Of a DNA stretch of 64,000 nt, positions 1 to 64,000 are shown piece by piece. How positions within the stretch are numbered: position 1 is the stretch's first letter; each line of letters starts with the position of its first letter. The stretch comes from Prevotella sp. (lineage in GTDB: Bacteria > Bacteroidota > Bacteroidia > Bacteroidales > Bacteroidaceae), in contig JAFYYV010000006.1 of assembly GCA_017557405.1 (NCBI GenBank), positions 1 through 64,000 on the forward strand, written 5' to 3'. The notes beneath the pieces were generated by a model, which worked only from the letters and a program-made list of their open reading frames with translations, made no database searches and was not told where the DNA came from. Position numbers and translations under genes: made by a program.

Positions 1-3000
1 ATGTCAGGAACGAAGAGATGGAATCCTTTGTCGGTAATGGTTTCTTCTTCTCCATCCCAGAATGGGTTGAATTCGCCTGTGTCATTAGCGTTGTCGGGAT
101 TGTAAATGACATAACCAGTATTTTCAGGAATCACATAGCTACTTGTCGATGTGCTCACATCTGTCAGCGTAAGGGTGTGCTCCTTATAGTCAGGATCGCT
201 CACCAGATAAGACTTCATCTTCTTGCCAGTGAAGTAAGGAAGCAGCGCTGCATCGATCGCATGGTCTCGACTCTCGGAGGCATAGCCCTTAATGTTTACC
301 GACTTCGGGTCAGTAGATACAGCCAGTTTCTTCAGCTGATATCCTGCCAATGAGAGGGTGAGGTGCCGCTTGGCCCCTTCGTTCTTGATGGCTAGAATAT
401 ACTCATCGGTAGTTCCTTCAACCAATTCCGGTCCGTAGACTTTGTAATTCGTGTTTCCACCCTTAAACATGAATTCATGTCCATAGGCATCCCGGTCCGT
501 TTGCATGCGCACATAAACTGCTGCACCAGCTGGTACGTTTGGAACTACTACCTTCTGAATAGTTGTACTAAGTCCGTTAAATGCTAAACCGTCGTTAGTA
601 ACTCCCCATGTATAGTTGTTCCTATTGTTATTAAGTGTGTAGAACCACAGACCTTGTGTTTCGGGAACTACTGCTCCGTTTGCCCAAACCTGGTTGCCGT
701 CTATGTCCTTGGCCGTTTCAAAGATATTATCTTTTGCCTTCAGGTTGGAGTTTGTCTGCCCAGACTGACTGTTCAGGCGCAGGTAATAGGTTCCATCCTG
801 AGAATCCACTTCCCAGAGAGAGAGGTCTGTAGAAGTCTTCTCATAAGAATTATCCCAAAGCGTAGGATTGTCATTGACATACCAGTCGGGCTTGGTTGTC
901 ATTAATGACCCAATGCCATCTTCATAGACGAAGCTTTGGACATTGTTTCCATAGCCAGTCATATCCATGAAGTCCCATGTGTAAGGATAAGGCATTGTTT
1001 CTTGGTAAGCAACCGTTACATTATGTTCGCCATAGTCGGCCACGTACTTCATGTTCTTCTCCATGTCTTTGCCGCGCATGCGGAAAGTACCGATTTGACC
1101 ATAGTCATGTGTGTAGGTGAAAGTGTTGTATGTGGCTTTTGTGGGATCGGTTTCAGTACTGGTGGTGAACCCATTGTTGTTAATGTTTGCTCCGCTCTTA
1201 GCGAAGTAAGCATTATAATTTACAATACCGTTATTTACGCCATTGGTTCCGTCTGCCAGTTTCTGATCCTTGCCGAAGTAGTTTAGCGTCCAATTGTATG
1301 TGGGGCCTATTTCCTTCCCTGTATTATCGTTGGGGTCAGCAGCCCTGCTCCACAGCAGGAACTTGTCATTGTCAGTTTCACCAACCACCTCATTGGTGTT
1401 GATGCGGTCGCCACGATAAATCTGGATCTTGTAGAGCTTACAGATGGAGTTAGAACCCTCCAACGTGAATTCCATATCGCCATCATTCTGGGCGAAGAAG
1501 TGGTAGCAGCCACGATAGTTGTTATCACCTTCTTTTCCCTTCCATTGAGAACCGCCAGCTAAGTAAACGTCATCCTCTGAAATCAGTTTATACTCAGCAT
1601 CACGAGCATTGGTGATGTGGAACTTCATATCTTCAATATCATATTCATCAGGATCAGTTCCACTACCCATGTAGATAATCACGCGGTCGTCTTTATTCAG
1701 ATGTGGGATAAGGAAGCTGCCACCAGAGAGAATACCTACATAGCGGTCGGGATCTTTCTGGGAAGAATGGATGTCACCATTACCAAACTCATTGAAGATA
1801 CAGCTCGTATTTGAATGTGCCTTAATGACGATACCCTCGGTATCCCAGATCATATCGGCATTATCACCTTCCATGTCATATTTGTTCAGGAAACGCGGGT
1901 CGTAATTCACGAGGTTCTTTTGCAAGCGGTAGTTGAACATCCAGTCGGAACGATTGACACCATTGTCTACATAATCCATTTCTCCGTAGAGGAAAGAATT
2001 TTGGTTTATACCAGAATCCTCACCATCGTCAAAGAAATTATTGAAATAGGTGCCGAAGGATACGTCTTCTGCGTAGTTTTGAGAGGTGATATTCTCAAAC
2101 ACATCATTAATGTTATCATTATTAATGTCCTTGGTACGAGTTGGCACCTCCGTAGTGGGATCCCATTCCAAACCATTTAGTGAGCTAGATGAGAAATCCC
2201 ATGTATGACCTCTTAACTCCTCAGCATAACTGGATGTTGAATGATAGTTAGCATCGTATGCCACGGTGAAGGCATATACTGGATCAACTTTATAGTAGTT
2301 TATGCTTCCGCCAACATTTGTGCCAAACTTGATCAGGACAACGCCACCAGGGTTTTCGCCATCCTTGAACTGAATATTCCTGATACCCAGCTTATGGATT
2401 GTTTTTCCATTCTCTGTTGTTTCATAAAGATACGGATCACATTGTGTAATATTACCAGACATCTTCTTTACGGTTAGTTCAGTGTCGTGGTAACCTACTA
2501 CAACGGCCAGATCATTGTCTTCTGTGGTTCCACTGGGTACCCACTTGGCCAACGGATAGATTTGTTTGGAAGGAGTAAAGGCTACATCGAAGAGCTCAGC
2601 AACACCACAAGCATGGGGTGTAATTTTATTATCATTTATATCACGAATAAACATAAAATCAAAATTGTTGAGATTGGTGTTATCTCCGTTTGCTCCTGAA
2701 GTCCAACCGCCAAACAGGTAATAAATCTTGCCTGCTTCAACTTCGAGTACGAACTCTCCTTCACCTCCATTCATGAGCTCTGAACTACCACCAGTCCAAG
2801 TAATATCTGTGGAAGCGACATCAGAGAAGGTGTTTCCATTATCAGCGGATACTTTAACATAGTATGGACAAGCCCTATTAACTGTTTGCTCATTGCCACG
2901 GCCAAATTCTTCTCTCCATGCCGAGTGATTTCTCCCGTTTTGATCTCTACCACCCTCATCAAAATAAATGGCATTACCTTTAATGTCATAGCGATAGTAG

Positions 3001-4604
3001 TACATACTATATGGTGTGAACTTCACCTTCATCGTGCCGCTCTCCAAAGGCATGAACTTATAGAACGTACCTGTGGTGGGAATGTTGTTTATGTTATTAT
3101 CACCTAAGTTAAAATTGATCTGAATGCCGTCTTGAACAGAACCTGTAACACCAGGCAATTTGAAACCATCCACAGCGTTGACGAATGACACGGGACCTTC
3201 CTTTGAAGCCACCACGATGGCATGCTGGCTCTTATCTTCGTTACCAATACGCACCTCCAAGCCACCAGGAACAATGTGCTCCTTGGCCTGCAACTCACCT
3301 GTAATGTCGAAATGGGAAGTGTATTGATAGTTACGCTCACTATAATCGTCAATCATCGTCGCTTGGTGATCACTCCAGATATAAACCTTAACAATACGCG
3401 TGTAGGTAGGATTTTTACTAAGACGGAAATCCATGTGTCCATCTTCCGTAATCACGTATACAGCACTTGAATAAAGCGTAGCCTCTGCCTGAGTAATTTG
3501 CTCGTCTCGACGAATTGTACCCTCTTCTCGAGTGGCGATATATTCTACCTGATTTGTGTTATTCTGGAGAATAAAATGATCTCCATCATCAGGATTAAAA
3601 TCGCCATCGTTCCATCTGTCGTAGAATGCAGAACAACCATTATAGGTACCATCTTCCTGACTGGCGAAAATAGGTGCCTCTCCCAAGTAGAAAATCTGCA
3701 CTCTGTCACCCTTCTTCAAGTTGGAGATGCTGAAGTAAGCATCATTGACACTATTTGGAACAACCAAACCTCTGGTAAAACGCCATCTGCCAGATTGACT
3801 TATGGCAATTCTGTTATTCAGTGTCAGACCATTGTCATTAAATGTAAAGTACTGAGCATTGTTACCATTTAAATTGAAATCTGCGTCTTTAACGGTATAG
3901 TCTGTATGTTGGGTGTTGTCAGTTGGTCCAGCGGTAATATTACCATCGTTATCTCGGTCCAAAATCTCATCACGTACTTCAAAGAAGTCATAGACTTCAT
4001 AGCCGGGATCGTAGTTGAAGAAGGGGTCTCTCGGCTCAATTACTTCATAATCTGGATCTACATATAATTCAATTGTATGGATACCTGCATACTGGGCAAT
4101 ACATTGTATCTGCACAGAACCATCACTTGTAACAGTAAACTCTACATAGGGAACATCTGTAGTTGTGGTAAAACGATGTTGATTGCCTAAACTCGTATTA
4201 TTAGACCAAATAGCGCATTGTTTTGTAGGATTGGTTGTGAGTCTAATTTTGTCACCTTGTTTCAGATTATCGATGTATATAGATTTCCATCCATCTCTAT
4301 TATGCATTTGGAAATACGTACCACCGATTTCGCTGCTAGTGCCGATACGCCAATATTCTGTATCGTCCACATGTAACGATACTCGACGTGTGTCGTTAGC
4401 AAAATTAACATCAATGTATGGAGTATTACTTTGTACACTTGAAAGAGAGTTGTTATCATCCCATACAATTCCTTGATTCTGTCCATCATAATTTTCAGTT
4501 AATCCGTGGAAATCAATACTTCCGACATACTGATAATTCTCCTGTGCTAGGACTCTACCCCCCAGTACACATACTAATGCTAATAAAAGATAATACTTTT
4601 TCAT
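1..4604 (-). CDS. Very large exported protein of unknown function, 3' end beyond window
   Basis: An open frame runs on the minus strand from an ATG at 4604 to the left edge, giving at least 1,534 residues without a stop at any point I checked. Residues 1-20 form a clear signal peptide (MKK, hydrophobic core, VLAQ). The rest is rich in Asn, Asp, Thr and aromatic residues and reads like a chain of beta-sandwich domains. Related segments recur, with phrases such as YLGEAPIF, IYMGSGTDPDEYD and YTWDF(M/S), and this suggests divergent internal repeats. No catalytic motif is recognised. A Bacteroidetes -7 box lies about 115 bases upstream. It is probably an outer-surface or secreted protein; the C-terminal sorting signal, if any, is outside the window. 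I do not recognise the family. Confidence 0.85.
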   Translation of the reverse strand, partial: MKKYYLLLALVCVLGGRVLAQENYQYVGSIDFHGLTENYDGQNQGIVWDDNNSLSSVQSNTPYIDVNFANDTRRVSLHVDDTEYWRIGTSSEIGGTYFQMHNRDGWKSIYIDNLKQGDKIRLTTNPTKQCAIWSNNTSLGNQHRFTTTTDVPYVEFTVTSDGSVQIQCIAQYAGIHTIELYVDPDYEVIEPRDPFFNYDPGYEVYDFFEVRDEILDRDNDGNITAGPTDNTQHTDYTVKDADFNLNGNNAQYFTFNDNGLTLNNRIAISQSGRWRFTRGLVVPNSVNDAYFSISNLKKGDRVQIFYLGEAPIFASQEDGTYNGCSAFYDRWNDGDFNPDDGDHFILQNNTNQVEYIATREEGTIRRDEQITQAEATLYSSAVYVITEDGHMDFRLSKNPTYTRIVKVYIWSDHQATMIDDYSERNYQYTSHFDITGELQAKEHIVPGGLEVRIGNEDKSQHAIVVASKEGPVSFVNAVDGFKLPGVTGSVQDGIQINFNLGDNNINNIPTTGTFYKFMPLESGTMKVKFTPYSMYYYRYDIKGNAIYFDEGGRDQNGRNHSAWREEFGRGNEQTVNRACPYYVKVSADNGNTFSDVASTDITWTGGSSELMNGGEGEFVLEVEAGKIYYLFGGWTSGANGDNTNLNNFDFMFIRDINDNKITPHACGVAELFDVAFTPSKQIYPLAKWVPSGTTEDNDLAVVVGYHDTELTVKKMSGNITQCDPYLYETTENGKTIHKLGIRNIQFKDGENPGGVVLIKFGTNVGGSINYYKVDPVYAFTVAYDANYHSTSSYAEELRGHTWDFSSSSLNGLEWDPTTEVPTRTKDINNDNINDVFENITSQNYAEDVSFGTYFNNFFDDGEDSGINQNSFLYGEMDYVDNGVNRSDWMFNYRLQKNLVNYDPRFLNKYDMEGDNADMIWDTEGIVIKAHSNTSCIFNEFGNGDIHSSQKDPDRYVGILSGGSFLIPHLNKDDRVIIYMGSGTDPDEYDIEDMKFHITNARDAEYKLISEDDVYLAGGSQWKGKEGDNNYRGCYHFFAQNDGDMEFTLEGSNSICKLYKIQIYRGDRINTNEVVGETDNDKFLLWSRAADPNDNTGKEIGPTYNWTLNYFGKDQKLADGTNGVNNGIVNYNAYFAKSGANINNNGFTTSTETDPTKATYNTFTYTHDYGQIGTFRMRGKDMEKNMKYVADYGEHNVTVAYQETMPYPYTWDFMDMTGYGNNVQSFVYEDGIGSLMTTKPDWYVNDNPTLWDNSYEKTSTDLSLWEVDSQDGTYYLRLNSQSGQTNSNLKAKDNIFETAKDIDGNQVWANGAVVPETQGLWFYTLNNNRNNYTWGVTNDGLAFNGLSTTIQKVVVPNVPAGAAVYVRMQTDRDAYGHEFMFKGGNTNYKVYGPELVEGTTDEYILAIKNEGAKRHLTLSLAGYQLKKLAVSTDPKSVNIKGYASESRDHAIDAALLPYFTGKKMKSYLVSDPDYKEHTLTLTDVSTSTSSYVIPENTGYVIYNPDNANDTGEFNPFWDGEEETITDKGFHLFVPD

Positions 4605-4720
4605 TATTGTTTAGTTTTTGTTTGATATGATTGAGTTATAAATTATAATAATAATGTAAATGGATTATTAAATGTGTAATATAAAACACGCAAATCCCTG
4701 CTAATTGAAACATTCGGCTG

Positions 4721-4728
4721 CAAAATTA
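4721..4728 (-). promoter_or_regulatory. -7 promoter box for the large exported protein
   Basis: The minus strand reads TAATTTTG, a match to the Bacteroidetes TAnnTTTG box, about 115 bases before the ATG at 4604. No TTTG is found at the expected 19-20 base spacing, so only the -7 element is called. The 4605-5109 gap otherwise holds AT-rich sequence and the terminator at 5002-5029. Confidence 0.5.
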
Positions 4729-5001
4729 CATTATTATTATAATAGTGTGTTGTCGACAAGTAACATGAATTTTGTGAGAAGAATTCTTAACATTTTAAAG
4801 TTACAACAGGAAAATTATTTGGGAATTATAACGTTTTTTAACCAAATCTATCCGAAATGTCTTTTTTATATGGCTCAAAAAAATTCAACAAAGGCGTTTT
4901 TAACATGGATAATAGCAGAATTGTGTAAATAAATCTTAAATACCTTATGGGTGTTTGTTGGAGGCAATGGATCTTCGTGTATAAAAAACGCCAAACAAAG
5001 A

Positions 5002-5029
5002 GGGAGCAAAAGCGGATGCCTTTGCTCCC
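5002..5029 (-). terminator. Rho-independent-type terminator after the OPT transporter
   Basis: GGGAGCAAA and TTTGCTCCC form a 9-bp stem with a 10-base loop. Read on the minus strand it is followed by a T-rich tract. It lies about 80 bases past the stop of the transporter gene. Confidence 0.65.
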
Positions 5030-5109
5030 ATGAATTATAAAAACTGTATCGAACTACGTCGAATTACGTCAGTAAAAGGGATAGAAACTTCTAACTACCT
5101 CTATTCCAG

Positions 5110-7107
5110 CTAATTCTTCTTCTCCTTCTTCCTTGTTGCCATGATGAAATAGGCGATGAGGAGCATGTAGGCGGCGAGGGAGAGGAGTTCGCTAGACGGA
5201 CTGCTGAGCCATGCCTCGTTGATGGGATTGAAGCCAGCGAAGCGCAGCAATGCCGACACGACGCCCATGAGAGCTCCACCTGCAATGAATCCACTGGCAA
5301 TGAGCGTACCCAGTTCACCGCGCTCTTTGTTCACATTCTCGTCGTTGGAGCGGCTGGTGACCCACCAGTTGATGGCGCCTCCCACGAGGAGAGGGATATT
5401 CAGTTCAAGTGGGATGAACATACCGAGTGCGAAGGCGAGGGCGGGTATCTTGCAGAGTGTCAGGATGATGGCGATGGCGGCTCCGATGGCATAGAGCGTC
5501 CAAGGTGCACCCACGCCGTTCATGAGCGGGTCGATGACAGCCGCCATGGCGTTGGCTTGTGGTGCTGCCAATTGTCCCGACGCAAATCCGTAGGTCTCGT
5601 TGAGCAGCAACATCACACCGCCCACGGTGGCAGCCGATACGAGGACGCCGAGGAACTTCCATTGCTCTTGCTTGCGCGGCGTGGTGCCGAGCCAATAACC
5701 AATCTTGAGGTCGGTGATGAACGAGCCAGCCACAGAAAGGGCGGTGCAGACCACGCCTCCCATGATGAGCGCGGCGAGCATGCCGCTGGTACCGCTGAGT
5801 CCGATGGCCACCATGACCACCGAGGCAAGGATGAGCGTCATGAGCGTCATGCCACTCACTGGGTTAGAGCCCACGATGGCGATGGCGTTGGCTGCGACGG
5901 TGGTGAAAAGGAAGGCGATGAGCGACACGAGCACGATGCCGACGAGGGCGAAGAGCATGTTGCCGTCCATCACGCCGAACCAGAAGAAGATGAACGTGAT
6001 AACGATGGTGAGGATGGAGGCGATGCCGATGAATCGGAACGAAAGGTCGCGCTGGGTGCGCTTGGCCATTGCCGAGTCAGCCTTTCCGCCCTTCATCTCC
6101 TTGGCAGCCAGTCCGACGGCGCTCTTGATGATGCCCCACGACTTGATGATGCCGATGATGCCAGCCATGGCGATGCCTCCGATACCGATGCTCTTGCCGT
6201 AGGCCTTGAAGATCTGCTCAGGCGACATGTCGCCCACGGCGGTCGTGATGGAGGGGTCCCACTGGTTGAGCACGGCGTCGCCCCAGATGAGAGCGATGCC
6301 GGGCACGATGAGCCACCACACGGCGAGCGAGCCGAGGCAGATGATGAGCGCATAGCGGAAGCCGATGATATAGCCCAGTCCGAGCACAGCCGCACCCGTG
6401 TTCACCTTGAACACCAGTTTTGCATGGTCGGCCAACTGTTGTCCCCATGCGACGACACGAGTGGTGAAGTTCTCGTTCCACCATCCGAACGTGGCGACGA
6501 TGAAGTCGTAGAGGCCGCCCACGATGCCCGCGATGAGCAGCGGCCGTGCCTGGTCGCCACCCTTCTCGCCCGATACCAGCACCTGCGTGGTGGCCGTGGC
6601 TTCGGGGAAGGGATATTTGCCGTGCATGTCCTGCACGAAGTATTTACGGAAGGGGATGAGGAACAAGATGCCGATGATGCCTCCGAGGAGCGACGAGATG
6701 AAGATGTTGATGAACGATGCTGTCATCTCGGGATATTTTGCCTGGAGGATGTAGATGGCAGGAAGGGTGAAAATGGCACCTGCCACGACCGATCCCGAGC
6801 AAGCTCCAATGGACTGTATGATGACGTTCTCGCCCAGCGCCTTCGACCGTTTGGCGGCTGTAGAGACACCCACGGCGATGATGGCGATGGGGATGGCGGC
6901 CTCGAACACCTGTCCCACCTTCAAGCCGAGGTAGGCGGCAGCTGCCGAGAAGAGCATCGCCATGATGACACCCCACGTGACAGACCATGCGTTGACCTCA
7001 GGATACGACTTGTCGGGCGACATCAGCGGCTCGTAGCTCTCGCCCTCTTTCAATTCTCTAAACGCGTTGTCGGGCAGTCCCACTGCCGCTTTCTCTTTTT
7101 CTTCCAT
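5110..7107 (-). CDS. OPT-family oligopeptide transporter
   Basis: 665 residues, strongly hydrophobic, with about 14-16 predicted membrane spans. The N-terminal region has the family pattern: a short acidic cytoplasmic lead, then WSVTWGVIMAMLFSAAAAYLG and KVGQVFEAAIPIAIIA. An NPVSGMT motif lies mid-protein. The length is normal for bacterial OPT proteins, which import oligopeptides (some members carry metal-chelate siderophores) by proton symport in the inner membrane. The start at 7107 is supported by a well-formed promoter 30 bases upstream. The neighbouring divergent gene is a secreted protease, so a peptide-uptake role fits. The substrate cannot be read from sequence. Confidence 0.92.
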   Translation of the reverse strand: MEEKEKAAVGLPDNAFRELKEGESYEPLMSPDKSYPEVNAWSVTWGVIMAMLFSAAAAYLGLKVGQVFEAAIPIAIIAVGVSTAAKRSKALGENVIIQSIGACSGSVVAGAIFTLPAIYILQAKYPEMTASFINIFISSLLGGIIGILFLIPFRKYFVQDMHGKYPFPEATATTQVLVSGEKGGDQARPLLIAGIVGGLYDFIVATFGWWNENFTTRVVAWGQQLADHAKLVFKVNTGAAVLGLGYIIGFRYALIICLGSLAVWWLIVPGIALIWGDAVLNQWDPSITTAVGDMSPEQIFKAYGKSIGIGGIAMAGIIGIIKSWGIIKSAVGLAAKEMKGGKADSAMAKRTQRDLSFRFIGIASILTIVITFIFFWFGVMDGNMLFALVGIVLVSLIAFLFTTVAANAIAIVGSNPVSGMTLMTLILASVVMVAIGLSGTSGMLAALIMGGVVCTALSVAGSFITDLKIGYWLGTTPRKQEQWKFLGVLVSAATVGGVMLLLNETYGFASGQLAAPQANAMAAVIDPLMNGVGAPWTLYAIGAAIAIILTLCKIPALAFALGMFIPLELNIPLLVGGAINWWVTSRSNDENVNKERGELGTLIASGFIAGGALMGVVSALLRFAGFNPINEAWLSSPSSELLSLAAYMLLIAYFIMATRKKEKKN

Positions 7108-7136
7108 TTGCGATGGTTTTTATTTTAAATTTCGTA

Positions 7137-7167
7137 CAAAGATACGTGCAATTCCTCGGATAACAAA
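7137..7167 (-). promoter_or_regulatory. Promoter of the OPT transporter
   Basis: On the minus strand TTTG (7167-7164), a 19-base spacer, then TATCTTTG (7144-7137) match the Bacteroidetes -33/-7 consensus exactly. The ATG follows 29 bases after the -7 box. Confidence 0.8.
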
Positions 7168-7183
7168 ATTTATGATGGATAAT

Positions 7184-7214
7184 TTTGACTTTCAGTTAAA
7201 AAAATGTAATTTTG
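7184..7214 (+). promoter_or_regulatory. Promoter of the M6 metalloprotease
   Basis: TTTG (7184-7187), a 19-base spacer, then TAATTTTG (7207-7214), an exact consensus match. The -7 box ends only 8 bases before the ATG at 7223, so the transcript should have almost no leader. It lies back to back with the transporter promoter, the two -33 boxes being 16 bases apart. Confidence 0.8.
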
Positions 7215-7222
7215 CGCCCATA

Positions 7223-8878
7223 ATGAAGAATCAACGATTTTTGACGCTATTCGTGTTGGCCCTCGGCTGTTGGCTGATGGCCTCTGCCGTTCCCGCCCGT
7301 CGTGGCCAGTGGAAGACGTTGCGCCTGATAGACGGGACGGAGGTGCGTGCACAACTTGTGGGCGACGAGATCCTGCACTATTGGCAGGATGCCAACGGTT
7401 GCCAGTATGTCTGCACGGGCGACGATGAAATATATGTACGCGCGACGCGCGATATGGAGGCGAAACGGAGTGCCAGTGTGGCACGTCGCAAGCAAGCTCG
7501 CAAGCGCCCCATGGATTCCCCCCATCGCTATACGGGAAAGAAAAAAGGCCTTGTCATCCTTGCCCAATACCCGAACAAGAAGTTCGCCCAGGGGAGCGAC
7601 AGTCTCATATTCACCCGACTGCTCAACGAGCGCGGTTTCGCTGAATTTCCTTTCAAGGGCAGCGTGCAGGATTATTTCTTCGACCAGAGCGGCGGTAAGT
7701 TCGAGCTCGACTTCGACGTCTTCGGTCCTGTCACCCTTCCGCAGGCCTACGGCTATTACGGAAAGGATATAGGCGAGGAGGGCGACGACGTGCGTCCGGG
7801 CGAGATGATCATCGATGCTTGCAATCTGGTGGACCACATGGTGAACTTCGCCGACTACGACTGGGATGGCGACGGATGGGTCGATCAGGTGTTTGTGGTC
7901 TATGCAGGCATGGGACAGGCCGACGGAGGCCTATCAGCTACCATCTGGCCCCACGAGTGGGACTTGTGGGATGCCGTAGGCCATACCCTGAACCTCGATG
8001 GCGTCATCATCAACACCTACGCTTGTGGAAACGAGCTCGATGGCCAGGAGAAACTGGGAGGAATCGGTACCTTCTGTCATGAGTTCTCCCATTGCTTGGG
8101 ACTTCCCGACATGTACGACACACGCCCCAATGGCAGCAACTTTGGCATGGGACCTTGGGACCTGATGGACCAAGGCTCGTATGGCGGCGACGGCTACCGT
8201 CCTGCGGGCTACACCAGCTATGAAAAAATGGTCTGCGGTTGGCAGGAGCCCATCGTGTTGTCCGAGTCCACCGAGGTGACGGGCATGAAAGCCCTGAGCG
8301 AGGGTGGCGACACGTATATCATCTACAACGACAATCACAAAGACGAATATTATCTTTTGGAGAACCGTCAGCTCACGGGGTGGGATAAAGACCTATATGG
8401 CGCGGGCCTGCTCATCCTCCATGTGGACTACGATGAGGAAGCCTGGGAGGAGAACACGGTGAACAACGTCGCTTCCCACCAGCGTTGCACGATTTTCCAT
8501 GCCGACAACTCTGATGCATGGACCTATCGTGGACTCAAAGGCGACCCTTATCCTTATCAGCGAAACGGCATTCGCAACGACAGCTTGACGAACCTCTCGA
8601 CGCCCAAAGCCTCCGTGTTCAACAAGAATACCGACGGCAGCCGTCTGATGAACAAGGCTGTGCTGAACATCCAGCAGAACACCGATGGCACCATCTCGTT
8701 CAAGTTCCGTGGAACGAAAGACGATCCTTCTGGCATTCACACTCCGACCATAGACGTCCTGACCAACCCCGATGGAAAGCTCTATGGCCTCGATGGCACC
8801 CTCCTTCGAACCGTTGAAACCGATCTCCCCAAGGGCACCCTCTACATCGAGAACGGAAAGAAACACATCAAAAAATAG
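7223..8878 (+). CDS. Secreted M6-family zinc metalloprotease
   Basis: 551 residues. The frame is open further upstream, but the start at 7223 gives a clean signal peptide (MKNQRFLTLF..., cleavage near residue 23), and earlier ATGs lie inside the promoter. The zinc site HEFSHCLGLPD (His286, Glu287, His290) matches HExxHxxGxxD, and WDLMDQ around Met315 is a plausible Met-turn. A GLVILAQYPNKKF strand near residue 110 and the IIDACNLVD helix are typical of M6 (immune inhibitor A-like) proteases. The C-terminus (DGTLLRTVETDLPKGTLYIENGKKHIKK, quoted in two parts: DGTLLRTVETDLPKG, then TLYIENGKKHIKK) resembles the short Prevotella sorting tail, so export by T9SS or retention at the surface is likely. 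Probable role: extracellular protein degradation. Confidence 0.9.
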   Translation: MKNQRFLTLFVLALGCWLMASAVPARRGQWKTLRLIDGTEVRAQLVGDEILHYWQDANGCQYVCTGDDEIYVRATRDMEAKRSASVARRKQARKRPMDSPHRYTGKKKGLVILAQYPNKKFAQGSDSLIFTRLLNERGFAEFPFKGSVQDYFFDQSGGKFELDFDVFGPVTLPQAYGYYGKDIGEEGDDVRPGEMIIDACNLVDHMVNFADYDWDGDGWVDQVFVVYAGMGQADGGLSATIWPHEWDLWDAVGHTLNLDGVIINTYACGNELDGQEKLGGIGTFCHEFSHCLGLPDMYDTRPNGSNFGMGPWDLMDQGSYGGDGYRPAGYTSYEKMVCGWQEPIVLSESTEVTGMKALSEGGDTYIIYNDNHKDEYYLLENRQLTGWDKDLYGAGLLILHVDYDEEAWEENTVNNVASHQRCTIFHADNSDAWTYRGLKGDPYPYQRNGIRNDSLTNLSTPKASVFNKNTDGSRLMNKAVLNIQQNTDGTISFKFRGTKDDPSGIHTPTIDVLTNPDGKLYGLDGTLLRTVETDLPKGTLYIENGKKHIKK

Positions 8879-8933
8879 TCAGGAGCCTCGTAGAAGAAGG
8901 TCGTTATTAGGTAGTAGGTAGTCACGACCGAGT

Positions 8934-9091
8934 GTTTCAGCGTTTCAGCGTTTCAACCGTTTCAGGGACCAACAAGGTATCACCATTCCTTTATTTATAT
9001 TTATAACTATTTGATAATTAATAAGTTATATAAAAGGATAGGAGTTCTGAAACCTTATACCCCCTCCACTGAAACGCTGAAACGCTGAAAC
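8934..9091. repeat. GTTTCAGC-type inverted repeat flanking an AT-rich core
   Basis: A perfect 22-bp inverted repeat has arms at 8934-8955 and 9070-9091, each arm being tandem GTTTCAGC units. It encloses 114 bases of AT-rich DNA with a smaller nested inverted repeat (TATAACT/AGTTATA). There is no open frame and no TAnnTTTG box inside. It could be a remnant or end of a mobile element, or an invertible segment. Confidence 0.7.
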
Positions 9092-9145
9092 GCAAGACTA
9101 TAATAATTACATCTAAAAAGCTGATTGTCAATGAGTTAGTGTTCT

Positions 9146-9268
9146 GCAAAAGGTCTATACCCGTGATTCGGAATTTGCAAAAAGGACATAATCCTGCTGT
9201 TTTTTCCTCTCAAAAGCCACAAAAAAACTGCTAAAATTATTCGTTTCGATGTTTATCCGACCTTTTGC
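9146..9268. repeat. 10-bp inverted repeat pair GCAAAAGGTC / GACCTTTTGC
   Basis: GCAAAAGGTC at 9146-9155 and its exact complement at 9259-9268 bound 103 bases of non-coding DNA. They lie in the same gene-free kilobase (8879-9947) as the other repeats. The function is unknown. Confidence 0.5.
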
Positions 9269-9402
9269 GCACATTTAGGCGATTCAAAAATTCAACATCT
9301 TGCTCGCATTCGGAGGTTCTTTGTGGTCAAACGGCCAGTCTTATTACAGATAATGGTGGTAACAATACCACTCAGAAACCCTCTTTCTTCTAATGTAAAG
9401 AA

Positions 9403-9764
9403 AATTCTGAATTTTGGTGCCCCGAGAAGGCCAACGTTTTGAAAAATTTCTTCCTCGTGGGCAAATACGCGAGTTTTGAGCGTTTTCGGAAATCGTTGAT
9501 AATCAGAAGTTTCTGTTTTCTTTACATTTTATAGCGTTGTCAAAGCTATGCAATGAGGTGGTCAAATGTATGGAATGAGGTTGTCATAGCTATGCTTTGA
9601 GGGCGTCAGATGCCACATGTAAGCGGGTCAAAGCATATCTTTGAGCGCCTCAGGTGCCACATGTGACAATTCTGGGTGTAGAAAATGAGGAAAATGGAGC
9701 GGAAAAGTCGTTTTCTCACTCGTTTTTCTTCTCTAGATTGAACAGAAAAGTCGACAAGATTTTG
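9403..9764 (+). repeat. Dispersed 22-nt-array element, copy 1
   Basis: This non-coding block recurs at 40664-41015 and, inverted, at 56154-56570. It opens with AATTCTGAATTTTGG and GAGCGTTTTCGGAAAT. It then holds six contiguous 22-nt units (9536-9667), most with the core TCA-N11-TGA. It closes with about 95 bases ending in CTAGATTGAACAGAAAAGT and GACAA. The units have no spacers between them. It lies between the M6 protease and the promoter of the next operon. Confidence 0.85.
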
Positions 9765-9852
9765 TAAATATAAATACTAGGTTTTTATTATTCCGCCACC
9801 TGGATTCATGTCGCATGGGTAGACCAACCTCACCACAAATATTCACGATTGT

Positions 9853-9883
9853 TTTGTCGTCTCAAAGATTCTATGTAACTTTG
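9853..9883 (+). promoter_or_regulatory. Promoter of the hydrolase/BspA operon
   Basis: TTTG (9853-9856), a 19-base spacer, then TAACTTTG (9876-9883), an exact match to the Bacteroidetes consensus. It lies 64 bases before the first ATG of the operon. Confidence 0.8.
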
Positions 9884-9947
9884 CAGCAAAGTTAGCGATA
9901 CGGCAGATAATAGCAAAAAACTGCTTATATTCCAACTCAACGAGATT

Positions 9948-11681
9948 ATGAACAAGCAAGTTAATTCAAATATCACCATGAAGATTAATTCTATGAAGAG
10001 AGAGCGGATTCACGCTCGCCTTTTATGCAAAACAGCATTATTGGCAGTCGTCCTAATGGCTGCTAGGAGCGCACAGGGTCAGGAATTTGCCCTCGACCCA
10101 TCGCAGCCAGTCAGCGTTGCCGACGTTGAGGTGACGGCTGTCAACTATGCATTTTTTGACAACGATTCCATCCACGTTGTCAGTCCCGACAAGGTTCGTC
10201 AGGCACGGGCACCCCGACGTGTCAGTGCCAATGAGCTGCAATGGCAGGGATGGGCTGAGGCTCCTTCTGCCAAGTTGTATTCCTATAACTATCCTTCGGT
10301 GGATGCCGACGGCAATCGGGTGACGCTTTCGTCGCTGATGGCTGTTCCCACCAAGATGGTGATTGACGGAGTGGCAGCCAAGCCTAACAATCTCATCATT
10401 GGCTGTCATGTCACTATCACGAGCAACTTTGAGTGTCCAACGGACTACAATCAAAACGGCTCGTTCCAGTCTGATATAGGCATGCAAATATGTTATACAC
10501 GTTATGACTATTTCCGTCAGCCTTGCTGTCTGGTCATCATGCCCGACTACGAGGGCTACGGCGTATCCAAGAATCGCGCCCATCCTTACCTCTATCAGGA
10601 GTTGACAGCGCGTCAGGTGGTGGATGGCGTGCGCTACGGATTGGCTCTCTTTGAAGCCAATGTTGATAATGGCGATGGTGCAGATCTTGCACGCTTTGAG
10701 GATAACTGGAAGAGCGTCTGCGTAGGCTACTCGCAGGGTGGTTCCGTGGCGTTGGCCACACACCGTTTCATCGAGGAGAACGGCTTGTCGTCGGAACTCC
10801 ACTTTGCTGGTTCCGTTTGTGGCGATGGTCCCTACGATCCGATAGAACACCTTCGCTATTATATGCAGGACAATGGCGAGACCTACGACGGCACCAATAA
10901 GACCGAGCATCAGAAGGAGACCGTCTCGATGCCTATTGTCATGCCGCTGATCCTGAAGGGCATGTGCGACCGCAACCCCTTCATGCGCCAGCACAAGGTG
11001 AGCGACTACCTGTCGGAGAAGTTCCTCCGTACGGGTGTCATCGACTTCATCAATGCCAAGAGTCAGGGAAAAGATGACCAATACTCTACCGACAGAATCA
11101 ACACGTCGTTCAAGAATATGCGCAAGAATGGCTTGGAGTATGTATATACTGATGAAAATGGTAACCCCCAAAAAGGTTCATACTCAGCCGCAGAGATGCA
11201 GACCATGCTCTATAGGGAGTCTAATGACAATGTACATGGGAAATTATCGGAAATGCTCACCCAGCAGGCTTTTGACTATTTCCGGTCGTTAACCCAAGGG
11301 GCAACCACTCCGTCAGGCCGCGGAGTCATGGAAGACTTGCACCGCGCATTGGCCAGCAACTCGCTGGTGTCGGGATGGACGCCCACCCACCGCATTGGTT
11401 TCTACCATTCCACCTACGACACCGTGGTGCCCTACGCCAACCTGTTGTCGTTCATTCGTAACCAGAACGGGTTGAGCTACTATTTCCACAGCAGAGACCG
11501 CTCGACGGCAGCCGGTGTGAATCCGTCCCATATCGTGGGTGAAGAAGGTCAAGCAGATGTCTATATTTTCGACGATGACTGTAAAAAAGACCACGTGGAT
11601 GGAGGAAAAGAATTCTTTTTCTTTGGGTCTCCCTCGCCCGACTACAGGTTGATCAAATGGGTGTTGGAAGGAAAGAAGTAA
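9948..11681 (+). CDS. Secreted alpha/beta-hydrolase (lipase/peptidase-like)
   Basis: 577 residues from the first ATG; in-frame ATGs at 9978 and 9993 are also possible. The last gives a more compact signal peptide (MKRERIHARLL..., hydrophobic core, SAQGQ). The nucleophile elbow GYSQGG places Ser262 (first-ATG numbering). Downstream, YHSTYDTVVPYAN could supply the acid and NPSHIVGE the histidine. The region preceding the elbow (LVIMPDYEGYGVS, ARQVVDGVRYG) resembles secretory lipases and acylaminoacyl-peptidase-like hydrolases. The substrate is unknown. It is first in an apparent four-gene operon (27 bases to the next start) with surface proteins. Confidence 0.8.
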   Translation: MNKQVNSNITMKINSMKRERIHARLLCKTALLAVVLMAARSAQGQEFALDPSQPVSVADVEVTAVNYAFFDNDSIHVVSPDKVRQARAPRRVSANELQWQGWAEAPSAKLYSYNYPSVDADGNRVTLSSLMAVPTKMVIDGVAAKPNNLIIGCHVTITSNFECPTDYNQNGSFQSDIGMQICYTRYDYFRQPCCLVIMPDYEGYGVSKNRAHPYLYQELTARQVVDGVRYGLALFEANVDNGDGADLARFEDNWKSVCVGYSQGGSVALATHRFIEENGLSSELHFAGSVCGDGPYDPIEHLRYYMQDNGETYDGTNKTEHQKETVSMPIVMPLILKGMCDRNPFMRQHKVSDYLSEKFLRTGVIDFINAKSQGKDDQYSTDRINTSFKNMRKNGLEYVYTDENGNPQKGSYSAAEMQTMLYRESNDNVHGKLSEMLTQQAFDYFRSLTQGATTPSGRGVMEDLHRALASNSLVSGWTPTHRIGFYHSTYDTVVPYANLLSFIRNQNGLSYYFHSRDRSTAAGVNPSHIVGEEGQADVYIFDDDCKKDHVDGGKEFFFFGSPSPDYRLIKWVLEGKK

Positions 11682-11708
11682 ATACAATTTACAATTTACA
11701 ATTGAGAT

Positions 11709-14700
11709 ATGAAACACAATAGAATAATTGCACTATTCCTGGGAGTGTTCTTCGCGTTGACTGCCAGTGCCGACCCTGTGTTAGGCACCGTGAACCTAAA
11801 GAACAACGGCAACGACATCAAGGCAGAGGCACTGATTGACCTCAGCGCACTCACCGTGACGATTGGCAACGGACAGAATGCCTGCATACCACAATATACA
11901 TCGGGAACCATCACCATTCCAGGGAAGATGGAAATCAACGGAACCACCTGCACCGTCGTTGTTGGACAGTTGGCTTTCCGCCTGTGCACCAGTCTGACAG
12001 AGATAGTCATTGAGGAGGGCGTTCACCATATTGGCGACTTCGCCTTCGTGGGCTGCTCCTCACTGAAGAAGGTCACCCTTCCTTCAACACTGTACGGAAT
12101 TGGAAGCGGCGTCTTCGTCAACCTATCGTCGCTGACGGAGGTGGTATGCAATGCCACTGATGCCCCGTGGTGGGGATACAACGACCTTTTTGCCTATGAG
12201 GGAACGGTCGAGGCAACCTCTAAACTCGCCAACCAGCGCACACTCTATGTGCCACGCAACAGTGCCAACAATTATAGGACGAAGAAGTATAATAACACTG
12301 TAGGATGGGAGGATGCCTTCGGACTCATCAGTGAGGCTACCGTTCCTTCCCAAGTGTTGGAAATCTCTACGTTCGCCGAACTGAATAATATCCGGACAGC
12401 AGTGAACAACGGTTCCAACAATTACGGCGACTATACCATTCGCCTCACCGCAGATCTTGTGCAGGAAGGCGACACTCGCTCACAATGGTATTCCTGGGTT
12501 CCCATCGGCACGGCAGAACATCCCTTCATGGGCGTGTTCGACGGTGGCGGGCATGTCATCAAGAACGTCAAGACCTATGGTGCCGAGGACGGCACCAACG
12601 TGGGACTCTTCGGCTACACGGAAGCTGCTTCCATCGGCAACCTGATTCTGCAGAACATCAGTCTGAAAGGTCAGAACAACGTGGGTGTGGTGGTAGGAAC
12701 AGCCGTCAACACCTTGATTCACGACATTCTCGTCTATGACGCATCATCGTCGGAGGGAACTTACTACTGTGTCGAGGCCACCAGCGGCAATGCCGGCGGA
12801 CTGGTGGGCAGCGCCAAGAACACCAATGTTGACAACTGCTATTTCTATGGAAAGGTGAAAGGCGCCACTGCCGTTGGCGGCATTGTGGGCATCAGTCAGG
12901 ACATTGTGGGCATCAGCGACTGCGGCTCGGGCTACTCGGTTGAGTGTTCTGGAAGTGGCGTCGTTGGTGGCATCGTGGGTACAGCCGACAATAGCACCTA
13001 TGTCCTGCGTAGCTATTCGCGAAGCACACTGACCGGCTCGGCAGCCACAAAAGGTGGCATTGTTGGACAGTACACTGCGAGTGGCAATGGCAACGGCATA
13101 GGCAACTGTGCCTACCTTGACGCCAGCACGACACTGCCTATTGCCAATACAAGCGGTGAGGGCAGCTATCAAGAGGCTGGAAATCGCCGGTGCAATGCCA
13201 TTGCCAATATGGAAGCCACGAATCTTCATGACCTGTTGGGCGATGTGCAATGGTATTATTTCAACGACGACATGAACGACTGTCCGATTCCTAAATCGTT
13301 GGCAGAAGGTTTCCTACAGTGGGCAGGTCTCAAGGATGCCGATGGTTTTATATACTCGGCTGTGGGCAACCCCGTCAGCAGCTACACCATCATAGGTTAT
13401 GAAGGAAATGCCACCGAAATCACATTGCCGTCTTCCTTCAAGGACAAAACAGTGCTGAAAGTAGCCAACCATGCTTTTGAAGGAACAGCAGTGACTTCTG
13501 TTATCATCCCCGATGGCATTACCACGATTGACGAGGGCGCCTTTGCCGACTGTGCCGACCTGACGGCCATCTCTTTCGGAGCCTGTGTGAATTCCGACTA
13601 TGATGGCTGGTTGGCTGGATGCACCGCTCTGAGCGATATTAGTGTAGCCGAAGGAAACGCGAAATATACCGTGGAAGACGGTGTGCTCTACAATAAGGAA
13701 AAGACCAGCCTGATACGTTGCAGTACTACCCGAACGGGCACAATTACCTTGTCGGCTGATGTGACGGAGATTGAGCCAGGAGCCTTTGCCAACTGCAACG
13801 ACCTGGCTGTTGTCGATATGCGTGAGACGACTATAGATTGGTGGAGAATCGACCGCCAAATGCCCGACAATCCTTTCTACAAAGCCAGTCGCTATACACT
13901 GATTATATTGAACAATAAAAGCTGGGCTTCAAACAACGTCACTAACGAGCCTAATGTCGTTTACCCCAGTAATAGCAGCAATAGCGACGGTTACAAGTGT
14001 ACGCAGCTGTTGATTACCGACCGCATGGACTTCAATTCTCCAGTGCTTTTTACAGCCCATTCTGCCAGTTACGACCGCGTATTTGCACCTGGCTTCCGCC
14101 TTGTGCAGTCTGACGAGGAGGGTGAGTCAGGGTATGAGTACGCCCCCAGCGGCTACACCTTCTTCCTTCCCGTCAACGTGCAAATACCATACGGCAAGGG
14201 AGCAAAATTGTATGATTTCACAGGCATCACCACCGAGGACGGTGTCACTACCGTTTCATTCACTGAAGTCAATCAACATAGTTCGGGGTATTATGGTAAA
14301 AATGGTCACACAACACTTACATACCCCTATTTCCTTGTGGTGGAAAGCGGCAACGCATTCACCCTCTCCACAACTTCCGCCTCCAGTATCAGTGCAAATA
14401 GCACCGGAGGAAGTAAAAGCCTCGATGGCTACTCCTTCGCGGGAACAACGGTCACCATCCCGAACAGCAAGCTCTACGATGCCGATCAGGCGAAATACAT
14501 TTTGCAAAGCGACGGCAACTGGCATAAAGTGCCAGCGAATCAGCCAAAGGCTTTCGTAAACGCCTTCCGCTGCTACTTCCGCGCCGACACTACCAACCCT
14601 GCAAAAGCACTGGCAACCCACTTTGGCGATGGCGATGCGACTCCAATCAACCAGATGGTCATCCGCACCACCGACGACGACGGCACCCAGCATTACTATG

Positions 14701-14780
14701 ACTTGAACGGCCGCCGTCTCAGCGGCAAGCCTGAGCGGGGACTGTATATCTATGGCGGCAAGACTTACATCAGCAAATAG
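11709..14780 (+). CDS. BspA-like leucine-rich repeat and GLUG-motif surface protein
   Basis: 1,023 residues with a signal peptide (residues 1-21). Residues about 85-140 and again 560-720 are BspA/LRR_5 repeats (IGDFAFVGCSSLKKVTLPSTL; IDEGAFADCADLTAI). Residues about 215-480 form a GLUG-type beta-helix with recurring GGIVG/GGLVG turns. A further beta-rich region follows, then the tail YYDLNGRRLSGKPERGLYIY and GGKTYISK, a Prevotella-type C-terminal sorting signal. Such proteins act as adhesins or substrate-binding surface proteins; here that is inferred from architecture only. The tail suggests T9SS export. Confidence 0.85.
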   Translation: MKHNRIIALFLGVFFALTASADPVLGTVNLKNNGNDIKAEALIDLSALTVTIGNGQNACIPQYTSGTITIPGKMEINGTTCTVVVGQLAFRLCTSLTEIVIEEGVHHIGDFAFVGCSSLKKVTLPSTLYGIGSGVFVNLSSLTEVVCNATDAPWWGYNDLFAYEGTVEATSKLANQRTLYVPRNSANNYRTKKYNNTVGWEDAFGLISEATVPSQVLEISTFAELNNIRTAVNNGSNNYGDYTIRLTADLVQEGDTRSQWYSWVPIGTAEHPFMGVFDGGGHVIKNVKTYGAEDGTNVGLFGYTEAASIGNLILQNISLKGQNNVGVVVGTAVNTLIHDILVYDASSSEGTYYCVEATSGNAGGLVGSAKNTNVDNCYFYGKVKGATAVGGIVGISQDIVGISDCGSGYSVECSGSGVVGGIVGTADNSTYVLRSYSRSTLTGSAATKGGIVGQYTASGNGNGIGNCAYLDASTTLPIANTSGEGSYQEAGNRRCNAIANMEATNLHDLLGDVQWYYFNDDMNDCPIPKSLAEGFLQWAGLKDADGFIYSAVGNPVSSYTIIGYEGNATEITLPSSFKDKTVLKVANHAFEGTAVTSVIIPDGITTIDEGAFADCADLTAISFGACVNSDYDGWLAGCTALSDISVAEGNAKYTVEDGVLYNKEKTSLIRCSTTRTGTITLSADVTEIEPGAFANCNDLAVVDMRETTIDWWRIDRQMPDNPFYKASRYTLIILNNKSWASNNVTNEPNVVYPSNSSNSDGYKCTQLLITDRMDFNSPVLFTAHSASYDRVFAPGFRLVQSDEEGESGYEYAPSGYTFFLPVNVQIPYGKGAKLYDFTGITTEDGVTTVSFTEVNQHSSGYYGKNGHTTLTYPYFLVVESGNAFTLSTTSASSISANSTGGSKSLDGYSFAGTTVTIPNSKLYDADQAKYILQSDGNWHKVPANQPKAFVNAFRCYFRADTTNPAKALATHFGDGDATPINQMVIRTTDDDGTQHYYDLNGRRLSGKPERGLYIYGGKTYISK

Positions 14781-14794
14781 GGGAGGACAAGACA

Positions 14795-15007
14795 ATGAAA
14801 AAGACAATCGATTTGAATCGCTTGCACAAGCAAGAATATATGAAGCCTACGATGAAGTTCGCCAAGATAGAAGACTTGGACATCATCTGTACAAGCCCGG
14901 AAGATGGCAACGCTCTCGTCGATGACCCAGATTGGGAGTGGGATGAAGGCGGTGCTAACGCGAAAAGCCAAGGCGGTTTTAACGTCTGGGACGACTTGAA
15001 CGAATAG
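14795..15007 (+). CDS. Small acidic peptide with C-terminal FNVWD motif
   Basis: 70 residues, or 55 if translation starts at Met16. No signal peptide and no transmembrane segment are visible. From Met16 it reads MKPTMKFAKIEDLDI, then an acidic stretch with VDDP and a C-terminus GGFNVWDDLNE. The same layout (xxPTxKxxx...VDDP...FNVWD) is found in the 56-residue peptide at 32912-33082. It lies 14 bases after the BspA-like gene and 27 bases before the beta-helix gene, so it is almost certainly co-transcribed with both. I do not recognise a named family. It could be a precursor peptide, a small regulator or a component tied to secretion. Confidence 0.75.
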   Translation: MKKTIDLNRLHKQEYMKPTMKFAKIEDLDIICTSPEDGNALVDDPDWEWDEGGANAKSQGGFNVWDDLNE

Positions 15008-15034
15008 TTTTCATAACAAATTATAACTGTAATT

Positions 15035-18025
15035 ATGAAAAAGTCAATTCTAATCATCATCACTCTCCTGTGCGCAGTAGCACAGGGGGCGTGGGCACAG
15101 ACTTGGACTGAAGTGGACTCCAAGGAGACTTTGAACGATGCCATCAACGACGGGGAGCCACTCATCCGCCTCACTGGCGACATCGTGCTGTCGGAATACC
15201 TCTCAATAGGCTACGACACAAACCAGAACCTCAGCTTCGACCAGTCCGTCACCCTCGACCTGAACGGTCACACGCTGAGCCGCAACCTCACGGCGGCCGA
15301 TAGAAACGGCCATGTGATTGAAGTGCATTCCAAAGGCGATCTTATGATCATCGACAGCAGCGACGACCGCAGCGGCACCATTACCGGTGGTTGGGCCAAC
15401 AATGGTGGCGGTATCTGCAACTATGGAACGCTGACACTCCAGGGTGGTATAATCACGGGCTGCAAGGCCTCAGAACAAGGTGGCGGCATTAAGAATAACG
15501 CTGGAGCTACGCTCACTATCATCAGCGGTAGAATAACCGGCAACAGTGCACCGAATGGCGGCGGTATCTATAATACAGAGGGCGGCACAATGACCATAGA
15601 AGGCATTGAGAACGGCACAATGACCAATTTCTGGAGTTCCATCAGTAACAATACCGCCACTGAAGACGGCGGAGGAATCGTGAACCGTGGTACGGCTACC
15701 ATTACAGCTGCGTACATTTCTGGAAATCAGGCTGGGGTAAACGGAGGTGGTATATGGAACAGCGGCAAGCTCAGCATAGCAACGCAATACCTATCTGTTG
15801 AAATCAAGAATAACACCTGCAAGGGTGAAGGCGGCGGCCTCTGGAACAGCGGTACGATCGACATGCAAGGAGTTGTTGTAGTCAAGGACAACCACAACGT
15901 CACCGTTGGAAACATGGACAACAATCTGTTCCTGAAGACCGGCACAAAGATCAATGTCACCGGACAGTTTGCTGGTCTCGCTGAAATCTATGTTTGTTGC
16001 GAAAACTATCAAAAGCAGGTAATAACATCGGGATATCAAAATGCAACACCCTATGCCAACAAATGGATTAAAAGCGATGTAACCGGTTTCAATATACGGT
16101 ATGCGGATTCGGAACTCGAATTCTACCAAACAGCATCTGGAACTCCCATACGCTACATCGACCGCAGTTGGGACGATAGTTCCATGAAGGTTGTGGCAAC
16201 ACAGCGTATAGGATTTGCCCAGAATATTGCAGAAACTTATGACACCAATCTCAGTGGCTTTTATTATGTTAACGCAGATGTTACAACCACCGCAAAACTA
16301 TACGCTTCTGGAGATGTCCATCTCATTCTTTGCGACGGTGCTTCCCTTACAGCCAACTGCCTGATTAACGACGAACACTCCATCTACATCTATGGCCAGA
16401 CTGCCGGAACGGGCCGGTTTACAGCTACTGATTCCGATAGTGGATATCCTGGCATCGGAAGTCATGGGCAGAAAGGCAAGGACATTAACATCTGCGGCGG
16501 TGTGATTACGGTCAAAGGCGCCAACGAATGTGCCGGTATAGGTGGCGGTTATTATAAAGAAGAAGCGCAATTCACGGGCACTCCAGTACATTATCAAAAT
16601 TGTTCAAATATCAACATATACGGCGGTACGGTGAATGCTCAAGGTGGAAAAGGAGCAGCCGGTATTGGTGGTGCGCGTAACAGCGACTATAGCGGAAATG
16701 TCTATATCTATGGCGGCACCGTGAATGCTACGGGTGGCGGTGAACTTTGGTCAATTTTTGTAGACGAAGGGCTTACCTCAGGCGGTGGAGCTGGCATCGG
16801 TGGCGGCGACTACTGCGTTTCTGGCGGTAATATCTATATTAAAGGTGGAACCGTCACCGCGAATGGTGGCTCTGAGGCTGCTGGAATCGGAGTAGGACAG
16901 AACAGCTATAATTCTCAATTTGGTAATCCGAATAATGTTAGAGTCTATATCAGCGGTGGTACTGTAACCGCAACCGGAGGTGACCGTGGTGCCGGCATCG
17001 GTGGCGGTGACGGTGTTTCAGGAAGCCGCGTTGTAATTTCCGGAGGAACGGTCAGAGCCTATGCTGGAGTGGAAGCCGCCGGTATTGGCTCCGGCGAAGG
17101 TGCTGACGACACGCATGGTGGCGTGCTGACAATCTCCGGCGGTTTCGTGGAGGCCTGGGGTAAAGAAGACGGCGCAGGTATCGGCGCAGGAGAGGATGCC
17201 GCTCTGGGTACGGTAAGCATCACAGGTGGCACGCTCATAGCCCACGGAGGTGATGCCAGCAATGCTATCTGCACTCATGACGCCAATGGGACAAATGATC
17301 TGGAAATCGGCAACCAAATAAGACTCCGCATCTCTGAAAACATACTCCCCTATAATGCCCGCGAATGGGCCAACATCCAGACCTATCACGATATCCAGAT
17401 AGAGCCCTGCACCCACAGCAGTGTCACCTACACCGTGAACGGTACCGATATTAATGGCACGCATACCATGCACTGCTCGCACTGCAGTTATAATAGTAAG
17501 CCTGAGACACACACCTTCGAGAATGGTACCTGCACTGTCTGTCATGTCAGTGGCTCCACTAAAACCGTCAGGATTTACCTGCCTGAGGAAGTGGACGAGA
17601 GCTACATAGACGGTCACTATGCCAGCACGCCTATCACTCAGACGCTGGTCACCGGCTCCACCTTCGAACTGCCTGCTCCACCGGACTCTTATCTGCCCAC
17701 TGGTTTTATATTCGCAGGATGGCGTGTCGGCACCCCTGAAGGACTCACTTCCTATTGTGTAGGCGAGAACGAGCAGGTTCTTCAGTCAGGCACCTCGTAC
17801 ACCGTCAATACCGACGTGAGTCTCACAGCCCGCTTCAACCGTATAGGCGATATCAACCTGGACGGCAAGGTGGATATAGCCGACGTTACAACGATGGTGG
17901 ACATCGTGCTCAACAGGGCAACCGACGAGCACAACAATGCCGACCTCAATGGCAACGGCAGTGTGACCATAGAAGATGTGACCATCTTGGTGAACATCAT
18001 CCTCGGCAAGTATGCTGGCAATTAA
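15035..18025 (+). CDS. Exported beta-helix repeat protein with InlB-like and dockerin-like C-terminus
   Basis: 996 residues with a signal peptide (cleavage after AWAQ). Residues about 95-300 contain GGGI-N repeats of the polymorphic outer-membrane-protein or right-handed beta-helix kind. Residues about 480-750 contain a second set built on GAGIGGG and ISGGTV. A CxxC-containing segment (HCSHCSYNS, CTVCHV) follows, then an InlB/Listeria-Bacteroides-like repeat (FIFAGWRVG...VSLTARF). The last 65 residues hold two EF-hand-like dockerin repeats (GDINLDGKVDIADVTTMVDI; ADLNGNGSVTIEDVTILVNI). There is no T9SS-type tail. It is probably a surface protein held through its dockerin-like module, and it is the last gene of the operon. 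Confidence 0.85.
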   Translation: MKKSILIIITLLCAVAQGAWAQTWTEVDSKETLNDAINDGEPLIRLTGDIVLSEYLSIGYDTNQNLSFDQSVTLDLNGHTLSRNLTAADRNGHVIEVHSKGDLMIIDSSDDRSGTITGGWANNGGGICNYGTLTLQGGIITGCKASEQGGGIKNNAGATLTIISGRITGNSAPNGGGIYNTEGGTMTIEGIENGTMTNFWSSISNNTATEDGGGIVNRGTATITAAYISGNQAGVNGGGIWNSGKLSIATQYLSVEIKNNTCKGEGGGLWNSGTIDMQGVVVVKDNHNVTVGNMDNNLFLKTGTKINVTGQFAGLAEIYVCCENYQKQVITSGYQNATPYANKWIKSDVTGFNIRYADSELEFYQTASGTPIRYIDRSWDDSSMKVVATQRIGFAQNIAETYDTNLSGFYYVNADVTTTAKLYASGDVHLILCDGASLTANCLINDEHSIYIYGQTAGTGRFTATDSDSGYPGIGSHGQKGKDINICGGVITVKGANECAGIGGGYYKEEAQFTGTPVHYQNCSNINIYGGTVNAQGGKGAAGIGGARNSDYSGNVYIYGGTVNATGGGELWSIFVDEGLTSGGGAGIGGGDYCVSGGNIYIKGGTVTANGGSEAAGIGVGQNSYNSQFGNPNNVRVYISGGTVTATGGDRGAGIGGGDGVSGSRVVISGGTVRAYAGVEAAGIGSGEGADDTHGGVLTISGGFVEAWGKEDGAGIGAGEDAALGTVSITGGTLIAHGGDASNAICTHDANGTNDLEIGNQIRLRISENILPYNAREWANIQTYHDIQIEPCTHSSVTYTVNGTDINGTHTMHCSHCSYNSKPETHTFENGTCTVCHVSGSTKTVRIYLPEEVDESYIDGHYASTPITQTLVTGSTFELPAPPDSYLPTGFIFAGWRVGTPEGLTSYCVGENEQVLQSGTSYTVNTDVSLTARFNRIGDINLDGKVDIADVTTMVDIVLNRATDEHNNADLNGNGSVTIEDVTILVNIILGKYAGN

Positions 18026-18055
18026 TTAGGTAATAGATTCTTAGTTATTCAAAAC

Positions 18056-18092
18056 AAAGGCCTTCCTCGCTGCGTTGCGTGGAAGGCCTTTT
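18056..18092. terminator. Bidirectional terminator between convergent genes
   Basis: AAAGGCCTTCC and GGAAGGCCTTT form an 11-bp stem. It lies between the beta-helix gene (stop 18025) and clpB (stop 18124), with T-rich flanks on both strands. Confidence 0.75.
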
Positions 18093-18123
18093 GAATCTTC
18101 ATTTTTAATTTAGCCTTTAGGCG

Positions 18124-20640
18124 TTAAGCGTCAGCTGTCCTGAAGATGAGTCCATCGCCGAACGAATCGACAACGATGGGTTTGTCGCGTGAGACTTCCT
18201 CTGCCAGCAGCTTCTTCGAGAGCTCGTTGAGCAGGTGGGTCTGGATGGCGCGCTTCACGGGGCGTGCACCGAACTCGGGATCGTAGCCCACTTCGGCCAG
18301 ATAGTTGATGGCCTGCGGCGTCCAGTCGAGTTGGAACCCTTGCGTGAGGAGCATCTGCTGGACCTTCTTCATCTGCAGCGTCACGACGTCGGCAATCTGC
18401 TGCTGGGTGAGCTGCTGGAAGGTGATGATGTCGTCGATGCGGTTGAGGAACTCAGGTCGCATGATGGTGGAGAGTTGTTCGCGTCGGGCGTTGCTGGTCA
18501 TGATGATGATGGTGTTCTTGAAGTTGGCAGTACGACCTTTGTTGTCGGTCAGACGGCCGTCGTCGAGCACCTGCAACAGGATATTAAAGACGTCGGGGTG
18601 GGCTTTCTCTATCTCGTCGAAGAGGATGACGGAGTAGGGCTTGCGGCGCACGGCCTCGGTGAGCTGTCCGCCCTCGTCGTAGCCCACGTATCCCGGAGGC
18701 GCTCCGATGAGTCGCGAGACGGTGTGCTTCTCCTGATACTCGCTCATGTCGATGCGCGTCATCATTTGCTCGTCGTTGAAAAGATATTCAGCGAGTGCCT
18801 TGGCGAGCTCGGTCTTTCCGACACCCGTGGTGCCCAGGAAGATGAACGATGCGATGGGGCGCTTGGGATCTTGCAGGCCGGCACGTGAGCGACGCACGGC
18901 GTCGGAGACGGCACAGATGGCCTCGTCTTGCCCGATGACACGGCGGTGGAGTTCCTCTTCGAGATGGAGCAGTTTTTCTTTCTCGCTCTGCATCATTCGC
19001 GTGACGGGAATGCCCGTCCAACGCGACACCACCTCGGCGATGTCATCGGCTGTGACCTCTTCGCGCACGAGTCGGTTACTGTTTTGTCCATCGAGTTGAG
19101 CTTGGATGCTCTTGATGTCGTCCTCCAACGACTTCAGTTGTCCGTAACGAATCTCGGCTACGCGCTGGTAGTTACCCTCGCGCTCGGCTTGGTCGGCCTC
19201 GAAGCGCAGGCGTTCCATCTGTTGCTTGTTCAACTGGATCTTGTTCACCAGTTCGCGCTCGCCCTCCCATTTGGCGCGGAAGGCCGTCTCCTGTTCGCGC
19301 AGGGCGGCAATCTCCTTATCAAGTTGCTCGATCTTCGGCTGGTCGTTCTCGCGTCGGATGGCCTCGCGCTCAATCTCTAACTGTTTCAATTGGCGGGTGA
19401 TATCGTCGAGTTCCTCGGGCACTGAATCGCGCTCCATACGCAGTTTGGCGGCCGCCTCGTCCATCAGATCGATAGCCTTGTCGGGCAGGAATCGGTTGCT
19501 GATGTATCGCTCAGAGAGCTTCACGGCGGCGATACAGGCATCGTCCTGGATACGCACCTTATGGTGGTTCTCATAACGCTCTTTAAGGCCGCGCAGGATG
19601 GAGATGGCGCTCAACTCGTCGGGTTCGTCGACCATGACCGTCTGGAAACGTCGCTCGAGGGCCTTGTCCTTCTCGAAGTATTTCTGATACTCGTTCAACG
19701 TCGTGGCACCGATTGCGCGCAACTCACCGCGAGCTAAGGCTGGTTTTAGGATGTTTGCTGCGTCCATAGCTCCCTCGCCACCGCCGGCACCCACCAGCGT
19801 GTGAATCTCGTCGATGAAGAGGATGATATTGCCTTCGGAAGAGGTGACCTCCTTGACCACGCTCTTCAGTCGTTCCTCGAACTCGCCCTTGTATTTGGCG
19901 CCAGCCAACAAGGCTCCCATGTCGAGGGAGTAGAGTTGCTTGTTTTTCAGGTTCTCAGGTACATCCCCGCGCACGATACGCCCAGCCAGTCCTTCGACGA
20001 TGGCCGTTTTTCCGGTTCCAGGCTCACCGATGAGGATGGGGTTGTTTTTGGTACGTCGGGAGAGAATCTGGAGCACACGTCGAATCTCGTCGTCGCGTCC
20101 GATAACCGGGTCGAGTCGTCCGTTTCGGGCATCGTCCACTAGGTTCTTTGCATATTTCGAGAGGGCTTGGAAATTCTCGTCGCCACTCATCGACTGCACT
20201 TTCTGTCCTTGGCGTAGGGCATCGATGGCCTGTCGCATATCGCGCTCGGTGCAGCCAGCATCCTTTAGGATGCGACTGGCCGATGAGTTGCCGCCTAGCA
20301 TGGCGAGCATCAAGGGTTCGATGGAAACGAACTCGTCGCCCATCTTCTGCGAAATGTCGATGGCGCGTTGCAGCATCTGGGCCGTCTCATTGGAAAAATA
20401 GGGTTGTCCGCCTCCGCTGATGCGGGGCAGATGAGCCATCTCACTCTCCACGAGTGTCTCAATTTGGTTGGCGTTGACGCCTAATTTCTGGAAAAGATAG
20501 GACGTCACATCGCGTCCTTTCTCAAGTATTCCCGCCAGCAGATGAATGGGTTCCACGCTCTGCTGACCGCCCGCCTGAGCCTTGTTGACGGCAGTCTGTA
20601 CGGCTTCTTGGGCTTTGATGGTGAATTTGTCGAATGTCAT
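18124..20640 (-). CDS. clpB: ClpB disaggregase (Hsp100 AAA+ ATPase)
   Basis: 838 residues from the ATG at 20640. The open frame extends 24 codons upstream, but [14 protein letters not shown] is the normal ClpB beginning, and a strong AGGAGG site precedes it. In order: the N-terminal Clp repeat domain, NBD1 with GEPGTGKT near residue 200, the coiled-coil middle domain (about 390-520), and NBD2 with GTTGVGKT near 600 plus EFLNRID. ClpB rescues aggregated proteins with DnaK in the cytoplasm. One oddity: between the NBD2 sensor (IIIMTSN) and RPEFLNRID only about ten residues ([10 protein letters not shown]) are present. Most ClpB proteins have roughly thirty or more there, so this copy looks internally shortened. 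Confidence 0.95.
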
Positions 20641-20649
20641 AATGGTTTT

Positions 20650-20655
20650 CCTCCT
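20650..20655 (-). promoter_or_regulatory. Shine-Dalgarno site of clpB
   Basis: The minus strand reads AAAAGGAGGAAAACC nine bases before the ATG at 20640. Such a perfect AGGAGG is unusual in this window, and it fixes the clpB start. Confidence 0.75.
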
Positions 20656-20766
20656 TTTATTATATGATTTTGTTTTTTTATCTTCAGATGGTTTCCATTT
20701 TCTTTTCTTCAAACTCCATGCCCATCAAGGGAATGCGACAAAGTGGCTTGCGTTTCTGCCAAGTTG

Positions 20767-21477
20767 TCAATTTAGTTTGAACCTCATTCCATCCCAAACC
20801 AACTGCTTCGTGGTTCTGCGTTTGGGGTGATGGATATGCACGATGATGTTTTTGCCTTGGCGAGGCAGCGAATAGCCCAACGCGGGCATTTCATCGTCTT
20901 CATACTTGCGTTCGATGTAGGCGCCGACCTCCTCCTCGTTCACACGCGTCATTGTGTGGAGGTCGTTGTCGTAGATGAAGAACTGGATGCCGTCGTATTG
21001 CCCATTCTGATAGATGCGATTGTATTGACTGTTGAGGGCAACGGCGAAGAGCTTGTGCTTGCCGTCGGCGCAATTCCAGAAACACATTTGTAGGTCGGCC
21101 CTCAAATCACTGGCATCGTCCCCCATGTCTTCATACGCCTCTAAATAGTTGAGGTCCCAGCGCATGAAACCGTTACTCGTGTCGACGACGAGTTTCGAGC
21201 CTTTCGTTTGTGGCTTCCCCTTCAGATGGCGTTGCCAGGCGTTGTAGGCGTCGCCCCACACTTCGGGCCATGCATCGTCCTCGTCGCTAGTGAAGAAGGC
21301 TGTCGCGAACTCGCTGATGGTGGGCGCCGTGCCCTTGAACTTCACTTCCTGCGACGTCTCGTCGGGCAGGATGTCTTTGGGGTAGGGCTTTTGCGCCCAA
21401 GTGCCTAAGCAGCAGAGACATAGCGTCGCCAGGAGGCACATGAGTCGTCTTGTGGTTGTTCTCATTTGCATGTTCAT
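20767..21477 (-). CDS. Secreted protein of unknown function
   Basis: 236 residues (232 if Met5 is used). A signal peptide (RRLMCLLATLCLCCLGTWAQ) is followed by a globular region with KFKGTAPTISEFATAFF near residue 50 and a repeated Trp/Tyr-rich beta pattern ending in QLVWDGMRFKLN. No enzymatic motif is seen. It lies 25 bases downstream of the GH94 gene on the same strand, so co-transcription is likely. Similar small exported proteins occur in Bacteroidales, but I cannot name the family. Confidence 0.7.
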   Translation of the reverse strand: MNMQMRTTTRRLMCLLATLCLCCLGTWAQKPYPKDILPDETSQEVKFKGTAPTISEFATAFFTSDEDDAWPEVWGDAYNAWQRHLKGKPQTKGSKLVVDTSNGFMRWDLNYLEAYEDMGDDASDLRADLQMCFWNCADGKHKLFAVALNSQYNRIYQNGQYDGIQFFIYDNDLHTMTRVNEEEVGAYIERKYEDDEMPALGYSLPRQGKNIIVHIHHPKRRTTKQLVWDGMRFKLN

Positions 21478-21502
21478 TAGTTGTTATAGGTTTGACCTGT
21501 CG

Positions 21503-24061
21503 TCATTCGCCCATGACCACCTCAACCTTGTGCTGGCCATCGCTGAAAGGAACAATCTGGCCATCGAGAGGCTGGCTGTCGAGGGTGATGCTCTTCACGC
21601 CCTTGCTGACGCCTTGCGGATTGAGCACGTGGATTTCGTAGTCGGCACCACGAAAACGGCGACGAACGGTGTATTCCTTGGCGGTGCTGGGCAGACAGGG
21701 GTCGATGAAGAGGCCGTCGTAGTCGGGCTTGATGCCGAGAATGAACTCCGAAACGGTGTACCACATCCAAGCCGCCGTGCCCGTGAGCCACGAGTTCTTT
21801 CCTTCGCCTGGGCGAGCGGCGTCCTTGCCGGCCACCATCTGGCAGTTCACGTAAGGCTCCACCTTGTGCAAGGTCTGACGGTCTTCCTCCACATACGAGG
21901 GCAGAATCTTCGCATAGTGGGCCCAAGCGTCGTCGCCACGTCCGGCAACGGTCTCGCCGATGATGACCCACGGATTGTTGTGGCAGAAGATGCCAGCGTT
22001 CTCCTTGTAGCCAGCGGGATAGCTCGAAATCTCGCCCATCTCCACGTGGTAGGTGGTGAAGGCTGGGTTGTTGAGCACGATGCCGTGTTCGCAGTCGAGG
22101 CGCTCCTTCACCGAGTCGAGGGCTTTTGCGACAAGTCCCTCTTCCAGTCCGATGCCCGCCATGGTGCACCATCCTTGGCTCTCGATGAAAATCTTTCCTT
22201 CCTCGTTCTCGTTCGAACCAATCTTGTTGCCGAAGAAATCGTAGGCACGCAGGAACCACTCGCCGTCCCAACCGTTCTTCTTCACGGTCTCGGTCATCTC
22301 GTCGGCAGCCTTCTGCATTCGCTGGGCCTCCTCCTCATAAGAAGAAGGATGAGGGATGAGGGATGAGGGTTTGTTAGCATTCACGCTTTCATCTTTCATC
22401 CTTATTCTTTCATCCATCTTTCTGCATAGCTGAACATAGTCCTTGGCGGTGACGACGAAAAGACCGGCAATCATGAGCGACTCGGCCTTCGAGCCCTCGC
22501 TCTTGTTCTCGGTGGTCTGGAAGCTCTCGTTGGGGTCCCACGAGAAGCAGTTCAGGTTGAGGCAGTCGTTCCAGTCGGCGCGTCCGATGAGTGGCAATCC
22601 GTGAGGACCGAGGTTCTCAATGACATGGTTGAGCGACATGCGCAGATGCTCGAAGAGCGTCACCTCGGTGCCAGGCTGGTTGTCGAAAGGCACCATCTCG
22701 TCGAGGATGGAGAAGTCACCCGTCTCCTTGATGTAGGCAATGGTGCCGAAGATGAGCCAGCATGGGTCGTCGTTGAATCCGCCACCGATATCGTTGTTTC
22801 CACGCTTCGTGAGGGGTTGGTATTGGTGGTAGCAGCCACCGTCGGGGAACTGTGTCGAAGCAATGTCGATGATGCGTTGTCGGGCACGCTCGGGAATCTG
22901 ATGGACGAAGCCCACGAGGTCTTGGTTGCTGTCGCGGAAGCCCATGCCACGCCCGATGCCACTCTCGAAGAACGAAGCCGAACGGCTCATGCAGAACGTC
23001 ACCATGCATTGGTATTGATTCCAAATGTTCACCATGCGGTCGAGCTTCGCGTTGCCCGTCTCCACCTGGTAGATGTTGAGCAGTCGGTCCCAATACTCGC
23101 ACAGTTCCTTGAACGCTGCGTCCACCTTCTCGGTGGTGTCGAAGCGGGCGATGGTCTCCTTTGCCTTCTTCTTGTTCACAAACGTGCGGTCGAGGGCGCC
23201 CAATGAGGAGAGAATGGCCTTGGAGGGGCTTTCGTATTTCTCCTCCTGCTTGTTCTCCACATAGCCCAGCACGAAGACGAAGTCCTTCTTCTCACCAGGT
23301 TGCAACTCCACCTCGATGTAGTGCGAGGCGATGGGGCTCCAGCCGTGCGCCACCGAGTTTTTCGGCTTTCCAGCCATCACGCAGTCGGGATTGGCAAACT
23401 CGTTGTAGAGGCCGATGAACGACTCGCGGTCGGTGTCGAAGCCTTGGATGGGCGTGTTCACCGAGTAGTAGGCGTAGTGGTTGCGACGCTCCTTATATTC
23501 CGTCTTGTGGTAGATGACGCTTCCATCGATTTCCACCTCACCCGTCGAGAAATTGCGTTGGAAGTTCTCCATGTCGGTGGCGGCATTCCATAGGCACCAC
23601 TCTTGGAACGAGAACAGCTTCAGGTGTTTCACTTCCTTCGACAGGTTGGTCAGCGTCAGCTTTTGTACTTCCGCCCACGTCTTCAGGGGAACGAAGAACA
23701 GCACCGATGCCTCCACGTCGTTCTTCCGGCCCGTGATGCGGGTGTAGTTCATGCCATGTCGGCACTCGTAGAAGTCGAGCGGCGTCTTGCATGGTTTCCA
23801 GCCGGGTGACCAGATGGTTCCTTCTTCTACTATATAAAAATACCTCCCACCATTGTCCATCGGCACTCCATTGTAGCGGTAGCGCGTGATGCGGCGGAAC
23901 TTCGCGTCCTTGTAGAACGAGTAGCCGCCAGCGGTGTTTGAAATCAAAGAGAAGAAATCCTCGTTGCCAAGATAGTTGATCCACGGCCACGGTGTCTGTG
24001 GATCGGTAATGACGTATTCACGGTGTTGGTCGTCGAAATGACCGTACTTCTTGTTTTCCAT
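21503..24061 (-). CDS. GH94 cellobiose/cellodextrin-type phosphorylase
   Basis: 852 residues, no signal peptide, cytoplasmic. The N-terminal lead [27 protein letters not shown] is characteristic of GH94 (quoted parts: [13 protein letters not shown] and [14 protein letters not shown]). The catalytic (alpha/alpha)6 barrel contains RADWNDCLN (Asp496, Asp499), where the family's general acid lies, and [10 protein letters not shown]. The reaction is phosphorolysis of a beta-linked disaccharide such as cellobiose to a sugar 1-phosphate; chitobiose or laminaribiose specificity cannot be excluded. Residues about 555-580 ([21 protein letters not shown], given as [10 protein letters not shown] and [11 protein letters not shown]) are encoded by GATGAGGG-type repeats and look inserted. 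A -7 box (TATCTTTG, 24131-24138) lies 69 bases upstream. Confidence 0.92.
22341..22421. repeat. In-frame low-complexity repeat inside the GH94 gene
   Basis: Three tandem GATGAGGG units are followed by CTTTCATC-type units. All are read in frame as a hydrophilic Ser/Pro-rich stretch between otherwise conserved GH94 helices. Confidence 0.65.
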
Positions 24062-24130
24062 TTTATTGAATTTTTTATTGTTTTTGAATATTCAATTTGC
24101 ACCAACGAAATCGAAGTTGGATGTTTTGTG

Positions 24131-24138
24131 CAAAGATA
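24131..24138 (-). promoter_or_regulatory. -7 promoter box of the GH94 gene
   Basis: The minus strand reads TATCTTTG, matching TAnnTTTG, 69 bases before the GH94 ATG. No convincing -33 TTTG is seen at the usual spacing. Confidence 0.5.
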
Positions 24139-24199
24139 GCAAAAAATCTCCATTCATGGATAACTAGAAAAGAAAAAGTAAAAGAAAAACATAAAGGAA

Positions 24200-24229
24200 A
24201 CGGAAGTCGTTGATGGCAACAACTTCCGT
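24200..24229 (-). terminator. Terminator hairpin after the DUF4870-like gene
   Basis: ACGGAAGT and ACTTCCGT pair, extended by inner CGTTG/CAAC pairing. T-rich sequence follows on the minus strand. It lies about 38 bases past the stop at 24268. Confidence 0.55.
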
Positions 24230-24267
24230 GAATGTTCGCTTTTCGCGTATTTGTCCGTGTAAATAGC

Positions 24268-24675
24268 TTATTTCAAAATGCGATACTTGCCGACGAGAGG
24301 CAGTTCCTTTGCACGTCCCTTGACAACATTGACAATGCCAATGATGGCCAAGATCAATAATGCCACTTCGATAATCCACAGGAAGATGCCCACGAGGGCT
24401 GCCAACTTCCACGAAATGGCCAACAGGATGCGGCAAATGAGGTAGAGGATGATACCGCAAATGCACAGGATGAGGCCTTGGTTGGTGTGGAAACGGGCGA
24501 ATTTCGACTCTTTGGCGGCAAAGAGGGGAATGAGTACGAGAATGCCGAGGTAGGCAAGGATGCCCATCAGCTTGTTCTTTTCGATGTCTTGCGGATCGTG
24601 TTCGTTGGTGGTGTCCGCGGTGTCGTTGAGCGCTTGGATCTTCTCTTCCAGGCTTTCTTGATTGTTGTTGTCCAT
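24268..24675 (-). CDS. Small membrane protein, DUF4870/Tic20-like
   Basis: 135 residues. An acidic cytoplasmic N-terminus (about 35 residues) precedes ENKLMGILAYLGILVLIPL-type sequence, then AKESKFARFHTNQGL, and three further hydrophobic segments ending in a basic tail. The first helix plus the FARFHTNQG loop is typical of the DUF4870/Tic20-related membrane family. Function is unknown in bacteria. It sits between the GH94 and GH51 genes, with its own terminator. Confidence 0.75.
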   Translation of the reverse strand: MDNNNQESLEEKIQALNDTADTTNEHDPQDIEKNKLMGILAYLGILVLIPLFAAKESKFARFHTNQGLILCICGIILYLICRILLAISWKLAALVGIFLWIIEVALLILAIIGIVNVVKGRAKELPLVGKYRILK

Positions 24676-24723
24676 AATGTTAATTGTTTAGGTGAATATA
24701 AAAATGATTAATAGCTCCGGGGT

Positions 24724-27354
24724 TTATCGAACGATGTATTTCCGACCTTTGACCACTTGGATGGCGGACGTCGGATGTCGAGGATTGCTACGCCGTCCTT
24801 GCAGGTCGTAGGTTCGTGGGGTGTTGGGTGATGGCTGTTGGGTGTTGAAGGTGGGTTGCTGGATGTCGGCAGAGGAACCCATGGCGACCTCGATGGTGTA
24901 GATGCTGAGCGAGTAGGGTGGCACCTCCAAACTGAAGTTGGACTCGTCACCCTCGAGCGTGACGTCTTCCATGCCCGATGGCTTCACACGCTCGGGCTGT
25001 GACATCGTGTTTTCGATGGTTCCGCTGCTGGCAGTCAACGAGTTGACGGTGGCACGACCAGTCGTCGTCATGTTCTGCAGGTGCACCTCGAGCTGCTGGC
25101 TTTGCGAGTTCGGATTCACGAGTTTCACAATCAGTTGGTTTTCGTCTTCATTGAGTTGGACGCTCTGATAGACGGCTTGCGAGACGGGCAGGTTGACATC
25201 GTGGACGAGTTGTCCATCCATGAAGCAACGCACACGAGGACCTCTCACTTCGACGCGCAGGTCGTACCACTTTCCAGTCTCGATGGTGCCATTGGCAGTT
25301 GTCAAGGCTTGTTTCGTTCCGTCTTTGCACACTTCGATGCCATGTTTCGTGTTCTCCCATCCACCGATGTTCCACCAGGCGTAGTTCTCGCTGTCGGTGT
25401 AGTTGAAGATAATGAGGAATCCTTCGTTTCCACTATCCTTTCGTGCCCGTACCGTGAGGTCGAAGTCCTCGTCTGTGATGACGGTCTTGTTGATGGCGGT
25501 GCAGTTGTCGGCTAAACGCGATTGCTTGAGCATTCCACTTGTGAGAAGCCAAAGCCCGGTGCCCTTTGTCCATCCGGACAAGTTGCCCGAGAAGTCGTCG
25601 GCAACGAGTTGTTCGCCCGTAGGCTTGCTGACGGCGAAGTCGTCGAACGTGGCCATTGTGCTCCACGAACCGATTCCTGTCCTTGTCGACTTGTTCAAAG
25701 CGTTTCCCGTTTCCGTCCATACGAGGTTCTGGAATCCCACGTTGGTGGCCATCATCTGTTGCACATGGTAGGAAGGGGTGACAAACGTACTGTGGCAGTT
25801 GAAATGAATCATATCGTAGGGCCATCGTGGGTCGCTCTCGTGCGTGAAGATAGGGGCAAAAGATGCCATGCGACAGACATCGCTGTTGCGCTCCATGCCG
25901 AGCATATAGACGGCCTCGCCAAGGGCGCTGTTCATGTTTCCATACTGCCCGTAGGTACCACTCTCGTTGGCGGCGTACTCTCCGTTGTAGATGCCGATGT
26001 CGCGGCTGTAGTTGTCGTATTTCCGATAGTTGTTGAGCATCCACGTGTAACTGCGATAGTAATGCTCATCGACCATCTCAACGGGGTACTTGTTCCGCCA
26101 CGAAGGATTGTCGGTACCCCACGCCTCCACGTTTCCGATGGTAATGATGTCGAGGTATTTCTCCTTGATGGCCGTATAGAACTTGTTGTAGCGCTCGGCA
26201 TATTGCTGGCTTTGTTGTGCCTCTCGGGCTTGGTAGTTCTCGTTGCCAATCTCGATGAATCGCAGGTTGTAGGGTGCTGCATGCCCGTTTGCGATACGTT
26301 TCTTGCCCCAAGTGGTCGATGCGTCGCCATTGGCGTATTCTATGGCATCGAGGGTGTTTTGCACGAGCGTGTCAACATCGGCCAAAGGTACGGTGTAATC
26401 GTGGCCAAGTCCCACGTTCACCACGAACATCGGTGCGGCATTGAGGTCCTCACATAGTTGCAGGTATTCATCGAATCCCAGTCCGTCGCTCGACCGATAA
26501 CCCCAGTTCACGTTCTGGTGTCCGTTGCGGCATTCAATGGGACCGATGGTGTTTTTCCATCGGAAAGCGTTCTCCAATGCATCGGTGCCTTCCACATAGC
26601 AACCGCCAGGGAAGCGCAGAAACGTAGGATGCAGGTCGGCCAACAGTTGGGCGAGGTCGCGGCGCATGCCGTTCTTTCGTCCTTTCCATGTGTAGGGGAA
26701 GAGCGACACGACATCTACCAATAACTGCCCGTTGTTGGAGGTCAGCAAGGCGAAACGGCCTCGTGTCACGCTCGACGTGGCGCGAATGGTGGCTGTGAGA
26801 TGTGTCCATTGTCCGACGGGAATCTCGCCTTCGATGGTTGTTTCGCCATAGATGGTTTGCGCATCTGTGCTTTGCAGTTGTGCGACAAGCGTTCCCGTAT
26901 AGCCTTCGTTTAGGGCTTTCACCCATAACGAGAGGGTATAGGTGGAGTCGGCATCAAAACGCATGCTCCAGAATCCTCTGTTGACGACGCCTTGCATCTG
27001 TGAGGGCGAGGCATTGGTGGTGGTCAACAGCATGGCATGTTGCTGGAAGTCGTTCAACAGGTCGTTGGTCACTATCTGTGCGGTGGCGCCATTCACCGTG
27101 GTCCAATACTCAGGGACGGTTTGCTCCGTTGGGTCGATATTGTCTTCAAACGAACGATTGCGAATCAGTTCGGCATAGAGGCCGCCATCGCCGGCATGAT
27201 TAATCTCCTCGAAAAACAATCCATATTGCCAAGGACTGGTGAGCGGTCCTCGTTGTTGTGCATCGATGTTCATGACGACTTGCGCCTGCACGTGAAGTGT
27301 TGCCACGAAGGTTATCATGGCAATCAGTAGTTTGAATTGTGTTGGTTTCGTCAT
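24724..27354 (-). CDS. Secreted GH51 alpha-L-arabinofuranosidase
   Basis: 876 residues from 27354. An earlier ATG at 27387 would lie upstream of the -7 box, so the later start is preferred. It has a signal peptide (ending VQAQ). An N-terminal carbohydrate-binding-like beta domain (about 75-230) precedes the GH51 barrel. The acid/base is Glu372 in EIGNENYQ and the likely nucleophile is Glu459 in YNGEYAAN. Residues about 590-720 form an extra laminin-G-like domain after FDDFAVSKP. The end TYDLQGRR...VVKGRKYIVR is a Prevotella sorting tail, preceded by a repeat-encoded linker (FNTQQPSPNTPR). It removes arabinose side chains from arabinoxylan or arabinan outside the cell. Confidence 0.92.
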   Translation of the reverse strand: MTKPTQFKLLIAMITFVATLHVQAQVVMNIDAQQRGPLTSPWQYGLFFEEINHAGDGGLYAELIRNRSFEDNIDPTEQTVPEYWTTVNGATAQIVTNDLLNDFQQHAMLLTTTNASPSQMQGVVNRGFWSMRFDADSTYTLSLWVKALNEGYTGTLVAQLQSTDAQTIYGETTIEGEIPVGQWTHLTATIRATSSVTRGRFALLTSNNGQLLVDVVSLFPYTWKGRKNGMRRDLAQLLADLHPTFLRFPGGCYVEGTDALENAFRWKNTIGPIECRNGHQNVNWGYRSSDGLGFDEYLQLCEDLNAAPMFVVNVGLGHDYTVPLADVDTLVQNTLDAIEYANGDASTTWGKKRIANGHAAPYNLRFIEIGNENYQAREAQQSQQYAERYNKFYTAIKEKYLDIITIGNVEAWGTDNPSWRNKYPVEMVDEHYYRSYTWMLNNYRKYDNYSRDIGIYNGEYAANESGTYGQYGNMNSALGEAVYMLGMERNSDVCRMASFAPIFTHESDPRWPYDMIHFNCHSTFVTPSYHVQQMMATNVGFQNLVWTETGNALNKSTRTGIGSWSTMATFDDFAVSKPTGEQLVADDFSGNLSGWTKGTGLWLLTSGMLKQSRLADNCTAINKTVITDEDFDLTVRARKDSGNEGFLIIFNYTDSENYAWWNIGGWENTKHGIEVCKDGTKQALTTANGTIETGKWYDLRVEVRGPRVRCFMDGQLVHDVNLPVSQAVYQSVQLNEDENQLIVKLVNPNSQSQQLEVHLQNMTTTGRATVNSLTASSGTIENTMSQPERVKPSGMEDVTLEGDESNFSLEVPPYSLSIYTIEVAMGSSADIQQPTFNTQQPSPNTPRTYDLQGRRSNPRHPTSAIQVVKGRKYIVR
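24818..24860. repeat. CACCCAACA-type repeat inside the GH51 gene
   Basis: A GGTGTTGGGTGATGGCTG-type run is read in frame on the minus strand as FNTQQPSPNTP. Similar runs are at 29587-29622, 32020-32038 and, as short stubs, 28601-28610 and 41872-41884. Confidence 0.6.
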
Positions 27355-27374
27355 GGCTCGAATGCTATTTTGGG

Positions 27375-27382
27375 CAAAGATA
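27375..27382 (-). promoter_or_regulatory. -7 promoter box of the GH51 gene
   Basis: TATCTTTG on the minus strand, 20 bases before the ATG at 27354. No clear -33 TTTG is found. Confidence 0.5.
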
Positions 27383-27429
27383 ATCAAAAATCTTGAATAA
27401 ACCCATAAAATGATGTGAATAAGTTAATT

Positions 27430-29583
27430 TCACTTCTCGATTCTGATGCGAGCATCCACAGCCGTGATGGTCTCGGCATCGGCGAGCAGCGGGTTGATGT
27501 CGATTTCCTTGATCTCTGTGGCGAACCGAAGGAGTGTTGACAATCGGACGATGATCTCGGTGAAGCGCTGGATGTTGATGCCTTGTTGCCCACGCGTCCC
27601 TTGCAGAATCTTGTAACCACGAAGGGACTGGATCATGGAGTAAGCTTCGGGGTAGGAGAGGGGGGCGAGACCACTGGAAACGTCCTTCAACACTTCAACG
27701 AAGATGCCGCCAAGACCGCAAAGGACGACGTGTCCGAAGCGTTGCTCGTATTTTGCACCGATGAAGAGTTCGGTTCCTTTGAGCATCTTCTGCACCATCA
27801 CCCCTGTGGCGTCAGGTATGTTCATCATTCGTTGGAATTCCAGTTGTAGGTGTTGGGCACTACGGATGTTGAGCGCCACGCCACCGACGTCGCTTTTATG
27901 GATGGGGCCTACGACCTTTGCCACGACGGGATAACCGATGCGGTCGGCGAAGGCAACAAGTTCTTTCTTCGAACCTGACACCATCTCGGGAACCATCGGA
28001 ATCCTTGCACATGAGAGTAGTTCGCGAACAGTGTCGGGTGGAAGATAACCACCATTCTCCTCCGTGGCGGGCAGTTTTTCGATGAGGCTCCTGATTTTTG
28101 GAACATCGATGCCAAAGAGTTCCACCTCTGGTGGCGCTGGCTGTGGCGTACGCATGATTTGCGTAAGTGCTGTGGCAAGGGTGACCTCGTCGCTGAAGTT
28201 GACATGCCCTTTGCCCAAGAAGTCTTCCACCTCGGCTTCTGCTGTATGAAGCGAGGGAAGGATGGGGAAGATGGGCTTTCGGCATTCGAGTATCTTTTGG
28301 TGAAGCACGTCGTAGGCATCGTAGAGCGTGACGAGACCTGGTGTGCCGAAGATGACGAAGATGGCGTCTATACCATCGAATCGGTTCTCGCAATAGTCGA
28401 TGGCTATGCTGAGTTGTTCGGGTGTTCCTGTGGCGAGGATGTCGATGGGATTGGAGACGGATGCGCCAGGGAAGAGCTTCGACTTCAGTTCTTCGGCGGC
28501 TTCACCTTCAATCTTGGGAACGTTGAGTCCACCTTTCGAGAGGGCATCGGTCAGCATCACGCCAGGACCGCCAGCATGAGTGACAATGGCAAAGTTCTTG
28601 AGGTGTTGGGTAGCCCCCTCCCGACCATTCCCGCTGAAGCGCCTACCCGTGGCCTTTCCCCCTGTAGGGGAGGAAACGGTGGAATGCTGGTTGATGGCCA
28701 TGAAGATGCACCCTACTGTGGTGAGTTCCTCACGGGAGAAGCAACGCACGATGCCTGCCTTTCTGAACAAAGCCTCGACAGCGGAGTCGCTGCTGGCAAT
28801 GGCTCCCGTGTGGCTGGATGCGGCACGACTTCCGCTTTCGCTGGAACCCGCCTTGATGGCTGCGATGCGGCATCCTTTTCGGATGAGGGAAGCAGCATGG
28901 AACAGCAGTTTGTCGGGATTGGCGATGTTCTCGATATAAAGCAGTTTGACGTGCGAATCGGTGTCGGGATTGAACGTGTCGTCCATGTATTGCAGTACGT
29001 CTTCAATGCCGATTTGTTTACCATTTCCGATGCTCCACACCGAGCGGAATTGGAGGCCCTTGATGACTGCCGACTCGAGGATGAAGACAGCTGTGGCGCC
29101 AGAACCAGAGATGAAGTCGACGCCTTGCGGATTGAGTTGTGGAATCGGCTTCGTAAAGACGCTGTGGTGCCACGAATTGAGCATTCCGATGCAATTCGGT
29201 CCGATGAGGGCGCACCCATACCGCTCGCAAGTGTCGAGGATGCGCTGTTCGAGTTCGGCTCCGGCTTTAGTCTCTTCACCGAATCCAGCAGAGATGATGA
29301 TGAAGGCACGGACGCCTTTCTCAGCAGCCAACATATCGACATAGTCGGGGCAGAAACGTGCCGCGACAACAAGGATGGCCAACTCCGTTTCGGGAATGTC
29401 GTGGGCGTCGTGATAGGCTTTGATGCCTTGAATCTCTTCTTCTTTGGGATTCACGATGCGCAACTGTCCCTGGTAGCCACCGCTGATGAGATTTCGAACG
29501 ATGGCACCTCCAGGTTTATGTGTGTTATTAGAACCTCCGATGACAACAATGCTCTCGGGCTTCAACAATTGTCGGTTAATCAT
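27430..29583 (-). CDS. ADP-forming acyl-CoA (acetyl-CoA) synthetase, fused alpha-beta
   Basis: 717 residues. The N-terminal CoA-binding Rossmann domain begins IVVIGGSNNTHKPGG. The ligase-CoA domain carries SHTGA with His258, matching the phosphorylated histidine of archaeal ADP-forming acetyl-CoA synthetases. The C-terminal ATP-grasp domain runs from about residue 490 (GYPVVAKVVGPIHKSDVGGV; INPLLA near the end). It interconverts acyl-CoA plus ADP and phosphate with acid, CoA and ATP, normally an ATP-yielding step in fermentation. Residues about 303-330 (including PTGGKATGRRFSGNG) are encoded by a palindromic repeat and interrupt the normal sequence. The gene lies 44 bases downstream of a secreted-protein gene, so it may be the last gene of that operon. 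Confidence 0.9.
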   Translation of the reverse strand: MINRQLLKPESIVVIGGSNNTHKPGGAIVRNLISGGYQGQLRIVNPKEEEIQGIKAYHDAHDIPETELAILVVAARFCPDYVDMLAAEKGVRAFIIISAGFGEETKAGAELEQRILDTCERYGCALIGPNCIGMLNSWHHSVFTKPIPQLNPQGVDFISGSGATAVFILESAVIKGLQFRSVWSIGNGKQIGIEDVLQYMDDTFNPDTDSHVKLLYIENIANPDKLLFHAASLIRKGCRIAAIKAGSSESGSRAASSHTGAIASSDSAVEALFRKAGIVRCFSREELTTVGCIFMAINQHSTVSSPTGGKATGRRFSGNGREGATQHLKNFAIVTHAGGPGVMLTDALSKGGLNVPKIEGEAAEELKSKLFPGASVSNPIDILATGTPEQLSIAIDYCENRFDGIDAIFVIFGTPGLVTLYDAYDVLHQKILECRKPIFPILPSLHTAEAEVEDFLGKGHVNFSDEVTLATALTQIMRTPQPAPPEVELFGIDVPKIRSLIEKLPATEENGGYLPPDTVRELLSCARIPMVPEMVSGSKKELVAFADRIGYPVVAKVVGPIHKSDVGGVALNIRSAQHLQLEFQRMMNIPDATGVMVQKMLKGTELFIGAKYEQRFGHVVLCGLGGIFVEVLKDVSSGLAPLSYPEAYSMIQSLRGYKILQGTRGQQGINIQRFTEIIVRLSTLLRFATEIKEIDINPLLADAETITAVDARIRIEK
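28601..28675. repeat. REP-like palindromic repeat, in frame inside the CoA synthetase gene
   Basis: GGTGTTGGG is followed by the core ATTCCCGCTGAAGCGCC, CTACCCGTGGCCTTTCC and a CCCCTGTAGGGG palindrome. The core recurs at 41889-41920 and 56419-56459. It adds about 27 codons without breaking the frame. Confidence 0.75.
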
Positions 29584-29586
29584 AGG

Positions 29587-29622
29587 TGATAGGTGTTAGG
29601 TGATAGATGTTGGGTGATTGCT
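29587..29622. repeat. GGTGTTAGGTGAT-type repeat between two genes
   Basis: The 44-base spacer before the CoA synthetase ATG consists almost entirely of GGTGATAGGTGTTAGGTGAT-like units. These are related to the repeat at 24818-24860. Confidence 0.55.
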
Positions 29623-29627
29623 GTTTG

Positions 29628-31700
29628 TTATTGGTATTGTTTCTTGAATTGCTTGATGACGTCGCAGTTGCTGACGAACTGGGCGGTCTTTCCAGGGTTG
29701 GCACGTTCGAGATCGACCAACCTCTTCAATGCTTGATATTGGGTGCTCTTGGGGTTGGGAGTGCTCACCCATTCGTGGCTACTGCTATCCCAATTGCTCA
29801 CGCACCAAGTGTCGTTCGGCACATAGGCGAGTCCAAAGTAAGCTTTCTCTTTCAACTGGAAGTTCTTACTCTCTGCGGCTTTCTTCAGATAACGTTCGCA
29901 GGAAGCCACAAAGTCCTTCTCGCCGACACGCACCGTGTCGTATGCACTACTGGCATAGTGGGTGAGGAACCAGCAATCGCCTTTGTAACTGGCTTGGTAG
30001 CTGCGAACGGCATAGTCGTAAGCCAATTGAGGCATGGCGTCTTTGTTAGCGATGGCGAGCTTCGTCTCCAAATTGATCATCTCGCGGGCAAAATCAATCT
30101 TCTTGTTCGATGTGAGCTTCACTTTTGGTTCCTCTGTCCAAGAACTTTCTCGCTGGGTCTTGAACCACGGCTCAGCAGAATAAGAGCGAGTGCCCATGTA
30201 GGGATTGATGTTTTGCTCATTGAGGAAGGCAAGTGGTACTTTCTCCAGATATTTGATGGCTGTTGGCCAGTCGCCCAATGCCATGTATTTTGTTCCAACG
30301 AAGTCGTTCATGAAGTCTTCCGACTTGTAAGCGCGTTCGTAGAGCCACTTCTCGAGTTTTCCATTCGGTTTGCTCTTGATGAAAGACAAGTAGGCAAGTG
30401 CATTGTCGACGTTCCCGTTGTCGAGATTTGAATAGAAATAGCTGCTGTAGGTGTTGCCGGTATTTTCCAACTTGCCAGATGGCGGCTCGACAAGTGAATA
30501 GAAAGCTGTGGCGATCTCACTGCGATGAGCTTTCTGATAGTGGGTGCTGATGGGTTGGAAGACCATTCGGTCGAACACTTCCGAATAGTGGTTGTAACCC
30601 CAATATGTGTTCCATTCGCCGTCTTTGCATTCTTCTTTCGCCTTGTCCGTCAGCCACTGCATTTCCTTGCAAAGGAAGTCGTCGAACGAGGGTGAGTCGA
30701 TGGCATTGCTGGCTGTGATGAATAGATGAATGACTCGAGCGTTGTCGCGCATGCGCTCGGTGCCTTCCATCTCCATGGCCTTCTTACTCTTCGTCTCGGC
30801 CAATTGCTGGTTTCCGAACATGAACTCCAGCCAGGCAGATGCCGCTTTCCAAAGAGCAGGTGTCTTCGTCTTTCCTTCGGCTACAACGCGTTCGGCGAGT
30901 GCGATGAAGTCAGAGACTTGTTTCTTGTATTCGGCTGAAACACCGTCGTCATTCCATTTCGATACGTCGAGTGTCTCTTGCGAGTCGTTCACGAACTCTT
31001 GCACGAGGTAGGGCAGCGCGGGCGAGTTGGGCGATTCAGCATATAGTTTGCTGATGCCTTTCACATTCCAGTTATCCCACATGCACCAACGCACGCTTTC
31101 CATGTCGTTCAGTTCCGCAAAGATGTCGAGTGCTTCATCGCGCCGTCCTTGTTTCACCAATGCGCCAGCATAGATGTCTTTCATCATATCTTTATAGACG
31201 CTGTTGGGGTATTGGTCGGCGACAGTGGTCGTCCAGAACGAGATGTTGTCGGCGTGTCGCCCGAGCAACATGTTGGTTCGCATGTGCAGCAATGCGTTCT
31301 GGCTGCGCAATCGTGTCTTCAGCTTTTGCGCAGTTGTCTGACGTATGCTTTTGAGTGTGGCGTCCATTTCGAGTTTCTCTGCTTCCGAAGGATAGTTCCA
31401 AGTCTCGGCTTGTCTGTTGCAGATGTTGAGGTATTTATCGAGCAGCGTCAAGTATTCCACCATCTGCGTGTCGCCTTTTCGCTTGGCGTAATCCATCAGT
31501 TTGTCGTAGTCGTATTCTTTTACCTCTCCTCCTGTGTATGCGTCCCAGTTGCTGTTCGTACGGTCGATGAACTGGTTCTTCATGAGGGCGCGGTTGTAGG
31601 CGCTGAAGAGGTAGTAGTTGTGCGTTGGAGCCCATGCGCATGCCAATGCCTTTCCTGCCATGAGCAGGAGGAGCAGGCTAATGACTGAAAATCTTTTCAT
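29628..31700 (-). CDS. Large exported helical-repeat protein
   Basis: 690 residues. The signal peptide (MKRFSVISLLLLLMAGKALA) ends just before Cys21-Ala-Trp. The mature start CAWAPTHNYYLFSAYNR is distinctive. The rest is alpha-helical and reads like degenerate TPR/SEL1-type repeats (QGRRDEALDIFAEL; LGDWPTAIKYLEKV). No catalytic motif is seen. Its start overlaps the end of the upstream lipoprotein gene by 23 bases, so the two are translationally coupled and probably work together, at the periplasmic or outer surface. Comparable lipoprotein/helical protein pairs occur in Bacteroidales; the role is unknown. Confidence 0.8.
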   Translation of the reverse strand: MKRFSVISLLLLLMAGKALACAWAPTHNYYLFSAYNRALMKNQFIDRTNSNWDAYTGGEVKEYDYDKLMDYAKRKGDTQMVEYLTLLDKYLNICNRQAETWNYPSEAEKLEMDATLKSIRQTTAQKLKTRLRSQNALLHMRTNMLLGRHADNISFWTTTVADQYPNSVYKDMMKDIYAGALVKQGRRDEALDIFAELNDMESVRWCMWDNWNVKGISKLYAESPNSPALPYLVQEFVNDSQETLDVSKWNDDGVSAEYKKQVSDFIALAERVVAEGKTKTPALWKAASAWLEFMFGNQQLAETKSKKAMEMEGTERMRDNARVIHLFITASNAIDSPSFDDFLCKEMQWLTDKAKEECKDGEWNTYWGYNHYSEVFDRMVFQPISTHYQKAHRSEIATAFYSLVEPPSGKLENTGNTYSSYFYSNLDNGNVDNALAYLSFIKSKPNGKLEKWLYERAYKSEDFMNDFVGTKYMALGDWPTAIKYLEKVPLAFLNEQNINPYMGTRSYSAEPWFKTQRESSWTEEPKVKLTSNKKIDFAREMINLETKLAIANKDAMPQLAYDYAVRSYQASYKGDCWFLTHYASSAYDTVRVGEKDFVASCERYLKKAAESKNFQLKEKAYFGLAYVPNDTWCVSNWDSSSHEWVSTPNPKSTQYQALKRLVDLERANPGKTAQFVSNCDVIKQFKKQYQ

Positions 31701-32760
31701 AATCTTCGTTTTTATAATGGTTGAGACATTGTTTATCTAAATGATATAATATGATGCGGTTGTTGATGCCTTTTCGATGTTTCTCCACAGCATCCTTCAC
31801 GTCCAAGATGTCGTTGATATCGCATTGCCAATGACGAATGGTGTCGCCCACATGCAAGTGAATACCTGTGGCATCTTTTCCAAGATGTGTGGGCAATGTG
31901 CGACTTGCCAGAACTAGATATTTGTTGTCGCCTAATGGCTTGTAGAGGCTTGAGTCTTCCAATGAATGGCCATAGAGGAGGTAGCGGAGAAGACCCCCTT
32001 TGTCCCCCTGTTTAGGGGGATTTGGTTGTTGGGTGGGGGCTCCACTTCCATAAAGCGCCACCCAGTCGAAGATAGGGTAGGCGGCACATAGGGGCAGTGG
32101 ATAGTCGCGTAGTTGCTTCAAGAAGGGTGCCACATCCTCCATGCTCAGAATGGGATTCCGTCCGTTGGGGTCGGAAACGTTCCCTGTGTTGTAAATCATC
32201 AATGCACCATAGTCGACAGGTGGCGGAGGCATCGAAAGCTGATGAAGTCGGATGGTGGCCGACAGGCGGATTCCTTGTGGTTGCAATTCGTTGTGCATCT
32301 CTTCGAGAAAGGCATAGAAGCGTTGACGAGAACGGTTCGTATAGTCACAGTCGATTTGTATTTCCTTCACCTCGCCTCGATGGTGGGTCTTGTTCATTTG
32401 CAGGATTCGTGCCACCAGTTTTTGTGCGATGCTGTCCATGTTGTGGTGCAGGCAATCCTCTACGATGAAGACGGTGGGGATGATTTCGATGCCTTTGAGT
32501 GTATCGGTTGTGAAGGTGACGGTAGCATTGGGCATTACTTCTTGCGACTCATTGACGACAACATCGAAGTAGCGCAGATAGATTTTCGAGATGTTGTGCG
32601 CGTGCAAGAAAGCTGTTTCTTCCTCACTCAGACGGAAGTCGGTACGCCAGAAATACATGGCACGAGCGGCCTCGACATCCTTTGCCGATTTCCGATTGCA
32701 TGCCGTGAAAATCAAGAACACGAGCAATGCCACGCAGATATGTTGTAGCGACCGTTTCAT
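31678..32760 (-). CDS. Lipoprotein, DUF3142-like
   Basis: 360 residues from 32760. The frame is open upstream, but the signal peptide with lipobox FTAC (Cys23) starts here, and the promoter lies only 7 bases upstream. The middle section (EIQIDCDYTNRSRQRFYAFL, then LSATIRLHQL) resembles the TIM-barrel-like DUF3142 family. A repeat-encoded insertion (PTQQPNPPKQGDKGG) interrupts the sequence near residue 240. The last residues overlap the start of the next gene, indicating coupled expression. Probable outer-membrane or periplasmic lipoprotein; biochemical role unknown. The family call is tentative. Confidence 0.75.
   Translation of the reverse strand: MKRSLQHICVALLVFLIFTACNRKSAKDVEAARAMYFWRTDFRLSEEETAFLHAHNISKIYLRYFDVVVNESQEVMPNATVTFTTDTLKGIEIIPTVFIVEDCLHHNMDSIAQKLVARILQMNKTHHRGEVKEIQIDCDYTNRSRQRFYAFLEEMHNELQPQGIRLSATIRLHQLSMPPPPVDYGALMIYNTGNVSDPNGRNPILSMEDVAPFLKQLRDYPLPLCAAYPIFDWVALYGSGAPTQQPNPPKQGDKGGLLRYLLYGHSLEDSSLYKPLGDNKYLVLASRTLPTHLGKDATGIHLHVGDTIRHWQCDINDILDVKDAVEKHRKGINNRIILYHLDKQCLNHYKNEDYEKIFSH
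31991..32038. repeat. Palindromic repeat inside the DUF3142-like gene
   Basis: GTCCCCCTGTTTAGGGGGAT with flanking CCCCCTTT and TTGTTGGGTG is read in frame as PTQQPNPPKQGDKGG. It belongs to the same C5/G5 palindrome type as 28660-28675 and 32866-32896. Confidence 0.65.
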
Positions 32761-32767
32761 CTGATTG

Positions 32768-32799
32768 CAAAAATACGGATTATTCCAACAATCTCCAAA
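32768..32799 (-). promoter_or_regulatory. Promoter of the lipoprotein gene pair
   Basis: On the minus strand TTTG (32799-32796), a 20-base spacer, then TATTTTTG (32775-32768). Only 7 bases separate the -7 box from the ATG at 32760, implying a leaderless or nearly leaderless transcript. Confidence 0.7.
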
Positions 32800-32815
32800 T
32801 ATTTTTGAAACAAAA

Positions 32816-32858
32816 AGAAGACCTTCCCGCAACATCATCTTTTGCGAAAAGGTCTTCT
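32816..32858 (-). terminator. Terminator after the small-peptide gene
   Basis: AGAAGACCTT and AAGGTCTTCT form a 10-bp stem with additional GCAA/TTGC pairing inside. TTTTTG follows on the minus strand. It ends the transcript from 33082 and lies just upstream of the next promoter. Confidence 0.7.
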
Positions 32859-32865
32859 TGGGATA

Positions 32866-32896
32866 GCCCCTCTCAATCCCCCCAGTAGGGGGAAGG
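32866..32896. repeat. Intergenic CCCCCC-AGTA-GGGGG palindrome
   Basis: CCCCTCTCAATCCCCCCAGT followed by AGGGGGAAGGG, between a terminator and the small-peptide stop. It is related to the palindromes found inside the CoA synthetase and lipoprotein genes. Confidence 0.6.
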
Positions 32897-32911
32897 GTAT
32901 AGTGATGGATT

Positions 32912-33082
32912 TTATTTATCCCATACGTTGAAGTCGCCGTACATGGGTTTGGCTTCGATGTCGGTGGGGTCGTCGATGGGGTCTGTAGGATCATCTACAA
33001 CTTCAATGCTTCCATCCAACAGAGTCTCAGCTTCCATCTCCTTTACCTTGATGGTGGGTATGATATAATATTTCTTTTCCAT
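32912..33082 (-). CDS. Small acidic peptide with C-terminal FNVWD motif (second member)
   Basis: 56 residues: MEKKYYIIPTIKVKEMEAE, then a DDPTD-rich acidic stretch, ending GDFNVWDK. It is too short for most gene callers. It aligns with the peptide at 14795-15007: xYxxPTxK near the N-terminus, VDDP in the middle, an AK pair and FNVWD at the end. No signal peptide or membrane segment is seen. It lies 40 bases after an exported-protein gene on the same strand and is followed by a terminator, so the two form a short operon. The shared placement downstream of exported-protein genes argues that it is real. Function unknown. Confidence 0.75.
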   Translation of the reverse strand: MEKKYYIIPTIKVKEMEAETLLDGSIEVVDDPTDPIDDPTDIEAKPMYGDFNVWDK

Positions 33083-33122
33083 AATCATTGTCTCCTTTAT
33101 ACCTTATTATTATATTTATAAG

Positions 33123-34298
33123 TTATTTCACAACCACTTTCTTTCCGTTCTTGATATAGACACCCTTCATAGTGGTCTTCTGAATCTTCTGTCCACCAAG
33201 GTTAAAGATGTCGCCATCTTCATCGTCCATATCCAAAGCATTGATACCTGTAGCTGTGTCATCGAAGGCAATCAGCTTGGCACCGTCAGCGCTGGTCATA
33301 TAGGCTTTGTATTTGGGAATCACCACACCTGCACTAACGGGATAGAGTGCGGTCTTGCCATTCTTGGTTGCCAAAGCGAAAACATTGGAACCTGCCTCGT
33401 AAGGAGCGGTAGAAGTTTCACCAAGTGAACTTGTCACACTTGCTACATCACCCTTTGCAGTTTCAGGATTAACAATTGCACCAGCTGTTCCTTTAATGAA
33501 AACACCTGTGTTTGCAGGAATCTGCATGTTTTTGACTGCTGTCAAGTGAAGCCATCCGTTTTTGGCTGGGCCTTCAGCAACACAAACTTCTTCCACACCT
33601 TCAACGCCTGTAAAATCTACAGCGCGTGGCCAACTGAATGTACCATAGCCGCCTTTACCTACCTTCGCGTTGATTTGAATCTTGAACGAAGAATCTTTCA
33701 TAGGAGCATTGGCACCAGTAACAACGGGATGGTCAGGGTCGATTTCACTATCGCTGTTTGACAAGATGGCATCTTTTACATAAGCGGTGTAAAGGCCAGT
33801 GGTTGCTTGATCTGTAGCAAATAGATGAATTTGGAAAATAGCAGGATCGTCATTGTTATCAGCAGGTGATTTGATTGCTGCATTAGCATCATTATAAGCG
33901 ACAATTCTCCAAACCTTATATTTGTTTCCCTCCTCATCTTCTCCATCATCTTGTGGTGCGAAAGCATACGAGAAATCTTTAGTTTTTCCTGATTTTTTGT
34001 ATGTCAATCTCTCAGTGTTCCAAATAAGAGGATCGCCATCGACAAAACCAATCTCAACTTCTTCAGGTATCCACAAATCGAATTGGAAAGCAACCCATTG
34101 ACTGCTATTAATTAAGTTAATGTTGATGAGTTTTCCATAGGTGTTATCATCATCTATATCAAATTCATCCATACCAGCTACAAGGGCTTTTTCACCGACA
34201 CAATCGTCGATTTTAATGTAATCCTCGGTGTCTTCAGCGTAAGCGAAGCCCGTTGTCGTAAGCAGCAATGCGCTTAACAAAAGTTTTTTAATGTTCAT
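33123..34298 (-). CDS. Exported beta-sandwich protein (possibly cohesin-like) with sorting tail
   Basis: 391 residues with a signal peptide (cleavage near AYA-E22). Residues about 50-200 form a beta-sandwich with ININLINSSQWVAFQFDLWI and PEEVEIGFVDGDP. This pattern recalls cohesin-type domains, but I cannot confirm that by eye. A second beta domain (about 205-340) follows. The C-terminus FNLGGQKIQKTTMKGVYIKN and GKKVVVK is a Prevotella/T9SS-type sorting tail. The promoter is well formed, and a perfect 16-bp palindrome lies at the transcript start. It is co-transcribed with the 56-residue peptide. Neighbouring genes encode proteins with dockerin-like ends. Confidence 0.75.
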   Translation of the reverse strand: MNIKKLLLSALLLTTTGFAYAEDTEDYIKIDDCVGEKALVAGMDEFDIDDDNTYGKLININLINSSQWVAFQFDLWIPEEVEIGFVDGDPLIWNTERLTYKKSGKTKDFSYAFAPQDDGEDEEGNKYKVWRIVAYNDANAAIKSPADNNDDPAIFQIHLFATDQATTGLYTAYVKDAILSNSDSEIDPDHPVVTGANAPMKDSSFKIQINAKVGKGGYGTFSWPRAVDFTGVEGVEEVCVAEGPAKNGWLHLTAVKNMQIPANTGVFIKGTAGAIVNPETAKGDVASVTSSLGETSTAPYEAGSNVFALATKNGKTALYPVSAGVVIPKYKAYMTSADGAKLIAFDDTATGINALDMDDEDGDIFNLGGQKIQKTTMKGVYIKNGKKVVVK

Positions 34299-34344
34299 AG
34301 TTTTATGCTTTAATATTATTTTTTCAATTGAATGTTTGGTAATA

Positions 34345-34360
34345 AGCGATTATAATCGCT
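34345..34360. promoter_or_regulatory. Perfect 16-bp palindrome at the transcript start
   Basis: AGCGATTATAATCGCT lies one base downstream of the -7 box at 34362-34369 on the minus strand. It would be either an operator overlapping +1 or a 5' hairpin of the mRNA. Confidence 0.55.
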
Positions 34361-34361
34361 G

Positions 34362-34392
34362 CAAAATTACTAAAAAATGAAATACCAGCCAA
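34362..34392 (-). promoter_or_regulatory. Promoter of the exported protein/small peptide operon
   Basis: On the minus strand TTG (34392-34390), a 20-base spacer, then TAATTTTG (34369-34362). The ATG at 34298 is 63 bases downstream. Confidence 0.65.
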
Positions 34393-34415
34393 GAAATTTC
34401 CTCTTTTTTTTATTT

Positions 34416-34868
34416 TCACCCTAATATTTGTTCTGCATGTTCCTTTACTTTTATTTGTTTAGGACCATAAATCTCGGCAATACGCCCCTCCTCATCAATG
34501 ACGAAAGTGGTGCGCAGAGTTCCCATATAGATACGTCCAGCCATTTTCTTCTCGCCCCACACGCCGAAGGCTTCCACCAGCATGTGGTCGGTGTCGGCAA
34601 TGAGGGGGAAAGGAAGCTGGTACTTCTCAATGAATCGCTGGTGCGACTTCGCATCTTGCACACTCACGCCCACCACAGCGTAGCCACGTTCGAGCAGCCG
34701 CTGGTAGTTGTCGCGCAAATTGCATGCTTCGCTGGTGCATCCAGGAGTGGAATCCTTGGGATAGAAATAGAGCACCAGACGCCGTCCTTTGAAGTCGCTC
34801 AATCTCAGTTCGTTGCCGTTTTCGTCGCACCCCAGCAACTCGGGGGCCATATCGCCAATTTTTATCAT
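34416..34868 (-). CDS. bcp: Thioredoxin-dependent thiol peroxidase (Bcp-type peroxiredoxin)
   Basis: 150 residues, cytoplasmic. FYPKDSTPGCTSEAC holds the peroxidatic Cys44 and a resolving-type Cys49, five residues apart, as in Bcp. The thioredoxin-fold core and the GVSVQDAKSHQRF segment fit the family. It reduces peroxides at the expense of thioredoxin. It starts 14 bases after the stop of the upstream exported dockerin-like protein gene. Co-transcription is therefore likely, although the pairing makes no obvious functional sense. Confidence 0.93.
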   Translation of the reverse strand: MIKIGDMAPELLGCDENGNELRLSDFKGRRLVLYFYPKDSTPGCTSEACNLRDNYQRLLERGYAVVGVSVQDAKSHQRFIEKYQLPFPLIADTDHMLVEAFGVWGEKKMAGRIYMGTLRTTFVIDEEGRIAEIYGPKQIKVKEHAEQILG

Positions 34869-34882
34869 ATGGTCCGAAATAA

Positions 34883-36265
34883 TTAGTTCTTGCCGAGAAT
34901 GAGATTCACTAGGGATGTAACATCCGCAACGGTAAATCCGTTATTCCCATCGATTTCTGCAGCATTAAAGTCATAATTGAAAGGATTGTCCGTTGGAGTC
35001 ACCTTGCCAAGGACAATGTTCACCAAAGCTGTTAGGTCATTAACATCTACTTCTCCGTCGCGGTTCACATCACCTTGCTTCGTTGGTTCCTCGAAGGGTA
35101 ATACGAGTTCGGCAGTTCCCGTGTATTCCAACCATGCTTTATTAGCCGGCATTGCAGTACCCGTGGCTTTCACAAATCCCAGCTTACCTGATGCTGTTTT
35201 GCCAAGAACATACATTGAGTTGGTGCGAGCGGTATAATGATTTGCATTAAAAGAACTTGTACCGCTTTTAGTGGTATAGGTAATTGTACCATCAGTATTA
35301 CAATAATAATTACCCTTAAAACAATTAACCCCTGTATAATTTGTCGTCTCGATTCCTAATGCTCTAGGCGCACCTCCGCTAGTAACAGAGACATCCGGAG
35401 CTGTAAATAAAGGGGTGCCCGTAGGAATCAGCTGGCAGTCAGCAGCTGCATTCGAAGCACATTCTAGTAACACCGGTGTACCAGCAGGAACTGTTCCACC
35501 CGTCGAAGCAATAGCCTCGCCAATCTCCACTTTCCCATCCTCGGCAATGGACGAGACAACGTAGGCATTCTCTACTTGTCCGCTCAACATAAATGCATAA
35601 GGAACGTACAGTGTAGTATAATACTTGCCACCGAACTCCACCTCAGGTTGAACATTGAAATGAGTTACAGGCTCAATATACCACTTAGCATTTGTTGAAG
35701 AACTTGATGTGTTGATGGAAAAAGTTCCATTATCATCTACTAAGTAACGATACCCGAGGTTCGCCATGGAATTATTATCTGCTTTTAATTCTATCTTGGC
35801 AGTATAGGTGCTTGTGTTATTAACACTTTCTATGGTTATATATCGATACACAAACTCTAATGTAGCATTACCAGCATAGGTTCCAGTTGTTAGGGTAAGT
35901 AGACTCGTGCCTTGCCCGATAAGGTTGTAGTCATAATTAGAGGCTTGGGTGTTCCTTTTTTTTGCATAAATGATTGTACCAGGATTAATACATTCTGCAT
36001 CAGCAATCATGTGAATGTCTGTTCCCAAATACTTTCCAGCACACGCCATCGCACGTTCTTTTGCAGCACTATATAAAGATAGTTGTGTTAGGCCACCACC
36101 TGCGTTAGAAGCTACAATATGGTAGTTGAAAAGATCATTCGTCAGACTGATATAATCGCTCGTGTTCTGTGCATTTCGGAAACGATAATATCCAGTCCCA
36201 TTGAGTTGAGCATGTACTGTTAGTGCGATTGTGAGTAATAGTGCTATTGTGTATAGTTTTTTCAT
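34883..36265 (-). CDS. Exported beta-rich protein with dockerin-like C-terminus
   Basis: 460 residues from 36265 (an upstream ATG at 36301 would precede the signal peptide by 12 residues). The signal peptide ends VHAQ. The body is Thr/Asn-rich beta structure without recognised motifs (GYYRFRNAQNTSDYISL at the start of the mature protein; FGGKYYTTLYVPYAFML near 235). The last 65 residues contain two EF-hand-like repeats (GDVNRDGEVDVNDLTALVNI; AAEIDGNNGFTVADVTSLVN), typical of type I dockerin-like modules, and there is no T9SS tail. The gene lies between the terminator at 36289-36325 and bcp. Confidence 0.8.
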   Translation of the reverse strand: MKKLYTIALLLTIALTVHAQLNGTGYYRFRNAQNTSDYISLTNDLFNYHIVASNAGGGLTQLSLYSAAKERAMACAGKYLGTDIHMIADAECINPGTIIYAKKRNTQASNYDYNLIGQGTSLLTLTTGTYAGNATLEFVYRYITIESVNNTSTYTAKIELKADNNSMANLGYRYLVDDNGTFSINTSSSSTNAKWYIEPVTHFNVQPEVEFGGKYYTTLYVPYAFMLSGQVENAYVVSSIAEDGKVEIGEAIASTGGTVPAGTPVLLECASNAAADCQLIPTGTPLFTAPDVSVTSGGAPRALGIETTNYTGVNCFKGNYYCNTDGTITYTTKSGTSSFNANHYTARTNSMYVLGKTASGKLGFVKATGTAMPANKAWLEYTGTAELVLPFEEPTKQGDVNRDGEVDVNDLTALVNIVLGKVTPTDNPFNYDFNAAEIDGNNGFTVADVTSLVNLILGKN

Positions 36266-36288
36266 AATACCTACGAATATAAAAAGAA

Positions 36289-36325
36289 CTCCCCCTTGCA
36301 TGGATTGCCCCGCAACAAGGGGGAG
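36289..36325 (-). terminator. Terminator after the 1,334-residue exported protein gene
   Basis: CTCCCCCTTG and CAAGGGGGAG form a perfect 10-bp stem with a 17-base loop. TTCTTTTTAT follows on the minus strand. It separates the large gene (stop 36341) from the next one. Confidence 0.75.
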
Positions 36326-36340
36326 TATAAAAAGTTATTA

Positions 36341-39300
36341 TTACTTACCCAGACTTATGTTCACAATTATTACAGCATCTGTAACATCAACGGAACCACT
36401 TTCATCTGCATCGGCTGCATCGAAGTCATAAACATCGGAATGAGTCTCAGGAGTTGCCTTACCAAGAGAAATGTCAACTGTAGCCGACACGTCTGTAACA
36501 TTAACAACGCCGTCGCGGTTCACATCACCCAAGAGCGTGAGCTTGATGGGGTCGAACTCCTCGCTTACGAGGAATGCCTTGTTGGCGTTGACTTCCCAGT
36601 TGTTGTAGAAGCCAAGTTTCTGGTCACCTGTGCTTAGGTTGCGAACGACGCAGTCTTCTTCATCGTCCTCGTTCTTGAATGTGCAGAGGAGCAGGTCATC
36701 CTCAGTCAGACCGAAGAAATACTTGTTGTTGACAGTTCCGGCATTCTTGCGCTTCAAGTATTCATACTGATCTGCAAGCGATTGGCTTAACATTGAAAGA
36801 ACAGATAACATGCTTTCTACCTGAGGAGCATTAATCTTATATTCATTAATCAGGTAATCGGGACCGACAAGGAGATTCGTCTCAGGAGCTGTGCCAGCTT
36901 CAGTGCTCAGCGTCAACGTCTGAGTCTGATTCTCAGTAACCTTCTCGTCAACGGCCAACTTCAGTAATACAGGAGTCTGAGCAGGGATCACACCCGTGAT
37001 TTCCTTCTTCACAGCTACGCCCGTTTTCTTGTTGATGCTGGTTACAGCATAAGCCTTCACGTCATCGGGCAGTGTATAGGCGAAGTCAGTGTAGAGCGTT
37101 GTATAGAGTTCCTTGTCGCCATTCAGCGTGTTTTCTGCATTGAAGGTCACGTTGAAGTCAGAACGCTTCTCAAGTTTCCAAGCAGTGAAGTCAGTTTCGG
37201 TGGCAACATCGCTGGTAGTAATGGCAGTGTTACCCTCGCTAATGAAGTCCATCTGGCCATCCTTCTGTACGATGTAGTACTTGAAGTCGGGTTGGATGTA
37301 CTCCACTTTGTCGATGTACTTGGAATAGTCGCCAATTAAGCTGGCGATATCTTCGTTGTCATTTATGTATTCCTTCACTCTACCCCAGTAGATCATCATG
37401 GTCTCGTGGGCGAAGTTCCATACGTTCTTCTCACTCGAGAGAATCTCTGTGTAGAATTGTGAGATGGCTGCGGCATCTTCATCCACAGGCTCTGTCAAAC
37501 CTGACTCGGTACCACCCATCTTCACCCAGAGGTCGTGAATCTTGAAACTGTCAACCCAGCCTTGACCACGACCAAGTTTGTCTGCAATTCTCGTGAAGAT
37601 ATCCTTGACGAATCCTTCGAGATAAGGCAGACGTCCGTCAATCACTTCTTTGTTCTTGGCATAGAAATCAACTACGGGAGTCATACTTGGAGTCTTACCA
37701 TAAATGCGGTAGTTGTTGCCTTCGTTACCAAGCTTTTCGAGGTAGAGGTGATAGTCGAACTTGTCAGTAAACTCATTGGCAACATTGTTGAGACCTGGCT
37801 CTCCAATAAAGTTGTTTTCACCCAGTCTCTCCACGATTGCCTTAACGAGAGCGGGAACATAGTTCATGGCACGTTGAGCATAACCTGGGATATCAACACC
37901 TTGTGAGCGCAATACTTCAAGTTGGCCATCTGTAGCTTTCACCTTGATCACGGTGCCAGGAGCTGCATCTGTAGCAGCCTCGTCAACGAAGGTTACCGTT
38001 CTGCGGCCAGCCACATTCACATACTTGCCGTTGCCATTGTTCTTAATCGTGTAGTAGCCATCCTCGATAGTTGGGCCTGCTTCCTTAGTTTCAATAGTGA
38101 AGGTCTTGCTTATCTCTTTGCTCTTTGAACCGTCTTGTTCAACCCAAGCTGTGATGGTAGTTGTTTCGTTGACATCAATAGGAGTCGAGTAGGTCTGCTC
38201 TGCACCACCGTTCAACTTGTACTTAATTGTACCTTGTCCAGCAATAGCCACCTTCAGCGCCTGCTCGTATGTACCACCATCGTGGAAGATAATAGGCTTG
38301 GCAAGCTCAACAGGCTCAGGACGGGTAAGGGATACGATGTAGTTGCCTTGCTTAAATTCGAATACCTTATCACTACCGTAGATAGTTAAATCACCATAGA
38401 CAACTACTTCATCTCCCTTTTGTAGCTGTTCCTCAGACGTGAAGTCTGAATTTGCAAGATTTTTACCTCGATATACGTAGAACTGATTGTCGGTTGAGCC
38501 ATCATCTGAAATATAGTAAGTAGCGTTATAATACTGGGTTGTGTTGATGTCATCAATTTGAGACACAATACCTTTCACATATACTTTTTCTAGAGTTACA
38601 TCAGCTGAAAGAATCTTGTTGGCGTCAGCTACATTAAATGGATTGGCTTCAGTGCCTTTACCTGTTGTAATGATAACATTATACTTTGCATTTGCCACAG
38701 CGCTTTCATCTTCGCCTTTTATGGCTTTAGCATAAAGAGTTGTAGGTTCGCTGATGGTAAGAGCTGAGGAATAATCGTTCCATGTTTCCCCATCAGTGCT
38801 ATATTTAATTGTTGCCTCTTCTGTCTCGCATGAAATCATTACCTCCTTTGCTTCGAAGTAAACGCCAGATGCCAAAGAGAAGGTCGGATTAGCTACAGTA
38901 ACAACAGGTTTAACTACTTCCTTGTAAATTTGCACATCTTCCTGACCAGAGCCATAACATGAGAATAGAGTACTTGAACTATTATATCTTAACAAATTCC
39001 TTGTGTTAGAACCTTGGAATTTGATAGTGGCATTTCCATTAGAAATAGATATTTCAGACTTGGCATTGGCATCAGGGGTGGCAGTGGTTTTCAAGTAATT
39101 ACTACTTGATGAAGCGGCATATAAATACTTTCCCTCTCCCGTATAAAGATACCAACAATCTTCTTGAGGAACTAGAATTATTTTTTGAGCGGCAGACGTA
39201 AGGCCGTCAATAATTCCATTTGAAGCTTCGGGGGTTATGCCAATTGCTTCTCTATTATTACCTTTGTCTGCTCCCAGCGCATAAATGTTGTTTTTATCTA

Positions 39301-40345
39301 CAATTATTATTGCATCTCCTGCTTCAAGAGCAGAAGCGTCTGTTACCTTAACGAAATAATTACTATTTATGTTCTTTCGGTAAATATATATATAATTAGC
39401 AGAAACAATCTCGCTGTAATTGTTATATTCGTCTACGGCAATTGCCTTTATAGTGCATGATTGGTTAGGAGAAAACGCGTTTGAATATAGATTACTTGTT
39501 GTTGTGGGATCGTTTCCATCAGTTGTATAATATATAGCCAAATTTTCATCAGCAGAGATAGAAACTACACCTTCATTGTTTGTAATCGTTGGTTTGTTTG
39601 GTTGAATAGTGTATGCAGCAGTGGCTATATTGCTGTTGTTCATATTGTCCTTCACAGCCATTGCCTTTATGGTAGTGTTTGTATTAACAGCGATAGGAGT
39701 GGAGTATATCGAGCTATTTGTGGTTGGGTCGACACCATTAGTGGTATAATAAATAGTTGCTCCCTCTGTAGAACTAATCGTCACACTTTGGGCAGAGGTA
39801 TATATACCAGCAGTGGGCAAGAAGGTGGGAGTGGTGCAGGTTGATCCGTTATTATAGTTGATAGTAATTGAGTTTATCCAACAATACTTAGAACTTTCTA
39901 GTTGTAGATAAGAAATCTCAGAGTTGATTTCAAATGTTAAATCTGAAAACTCGGATGTTAAGTTTTGTGTTGCGCTGCCGTTAACTTTTAAAGTAGCAGC
40001 TTTACTAGAGTTATATAGTTTTGCATTTACTATGACGGAAGAAGGAGTGATGGAGGATGCAAGGTTCATTTTAATAGTACCTGCAGCCGACGATGTACCT
40101 AACTTTAATCCGTAATTACCATTATAGCTTACTTTTGTAGCGGTAGCTAAATTGCCAGATAGGTAAGAAGAACCTTCTGAGACGATAGTACTACAAGCTG
40201 TTGAAGTTGAAGCTGCACTTCCATCTCCAGAGTTTGTCGAAAAAATGATGGTGTAACTGTCTCCCCACGCCGTTCCTAGGCCGCAGAGAACAAGTGCTAC
40301 GAGCATCAGCGCTCGTAAATGTGTTTTTTGTAAGAAATGTTTCAT
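36341..40345 (-). CDS. Large exported multidomain protein with chitobiase-C-like repeats and dockerin-like end
   Basis: 1,334 residues with a signal peptide (ending TAWG). At least three chitobiase/beta-hexosaminidase C-terminal-type beta domains are seen (AGIYTSAQSVTISSTEGATI, then IYYTTNGVDPTT; later ISADENLAIYYTTDGNDPTT; SCETEEATIKYSTDGETW). Residues about 560-680 resemble an OB-fold found in exported nucleases and lipoproteins (GTEANPFNVADANKIL, VYVKGIVSQI). A helical region follows (about 800-1000), then a beta domain, and two dockerin-like repeats at the end (GDVNRDGVVNVTDVSATVDI; ADADESGSVDVTDAVIIVNI). No catalytic site is recognised; probably a surface binding or structural protein. 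Confidence 0.85.
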   Translation of the reverse strand: MKHFLQKTHLRALMLVALVLCGLGTAWGDSYTIIFSTNSGDGSAASTSTACSTIVSEGSSYLSGNLATATKVSYNGNYGLKLGTSSAAGTIKMNLASSITPSSVIVNAKLYNSSKAATLKVNGSATQNLTSEFSDLTFEINSEISYLQLESSKYCWINSITINYNNGSTCTTPTFLPTAGIYTSAQSVTISSTEGATIYYTTNGVDPTTNSSIYSTPIAVNTNTTIKAMAVKDNMNNSNIATAAYTIQPNKPTITNNEGVVSISADENLAIYYTTDGNDPTTTSNLYSNAFSPNQSCTIKAIAVDEYNNYSEIVSANYIYIYRKNINSNYFVKVTDASALEAGDAIIIVDKNNIYALGADKGNNREAIGITPEASNGIIDGLTSAAQKIILVPQEDCWYLYTGEGKYLYAASSSSNYLKTTATPDANAKSEISISNGNATIKFQGSNTRNLLRYNSSSTLFSCYGSGQEDVQIYKEVVKPVVTVANPTFSLASGVYFEAKEVMISCETEEATIKYSTDGETWNDYSSALTISEPTTLYAKAIKGEDESAVANAKYNVIITTGKGTEANPFNVADANKILSADVTLEKVYVKGIVSQIDDINTTQYYNATYYISDDGSTDNQFYVYRGKNLANSDFTSEEQLQKGDEVVVYGDLTIYGSDKVFEFKQGNYIVSLTRPEPVELAKPIIFHDGGTYEQALKVAIAGQGTIKYKLNGGAEQTYSTPIDVNETTTITAWVEQDGSKSKEISKTFTIETKEAGPTIEDGYYTIKNNGNGKYVNVAGRRTVTFVDEAATDAAPGTVIKVKATDGQLEVLRSQGVDIPGYAQRAMNYVPALVKAIVERLGENNFIGEPGLNNVANEFTDKFDYHLYLEKLGNEGNNYRIYGKTPSMTPVVDFYAKNKEVIDGRLPYLEGFVKDIFTRIADKLGRGQGWVDSFKIHDLWVKMGGTESGLTEPVDEDAAAISQFYTEILSSEKNVWNFAHETMMIYWGRVKEYINDNEDIASLIGDYSKYIDKVEYIQPDFKYYIVQKDGQMDFISEGNTAITTSDVATETDFTAWKLEKRSDFNVTFNAENTLNGDKELYTTLYTDFAYTLPDDVKAYAVTSINKKTGVAVKKEITGVIPAQTPVLLKLAVDEKVTENQTQTLTLSTEAGTAPETNLLVGPDYLINEYKINAPQVESMLSVLSMLSQSLADQYEYLKRKNAGTVNNKYFFGLTEDDLLLCTFKNEDDEEDCVVRNLSTGDQKLGFYNNWEVNANKAFLVSEEFDPIKLTLLGDVNRDGVVNVTDVSATVDISLGKATPETHSDVYDFDAADADESGSVDVTDAVIIVNISLGK

Positions 40346-40443
40346 GTCTTAAAGTTTAATATTATTAATTAGTTCTATTCGATTTTATGGGTTTTAGATA
40401 GGTAGATTTAGGATTGCGCGATGTATGCGCGCGTTATAATTTG

Positions 40444-40451
40444 CAAAAATA
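40444..40451 (-). promoter_or_regulatory. -7 promoter box of the 1,334-residue protein gene, with 5' hairpin
   Basis: The minus strand reads TATTTTTG, matching TAnnTTTG, about 98 bases before the ATG. Just downstream, GCGCG/CGCGC form a 5-bp stem with a 7-base loop near the expected transcript start. Confidence 0.5.
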
Positions 40452-40550
40452 CAAAAATTTGTTTTAGATGGTTAACTTGTGACTATATAATTTGCGGATT
40501 TAAGATTATTTAACATTGAAAGGCGTGTAAAATGGTAGTGTTTTATGAGT

Positions 40551-40605
40551 GAAAGTCGCCCAGAAAAATGTATCTTTGCACCGAAAAGTCGCCCAGAAAA
40601 GTGTA
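40551..40605. repeat. Direct repeat AAAGTCGCCCAGAAAA with an orphan -7 box
   Basis: AAAGTCGCCCAGAAAA occurs at 40552-40567 and 40585-40600, a 33-base period. TATCTTTG (40571-40578) lies between them, yet no open frame follows. Possibly the promoter region of a lost gene. Confidence 0.55.
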
Positions 40606-40663
40606 AAGAAACAGCGAAGTTGAGCAATGAGAACAGTAAAATTATACATTGATATGTCAAAAT

Positions 40664-41015
40664 AATTCTGAATTTGGAGCCCACGAGAAGGCTTGCGTTT
40701 TGAAAAAAATGTTTTGTGCGGACAAATACGCGGAAAATGAGCGTTTTCGGAAATGATTGATAGCCAACGACTTTCGTTTTCTTAACATTCTGCGAGGTAG
40801 TCAGAGGTATACATCTGACCGCTCAAGGAGCCTGCTACATGTGGCATCTAAGGGTGTCAGGTACCATAAGTAATCGTGTCGTTTGCTATGTCTGAGAACC
40901 TCAGATGCCACATGTGACAATTTCCGTTGTCGAAAAGGAGGGAAATGGAGTGGAAATGCCGATTTCTTACACGTTTTCTTTTTCTAGATTGAACGGAAAA
41001 GTTGACAACTTTTTG
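40664..41015 (+). repeat. Dispersed 22-nt-array element, copy 2
   Basis: Same order as copy 1: AATTCTGAATTTGG, then CAAATACGCG and GAGCGTTTTCGGAAAT, then the array (40798-40918, 121 bases = 5.5 units), then CTAGATTGAACGGAAAAGT and GACAA. One unit is 33 bases long, as if an 11-base half-unit had been lost. It lies in the 840-base gene-free stretch between divergent genes. Confidence 0.85.
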
Positions 41016-41081
41016 TTGTGATTTTTCAATGGGATAAGAAAAAATAACGGATGAATTTATGAGATACTGAATTATTTTTTC

Positions 41082-41089
41082 TATCTTTG
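41082..41089 (+). promoter_or_regulatory. -7 promoter box of the MFS-type gene
   Basis: TATCTTTG matches TAnnTTTG, 94 bases before the ATG at 41184. No TTTG is seen at -33. Confidence 0.5.
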
Positions 41090-41110
41090 CAAATTGAAGT
41101 AATATTGAAG

Positions 41111-41149
41111 CCTAAAGAGTATAAAGGGGAGTGAGAAGCATAAAGGGTA
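41111..41149 (+). repeat. TAAAGGGG leader repeat, copy a
   Basis: Built from AGTATAAAGGGGAGTGAGA and CATAAAGGG units in the 5' leader of the MFS-type gene. Related runs precede the next downstream genes at 42602-42680 and 43038-43080. Confidence 0.6.
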
Positions 41150-41183
41150 AACCTTGAAGTGGAGCTCGCAAAACTTTAGATAA

Positions 41184-42230
41184 ATGAATGTGAGCATGCA
41201 AAAAGGAAGTAGCTGTGGCGTTTGGACGACTGGGATAGGCAGCGTGCTGCATTTCCTGGTTGATGGACTTTGCATCTGCTGTCTTTATGCGATGGTGGCT
41301 CCATTCGGTTTGGTGCATCTGACGGGCGTTTTCGTGACCTACACCCTCATGGCGTTCGCCACTCAGCCGCTCACGGGAATGTGGGCCGATGCGATGCGTT
41401 GGAAACATTGGATGTTGCTCGGAGCCGATGTGTTGTTGGCACTTGGCGTGTTGGTGGCCTCGCTCGTACAGGTAGTGGCTTCGGCTTCCATGAGAGAGTT
41501 AGTGATGTTTATGGCCGCTTCGTTGATGGGCATAGGCAACTCGTTCTTCCATGTGTGGGGCGGCAAGCAAACAGCGCTGAAGACAGGAAACGACATTCGA
41601 GCGCTAGGCGTGTTTGTCAGCACGGGCGCGTTCGGGTTGGCAGTCGGAGGGCTGTTCTTCTCGTGGAAGTTGGCTTACGTGTTCCTACTGCTCATCTGCC
41701 TGTTGTCGGTGGTTGCCTTGAAGATTTCCCTTTCGAAAGAGGGGACGTTGGAGGCTTCCGGCGAGAAGCGCAGAAGGTTCAGCATGACCTTTGTATGGGC
41801 AGCCATACTTGCGTTGATGGCATTCGTGATGTTCCGCTCGTCGATTTCTGAGGTGTTCACATCAAATGTCAAGGTGTTAGGTGATGGGATTCCCGCTGAC
41901 GCGCCTACCCGTAGCCTTTGGTGGGTGTTGGTGATAGGCGCTACCGCGATGCTGGGAAAGATGACGGGCGGATGGATTTCACGTTGGTTGGGCATTGTGC
42001 CCACCTTGGTGCTCCTGCTGTTGGGCGTTGCCGCTTGTTGGCTGTTGAAGAGCCCCTTAGCTTCCTCAGGAGGAGAATGGTGGCTGATGCTGACAGGATT
42101 GTTCCTGATTAATTGTACGATGCCCATAACACTATATCTCGCCAACGAGGTGTTGAAAGGTCGGGAAGGATTGGCATTCGGCTTGTTGGCCGCCGCGTTG
42201 ATTCCAGGTTATCTATTAGCTACAATGTGA
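41184..42230 (+). CDS. MFS-type membrane transporter
   Basis: 348 residues with about 10 hydrophobic helices. The first half has VLHFLVDGLC, an MFS-like loop DAMRWKHW between helices 2 and 3, and GIGNSFFHVWGGKQTAL in helix 4. The protein is shorter than the usual 400 residues. Between the sixth and seventh helices the stretch VLGDGIPADAPTRSL is encoded by a GGTGTTAGGTGAT run plus a REP-like palindrome, and it looks inserted. The substrate is unknown. The next gene starts 9 bases downstream and is co-transcribed. Confidence 0.75.
   Translation: MNVSMQKGSSCGVWTTGIGSVLHFLVDGLCICCLYAMVAPFGLVHLTGVFVTYTLMAFATQPLTGMWADAMRWKHWMLLGADVLLALGVLVASLVQVVASASMRELVMFMAASLMGIGNSFFHVWGGKQTALKTGNDIRALGVFVSTGAFGLAVGGLFFSWKLAYVFLLLICLLSVVALKISLSKEGTLEASGEKRRRFSMTFVWAAILALMAFVMFRSSISEVFTSNVKVLGDGIPADAPTRSLWWVLVIGATAMLGKMTGGWISRWLGIVPTLVLLLLGVAACWLLKSPLASSGGEWWLMLTGLFLINCTMPITLYLANEVLKGREGLAFGLLAAALIPGYLLATM
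41872..41920. repeat. REP-like palindromic repeat, in frame inside the MFS-type gene
   Basis: AGGTGTTAGGTGAT is followed by ATTCCCGCTGACGCGCC and TACCCGTAGCCTTTG. This is nearly identical to 28627-28659, but it is read here on the opposite strand relative to the gene. Confidence 0.75.
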
Positions 42231-42238
42231 GTTGAACG

Positions 42239-42586
42239 ATGATGATATGGAATTTGCTATCGACATTGCTGCCCACCATCCTGATAGAACTCGGAGTGCT
42301 GTGGCTGCTTGGCGAAACAAGACGAAAAGTGTTGTGGTCGTCGGTGGTGGTGAATACACTCACGAATGTGCCGTTGAACCTATGGTTGACCAGTGATTGG
42401 AGTGGGGGATTGGAAGAGTGGATGTTGGCAGTAGTTATTGGCGAAGTGCTAGTTGTGATAGTCGAAGCCTTGTGGTATTGGTGGTTTGTGCGCGAAGTGA
42501 AGCGTGCAGTAGTTTATAGCGTGTTGTGCAACGCCATCAGTTTTTTGACAGGCGTGTTGTTCCAACTGCTCTATTGGATTATTTGA
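42239..42586 (+). CDS. Small integral membrane protein
   Basis: 115 residues (114 from the second ATG) with four hydrophobic helices (LLPTILIELGVLWLLGE; VVVNTLTNVPLNLWL; VVIGEVLVVIVEALWYWWFV; VLCNAISFLTGVLFQLLYWI). The protein is rich in Trp and Val and has no signal peptide. It follows the transporter gene by 8 bases, which suggests a joint role in the inner membrane. I do not recognise the family. Confidence 0.65.
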   Translation: MMIWNLLSTLLPTILIELGVLWLLGETRRKVLWSSVVVNTLTNVPLNLWLTSDWSGGLEEWMLAVVIGEVLVVIVEALWYWWFVREVKRAVVYSVLCNAISFLTGVLFQLLYWII

Positions 42587-42601
42587 ATCATTCAATTTTA
42601 C

Positions 42602-42680
42602 AAATTGAAGTATAAAGAGTCTAAAGGGTAGTGAACCAGAATGAGCATAAAGGGCATAAAGGGGAGTGAGAGAGCATAAA
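42602..42680 (+). repeat. TAAAGGGG leader repeat, copy b
   Basis: CAAATTGAAGTATAAAGAGT begins this run, matching the start of the leader of the MFS-type gene (CAAATTGAAGTAATATTGAA). CATAAAGGG and TAAAGGGGAGTGAGA follow. Confidence 0.6.
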
Positions 42681-42721
42681 CTCCTTTTAAAGCATATTAT
42701 AATAACCTAAATATATAGATT

Positions 42722-43039
42722 ATGATTAGACAATTGATGGACATTATCCCGGATTATCCCGGTGGATATCGTCCCATTCGTATCCGGCACAAGTTTGATA
42801 CTATTATTGAGCAACCGAAGAAAGTGATTACCGATACTATCCAATGTGCGAAGGATTCGCTCAACGATAGCATTTCGGTGGATAGTATGTCTTCGGCCAA
42901 TGTGGTTCCTGGCGGAGCTAGTACGGGTGGCGATGATATGACGATGCTGATGTGGTCGATTTTCGTCGTGTTAGCAGTACTCGCTATGTGCCTCTACTTC
43001 GTTTATTCCTACAGGAAACGGCAGTTGGCCCTCGGGTGA
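42722..43039 (+). CDS. Small single-pass membrane protein
   Basis: 105 residues. An N-terminal hydrophilic part (IPDYPGGYRPIRIRHKFD, then Ser/Asp-rich to residue 70) is followed by one hydrophobic helix (MLMWSIFVVLAVLAMCLYFV) and a basic tail SYRKRQLALG. The topology would place the tail in the cytoplasm. The family is unknown. It lies between two TAAAGGGG leader repeats. Confidence 0.55.
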   Translation: MIRQLMDIIPDYPGGYRPIRIRHKFDTIIEQPKKVITDTIQCAKDSLNDSISVDSMSSANVVPGGASTGGDDMTMLMWSIFVVLAVLAMCLYFVYSYRKRQLALG

Positions 43040-43080
43040 GAGAGTATAAAGGACGAAAAGGGTTTAAAGGGGAGTGAAGA
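43038..43080 (+). repeat. TAAAGGGG leader repeat, copy c
   Basis: AGAGTATAAAGGACGAAAAG and GGTTTAAAGGGGAGTGAAGA, the shortest of the three related runs, directly after the stop of the small membrane protein gene. Confidence 0.55.
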
Positions 43081-43131
43081 GCTTTCTTCCCTCTCAAAAA
43101 GGCCGGTCATCATGTGAAAAAGGCTTAAATA

Positions 43132-43163
43132 TTTGCGTTGTGCGCAATATTTAGTTACCTTTG
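43132..43163 (+). promoter_or_regulatory. Promoter of the DUF1573-ispH operon with embedded palindrome
   Basis: TTTG (43132-43135), a 20-base spacer, then TACCTTTG (43156-43163). The spacer contains the inverted repeat TTGCG-TTGTG-CGCAA (43133-43147), which could be an operator. Confidence 0.7.
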
Positions 43164-43214
43164 CATTGATGATAGGAGGAAGAATGTAGTTGAACATCAA
43201 GAACCGAAAGGATT

Positions 43215-44285
43215 ATGAATAAGAAAATACGCTTATGCGCGATGGCGCTTTCCGTGTGGGCGGCCTTATCCGTCTATGGGCAGCACGTCGGGGTGAGGAG
43301 CGATGTCATCAACGTGGGGCAGGTGGTGTTCTACCAACCTGTGACCGCGGAATATGAATTGAAGAACAATAGCGGAGGCATGCTACATGTGCGCGACGTG
43401 AGGACGACTTGCGGGTGTACAGCCGTTGAATACCCCCAGCAGGGGATTCCTTCTGGCGAGGACTTCTTTATTCGCATCACTTATGACGCCAAACAGATGG
43501 GGCATTTTGAGAAATCCGTAGGCATCTATACCGATGTGGAAACTCTTCCTGTGGTGCTCACGTTGAAAGGTGTTGTTGTCGAAGAAATCAAGGATTTCGT
43601 GGGCGAATATCCTTATAAGTTGGGCGACTTGCTGGTGGATCGTGACAATATCGAGTTCGACGATGTGAACCAAGGTGACCGTCCAGTGGCGAAGATTCAC
43701 GTGAAGAATGAGACGGGTGGTTCATCGGAACCCGTTGTGATGCACCTACCCAATTATTTGAAGGCTGAAGTGTCGCCGTCGAAGATTGCTTCGGGGCATT
43801 CGGGCGTCATCACCATCATGCTCGACACGCGTCAGATTCGCGATTACGGTTTGATTCAGAGGTCGGTTTATCTGGGTAAATTCCCTGGTGACAAAGTGGC
43901 TTCGAACAAAGAGATTGTCGTCTCAGCCGTGATGATGCCAGGATTCCGCGACCTCACCGAGCGCGAGTTGGCGATGGCTCCAAAGATTCAGTTGTCCACA
44001 ACGTCACTCGAGTTGGGTAGATTTGGTTCGAAGAAGAAGTTGAAAGGTGATATCGAGATGGTGAACATTGGAAAGTCGGAACTCGAGATTGCCAAATTGC
44101 AGATGTTCACAACTGGCCTTCAGTTGTCGTTGAACAAGACTCGTCTGGCTCCTGGTGAGGGCGCCAAGTTGAAGGTGACCGCTGTGGCGAAGGAATTGCG
44201 CGATGTTCGCAGCAAACCTCGTGTGCTGATGATAACAAACGATCCTGATCATTCGAAGGTGGTGATTGATATCAATGTTGAGTGA
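43215..44285 (+). CDS. Exported DUF1573-domain protein
   Basis: 356 residues with a signal peptide (ending VYGQ). Residues about 30-120 are a typical DUF1573 immunoglobulin-like domain (YELKNNSGGMLHVRDVRTTC, then GCTAVEYP). Two further related beta domains follow to the end (VNIGKSELEIAKLQM, near 280). The family is common in Bacteroidetes envelopes, with no established activity. The stop overlaps the ispH start by 11 bases, so expression is coupled. Confidence 0.85.
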   Translation: MNKKIRLCAMALSVWAALSVYGQHVGVRSDVINVGQVVFYQPVTAEYELKNNSGGMLHVRDVRTTCGCTAVEYPQQGIPSGEDFFIRITYDAKQMGHFEKSVGIYTDVETLPVVLTLKGVVVEEIKDFVGEYPYKLGDLLVDRDNIEFDDVNQGDRPVAKIHVKNETGGSSEPVVMHLPNYLKAEVSPSKIASGHSGVITIMLDTRQIRDYGLIQRSVYLGKFPGDKVASNKEIVVSAVMMPGFRDLTERELAMAPKIQLSTTSLELGRFGSKKKLKGDIEMVNIGKSELEIAKLQMFTTGLQLSLNKTRLAPGEGAKLKVTAVAKELRDVRSKPRVLMITNDPDHSKVVIDINVE

Positions 44286-45165
44286 ACGATTGCAAATAGA
44301 AATCGACGAGGGCAGTGGTTTCTGCTTCGGAGTGACCACAGCCATCAAGAAGGCAGAGGAGGAGTTGGCGAAAGGCGGTTCTCTCTATTGCTTGGGTGAC
44401 ATTGTGCACAATGGAATGGAGGTCGAACGGCTTCATGCGATGGGGCTTGTCACCATTACCCACGACGATTTGAAACGTCTGCACGATGTAAAGGTGTTGT
44501 TAAGGGCGCATGGAGAACCTCCCGAGACTTACGAACTCGCCCGCCAAAACAACATCGAGATTATTGATGCTACCTGTCCTGTGGTGCTTCAACTCCAACG
44601 ACGAATCAAACGGCAATATGAAAATTCGTTAGTTGAAATGTCAAGTGAAGGTCATGCGCAAATCGTGATATTCGGCAAGAACGGACATGCAGAAGTGCTC
44701 GGATTGGTGGGACAGACAAAGGGAAATGCTATTGTGGTGGAGAATATTGAAGATGTGAAGCGTCTCGATTTCAACCACGACATCTACCTTTATTCGCAAA
44801 CCACGAAGAGCCTTGACGAGTTTCATCGCATCATCCAGTATATTCAAGCGCATATCTCACCATCGGCTACCTTCAAAAGTTTCGACACCATCTGCCGACA
44901 AGTGGCCAATCGCATGCCAAACATCGCATCGTTCGCCACTCGTCACGACCTCGTGTTGTTTGTGAGTGGGCGCAAGAGTTCGAATGGAAGGGTGCTCTTC
45001 AACGAATGTCGTAGCGTTAATCCCAATAGCCATCAAATAGAAAGCGCATGCGAAATCGACATGAGTTGGACACAAGGCGTCAAGACGGTGGGCATCTGCG
45101 GAGCAACCAGCACCCCCAAATGGCTGATGGAGGAATGTAGGGATTATCTGGTTTTGCATCAATAG
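44275..45165 (+). CDS. ispH: 4-hydroxy-3-methylbut-2-enyl diphosphate reductase
   Basis: 296 residues from 44275 (an ATG nine bases earlier is possible). The three iron-sulfur cysteines are in place: Cys17 in GSGFCFGV, Cys101 in DATCPVV and Cys207 in DTICRQVANR. IspH catalyses the last step of the non-mevalonate isoprenoid pathway, giving IPP and DMAPP, and needs a 4Fe-4S cluster. Its product feeds the polyprenyl synthase encoded at 49983-50957. A terminator hairpin follows at 45204-45228. Confidence 0.95.
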   Translation: MLSERLQIEIDEGSGFCFGVTTAIKKAEEELAKGGSLYCLGDIVHNGMEVERLHAMGLVTITHDDLKRLHDVKVLLRAHGEPPETYELARQNNIEIIDATCPVVLQLQRRIKRQYENSLVEMSSEGHAQIVIFGKNGHAEVLGLVGQTKGNAIVVENIEDVKRLDFNHDIYLYSQTTKSLDEFHRIIQYIQAHISPSATFKSFDTICRQVANRMPNIASFATRHDLVLFVSGRKSSNGRVLFNECRSVNPNSHQIESACEIDMSWTQGVKTVGICGATSTPKWLMEECRDYLVLHQ

Positions 45166-45203
45166 AAGATCAACTTGAATGGTTTCAATAAAGAAAAAGA
45201 AAA

Positions 45204-45228
45204 GAGCGGCATCATCACGACGCCGCTC
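45204..45228 (+). terminator. Terminator after ispH
   Basis: GAGCGGC and GCCGCTC form a 7-bp GC-rich stem followed by CTTTC. Apart from the -7 box at 45466, the remaining 45229-45516 gap shows no gene. Confidence 0.6.
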
Positions 45229-45465
45229 CTTTCAACACAGTAATTAACTCAAAATTTATAATCTATTCTCTCTCATTGTTTCGTAAGCCTGAATGCAAAA
45301 TTCTTATTTAATACCTGATTTGAGATAACATCGAAATTAACATAAACAAAAACTTATTCATCTTTATCTGTCGCAAAAATAGAGAAAACTCCATCTCGTG
45401 ACAATTTTTTTCAGCGAATTACCTTTTTTCTTCAACGAATCGCCTTTAATGATGTATTTTTTTCG

Positions 45466-45473
45466 TACATTTG
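45466..45473 (+). promoter_or_regulatory. -7 promoter box of the GH2 gene
   Basis: TACATTTG matches TAnnTTTG, 43 bases before the ATG at 45517. No exact -33 TTTG is seen (CTTTAAT lies at about the right place). Confidence 0.5.
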
Positions 45474-45516
45474 CACTCGTAAATACAAAAAACAAACAAC
45501 TAACATCCTCTATAAC

Positions 45517-47322
45517 ATGAAAAAACTGCTTGCATCCTTGTTCGCATTGATGGCTCCGGTGTGGGTCTTCGGTGCCACAGAACTGCCTATCGTGCAGAAC
45601 GTCTATGCCCGTCAACCCATATCGCTGAATGGTCGATGGAATTATATCGTCGATCAGCAGGAGATTGGTTATTACGATTATCGCATGAATCCTATGCGCC
45701 ACACGTGGGGCGATAATGCCAAGGCTCGTCGTCCTTCCGATCTCGTAGAGTATAATTTCGATGTGTCGCCAGCCATGAAAATCCCTACCGACTGGAACAC
45801 CGCCGACCAACAGCTCTTCTTCTACGAAGGGACGGTTTGGTTCAAGCGTAGTTTCAACTATACCAAGAAGGCCGACCGACACGCCATTCTTTATTTCGGA
45901 GCCGTCAACTACGAGGCCATCGTGTATGTAAACGGCCAACGTGTGGGACGTCATGTCGGTGGATTCACGCCGTTTAACTTCGATGTCACCGAGCAGTTGC
46001 ACGATGGTGAGAACTTCGTGGTAGTGAAGGTGGATAACAAACGCCATCGTGACAATGTGCCCACGGAGATTTTCGACTGGTGGAACTACGGCGGTATCAC
46101 GCGCGATGTGCTGCTCTTCGAGGTTGGCGATGTATTCGTTGACGATTACACCATCCAATTGGCGAAGGGCAACCAGCGGCTCATCGATTGCCAGATTCGC
46201 CTGAACAAGGCTGTTGCTGGTCAGCAGGTCGTTGTCAGCATTCCCGAACTGAAGCTCAATCAGAAGCTTGTTACCGATGCCGAAGGTCGTGCCTCAGTGC
46301 AGATGAAGGCGCGTCCTGTGCTGTGGTCGCCCGAGAATCCCAAATTATATAAGGTGGAAATCGAGTTGGACGGTCAGCGGTTGACCGACGAGATCGGCTT
46401 CCGAACCATCGAGACACGCGGCAAACAGATCCTGCTCAATGGCAAGCCCATCTTCCTGCGTGGCATCAGTATCCACGAAGAGGCACCCTACCGTCAAGGT
46501 CGTGCGCATACCACTGAGGATGCCCACATTCTGCTCACATGGGCGAAGGAGTTGGGTTGCAACTATGTGCGCTTGGCTCACTATCCTCACAACGAGCTTG
46601 CCGTGCGCGAAGCCGAGCGTATGGGCATTATGGTGTGGAGTGAGATACCTGTCTATTGGACGATTTCGTGGCAGAACGAAGGTACTTTTAACAATGCCCG
46701 ACAGCAACTCCACGATATGATCCGACGCGATCACAATCGTGCCGCCATTATCATCTGGTCGATAGCCAACGAGACACCACACAGCGATGCCCGCGATCAG
46801 TTCTTGGGCAAGTTGGCTGAATATGCCCGCACGCAAGACAACACGCGTCTCATCAGTATGGCTATGGAGGTGACTGGCGCCTCCAATTATGTGAACCGGT
46901 TGCAGGACAACATGAACAAGTTTGTCGATGTAGTGAGCTTCAACGAATATGTTGGCTGGTATCGCGATGTCCACGATGCTCCTCGCATGACGTGGGAAGT
47001 GCCGTATGAGAAGCCCGTCATCATCAGCGAATGGGGTGGTGGAGCCCTTGCTGGCAATCATGGTTCGAAGGAGCAACGTTGGACGGAGGAATTCCAAGAG
47101 AACCTCTATCGTGAGAACATCGCCATGCTTGAGAAGATTGATGGTCTTGCTGGTATGAGTCCTTGGATTCTGAAAGACTTCCTCTCGCCCCGTCGTCCGC
47201 TCTTCGGTGTGCAGGATTGGTTCAATCGCAAGGGTGTTGTCTCGGACAAAGGAGAAAAGAAACTCGCTTTCTACGTGCTTCGCGATTGGTACGAACGCAA
47301 GCGACAAGAATACGAGAAATAA
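45517..47322 (+). CDS. Exported GH2 glycoside hydrolase, beta-glucuronidase-like
   Basis: 601 residues with a signal peptide (ending VFGA). A jelly-roll sugar-binding domain (about 35-215), an Ig-like domain (about 215-310) and a TIM barrel follow. The acid/base is Glu419 in SIANETPHS and the nucleophile Glu505 in IISEWGGG. Asn570-Arg571-Lys572 in WFNRKGV matches the NxK motif that contacts the glucuronate carboxylate in beta-glucuronidases, and the surrounding DFxSPxRPLFG...NRKG order agrees with that family. Beta-galactosidase activity cannot be excluded. It is probably periplasmic. Confidence 0.88.
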   Translation: MKKLLASLFALMAPVWVFGATELPIVQNVYARQPISLNGRWNYIVDQQEIGYYDYRMNPMRHTWGDNAKARRPSDLVEYNFDVSPAMKIPTDWNTADQQLFFYEGTVWFKRSFNYTKKADRHAILYFGAVNYEAIVYVNGQRVGRHVGGFTPFNFDVTEQLHDGENFVVVKVDNKRHRDNVPTEIFDWWNYGGITRDVLLFEVGDVFVDDYTIQLAKGNQRLIDCQIRLNKAVAGQQVVVSIPELKLNQKLVTDAEGRASVQMKARPVLWSPENPKLYKVEIELDGQRLTDEIGFRTIETRGKQILLNGKPIFLRGISIHEEAPYRQGRAHTTEDAHILLTWAKELGCNYVRLAHYPHNELAVREAERMGIMVWSEIPVYWTISWQNEGTFNNARQQLHDMIRRDHNRAAIIIWSIANETPHSDARDQFLGKLAEYARTQDNTRLISMAMEVTGASNYVNRLQDNMNKFVDVVSFNEYVGWYRDVHDAPRMTWEVPYEKPVIISEWGGGALAGNHGSKEQRWTEEFQENLYRENIAMLEKIDGLAGMSPWILKDFLSPRRPLFGVQDWFNRKGVVSDKGEKKLAFYVLRDWYERKRQEYEK

Positions 47323-47338
47323 CTGACGAGATAAAAAG

Positions 47339-47371
47339 CAAGGGGGCATGTCAAAATTGGCTGCCCCCTTG
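47339..47371. terminator. Terminator between GH2 and cmk
   Basis: CAAGGGGGCA and TGCCCCCTTG form a perfect 10-bp stem between convergent genes. TTGTATTT follows on the plus strand. Confidence 0.7.
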
Positions 47372-47413
47372 TTGTATTTCGACGAATTATATTTCAAAGT
47401 CCGTCAACCCCTT

Positions 47414-48112
47414 TCATTCAGCCTCATTGACTACGCGTTCATATTGTGCGTAGAGCCATTCGTTCTGCTCGGGAATGGTCAAGTTACTATTGTCGAGCAG
47501 CAGGGCGTCTTCGGCTTGTCGCAAAGGCGATACTTCGCGGTGCGAGTCTTGGTAGTCGCGCTCGATGACGTTCTTCAAGATGTCGTCGAAATCGGCAGGC
47601 ATTCCTTTCTCTTCAAGTTCTTTGAAACGTCGTTGTGCCCGTACTTCCGCAGAGGCTGTAACGAAAACCTTCAGTTCGGCATTTGGAAAGACGGTGGTTC
47701 CAATGTCGCGTCCGTCCATTACAATGCCACCTTCTTGTCCCATAGCTTGCTGTTGTGCCACCATCTCAGTGCGCACGAAGGGGATGGCGGAAACGGCGCT
47801 GACGTGATTTGATACTTCAAGCGAGCGGATGACTTGTTCCACGAGTTCGCCGTTGAGGTAGGTGTCGGGGCGTCCCGTTTCAGGGTTAAACTTGAATGTG
47901 ATGCTGATTTCAGGCATCCGTTTTTCTAATTCGTCGGTCTTCACCGTGTCGTCTTCGTTGAAAAGGTCGTTGCGCAGGGCGAAGAGCGTCACGGTGCGGT
48001 ACATGGCACCTGTGTCTACATAGACGTAACCTATGCGGCGTGCCAGGTCTTTGGCCATCGTGCTCTTTCCGCACGACGAGTGGCCGTCGATGGCGATGGT
48101 AATCTTTTTCAT
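47414..48112 (-). CDS. cmk: Cytidylate kinase
   Basis: 232 residues. The P-loop [11 protein letters not shown] (residues 8-18), YVDTGAMYR and [12 protein letters not shown] are standard Cmk motifs. It phosphorylates CMP and dCMP with ATP in the cytoplasm. It lies 33 bases downstream of porQ on the same strand, an arrangement also known from Porphyromonas. Confidence 0.96.
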
Positions 48113-48145
48113 ATATCAGTTTTGTGAGTTTATGAGTTTGCGAGT

Positions 48146-49096
48146 TTAAAGGTTGATGGCTAGATTCAGTACGAGCGAATGGCTCGACACATGGTATTTA
48201 CCATAGGCAAGATGCAGCTTGAAACGTTCGAGTGCGAGGCCTGCTCCTAACGAGAGACCTGCCCCGTGGGCACTCTCATCGTCTACATCGTTGGTCGTGA
48301 TGGTCATCTCATGGGCACGTCGGAAGTTGTATCCTGCGCCCACCCACACCTGTTGTGTGAGCAGTAGGTCAATGCCCGCAGCCAAATGGTTGATAAACTT
48401 GTAATCCCAATGGGTGAGGTCGACGAGCGTTCCTGAGAATCTGAGCGGTGTGCCTACGAGTCTCTTGCTTGCACCCACTTGCAGGTCGAAAGGTAATCGT
48501 TCGTATTCGTCATCATAGGCATCGATTTGTCCACCCAAGTTCTTGGCCGTGAGTGATAACGAGAGTCCGCTTTCAGGGTTGTAATAGTTCAATCCCAAGT
48601 CAACGGCTACAGCCATCGAGTTGTAGCTGGCAATGTGCGAGTTGATGAACTTTGCAGCTATGCCTCCACTCAGGTTGTTGGCCAGCAGATGCGAGTAGTA
48701 GCCAGTAATGGCGATGTCGCGAGCCGAAAAATCACCCATCATCACGTTGTTCTCATCCACTTCCTTCATCGTGCCATAATCCATGAACTGACCCGATACA
48801 GCCCATACTCCTCGTTCACCCACAGCGTGGTTAAAAGCCGCATTGGCTGTGTAGGCGCCTTGCATGTAATTCATGAATCCCATGTGGAGCGTCTTGTCGC
48901 TTACATTCTGGAGCAAAGCTGGGTTATGGAAGATGAGTGCCTCATCATCCTCTGCAAGTGTGATGTTGTCGCCACCCAAGGCAGCAGCATGCGCACTTAC
49001 TGGCAGCCGAAGGAAATTGTATATCGTCTGACTCTCCTGTGCCTTTGCAATAATGGCAAAAAGCGTTAATAGAAGAGTGAAAACAGCTTTTTTCAT
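48146..49096 (-). CDS. porQ: Type IX secretion system protein PorQ
   Basis: 316 residues with a signal peptide (ending AKAQ). The beginning of the mature protein, YNFLRLPVSAHAAALGGDNI, and the FHNPALL segment are typical of the PorQ/PorV-like outer-membrane beta-barrel family. The sequence alternates as expected for beta strands and ends in a hydrophobic strand (LVLNLAINL). PorQ belongs to the attachment complex of T9SS that modifies and anchors cargo bearing C-terminal sorting domains. Several such cargo proteins occur in this window. The neighbourhood with cmk supports the call. Confidence 0.88.
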   Translation of the reverse strand: MKKAVFTLLLTLFAIIAKAQESQTIYNFLRLPVSAHAAALGGDNITLAEDDEALIFHNPALLQNVSDKTLHMGFMNYMQGAYTANAAFNHAVGERGVWAVSGQFMDYGTMKEVDENNVMMGDFSARDIAITGYYSHLLANNLSGGIAAKFINSHIASYNSMAVAVDLGLNYYNPESGLSLSLTAKNLGGQIDAYDDEYERLPFDLQVGASKRLVGTPLRFSGTLVDLTHWDYKFINHLAAGIDLLLTQQVWVGAGYNFRRAHEMTITTNDVDDESAHGAGLSLGAGLALERFKLHLAYGKYHVSSHSLVLNLAINL

Positions 49097-49119
49097 TTAT
49101 TTTATTCTAATTTATGCAC

Positions 49120-49127
49120 AAAGATAC
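49120..49127 (-). promoter_or_regulatory. -7 promoter box of porQ-cmk
   Basis: The minus strand reads TATCTTTG, matching TAnnTTTG, 23 bases before the porQ ATG. No -33 TTTG is found at the usual spacing. Confidence 0.5.
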
Positions 49128-49216
49128 GCTTTTTTCGAATTTCTACATTATATTTGCATCATCTTTTACAGACATTTCGTAATAAATAACGAAAAAATCT
49201 GTTTTTTAGTATAAAG

Positions 49217-49927
49217 ATGGAACAGAAGAAGACGGACAAAGGAACACTTGAGAACAAACGAACCACCGGTTTCCTGTTGGGGCTGGTGCTGGTGTTTTCG
49301 ATGGCCTTTGTCGCGTTGGAATATACGAGTCATGCCCCTGACTACGAAGTCGAAGAGTTGCTCATCGACGAGTTGGCGCAAGAGTTGGAACTGCTGCCCG
49401 CCATTGAACAGCAGGAGATGATAGCTGCCCAACAACCGACGGAAGTCATCAAGGTTCCAGAAAAGATAAGGGCAGTTGACGAGGTGCCGCCACCTGAGTC
49501 GGATGCGCTGCAAATGACCGATATGACGTTAGGGGGCGAAGTCGATGAGGTTCCACAACCCACTACTACTGCCGAACCTCTGCCTCCTGTAGTCACCGAT
49601 ATGGACGACAATCCGTTGAACTTCCGCATCGTTGAGCAGTTGCCCGAGTTTCCAGGTGGTATGGTGGCATTCATGAAGTGGCTCACGAAGAATCTGAAAT
49701 ACCCACCGTCAGCCCAAAGCCGAAAGGTTCAAGGAAGGGTGGTGGTCTCGTTCATTGTGAATAAAGACGGAACCATCGTCGATGCTAAAGTCGTGAAATC
49801 GGTGGATCCACAACTGGATCGCGAAGCCATGCGTGTGGTCAGGATGATGCCCAAGTGGAAACCTGGTTTGCAGATGGGGAAACCCTGTCGTACGATGTTC
49901 GCCATTCCCATCGTCTTCAAACTGTGA
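49217..49927 (+). CDS. tonB: TonB energy transducer
   Basis: 236 residues. One membrane helix (residues about 17-37), then a Glu/Pro-rich periplasmic linker with short PP motifs. The C-terminal TonB domain is FPGGMVAFMKWLTKNLKYPP, then VVVSFIVNKDGTIVDAKVVK, and MPKWKPGLQMGKPCRTMFAI. It links the proton motive force to outer-membrane SusC/TonB-dependent receptors. It is the first gene of a plus-strand series with the polyprenyl synthase and tatD. Confidence 0.93.
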   Translation: MEQKKTDKGTLENKRTTGFLLGLVLVFSMAFVALEYTSHAPDYEVEELLIDELAQELELLPAIEQQEMIAAQQPTEVIKVPEKIRAVDEVPPPESDALQMTDMTLGGEVDEVPQPTTTAEPLPPVVTDMDDNPLNFRIVEQLPEFPGGMVAFMKWLTKNLKYPPSAQSRKVQGRVVVSFIVNKDGTIVDAKVVKSVDPQLDREAMRVVRMMPKWKPGLQMGKPCRTMFAIPIVFKL

Positions 49928-49982
49928 TGGCGGAAATCAAAAAATGAAACAAAGAATTGCCAAATCTAAACACAACTAAGCA

Positions 49983-50957
49983 ATGTTTACATCAGAAGAT
50001 ATCCTTGCGAAAGTCAATTATTACATTGATCATTTGCCCTACGATCGTCGCCCCGAGTCGTTGTATGATCCAATTCGCTACGTGCTCTCGTTGGGCGGAA
50101 AACGCATTAGGCCTGTGCTGATGTTGTTGTCATACAATCTATATGCGGATGATGTTGACACCATTCTTCCTGTGTCATGTGGATTAGAAACGTTCCATAA
50201 CTTCACCTTGCTGCACGACGATTTGATGGACAATGCCGAACTGAGGCGTGGTCAGCAGACCGTTCACAAGAAATGGAATGCCAATACGGCCATCCTTTCA
50301 GGCGACACTATGTTTGTGATGGCATTTGAGCGTATGACGCATTGTCGTGCCGACAAACTGGCTGATGTGGTGGGAACCTTTACTGAGACGGCGTTGGAGA
50401 TTGACGAAGGTCAACAGATGGATATGGACTTCGAAAACCGTACTGATGTGACCGAGGATGAATACATCGAGATGATTCGCTTGAAGACAAGTGTGTTGTT
50501 GGCATGTGCTGTGAAGATAGGCGCCATTTTGGCCAATGCCTCTGCGGAAGATGCCGAGATACTTTATAAGTTTGCCGAGCAATTGGGTTTGGCGTTCCAG
50601 TTGCAAGACGATTTCTTGGATGTCTATGGCGACACGAAAGTCTTTGGTAAAGCCATTGGTGGCGATATTACGTCGAACAAGAAGACCTATATGCTCATCA
50701 ATGCCTGCAACAAGGCAAACGCCGAACAACATGCGGAGTTGATGGATTGGATTGGACGTAAAGATTTTGATGCACAAGAGAAGATTGCTGCCGTGACTCG
50801 TCTTTACAACGACATCGGCATCGACAAACTGGCTCAGCGGAAAATCGAAGAGTATTTTGCCGAGAGTCGGAAATATCTGGACAAACTCAATGTTCCTGAG
50901 GAGCGGAAGAGTGAACTACGTAAATATGTGGCCAACATGATGAACCGTCAGAACTAA
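49983..50957 (+). CDS. Polyprenyl diphosphate synthase
   Basis: 324 residues. First aspartate-rich motif HDDLMD (Asp79, Asp80, Asp83) and second QDDFLD (Asp209, Asp210, Asp213); GGKRIRP near residue 37. It condenses IPP with an allylic diphosphate in the cytoplasm. A Phe lies five residues before the first Asp, which in this family tends to limit chain length, so a farnesyl or geranylgeranyl product is likely. IPP comes from the pathway ending with IspH (44275-45165). The stop overlaps the next start by one base. Confidence 0.93.
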   Translation: MFTSEDILAKVNYYIDHLPYDRRPESLYDPIRYVLSLGGKRIRPVLMLLSYNLYADDVDTILPVSCGLETFHNFTLLHDDLMDNAELRRGQQTVHKKWNANTAILSGDTMFVMAFERMTHCRADKLADVVGTFTETALEIDEGQQMDMDFENRTDVTEDEYIEMIRLKTSVLLACAVKIGAILANASAEDAEILYKFAEQLGLAFQLQDDFLDVYGDTKVFGKAIGGDITSNKKTYMLINACNKANAEQHAELMDWIGRKDFDAQEKIAAVTRLYNDIGIDKLAQRKIEEYFAESRKYLDKLNVPEERKSELRKYVANMMNRQN

Positions 50958-51655
50958 TGCCTTACCGCCGACTACCCAAAACCGATGCCGCACGTCTGCG
51001 AGCACTCAAGACGTTGTTAGACAATAATGATATCTATGTTGTCAGGAACCGTTTCTTGGATTGGAAAACATTGAATCGTGCCCAACCAGCTTACGATCGT
51101 CTACTGACAGCCAACGAGCAGTATCGTGTGAGTTCACAGGCGCAGACTCGCCATACAGCCAAGTTGGAAAGACTCCAACGAAATGCCACCATCTATGTAA
51201 GCCATTTTGTGCAGGTTCTGCTCATGTCGGTCGAGCGTGGGGAGACCAAACGACAGTTGTTGCCACTCTATGGTTTGGAGGAAGATATGACCACCGTGCC
51301 AAACATCAAGACCCTCGACCGCTTGGTGGAGTGGGGCGAGAAGATTGTGGAAGGCGAAAAAACGCGTATTAAGAAAGGTGGGCGCCCCATTTATAATCCT
51401 TCCATCGGTATGGTTTCCACCCATCTTGACATTTTCCGCGAGGCTTATGAACAGCAACGTCGCTTGCAGCAACGCACACAAAAGGTGGTCGCCGACCTGC
51501 AAACCATTCGTCCTGAGGTGGATGAGATATTGCTTGATTTGTGGAATCAAATAGAAAAGCATTTCGAGAACGAACCACCTGAGGTGCGTTTTGCTGAATG
51601 TCGGAAGTTCGGTGTGGTGTATTATTATCGCCGACATGAACCGCACGACTATTGA
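50957..51655 (+). CDS. Conserved cytoplasmic protein of unknown function
   Basis: 232 residues, predicted helical and basic. N-terminus PYRRLPKTDAARLRALK; FVQVLLMSVERGETKRQLLPLYGL in the middle (given as FVQVLLMSVERGE and TKRQLLPLYGL); and YYYRRHEP near the end. No signal peptide and no known catalytic motif. Its ATG overlaps the stop of the polyprenyl synthase gene (TAATG), so translation is coupled. I recall similar unnamed proteins next to these genes in Bacteroidales but cannot assign a role. Confidence 0.75.
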   Translation: MPYRRLPKTDAARLRALKTLLDNNDIYVVRNRFLDWKTLNRAQPAYDRLLTANEQYRVSSQAQTRHTAKLERLQRNATIYVSHFVQVLLMSVERGETKRQLLPLYGLEEDMTTVPNIKTLDRLVEWGEKIVEGEKTRIKKGGRPIYNPSIGMVSTHLDIFREAYEQQRRLQQRTQKVVADLQTIRPEVDEILLDLWNQIEKHFENEPPEVRFAECRKFGVVYYYRRHEPHDY

Positions 51656-51679
51656 CAAATAAAGACTATTGCATTTCGA

Positions 51680-52474
51680 ATGAAATTCATTGATACCCAT
51701 TCGCATCTTGATGGCGAGGAGTTCAGCCAGGACCTTGATGCCGTTATCAGTCGGGCTCGTGAGGTTGGCGTGTGTAAAGTCTTCTTGCCAGCCATCGATT
51801 TGGCATCGGTTGCTACGGTAGAGAACGTCTGCCGTCAATATCCTGATTTTGCTTATCCCATGTATGGACTTCATCCCGAAGAGGTGAAAGCCGATTGGCG
51901 CGAACAGTTAGCAGCCATTCGCCCCCATCTGACACCATCCCCTTCTTCTCCTTCGCCTATTGCTATTGGTGAGGTCGGATTGGATTTCTATTGGAGTCGG
52001 GAGTTTGAGCAGGAGCAGATTGAAGCCTTTGAAGAACAAGTGCGTTGGTCGGTTGAGACTCGTCTGCCATTGATGATTCATTGTAGGAAGGCACAAAATG
52101 AGATGGTCAAGATTCTTCGTCGTTACGAAGGGCGGTTGCCAGGTGGTGTATTCCATTGTTTCACAGGGAATGAAATAGAGGCTCGCGAACTGCTAACGTT
52201 TGAGAATTTTGTGTTGGGAATAGGTGGTGTGCTGACCTTCAAGAAGAGCCATCTGCCCGAGGTGTTGCCTTCGGTGGTTCCCCTTTCGCGCATCGTTCTC
52301 GAAACCGACAGCCCGTATATGGCTCCCGTTCCCCATCGTGGCGAGCGCAATGAGAGTGCTTATGTAGCTTGCGTGCTTGAAAAACTGGCAGCCAGCTATG
52401 GAGTGGATGCGGAGGAAGTGGCACGACAGACAAACGAGAATGTGAAACGGGTGTTTGGCGTCGATGTACTGTAA
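51680..52474 (+). CDS. TatD-family metal-dependent hydrolase
   Basis: 264 residues. The metal-binding pattern is complete: DTHSHLD (His7, His9), IGEVGLDFY, MIHCRKA, FHCFTG and ETDSPYMAP. TatD-type enzymes are cytoplasmic deoxyribonucleases or related phosphoesterases. LTPSPSSPSP before IAIGEVG looks like a small insertion encoded by CCATCCCCTTCTTCTCC-type repeats (51931-51958). It is the last gene of the tonB series. Confidence 0.92.
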   Translation: MKFIDTHSHLDGEEFSQDLDAVISRAREVGVCKVFLPAIDLASVATVENVCRQYPDFAYPMYGLHPEEVKADWREQLAAIRPHLTPSPSSPSPIAIGEVGLDFYWSREFEQEQIEAFEEQVRWSVETRLPLMIHCRKAQNEMVKILRRYEGRLPGGVFHCFTGNEIEARELLTFENFVLGIGGVLTFKKSHLPEVLPSVVPLSRIVLETDSPYMAPVPHRGERNESAYVACVLEKLAASYGVDAEEVARQTNENVKRVFGVDVL

Positions 52475-52530
52475 ACATTAAAGAACCTTAAATTGCACCC
52501 ATATGTTGGTGTTTTTTCAAATAAATGCGA

Positions 52531-52538
52531 TAACTTTG
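52531..52538 (+). promoter_or_regulatory. -7 promoter box of tRNA-Ser
   Basis: TAACTTTG matches TAnnTTTG, 17 bases before the mature tRNA. The -33 element is not clear. Confidence 0.5.
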
Positions 52539-52555
52539 CATTCGCTTTTTGAATT

Positions 52556-52643
52556 GGAGAGGTGCTCGAGTGGTTGAAGAGGCACGCCTGGAAAGCGTGT
52601 AACCGACAAAATCGGTTCGCAGGTTCGAATCCTGTTCTCTCCG
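52556..52643 (+). tRNA. tRNA-Ser (anticodon GGA)
   Basis: 88 bases. The acceptor stem GGAGAGG pairs with TCTCTCC (one G-T), discriminator G. The anticodon stem CACGC/GCGTG encloses CTGGAAA, giving anticodon GGA for UCC/UCU. A long variable arm (CCGAC/AAAATCGG region) marks a class II tRNA. The T arm is GCAGG-TTCGAAT-CCTGT. CCA is not encoded. Plasmid-derived genes begin shortly downstream, so this may be the attachment site. Confidence 0.95.
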
Positions 52644-52671
52644 CAGGTTCCCCCAAAATGGGAACACTTAG

Positions 52672-52698
52672 AACGCTAATCCTCAATGGGTTAGCGTT
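52672..52698 (+). terminator. Terminator after tRNA-Ser
   Basis: AACGCTAA and TTAGCGTT form a perfect 8-bp stem followed by TTTTC. A smaller GTTCCC/GGGAAC hairpin lies just before it (52647-52664). Confidence 0.7.
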
Positions 52699-52699
52699 T

Positions 52700-53109
52700 T
52701 TCTTTGCCTTATGTTCCCAAACTTTTCGTTTTTCTGTGGGAACATCATGGGAGCATGTTGGGGAGCATTCAAAGAATTATTGATGCCTTATCACGTAAAG
52801 TGTTAATTTTGAATGTGATTTTTCAAAGTTTAAAAAATCGAAAAAGACTTTAAAATCCACCATTTTCCGTATTTCATCATTCATTTTTGCTATTTCCTGT
52901 TTTTTCATGGTATTACCGATTTGGGTTTCAGTCGAAAATCGAGCCTTGCAGTCATTTTCTATCTTATACCATTACTTTCTAATATGGGCAAAAACATGAT
53001 AAAAACATACACCCACAACTGCAATTCTATCTTTTTAACAAATGTGTTAAAACCCTGTGTCTATCGGTGTTCCAACATCGTTCTACTGACAAGATGTTAC
53101 GTATTTTTG
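52700..53109. other. Non-coding AT-rich stretch between tRNA-Ser and the rep gene
   Basis: No convincing gene is seen. GTGGGAACATCATGGGAGC and GGGGAGCATTC near 52736-52770 recall sequence often found at the junction of tRNA-targeted elements in Bacteroidales, but no integrase frame remains. Confidence 0.4.
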
Positions 53110-54405
53110 CTATGTTTCGAATAAGTCTGACCCTCTCTTTCTTTCCTTCCTCGTTGACGGAGGCTGGATTGACCAGCCATAGTCTCTAAGGTTCTTCAGA
53201 AGCACATAGTCCATGATATTATTTCGTTTATACTGTTTAGTGCCTTCCATGAACTTCTTTTGATTCTCCTTTTCCTGAAGCACCTGGATCACTTGTGTAT
53301 AGCTGTCTTTGAATCTTTTGGACTGCTCATATATCTTCAACATGTAGTAGTTCACCTCTTTCTTTGTAAGATAGCGTGATAGCATGTTGAACACGATTAC
53401 CTCTTGATGCTCCAGTCCATACCAGACATTGGAGTGGAGTTTCTGTGCAGGTGTTTTCCTCTCTATTCTCTCCTTGTCAGTTGATTCGTATGGATCAAGC
53501 GGGATGTCCCCTCTTTGCCACGGCCTTTGTTCTCCGGCCTTTGGATGCGATTTCGAATAGATATAGATGATGACGGACTGTACCTTACCTCCCCTGCCTG
53601 CCCTTGGTCCAGGCTGGAAGTCGAACCAGAATTCTGAAGCATGGTTTTCATACATCCAAAACAGCTCTTTCTGTGCCTGTTCGAGGATGTTGCACTTGAT
53701 AGAATTATAGTTCTTGAAAGACATGGATTTCTGTATCTTGCCTGTCCTTTCATCCTTTATCTCGTCAAGGTTGAAAAGCCTTCTGAATTCATCAAGGGAG
53801 ATGGGGACAACCCTTTTCTTAAAAGTAAGCCCTTGTGACTTGGCTATGGGTGACGAATACCTGAAGTTTCCCCCGTACTTACAGCATACTTCGTACATCT
53901 TTTGTGAGTATTTGGAGCGCAGCTTCATGGCAGTTCCGATGTCAAATGGTGTGAAATCCTTTGTGAGGTTGATAAGGAATGGCATTATCTCTGGTGATAT
54001 TCTCACCTCATAGCGGTCTTCCTGTTTGTTATAGAAGAAAGTGTCCACCCAGTGGGCTTTACCTTCAATAGTTCTGCCATCAGGCAGCTTTTTGGAGATG
54101 GGGACAAACTTTTGACCAAGACTGCTAAGAACTTCATAAGTCCGAGGCACGTTCTTCTTACCACCTATGATACCTAAATCACTGTCTTTCAGATAAAAAT
54201 ACAACTCTTTCCAATTCTCTGGCACACCAAGTCCTTTCTCCGTGAACTTATGCTTCACTTCCGCTGTCAGAAAGTACATGGCTCTCCGCTCCAGGAGATT
54301 GTAAGCGATTGGAGAATTAATGATGGCATTACTCCAGCTTACATTCTCATGGTTGATCTTGGCCAAGTCAATCAATTGGAATATTTCTTCTTTCAGCTTT
54401 GGCAT
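53110..54405 (-). CDS. Rep_3-family plasmid replication initiator
   Basis: 431 residues from 54405 (MPKLKEEIFQLIDLAK). The open frame extends 23 codons upstream, but that part looks non-native. FDIGTAMKLRSKYSQKMYEV, followed by CCKYGG, is the hallmark of the Rep_3 winged-helix initiators, and PISLDEFRRLFNL matches the second winged-helix domain. Such proteins bind iterons and start plasmid replication. Four iterons lie about 275 bases upstream (54681-54765). A plasmid replicon in a chromosomal setting suggests an integrated plasmid. The C-terminal 100 residues (TRKERKRGSDLFET end) are basic and less typical. Confidence 0.85.
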   Translation of the reverse strand: MPKLKEEIFQLIDLAKINHENVSWSNAIINSPIAYNLLERRAMYFLTAEVKHKFTEKGLGVPENWKELYFYLKDSDLGIIGGKKNVPRTYEVLSSLGQKFVPISKKLPDGRTIEGKAHWVDTFFYNKQEDRYEVRISPEIMPFLINLTKDFTPFDIGTAMKLRSKYSQKMYEVCCKYGGNFRYSSPIAKSQGLTFKKRVVPISLDEFRRLFNLDEIKDERTGKIQKSMSFKNYNSIKCNILEQAQKELFWMYENHASEFWFDFQPGPRAGRGGKVQSVIIYIYSKSHPKAGEQRPWQRGDIPLDPYESTDKERIERKTPAQKLHSNVWYGLEHQEVIVFNMLSRYLTKKEVNYYMLKIYEQSKRFKDSYTQVIQVLQEKENQKKFMEGTKQYKRNNIMDYVLLKNLRDYGWSIQPPSTRKERKRGSDLFET

Positions 54406-54680
54406 AGTCGTATCGATGTTCCGTGGTACCCTACGGAAGGTTATTGATTTCAGGCAGCAGTACCATCCAGACACTCTGTGCCGGTTCTGCCTGACATACC
54501 CTTACTCTTAGTTCCCGGTATGTTCACTGCAAAATTAGTTTTTCTTTTGCTTCATGCCAAATTATCAGATTGTTAATGAATTTAACAAAACGACATGTCT
54601 CCTACAACGGTCTGACCGTATTGTGATTGGTTTTGTCTGACTTTTGTATCATTACATAAAGCATGGTAATCATCAAAAAG

Positions 54681-54765
54681 TGGCGCAAAACCTTGCAAGT
54701 TCAGCGCAAAACCTTGTAACTTGTGGCGCAAAACCTTGCAAGTTCAGCGCAAAGCCTTGCAAGTT
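54681..54765. repeat. Four plasmid-type iterons
   Basis: Four direct repeats of 21-22 bases share GCGCAAAACCTTGCAAGTT (one A to G, one TAACTT variant), at 54681-54701, 54702-54722, 54723-54744 and 54745-54765. They are contiguous and lie upstream of the rep gene, where Rep binding sites and an origin are expected. Confidence 0.85.
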
Positions 54766-54839
54766 CCATTCCTAAGTGCCTGTCTATTAACGTGATTATC
54801 GTACCCTTAAATAAAGCTTTTGAAATATAGAATAAATAA

Positions 54840-55310
54840 AGCTTTATGAAACTTTGAACAGGAGGGATAAGAAGTAGCCAGATGATGCACTTCTTTCATT
54901 GTTTCAGTATCAAGGATTTATGGTGGGCAGTCCACTTTTCATGCTGCCTTCCCCATTGTCTTAGCCTGTTGAACAATAAGATATATACTAAGAGATTTTA
55001 TTTGTATCAGGTAGGGTGCTCCAGATCGTGAGATGAGTAGCACTCGTTTGATAATTTGTATTTTTTCATTTTTGAACTATTCAAACAATTAATAGTTGTC
55101 TTTTATAAGTTTTGTATTGTTTATCTTTGTCATTTTGCATCTTTGTATTATTGAATATTTAATAATTTGAAAATTGTATTTTTTCATCTTTTCAATTATT
55201 CAAAACATACAAAGATAATCTTTTCAATATTTCATCTTTATATTATTTAAAGTATTGAAAATTAGATATTTGCAATTATTGTAATAAGGATTATTTAACA
55301 GAATATCTTG
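54840..55310. other. AT-rich region upstream of the mobC-like gene
   Basis: Very AT-rich DNA, especially 55040-55280, with recurring ATCTTTGTATTATTGAAT-like and TTTCAATATTT-like words. There is no open frame of note. It could be the melting region of the plasmid origin or a partition or transfer site. A possible -7 box, TACCTTTG, lies at 55343-55350. Confidence 0.45.
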
Positions 55311-55495
55311 ACCTATAATGGCTGGGCTTCACAATGATTGATTACCTTTGCATGTGTGACAAGTAATATGTTTGGAGATTGTTTAGCAAGTTGTACTTTT
55401 GTGGCCACAAAACACCTTTCAGGAACACTGGTCCAAAAGTTTACTTGCCAGCAGAGCTGGGAAAATGCTCGCAACTCACATTTTTATTTAATGAT

Positions 55496-55879
55496 ATGGA
55501 TAATAGAACGATTGTATGTAAGGTAAGGCTAACGCCTGACGAACATGATCTTTTCAAAAGAAAAGCATCAGGCTATCAAACGATGAGCGGCATGATACGT
55601 GATGCCGTCAGACAGTTCAATGACATTGGGACTGTTAAACGAATAGAGGCCCTGAATGAAATGACAGACCTTTATAAGAAGTATCAGCAGGAGTTGAGTT
55701 GGCTTGGTGGCAACTTTAACCAGGCAATGAAAAGAGCGAATGAGTTGGCCATTGGTGATGCACTAAGTCAAGACTATTACGAAAAGGTCATCATTCCCCA
55801 AGCAAGACGCATTCTTGAGTTTCTGGAGGAACTGAAAGACGGGCAGACAAAAATAGTCAAGAAACTTATAAAGCTCTAA
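55496..55879 (+). CDS. MobC-like plasmid mobilization accessory protein
   Basis: 127 residues from 55496; the open frame extends upstream into AT-rich DNA, but the sequence before MDNRTIVCKVRLTPDE looks non-coding. The N-terminal part fits a ribbon-helix-helix DNA-binding fold (VRLTPDEHDLFKRKASGYQT, then MSGMIRDAV). LSWLGGNFNQAMKRANELA matches the conserved LGxNxNQxxKxAN signature of MobC proteins, which help the relaxase at oriT. No relaxase follows, so the mobilization module is incomplete. Confidence 0.8.
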   Translation: MDNRTIVCKVRLTPDEHDLFKRKASGYQTMSGMIRDAVRQFNDIGTVKRIEALNEMTDLYKKYQQELSWLGGNFNQAMKRANELAIGDALSQDYYEKVIIPQARRILEFLEELKDGQTKIVKKLIKL

Positions 55880-55894
55880 TCTCTACCCCCAATG

Positions 55895-56090
55895 TGATTG
55901 TTGTGGAATTCTTTTTCTTTGTCCTTTTTATTATTTCAATAATTACAATTTTTATCTTTTTATATTTTGAACTTTTGCTTTTTTGATATTATCAAGTATT
56001 GATAATTGTATCTTTGTATTTTTCAATTTTTGTATTTTATCAAATTGATATTTTGAATATTTCAATTTCGCGCATTATATATTTAAATAG
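55895..56090. other. AT-rich region downstream of the mobC-like gene
   Basis: More than three-quarters A+T with repeated TATTTTGAA, TATTTCAAT and GTATCTTTGTATTTTT words like those on the other side of the mobC-like gene. No gene is visible. Confidence 0.45.
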
Positions 56091-56153
56091 GGCATATATG
56101 ATTGCAACGATTCTCCATTCAAGCATTAATTTTTCCGAAATACTATTACAATT

Positions 56154-56570
56154 CTTGTCTACTTTTTCGTTCATTCTAGCGTGAAATAGGGGGAGAAAAA
56201 GCGATTTTCATGCTCTTCTCCCCCGACTTTTGAGGAGTGGAATTGCAAGAAGCGGCTTCTTATACCCTTAGAAGCCGCTTCTTATCCGCTCACTTGCCGC
56301 ATCTGACCGCCACAGAAGCTACACCTGACAGTCTCATATGCCGCTTCTGACAGTCTCATATGCCGCTTCTGACAGTCGAAAAACCACGTTTTAAGGGGTG
56401 GGAAGATGTGAGAAAAACGGAAAGGCTACGGGTAGGCGACGGTACGTCGGGAATGGTCGTTGAAAACCAGCAACTTCCGAAAATGTCTATTTTTTGCGTT
56501 TTTTCGGCCAATATCCCGTTCGCTTCAAACAATGGCCCGTTTTTAGGGGGCAAAATTCAGAATTGTCTTG
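56154..56570 (-). repeat. Dispersed 22-nt-array element, copy 3 (inverted)
   Basis: Read on the minus strand: GACAATTCTGAATTTTG, then the segment with CATTTTCGGAAG, then six 22-nt units exactly (56376 down to 56245), then about 95 bases ending CTAGAATGAACGAAAAAGT and GACAAG. A REP-like palindrome (56419-56459) is nested in it. The ends ACAATTCT and AGAATTGT are complementary. It starts 23 bases after the stop of the TPR/HTH gene. Confidence 0.85.
56419..56459. repeat. REP-like palindromic repeat nested in copy 3
   Basis: GGAAAGGCTACGGGTAGGCG with GGTACGTC and GGGAATGGTCG is the reverse complement of the core found at 28627-28659 and 41889-41920. Confidence 0.7.
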
Positions 56571-56592
56571 ACAAAAGAAGAGGGCCTCCTTC

Positions 56593-58152
56593 CTATGCGT
56601 TATTCTTCAACCGATGGCGATAGCTGCGGATGGTTGAACTTGACACGCGCAACAAAGCCTGAATCTGCTGGTCGTCGAGTCCAATGTGCTGCAGAACCAA
56701 GTAGGTCGTGTGGCGCAGCGTCGGAGAGTTGTACGGCTTGCACAGGCGGGCGAAGTCAAGCGGATTGGTGAACGCGAAGTAGTCTACAAAGGCCTGCTCA
56801 TTTGTCGTGTCGAAGTCCGTCATGTTGCCGGCCAAGATCTTTTCGTAGACCTCTTTCCCACTGCCGAGTTTGGCCGCCGTAGCCTCCTTCATCAGAGAAA
56901 CTTGGCGGCGCAGTGTGTCTATCTCCTGTGCATAATCCTCACCCGTAGATTCCAAGAACTCTATCCGCTTTCGCGCCTCGTCCATCTGCTCGATTTCCTG
57001 ATTGACGGCGCTACGATACTTCTTCATCCTTTTTATATTATTGAGAACCACCACCAGCAAGACGGCCACCAATGCCAAAGCAGCCAATGCCGTCTTCAGC
57101 CAGAATGCCTTGCGGTCGGTCAGTTTCCGCTCGGTCTGGGCCTTATCGTATTTCTGTTGAATCATGCCCATTCTCTGGTTGTCCACCTGTTTGCTATAGG
57201 CGAAGAGCGCGCTGTCGGCCTTCTCTTTCAAGGCGTATGCCAGTCGGAAGTCGCCACGTTGGGATGCCAACGCCGAAAGGTGGCTGTAGGCCTGCTGGGT
57301 GGTGGAGGCTTGCCCGAATGTCAGCGCGTGCTCCCAATGCTTCCGTGCCTCTGCCGTGTCGCCCTGCCCCAATGCTGCGCGCCCCATCATCACGTAGTGC
57401 GTTGCGATGGGCTTCAGCTTAACAGCCTTTTGTAGATATTGTTCGGCCTCCGCGTATTCCCCCCGCTCTATCAGGTCGTTCGCAAGGTTAGCATAATAAT
57501 GGGCTGTGTTTGACGTGTCTTTCTCCATCAGTTCCATGCACAATCGTCGGTAGTAGGCCATGCTGTCTTTCATGTTGAGGGCATAAAAATTTGATGCGAT
57601 GACATCATACGAACGGCAGAGGCGGCTGCTGTCGCCCATCAGTAGGGAACTCTGCATGAACAGCCGCGCATACCGCAGAGCCAAGTCGAAATTATGGGAT
57701 TTGTGGTTGAGATAGGCCAGATTGTCGTAGACCCTGTTTTTCAGCAGCTCATTGTCGATGCCGTCCAGCAGGTTCTCAGCCTCTTTCAGGTAGAACGCAG
57801 CGCTGTCTCCCTCCTCTTTCCCAGCAAGCATCACCCCTTTGTAGAAACAGGACTGGGCAAGGTGCGGTTTGTCGCCCTTCACCTTGAAATAGCGGATGCC
57901 CCTGTTGATGAGTGAGTCAGAACCGACAGGCTTGTCCAGCTTCACTTGTGCCTGCGTCACGAGCAGGGCATACAAGGCAGCCTCCTGTTCTTTCAGGTCG
58001 GCTGGGGATAGTGTTTCCAAGATGCGGAGCGAACTGTCGGCATGCTCCTCCATCATGTTTTCTGCCTGCTCCAACAGCTGGCGGTTGTCGGAGTGAAATG
58101 TGCAGCCTGCAGCCAGCACGGCGCAGAGCATCAACGTAACGGTTTTTCTCAT
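56593..58152 (-). CDS. Membrane-anchored TPR/HTH regulator
   Basis: 519 residues. A signal peptide with lipobox LAAGC (Cys17) is followed by helical TPR-type repeats (about 25-330; DLIERGEYAEAEQYLQKAVK and RAALGQGDTAEARKHWEHAL). One membrane helix (about residues 350-370, LKTALAALALVAVLLVVVL), a coiled coil (about 375-440) and a C-terminal helix-turn-helix-like end follow (HTTYLVLQHIGLDDQQIQAL, then LRVSSSTIRSYRHRLK). This layout, with periplasmic sensing and a cytoplasmic DNA-binding end, is common in Bacteroidales regulators. It is divergent from the exported-protein cluster and probably controls it. Confidence 0.8.
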   Translation of the reverse strand: MRKTVTLMLCAVLAAGCTFHSDNRQLLEQAENMMEEHADSSLRILETLSPADLKEQEAALYALLVTQAQVKLDKPVGSDSLINRGIRYFKVKGDKPHLAQSCFYKGVMLAGKEEGDSAAFYLKEAENLLDGIDNELLKNRVYDNLAYLNHKSHNFDLALRYARLFMQSSLLMGDSSRLCRSYDVIASNFYALNMKDSMAYYRRLCMELMEKDTSNTAHYYANLANDLIERGEYAEAEQYLQKAVKLKPIATHYVMMGRAALGQGDTAEARKHWEHALTFGQASTTQQAYSHLSALASQRGDFRLAYALKEKADSALFAYSKQVDNQRMGMIQQKYDKAQTERKLTDRKAFWLKTALAALALVAVLLVVVLNNIKRMKKYRSAVNQEIEQMDEARKRIEFLESTGEDYAQEIDTLRRQVSLMKEATAAKLGSGKEVYEKILAGNMTDFDTTNEQAFVDYFAFTNPLDFARLCKPYNSPTLRHTTYLVLQHIGLDDQQIQALLRVSSSTIRSYRHRLKNNA

Positions 58153-58259
58153 TTAGCGTTCTTTTTCCTGCGAAGTTATCACAAATTTCTGATTCCAAAG
58201 AAAAGAAAACAGAAAAAGTGCATATTTTTTTGAAGCAGCATCCGAAACACCGTTGAGAA

Positions 58260-58354
58260 GCGTTGCACTTGTCACTTTTTTATGGCACGAAAAAATGGAT
58301 TGAAACGACTGATAATCAAACCGTTACAATGATAAAACGGGGTGCAACGCACCC
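58260..58354. promoter_or_regulatory. Inverted repeats between regulator and protease cluster (candidate operator)
   Basis: GGGTGC-AAC-GCACCC (58340-58354) is a perfect palindrome about 20 bases upstream of the -33 box of the cluster promoter. GCGTTGCAC at 58260-58268 is the exact complement of GTGCAACGC at 58342-58350. Candidate binding sites for the TPR/HTH regulator. Confidence 0.55.
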
Positions 58355-58374
58355 TGAAAAAAGTTCGCAAAACA

Positions 58375-58406
58375 TTTGGAGGGAATGGGGATAAATCCTA
58401 ATTTTG
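58375..58406 (+). promoter_or_regulatory. Promoter of the exported-protease cluster
   Basis: TTTG (58375-58378), a 20-base spacer, then TAATTTTG (58399-58406). It lies 40 bases before the preferred ATG at 58447. Confidence 0.7.
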
Positions 58407-58446
58407 TGAAAGACAAATGAGTATAAACAATCAAAATTTTACAAAA

Positions 58447-58845
58447 ATGAAAGCAATAACCTTGAAAATCGCCATGCTATTGATGGTAGTAGCATCACTG
58501 ATGGTGTCCAATGAATGCAAAGCACAACAACCAGACACCTTGAACATTCCTATTCTTTATCCTCTTCCCGATGATCCTCCTCCACTTCCTGACAAATCCC
58601 CTATTCATTCCGGCGTGTGGGGTTCTGTGGCAGCAAGCCAACAACTAACCATGTGGATATCAAATGAAATTGTTATCGTTGAAGTTAGGGTCCATCTGAA
58701 TGGTATGCTTATTGTCACCGATGATGCACCTGTTCTCATAAACGACACCTTGTGTTATGACCTCTCGGCATTCGGCAACGGAACATACACCGTCGAACTT
58801 TATGCTGATGACCAGACTGTCTATGTAGGGCAATTTGACATTTAA
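58447..58845 (+). CDS. Small exported beta-sandwich protein, DUF3244-like
   Basis: 132 residues from 58447; an ATG at 58417 would put ten hydrophilic residues before the signal peptide. The signal peptide ends CKAQ. The mature part is one Ig-like domain (IVIVEVRVHLNGMLIVTDDA, then LINDTLCYDLSAFGNGTYTVEL, given as LINDTLCYDLSAF and GNGTYTVEL, then QFDI), resembling DUF3244 domains of Bacteroidales. First gene of the AT-rich exported-protein cluster. Confidence 0.7.
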   Translation: MKAITLKIAMLLMVVASLMVSNECKAQQPDTLNIPILYPLPDDPPPLPDKSPIHSGVWGSVAASQQLTMWISNEIVIVEVRVHLNGMLIVTDDAPVLINDTLCYDLSAFGNGTYTVELYADDQTVYVGQFDI

Positions 58846-58879
58846 TTAATTATTTGGATTGAAATTATTCAAAAAGCGT

Positions 58880-59359
58880 ATGAAAACAAAACTATTTTTC
58901 CTTTCCGCCCTGCTCCTTGCAATGCTGGGAGTCTGCGGATGCGGTGGCGATGATGACGATAAAACAACTTTTCAATCACGTTGGTCGGGATGTAAAAATG
59001 AATCTTATGACACGCGTAGCGGCAATCAGTTACCTTGGGACGAAGAGTGTGTCGAATACGAAGCCAAAGACGGAGGCCGGCTATACTTGAAGCATGTGAA
59101 CGCACTTTTCAATTGTGCTACGGAGAATGTGGAAGTGATAACCTCTGTCAATGGAAACCACATCAATATCGTTGAACACGCAATTGGAAATATGTCGGCC
59201 AACTGCATCTGCCCTAGCGATGTGGAATGTCTTTTGAGCGGTCTTTCAAAAGGGGAATACTCTATCTCTATCTTTAGAGAAAGGATCAGCGAAGCTGATT
59301 TGCAGTTCAGTTTCTCTATTGATTATGAAGAATCACTTAAAGGTATATTAAAAAGGTAA
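58880..59359 (+). CDS. Small lipoprotein of unknown function
   Basis: 159 residues from 58880 (an ATG at 58859 adds seven basic residues). The signal peptide ends in LGVCGCGGDDDD, a lipoprotein-type end with an acidic spacer, which in Bacteroidetes often directs surface exposure. The mature domain has four cysteines (SGCKNES, EECVEYE, FNCATEN, CICPSDVECLL region) and beta structure. The family is not recognised. It lies 5 bases before the peptidase gene. Confidence 0.65.
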   Translation: MKTKLFFLSALLLAMLGVCGCGGDDDDKTTFQSRWSGCKNESYDTRSGNQLPWDEECVEYEAKDGGRLYLKHVNALFNCATENVEVITSVNGNHINIVEHAIGNMSANCICPSDVECLLSGLSKGEYSISIFRERISEADLQFSFSIDYEESLKGILKR

Positions 59360-59364
59360 CAAAT

Positions 59365-61722
59365 ATGAATAGACTTATATCCATTTTTTTTGCTTTTATT
59401 TTTTCTATATGTATTTCATATTCTCAAGATATCAAGCTTCTTACATGTGAAGATGCATGGAAAATAATAAAAGATAATGTGTTATTTAATCGTCTTGAAA
59501 GCATTAATGTTTACGCCTGTGATACAATATTATCTGCAAACAGTGATATTTGTACATTCTCACAAAATGAGAAATCTCCATCATTTGCTTCTTGGTTCTT
59601 TTTCATTGACGACATACCTTATGCTAATTGGGAACATCCCTGTCGGTATGTATTTGTTAATATTAAGGACGGAAGGTTTGAAATTCAAAATAGGATGTTG
59701 CCACCGTCATTAGAAAACATGAAAAGACTTATAAGTATAAAAACGAATTCTTTAAATACGAAAGCAACGTCTCCTAATGGCTTAATGGCAAATGTAAATA
59801 ATAGTAAGACAGGTAATTATGCAACGACATCAAATGAACATAATTATGCAATTATCATCAATGGTGGTATCAACAAATATAGCAATCATATTAGATATTG
59901 GAATGATTGTTCATATATTTATTCTTCTCTAATCAATAATTATTACTATAAAAAAGAAAACATATTCGTTCTAATGTCTGATGGGACATCGCCTGAAGAT
60001 GACCGCTTATTATATGATGGCATAACAACAGATTCGTCACCTTTGGACTTAGATGGAGATGGGGTTGACGATATTGGTTTTGCCGCTACACCAAATAATA
60101 TCTCTCTTGTTTTTGATTCATTAAGCAACATTTTAACTTCGATAGATACACTATTCATCTACACAATCGATCATGGTGGTAGAACGAGTGGACATTCCGC
60201 ATATCTATATCTATGGAACTCTATAATTACAGACGTGGATTTTGCGCAAGAAGTTGAGAAAGTAAATGCAGGAAAGATAATTGTTTGTATGGGACAATGC
60301 TATAGTGGCGGATTTATAGACAATTTAGAAGCCTCTAATAGAGTAATTATGACCGCTTGTAGATATGATGAAGTCTCTTTCACTTCAAATGGTATTTATG
60401 ATGATTTTGTTTATCATTGGACATCTGCTATTAATGGAGCTGTAGGAACGGATACCAATAATGATGGATTTGTATCAGTAGAAGAGGCGTTTACTTATGC
60501 AGAAGCGAATGACAATACTCAAGAGCATCCCCAATATTCATCACAACCAATAGTTCTAGGAAACAATATAGCCTTAAGCAATTTTTATATAGGAGATATG
60601 GAAGTGAAAGATTACTTATATAACTCTTCTTTTAACAAAATAACCCCCCTTTCACCTTTTTTGGATATTATATGGACACTTTCTGGCTATAATGCACAGA
60701 ATTTCATAATAGAAGGTAATACTCCGACAGCAAACCAATGCAGGATAACCAGAAAGAGTGGTGTGGATTTCAGTGGTTCCTACAATCTCACACTGACCGC
60801 ACAAATTATGCACAATGGAGTCCTCATCAAGACAATCAGCAAACAACTTATAGCGCCTTACATAGAGGGTAATGTCGTTCCATGTGGCTATAATGTCTAT
60901 TCTGTGGTACCTCATGAGGCAAATAGTACGATAGAATGGGAGGCGGAGGGTAGTAACATCACTTCACCCACAGACCCGTTGCCTTCACTTCCGCCCGAAG
61001 ATCCATATGCTTATGTCATAGCGAACACGGAAGGTCGTGATATTTACGGAACATTGACGGCCACGGTAAAAGTAGGCGGCAGCGTGATTGGCACATTGGA
61101 GAAGGTTCTTGACATGTCGGGGCTTTTCTCCGGAACATGGTGGCAGCAAGCTTCTGCTTTGGATACCACAAACACTAGCCCTGCAGTATTCCACCATCAG
61201 GATATGTTGGACATTGTTCCAGACCGAACAGTATATCTCCAGTCGGATGACTTTATTGGAGCAAACATTACAAAGACTATCAACAACATGATTGCTTTGG
61301 GATGGTCAAATAGTAATGGTATAATATCTTTCACCCCTCTCTTACCAATAAACGGTGGCCTTGGGAGTATTACGATAGAAGGGACTTATCCCAATAGTTG
61401 CAGGCATTTCAAGTTGCGTCTCCTTACGATGAGCAATTTTGACGATCCCATTCTCTTGTCTATCAATCCATCAGGGCAAACATGTGGTTTTTCACTTATC
61501 TCGAATCAAAGCGCAGAACATTCCACATCATCAAATTCAGATATACCAACAGAATGGCGATTGACGATTACCAAGAGTGAAACAGGCAGGAGGGTGTTTG
61601 ATTCTGCCGTTTCAGGAATGTCAAAGACCATTAATACCACAGAATGGAGACCGGGTGTGTATATTGCGGTAGCCCAAGTGGGAAAATATACTTTGTCGGG
61701 TAAATTTGCAATAGAGCGATGA
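59365..61722 (+). CDS. Exported legumain/caspase-like (C13-type) cysteine peptidase with T9SS tail
   Basis: 785 residues with a signal peptide (ending SYSQ). The peptidase domain (about residues 150-410) shows the caspase-fold dyad: His270 in FIYTIDHGGRTSGH and Cys312 in IIVCMGQCYSGGF, the HG/CxSG arrangement of C13 and related clan CD enzymes. DLDGDGVDD (about 230) and DTNNDGFVS (about 370) look like calcium loops. Beta-sandwich domains follow, and the last 80 residues (TITKSETGRRVFD; NTTEWRPGVYIAVAQVGKYT and LSGKFAIER) are a T9SS type A sorting domain. It is probably a secreted, calcium-stabilised cysteine protease. Clan CD includes the gingipains, but this is not a close gingipain. Confidence 0.82.
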   Translation: MNRLISIFFAFIFSICISYSQDIKLLTCEDAWKIIKDNVLFNRLESINVYACDTILSANSDICTFSQNEKSPSFASWFFFIDDIPYANWEHPCRYVFVNIKDGRFEIQNRMLPPSLENMKRLISIKTNSLNTKATSPNGLMANVNNSKTGNYATTSNEHNYAIIINGGINKYSNHIRYWNDCSYIYSSLINNYYYKKENIFVLMSDGTSPEDDRLLYDGITTDSSPLDLDGDGVDDIGFAATPNNISLVFDSLSNILTSIDTLFIYTIDHGGRTSGHSAYLYLWNSIITDVDFAQEVEKVNAGKIIVCMGQCYSGGFIDNLEASNRVIMTACRYDEVSFTSNGIYDDFVYHWTSAINGAVGTDTNNDGFVSVEEAFTYAEANDNTQEHPQYSSQPIVLGNNIALSNFYIGDMEVKDYLYNSSFNKITPLSPFLDIIWTLSGYNAQNFIIEGNTPTANQCRITRKSGVDFSGSYNLTLTAQIMHNGVLIKTISKQLIAPYIEGNVVPCGYNVYSVVPHEANSTIEWEAEGSNITSPTDPLPSLPPEDPYAYVIANTEGRDIYGTLTATVKVGGSVIGTLEKVLDMSGLFSGTWWQQASALDTTNTSPAVFHHQDMLDIVPDRTVYLQSDDFIGANITKTINNMIALGWSNSNGIISFTPLLPINGGLGSITIEGTYPNSCRHFKLRLLTMSNFDDPILLSINPSGQTCGFSLISNQSAEHSTSSNSDIPTEWRLTITKSETGRRVFDSAVSGMSKTINTTEWRPGVYIAVAQVGKYTLSGKFAIER

Positions 61723-61732
61723 AACTGGTAAA

Positions 61733-61774
61733 AAACGGAGAAATCTGATGCGAGATAGCAACGTTTCTCCGTTT
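61733..61774 (+). terminator. Terminator after the C13-type peptidase gene
   Basis: AAACGGAGAAA and TTTCTCCGTTT form an 11-bp stem followed by TTTTTAT, 11 bases past the stop. Confidence 0.8.
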
Positions 61775-62011
61775 TTTTATAAAAGCAGTTTCTATAATAC
61801 TTCTATTACGTTAGAATATGGAGGCATAAATGAACATCTCCATATATTCTCTACTAGCCAAGAATAAGAATAAAGGAAATCTCTGCAATTATTCTTTTTG
61901 CGTAAATAGAGTGAAATAAGAGGCGAATGTCGTGGTACTGAGAAAATAACTTCCCACACATATGCGTAAGCAGAGTATGAAAACAACAAAACAACTAAAA
62001 CAAAAAATAAT

Positions 62012-63193
62012 ATGAAAAAACAAATATTGATTCTTGCCATGCTTCTCATGGCACTCGTGACTAACGCACAGTTAAAATCTTACTATGATGGAAGAGTTAG
62101 CATCATGTCTACATATAACAGCCTTTACACAACATTAACCGTTGGAAATACTTCTCCCGCTTATGCAGCAAGCGTAGGAATAGCCAGCGCTCCTAATGTA
62201 ATGGACAGTACCAATATTGGGGTTTTAGGGACAGTGGATACAAATTCCACATATACCAATGATACCAATTATGGCGTATTAGGCATTGCAGGATTGAAAC
62301 AATACCATGGCAGAAGTTATGGTGTAAGTGGTATGATCGGCCCCCTTGGTCAGCATTTTGGTGGGGCTGGTGTTTATGGTACAAATTCCACTTATTATTT
62401 TAGTGTTCCTACCAATATTCAAGGTGAATATGCAGGCTATTTTGTCGGGCCTGTAAACGTAACAAATATTCTGACTGCTCCCAGCATATTTACGGCATCC
62501 GACAGCAGACTTAGCAATAACCTCGTATCGTTGGGCGATAGGGATGACAGCGGTAAAGCAACACTGGAAAACGTACTCAATATGAATGTAGTGGAATACA
62601 ACATGAAGAGCAGGCTAAGCGAGGAGATGCCAAAAGACGTTGCTCCAGAGAAAGCTGAAAAAGTTAGAAATTCATTTGAGTTCCTGAAAAAAGAAGATAA
62701 GGAGATGACTTCCAGACGGCATATTGGAATTGATGCTGAAGAATTGCAGAAGATTTATCCTGATTTGGTATTGGAAGGCCAAGATGGCTATCTCTCTGTG
62801 AACTATTCTGAAATCGTCCCTCTTCTCATCCGTTCCATTCAAGCCTTGAAGCAGGAACTGGACGAAGTGAAAAGTATGAAGTCAAAAGCCCGTAAGTCTG
62901 CGCTATCAACAGGGATGAATACATTCTCTGTCAACGAAAACATTTTATATCAGAACAGTCCCAATCCCTTTAATAGGCAGACTGTCATACGCTTTAAGCT
63001 GGCTGCGGATACTCAAGATTCCTCTATTTGCATCTTTGACATGACAGGCAAACTTCTGAAGAAACTGCCCATTTCATCGGGAATGGAAAATGTATCCATT
63101 GGTGGCTACGAACTTGGTGAGGGCATGTTCCTCTATTCTCTGATTGTCAATGGGCAGGAGATTGACACGAAGCGAATGATAATATCGAAATAA
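62012..63193 (+). CDS. Exported protein with S74 tail-fibre chaperone domain and T9SS sorting domain
   Basis: 393 residues with a signal peptide (ending TNAQ). Residues about 30-165 are a Gly/Thr/Tyr-rich beta stretch with recurring YGVLG/YGVSG turns. Residues about 165-290 match the intramolecular chaperone of endosialidase and tail fibres (peptidase S74): ASDSRLSNN, then RHIGIDAEELQKIYPDLV, YSEIVPLLIRSIQALKQEL. The C-terminus (YQNSPNPFNRQTVIRFKL; IFDMTGKLLKKL; GMFLYSLIVNGQEIDTKRMI, then ISK) is a textbook T9SS type A domain. It is likely a trimeric surface fibre that is self-processed and exported by T9SS. Confidence 0.85.
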   Translation: MKKQILILAMLLMALVTNAQLKSYYDGRVSIMSTYNSLYTTLTVGNTSPAYAASVGIASAPNVMDSTNIGVLGTVDTNSTYTNDTNYGVLGIAGLKQYHGRSYGVSGMIGPLGQHFGGAGVYGTNSTYYFSVPTNIQGEYAGYFVGPVNVTNILTAPSIFTASDSRLSNNLVSLGDRDDSGKATLENVLNMNVVEYNMKSRLSEEMPKDVAPEKAEKVRNSFEFLKKEDKEMTSRRHIGIDAEELQKIYPDLVLEGQDGYLSVNYSEIVPLLIRSIQALKQELDEVKSMKSKARKSALSTGMNTFSVNENILYQNSPNPFNRQTVIRFKLAADTQDSSICIFDMTGKLLKKLPISSGMENVSIGGYELGEGMFLYSLIVNGQEIDTKRMIISK

Positions 63194-63211
63194 CAAGAAA
63201 GGAAGTATTCT

Positions 63212-64000
63212 ATGCAAAATATTAAGACTATAACGCTCCTTACTTGTCTAAGTTTATTTGCAAACGTCAAGGCACAACTTAGCACGAACGAGAAGCCTAT
63301 CAGTTTTGACCTAAAATCAGAACTGACTGTCATTTCCAGAAGTTTAACACCTGTAATCACCACGCCCAAGTTGGACATGGCCAAGATAGCTAAAGAAGAT
63401 GCGGAGGATGAAGAATACGACATGCCGCCCCGTTTTGGCTATTCGCACAAAGTAAATTATGACCTTAACAATTCTGGCACATGGTTTCAACTTCCAAACG
63501 GTGACAAATTGTGGCAATTGGAGGTTGTCTGTCCTGCTGCACTATCGGTGAATTTCTGTTACGATAAGTTCTGGATTCCTGAAGGCGGCAAGTTCTTTGT
63601 CTATTCAAAAGATAAAAAGCATAATATAGGGGCTTTCACTTCCAGAAACAACAAGGGTGACAGGGAAAACAATCCTGGGTTTGCAACAGGGTTGGTGTAT
63701 GGCGATGACGTTGTGTTGGAGTACTATCAACCCAAAGAAATCAATACAGATGCTATCATTTCCATAGAATATGTGGTTCATGGATATCGATATATCAGGA
63801 TTAATGAACCAGGTTATGGTGCATCGGGGTCTTGTACCATTAATGTTAACTGCGAAGAAGGTCAAGACTGGCAATATGAGAAAAAGTCTGTTGCATTAAT
63901 TGTAGTTAATGGAGAAAGGTGGTGTACTGGTTCGTTGATAAATACAACTGACTTTAGCCACAAGCCTTATCTGCTTACAGCAGACCATTGCCTTGGTGTC
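63212..64000 (+). CDS. Trypsin-like (Lys-C-type) secreted serine protease, truncated by the window
   Basis: 263 residues are visible, in frame to the right edge. Signal peptide ending VKAQ. An N-terminal propeptide-like region (GTWFQLPNGDKLWQLEV, PEGGKFFVYS) precedes SVALIVVNGERWCTGSLINT and TADHCLGV, where His259 is the catalytic histidine of an S1-type fold. The Cys pattern and the propeptide resemble lysyl endopeptidase/Achromobacter protease I-like proteins of Bacteroidetes. The Asp and Ser of the triad, and any T9SS tail, lie outside. It starts 18 bases after the S74 protein gene. Confidence 0.85.
   Translation, partial: MQNIKTITLLTCLSLFANVKAQLSTNEKPISFDLKSELTVISRSLTPVITTPKLDMAKIAKEDAEDEEYDMPPRFGYSHKVNYDLNNSGTWFQLPNGDKLWQLEVVCPAALSVNFCYDKFWIPEGGKFFVYSKDKKHNIGAFTSRNNKGDRENNPGFATGLVYGDDVVLEYYQPKEINTDAIISIEYVVHGYRYIRINEPGYGASGSCTINVNCEEGQDWQYEKKSVALIVVNGERWCTGSLINTTDFSHKPYLLTADHCLGV

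Follow-up and report, generated by a model that had tools for sequence, protein, structure and literature searches.

Layout of the element in the window

The analysed window, a stretch of 64,000 nucleotides from the genome of a Prevotella sp. (the source genome), carries three full copies of a dispersed element in which a leader, a middle segment, a contiguous array of 22-nt units and a tail follow one another (Table 1). This order and these modules, as described in the original prediction, were found in all three blocks by sequence inspection and alignment. The array lengths given there stand for copies 1 and 3 with exactly six units each, but the array of copy 2 measures 122 nt by alignment instead of 121 nt. 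Copy 3 also has a less regular layout than described, since alignment gives it a leader of 139 nt and a middle segment of 46 nt, as compared to the usual 105 and 25 nt. Three copies per 64 kb is too low a count, because a fourth copy without an array is present, the tail-like stretch of which was identified by eye. A further tandem array in the window, at positions 54683-54766, consists of four repeats of 21 bp.

The 274-base accessory module upstream of copy 1 was found at six further places in the source genome, one of which adjoins a leaderless array. None of the copies had been thought to be coding and, indeed, none of 30 source-genome loci has an open reading frame (ORF) of at least 90 aa running across the element (ORFs of this minimum length were called mechanically, and one of the 30 loci lies at a contig edge).

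Table 1. Positions of the element copies and their parts in the window.
Feature	Position	Strand	Evidence or remark
Copy 1, whole element	9401..9766	+	blastn query and alignment
Copy 1, leader with core CAAATACGCGAGTTTTGAGC and TTGATAATCAG	9401..9513	+	R1 E=1e-24, copy 1 itself being in the model
Copy 1, array of 6 x 22 nt	9539..9670	+	132 nt
Copy 1, tail carrying TCTAGATTGAAC and GTCGACAA	9671..9766	+	alignment
Accessory repeat module upstream of copy 1	9121..9394	+	beside some copies only
Copy 2, whole element	40664..41016	+	blastn of copy 1, E=7e-39
Copy 2, array of about 5.5 units	40800..40921	+	122 nt by alignment
Copy 3, divergent, longer leader	56154..56570	-	R1 on leader 56457-56564, E=3.3e-9
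Copy 3, array of 6 x 22 nt	56242..56373	-	132 nt
Copy 4, array-less, leader core followed directly by a tail-like stretch	24140..24263	-	R1 match 24203-24293, E=1.4e-6

Copies and fixed lengths in the source genome

With copy 1 as the query, blastn gave 47 matches at E≤0.01 in the source genome, 26 of which cover at least 350 of the 366 bases in register; the element is therefore not a chance resemblance. Copy 3 was missed in this search. Leaders were also searched with R1, a model that covers the left 115 bases by sequence alone, excludes the array and was built from 32 sequences of six genomes. R1 gave 45 matches in the source genome at E≤0.1, 40 of them at E≤0.01. The modules of the 31 aligned copies are nearly constant in length: the leader is 105 nt long in 26 copies, the middle segment 25 nt in 30, the array 132 nt or six units in 28, and the tail 75 nt in 29. 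Two of the remaining arrays measure 110 nt, which is one unit fewer, and one measures 122 nt, while the large exception in leader and middle segment is copy 3 of the window. The 22-nt unit also occurs in arrays without leader and tail, and in arrays joined to a different tail, and must therefore be regarded as a separate module. A second element type was noted at four source-genome loci (L303, L306, L307 and L311), where the same 22-nt units are followed by an unrelated tail; at several places a segment of this tail recurs in inverted form about 250-300 bases away, in a MITE-like manner.

Distribution across Prevotella and beyond

Further copies in related genomes, which had been specified beforehand as something to look for, were readily found. 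R1 matches 186 of the 299 genomes of the genus at E≤0.01, the source genome included, in a scan that scored up to 12 matches per genome and used strict filters that lose weak matches. Because of these filters, and because some of the 299 genomes are incomplete, the 113 genomes without a match do not all need to lack the element. Of 197 further genomes drawn from the order, those listed being of other genera, four have a single weak R1 match each, at a cut-off (E≤0.001) that was stricter than that of the genus scan. At E≤0.001, 130 matches were obtained for Hoylesella timonensis DSM 22865 and 122 for strain S9-PR14, numbers in which a copy may be counted once per strand. For G016, a genome of one contig, manual removal of such duplicates reduced 126 R1 matches to 112 distinct places. 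The carriers identified in a scan for an exact pattern include many metagenome-assembled genomes (MAGs) as well as P. veroralis, P. illustrans, Hallella colorans and Leyella lascolaii, and the four exact-pattern loci outside the Prevotellaceae, none of which has an array, look like chance matches. The element family was found here only in the genus, many genomes of which hold dozens to more than 100 copies.

Conservation of the 22-nt rhythm

Of 21 loci from as many genomes, 19 have a best repeat lag of 22, with p-values below 0.05 in 17 of these 19; one of the remaining two loci has a best lag of 44 and the other shows no periodicity, so that 22 or its double is found in 20 of 21. This test covered the 210 bases after R1, which lie outside the model, with lags from 12 to 44; it took 21 of 29 loci, the other eight being too short, and 4 of the 21 come from genomes that also supplied R1 sequences. 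Behind one leader 20-mer, 13 of 15 Prevotellaceae loci (11 organisms) have a best lag of 22 and the other two one of 44, all with p≤0.05; four loci of other bacteria have neither (20 of the 49 exact-pattern loci were taken, i.e. 16 of 45 from Prevotellaceae and all four others, and 19 were tested). At the same time, the letters of the unit vary by species: the unit is TCAAAGCTATGCTTTGA in the source genome, GTGAG..CTCAC in G142, GCCATTAG..CTAATGGC in G262 and of the TTGCATGCTTTAA type in H. timonensis. The prediction that the phase is kept while the unit sequences differ, and the expectation set beforehand that the 22-nt phase is conserved in related genomes, are thus borne out in other species by both tests. 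As judged from these sequences, it seems to be the rhythm as such that is conserved.

Dyad symmetry is significant (p≤0.05) in 10 of 21 arrays, with a combined p-value of 1.2e-7 for which p-values of zero were set to 0.01 and which includes partly non-independent loci (two from the source genome, several sharing a unit type). It is not significant in 11 of 21, H. timonensis included. Symmetry is therefore frequent, but of the two features the spacing alone is found in nearly all tested loci. Within the units of the source genome, pairs 7-13 and 8-12 covary (z-values of 9.4 and 8.7; 5 of 186 units were left out), largely via two unit classes, and pair 5-15 matches below the shuffled level. We therefore do not accept this covariation as proof of hairpins within units.

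Evolution between strains and species

Lengths are also nearly constant in H. timonensis, where 40 of 42 complete copies in the fetched blocks are exactly 381 nt long and two are 382 nt long (30 copies from DSM 22865 and 12 from S9-PR14, orthologous pairs included). Other copies in this species are cut by contig ends, runs of N or other DNA, and there is also a divergent class of varied length. The median pair identity among 381-nt copies is 0.80; the 53-copy alignment was picked for this exact length, so that the absence of gaps from it is a result of selection.

The two strains are 96% identical and share each of the 12 strong copies that lie in aligned blocks; a 13th copy is present in S9-PR14 and broken in DSM 22865. 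Apparent inserts of 1.4 and 1.9 kb in two DSM 22865 copies turned out to be runs of N. Orthologous copies carry 444 substitutions in 4572 positions (9.7%) as compared to 540 in 9192 (5.9%) in their flanks (p=1e-14), based on 12 of 14 synteny-paired copies, the two omitted pairs having flanks that differ by more than 15%. There are 2 indels in the copies versus 11 in the flanks, a deficit per base that is not significant (p=0.24). The excess divergence is patchy: clustering of the differences between the strains reaches p<0.05 for 5 of 10 pairs, with a combined p-value of 3.6e-8. In 6 of 10 there is an 80-nt window to which a sampled paralogue is closer than the orthologue by at least 4 differences, a count for which no null was made. 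Judged from the sequences, such clustered excess divergence is what gene conversion among the dispersed copies would be expected to produce.

Copies of the H. timonensis type also occur in G070 (L083 and L355) and G215 (L084), where they lie in segments that are 92-95% identical to H. timonensis. Since the other matching flanks in G070 have only 68-82% identity to this species, the sequences suggest a recent interspecies transfer of whole segments. An orthologous copy position was also found between two rumen MAGs with 89% identity. For one shared copy (L177 versus L262:14705-15085), the left flank appears orthologous by eye and the right flank does not; a rearrangement through the copy is possible.

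Ends of the element and comparison with known repeats

In the source genome, the ends of the element carry TTTTGTC (or TTTTGTA) and GACAAAA in inverted orientation, and a GTGAGAC motif is present solely in the outer extension of some copies. The loci of G012, G014, G016 and G018 have TTKACAAA at both ends in direct orientation, and in H. timonensis the conserved ends are ATTTTCTTTACAAA..GGACAA. Comparison of 12 positions between the two H. timonensis strains revealed neither an empty site nor a target duplication or excision product, and the G070 flanks are too diverged to place a boundary, so that no empty-site boundary could be read there.

A search of open-licence papers in PMC found no description of this element, in line with its original designation as undescribed; BrickBuilt, PINSR and BOX came nearest. 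BrickBuilt is described as a MITE with a minisatellite in Porphyromonas gingivalis, with a leader, 1-22.8 tandem 23-nt units and a tail, IS5-like ends of the type GAGACC(TTTGCA) and 19 intergenic copies in one strain; 16 of the 19 positions are conserved between strains, and it is known in P. gingivalis and P. gulae (PMC4596501). Both elements are intergenic, dispersed, built from leader, array and tail, and found in Bacteroidales. As far as that description goes, the present element differs in that its unit is 22 instead of 23 nt long and nearly always present six times in the source genome, its ends are TTTGTC/GACAAA instead of the GAGACC type, and its family spans many Prevotella species instead of two, with counts of 40-130 copies per examined genome.

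This resemblance raises the view that the element is only a parasitic MITE-like repeat, whose ends were used by a transposase in trans and whose array is an inert minisatellite that hitch-hikes as in BrickBuilt. The dispersed and mostly intergenic location, the conserved H. timonensis ends and the co-occurrence of complete copies with divergent ones that vary in length would fit this view as well. Yet the number of units is near-fixed, being exactly 6 in 28 of 31 source-genome copies as opposed to 1 to 22.8 in BrickBuilt, and an inert minisatellite need not hold 22 nt while its letters are replaced. Moreover, the end motifs are inverted in the source genome but direct in G012, G014, G016 and G018, and no target duplication was found at the 12 compared positions. 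We consider a purely parasitic repeat with an inert array unlikely.

PINSR is, in the part of its description used here, a 188-bp intergenic repeat of Prevotella intermedia with 177 and 184 copies in two strains; terminal inverted repeats are not reported there, about three quarters of the positions are common to the two strains and the function is unknown (PMC4755523). The present element likewise resides between genes of Prevotella in high copy number at positions that are mostly common to strains, but it has 366-381 bp instead of 188 bp and contains a tandem array that this part of the PINSR description does not mention. According to the same source (PMC4755523), species of other clades were tested by PCR, P. 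veroralis among them, and apparently all of these lack PINSR, whereas our 20-mer test detected the leader core with a 22-nt array in P. veroralis. Judged by its description, PINSR may be a relative.

The BOX elements of Streptococcus pneumoniae contain an inner repeated module, the copy number of which varies. Their description presents them as dispersed modular intergenic repeats that are judged parasitic and currently transpose slowly (PMC3049150). The present element shares with BOX this dispersed, modular and intergenic nature and an inner repeated module, but the length and sequence of the inner module are unrelated and the module number of BOX varies.

Tests for a structured RNA

A transcribed row of hairpins with leader and tail would be another explanation. 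In its favour, copy 1 folds better than shuffled sequences (z-values of -2.5 on the plus and -3.5 on the minus strand). The consensus folds, made from 53 H. timonensis and 25 of 31 source-genome copies, with column-shuffled controls for all but the source-genome minus fold, also exceed these controls: the source-genome plus fold has -15.7 versus -3.0 (sd 2.7), and the H. timonensis folds have -7.4 and -11.9 versus -2.6 and -1.9. Double changes were seen in some copy for 22 of 62 pairs of the source-genome plus fold and 12 of 53 of the minus fold, and 40 of the 42 complete copies from H. timonensis have a self-complementary leader. However, each of the four folds has an unfavourable covariation term, and the two species give different folds. 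The signal is found on both strands, as DNA dyads would give, and the self-complementary leader and weak both-strand pairing fit DNA inverted repeats as well as RNA. At gathering score, Rfam gave no match on the element in the window (one tRNA only) and none in 12 loci; the best match at E≤1 in 9100-9850 is sX8 with an E-value of 0.17 and 20.5 of 50 bits. Nor is there a conserved promoter: the full Bacteroidetes promoter motif, for which we used the generally known consensus, is present in 2 of 53 H. timonensis copies on the plus strand and none on the minus strand (0.9 in shuffled sequences), and in none of 26 source-genome copies. Thus, the element does not appear to be a promoter carrier and, although the folds exceed column-shuffled controls, they are weak, so that a conserved RNA fold has no clear support. 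A structured RNA is in our opinion very unlikely.

Genomic setting and mobility

An overlap with a called ORF was seen for 2 of 43 copies in H. timonensis. The right-hand gene has the same direction as the element in 29 of 43 cases in this species and in 16 of 29 in the source genome, so that orientation to genes is without consistent bias. Among 556 ORFs of the loci used, no recurrent neighbour gene was found; the largest clusters of flank proteins comprise four organism labels, several of which are the same genome twice or syntenic relatives.

Iterons of plasmid origins, which are 22 bp long in R6K, are head-to-tail units near two helical turns that bind an initiator. The present units are likewise arranged head-to-tail near two helical turns apart, but unlike iterons the arrays have no recurrent adjoining gene, and one source-genome and one H. 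timonensis copy had no blastn match in 72,556 plasmid records. A plasmid origin was therefore rejected, and so was a phage origin, the H. timonensis copy having no match in phages. Mobilisation by a RAYT, a Y1 transposase, was rejected as well: PF01797 is present in 9 of 20 genomes with at least 12 R1 matches, as compared to 8 of 20 without an R1 match, so that 11 of 20 copy-rich genomes lack what a REPIN/RAYT system should have.

Dispersed chromosomal sites are used by Noc, SlmA and ParB, and a host protein for nucleoid organisation, segregation or division could use the phased arrays in a comparable manner. The high copy number, the positions common to strains and the conserved phase are consistent with such a role. 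So is a copy-poor stretch of 840 kb on contig 1 of G016 (1.16-2.0 Mb) with 12 of the 112 copies, which could represent the terminus or else a variable region; the sparsest 840-kb stretch in simulations averages 20.5 copies and has 12 or fewer in 2 of 2000, for a width that was chosen after seeing the data. Against this role, the noisy GC skew of G016 (20 sampled blocks) did not locate the terminus, and orientation to genes lacks a consistent bias. Furthermore, the 113 of 299 genomes of the genus without a match at E≤0.01, even if this number is affected by filters and incomplete genomes, argue against an essential host site. The strand counts in G016 are 25/35 and 18/34. Altogether, a chromosome-architecture site seems quite unlikely.

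Proposed nature of the element and its implications

Of the options in the original prediction, the structured RNA has been weakened by the folds, Rfam and the promoter search, while a protein-binding array and a non-autonomous mobile element still stand; these two are compatible and both can be true. From the negative tests we infer that the simplest remaining reading is an array that acts at the DNA level with a period of two helical turns, as a putative protein platform. In full, we give about an even chance to a family of non-autonomous modular intergenic DNA repeats of the BOX/BrickBuilt kind, with the array as a candidate helix-phased platform for protein. The element comprises a left end, a leader with an inverted-repeat stretch and a conserved core, an array of about 130 bp, a tail and a right end. 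As 22-bp units would lie two helical turns apart, equivalent and often dyad-symmetric sites would face one side of the helix, where they could hold a row of one DNA-binding protein, and this helical phasing would be the reason for the number 22. The family may have spread in the past by transposition, probably with an enzyme acting in trans. Within a species the copies now appear to stay at fixed places, and gene conversion between them would keep them alike, so that each species would have its own unit.

A bolder version, which we regard as speculative and rather improbable, would be a genus-wide and fast-evolving DNA-protein pair, in which a dimeric protein with a species-specific target binds in rows of about six to more than 100 helix-phased arrays per genome, and in which its specificity and the unit change together while the 22-bp geometry is frozen. 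If true, Bacteroidales would possess a novel type of chromosomal platform that is dispersed over the genome.

Sequence is what usually identifies a dispersed intergenic repeat; here, the spacing is kept while the letters turn over between species, which makes the element a testable case for selection on phase itself. For Prevotella, a dominant genus of gut, mouth and rumen, the findings add a high-copy repeat that may explain breaks in assemblies, offers sites for ectopic recombination and has a unit that marks the species.
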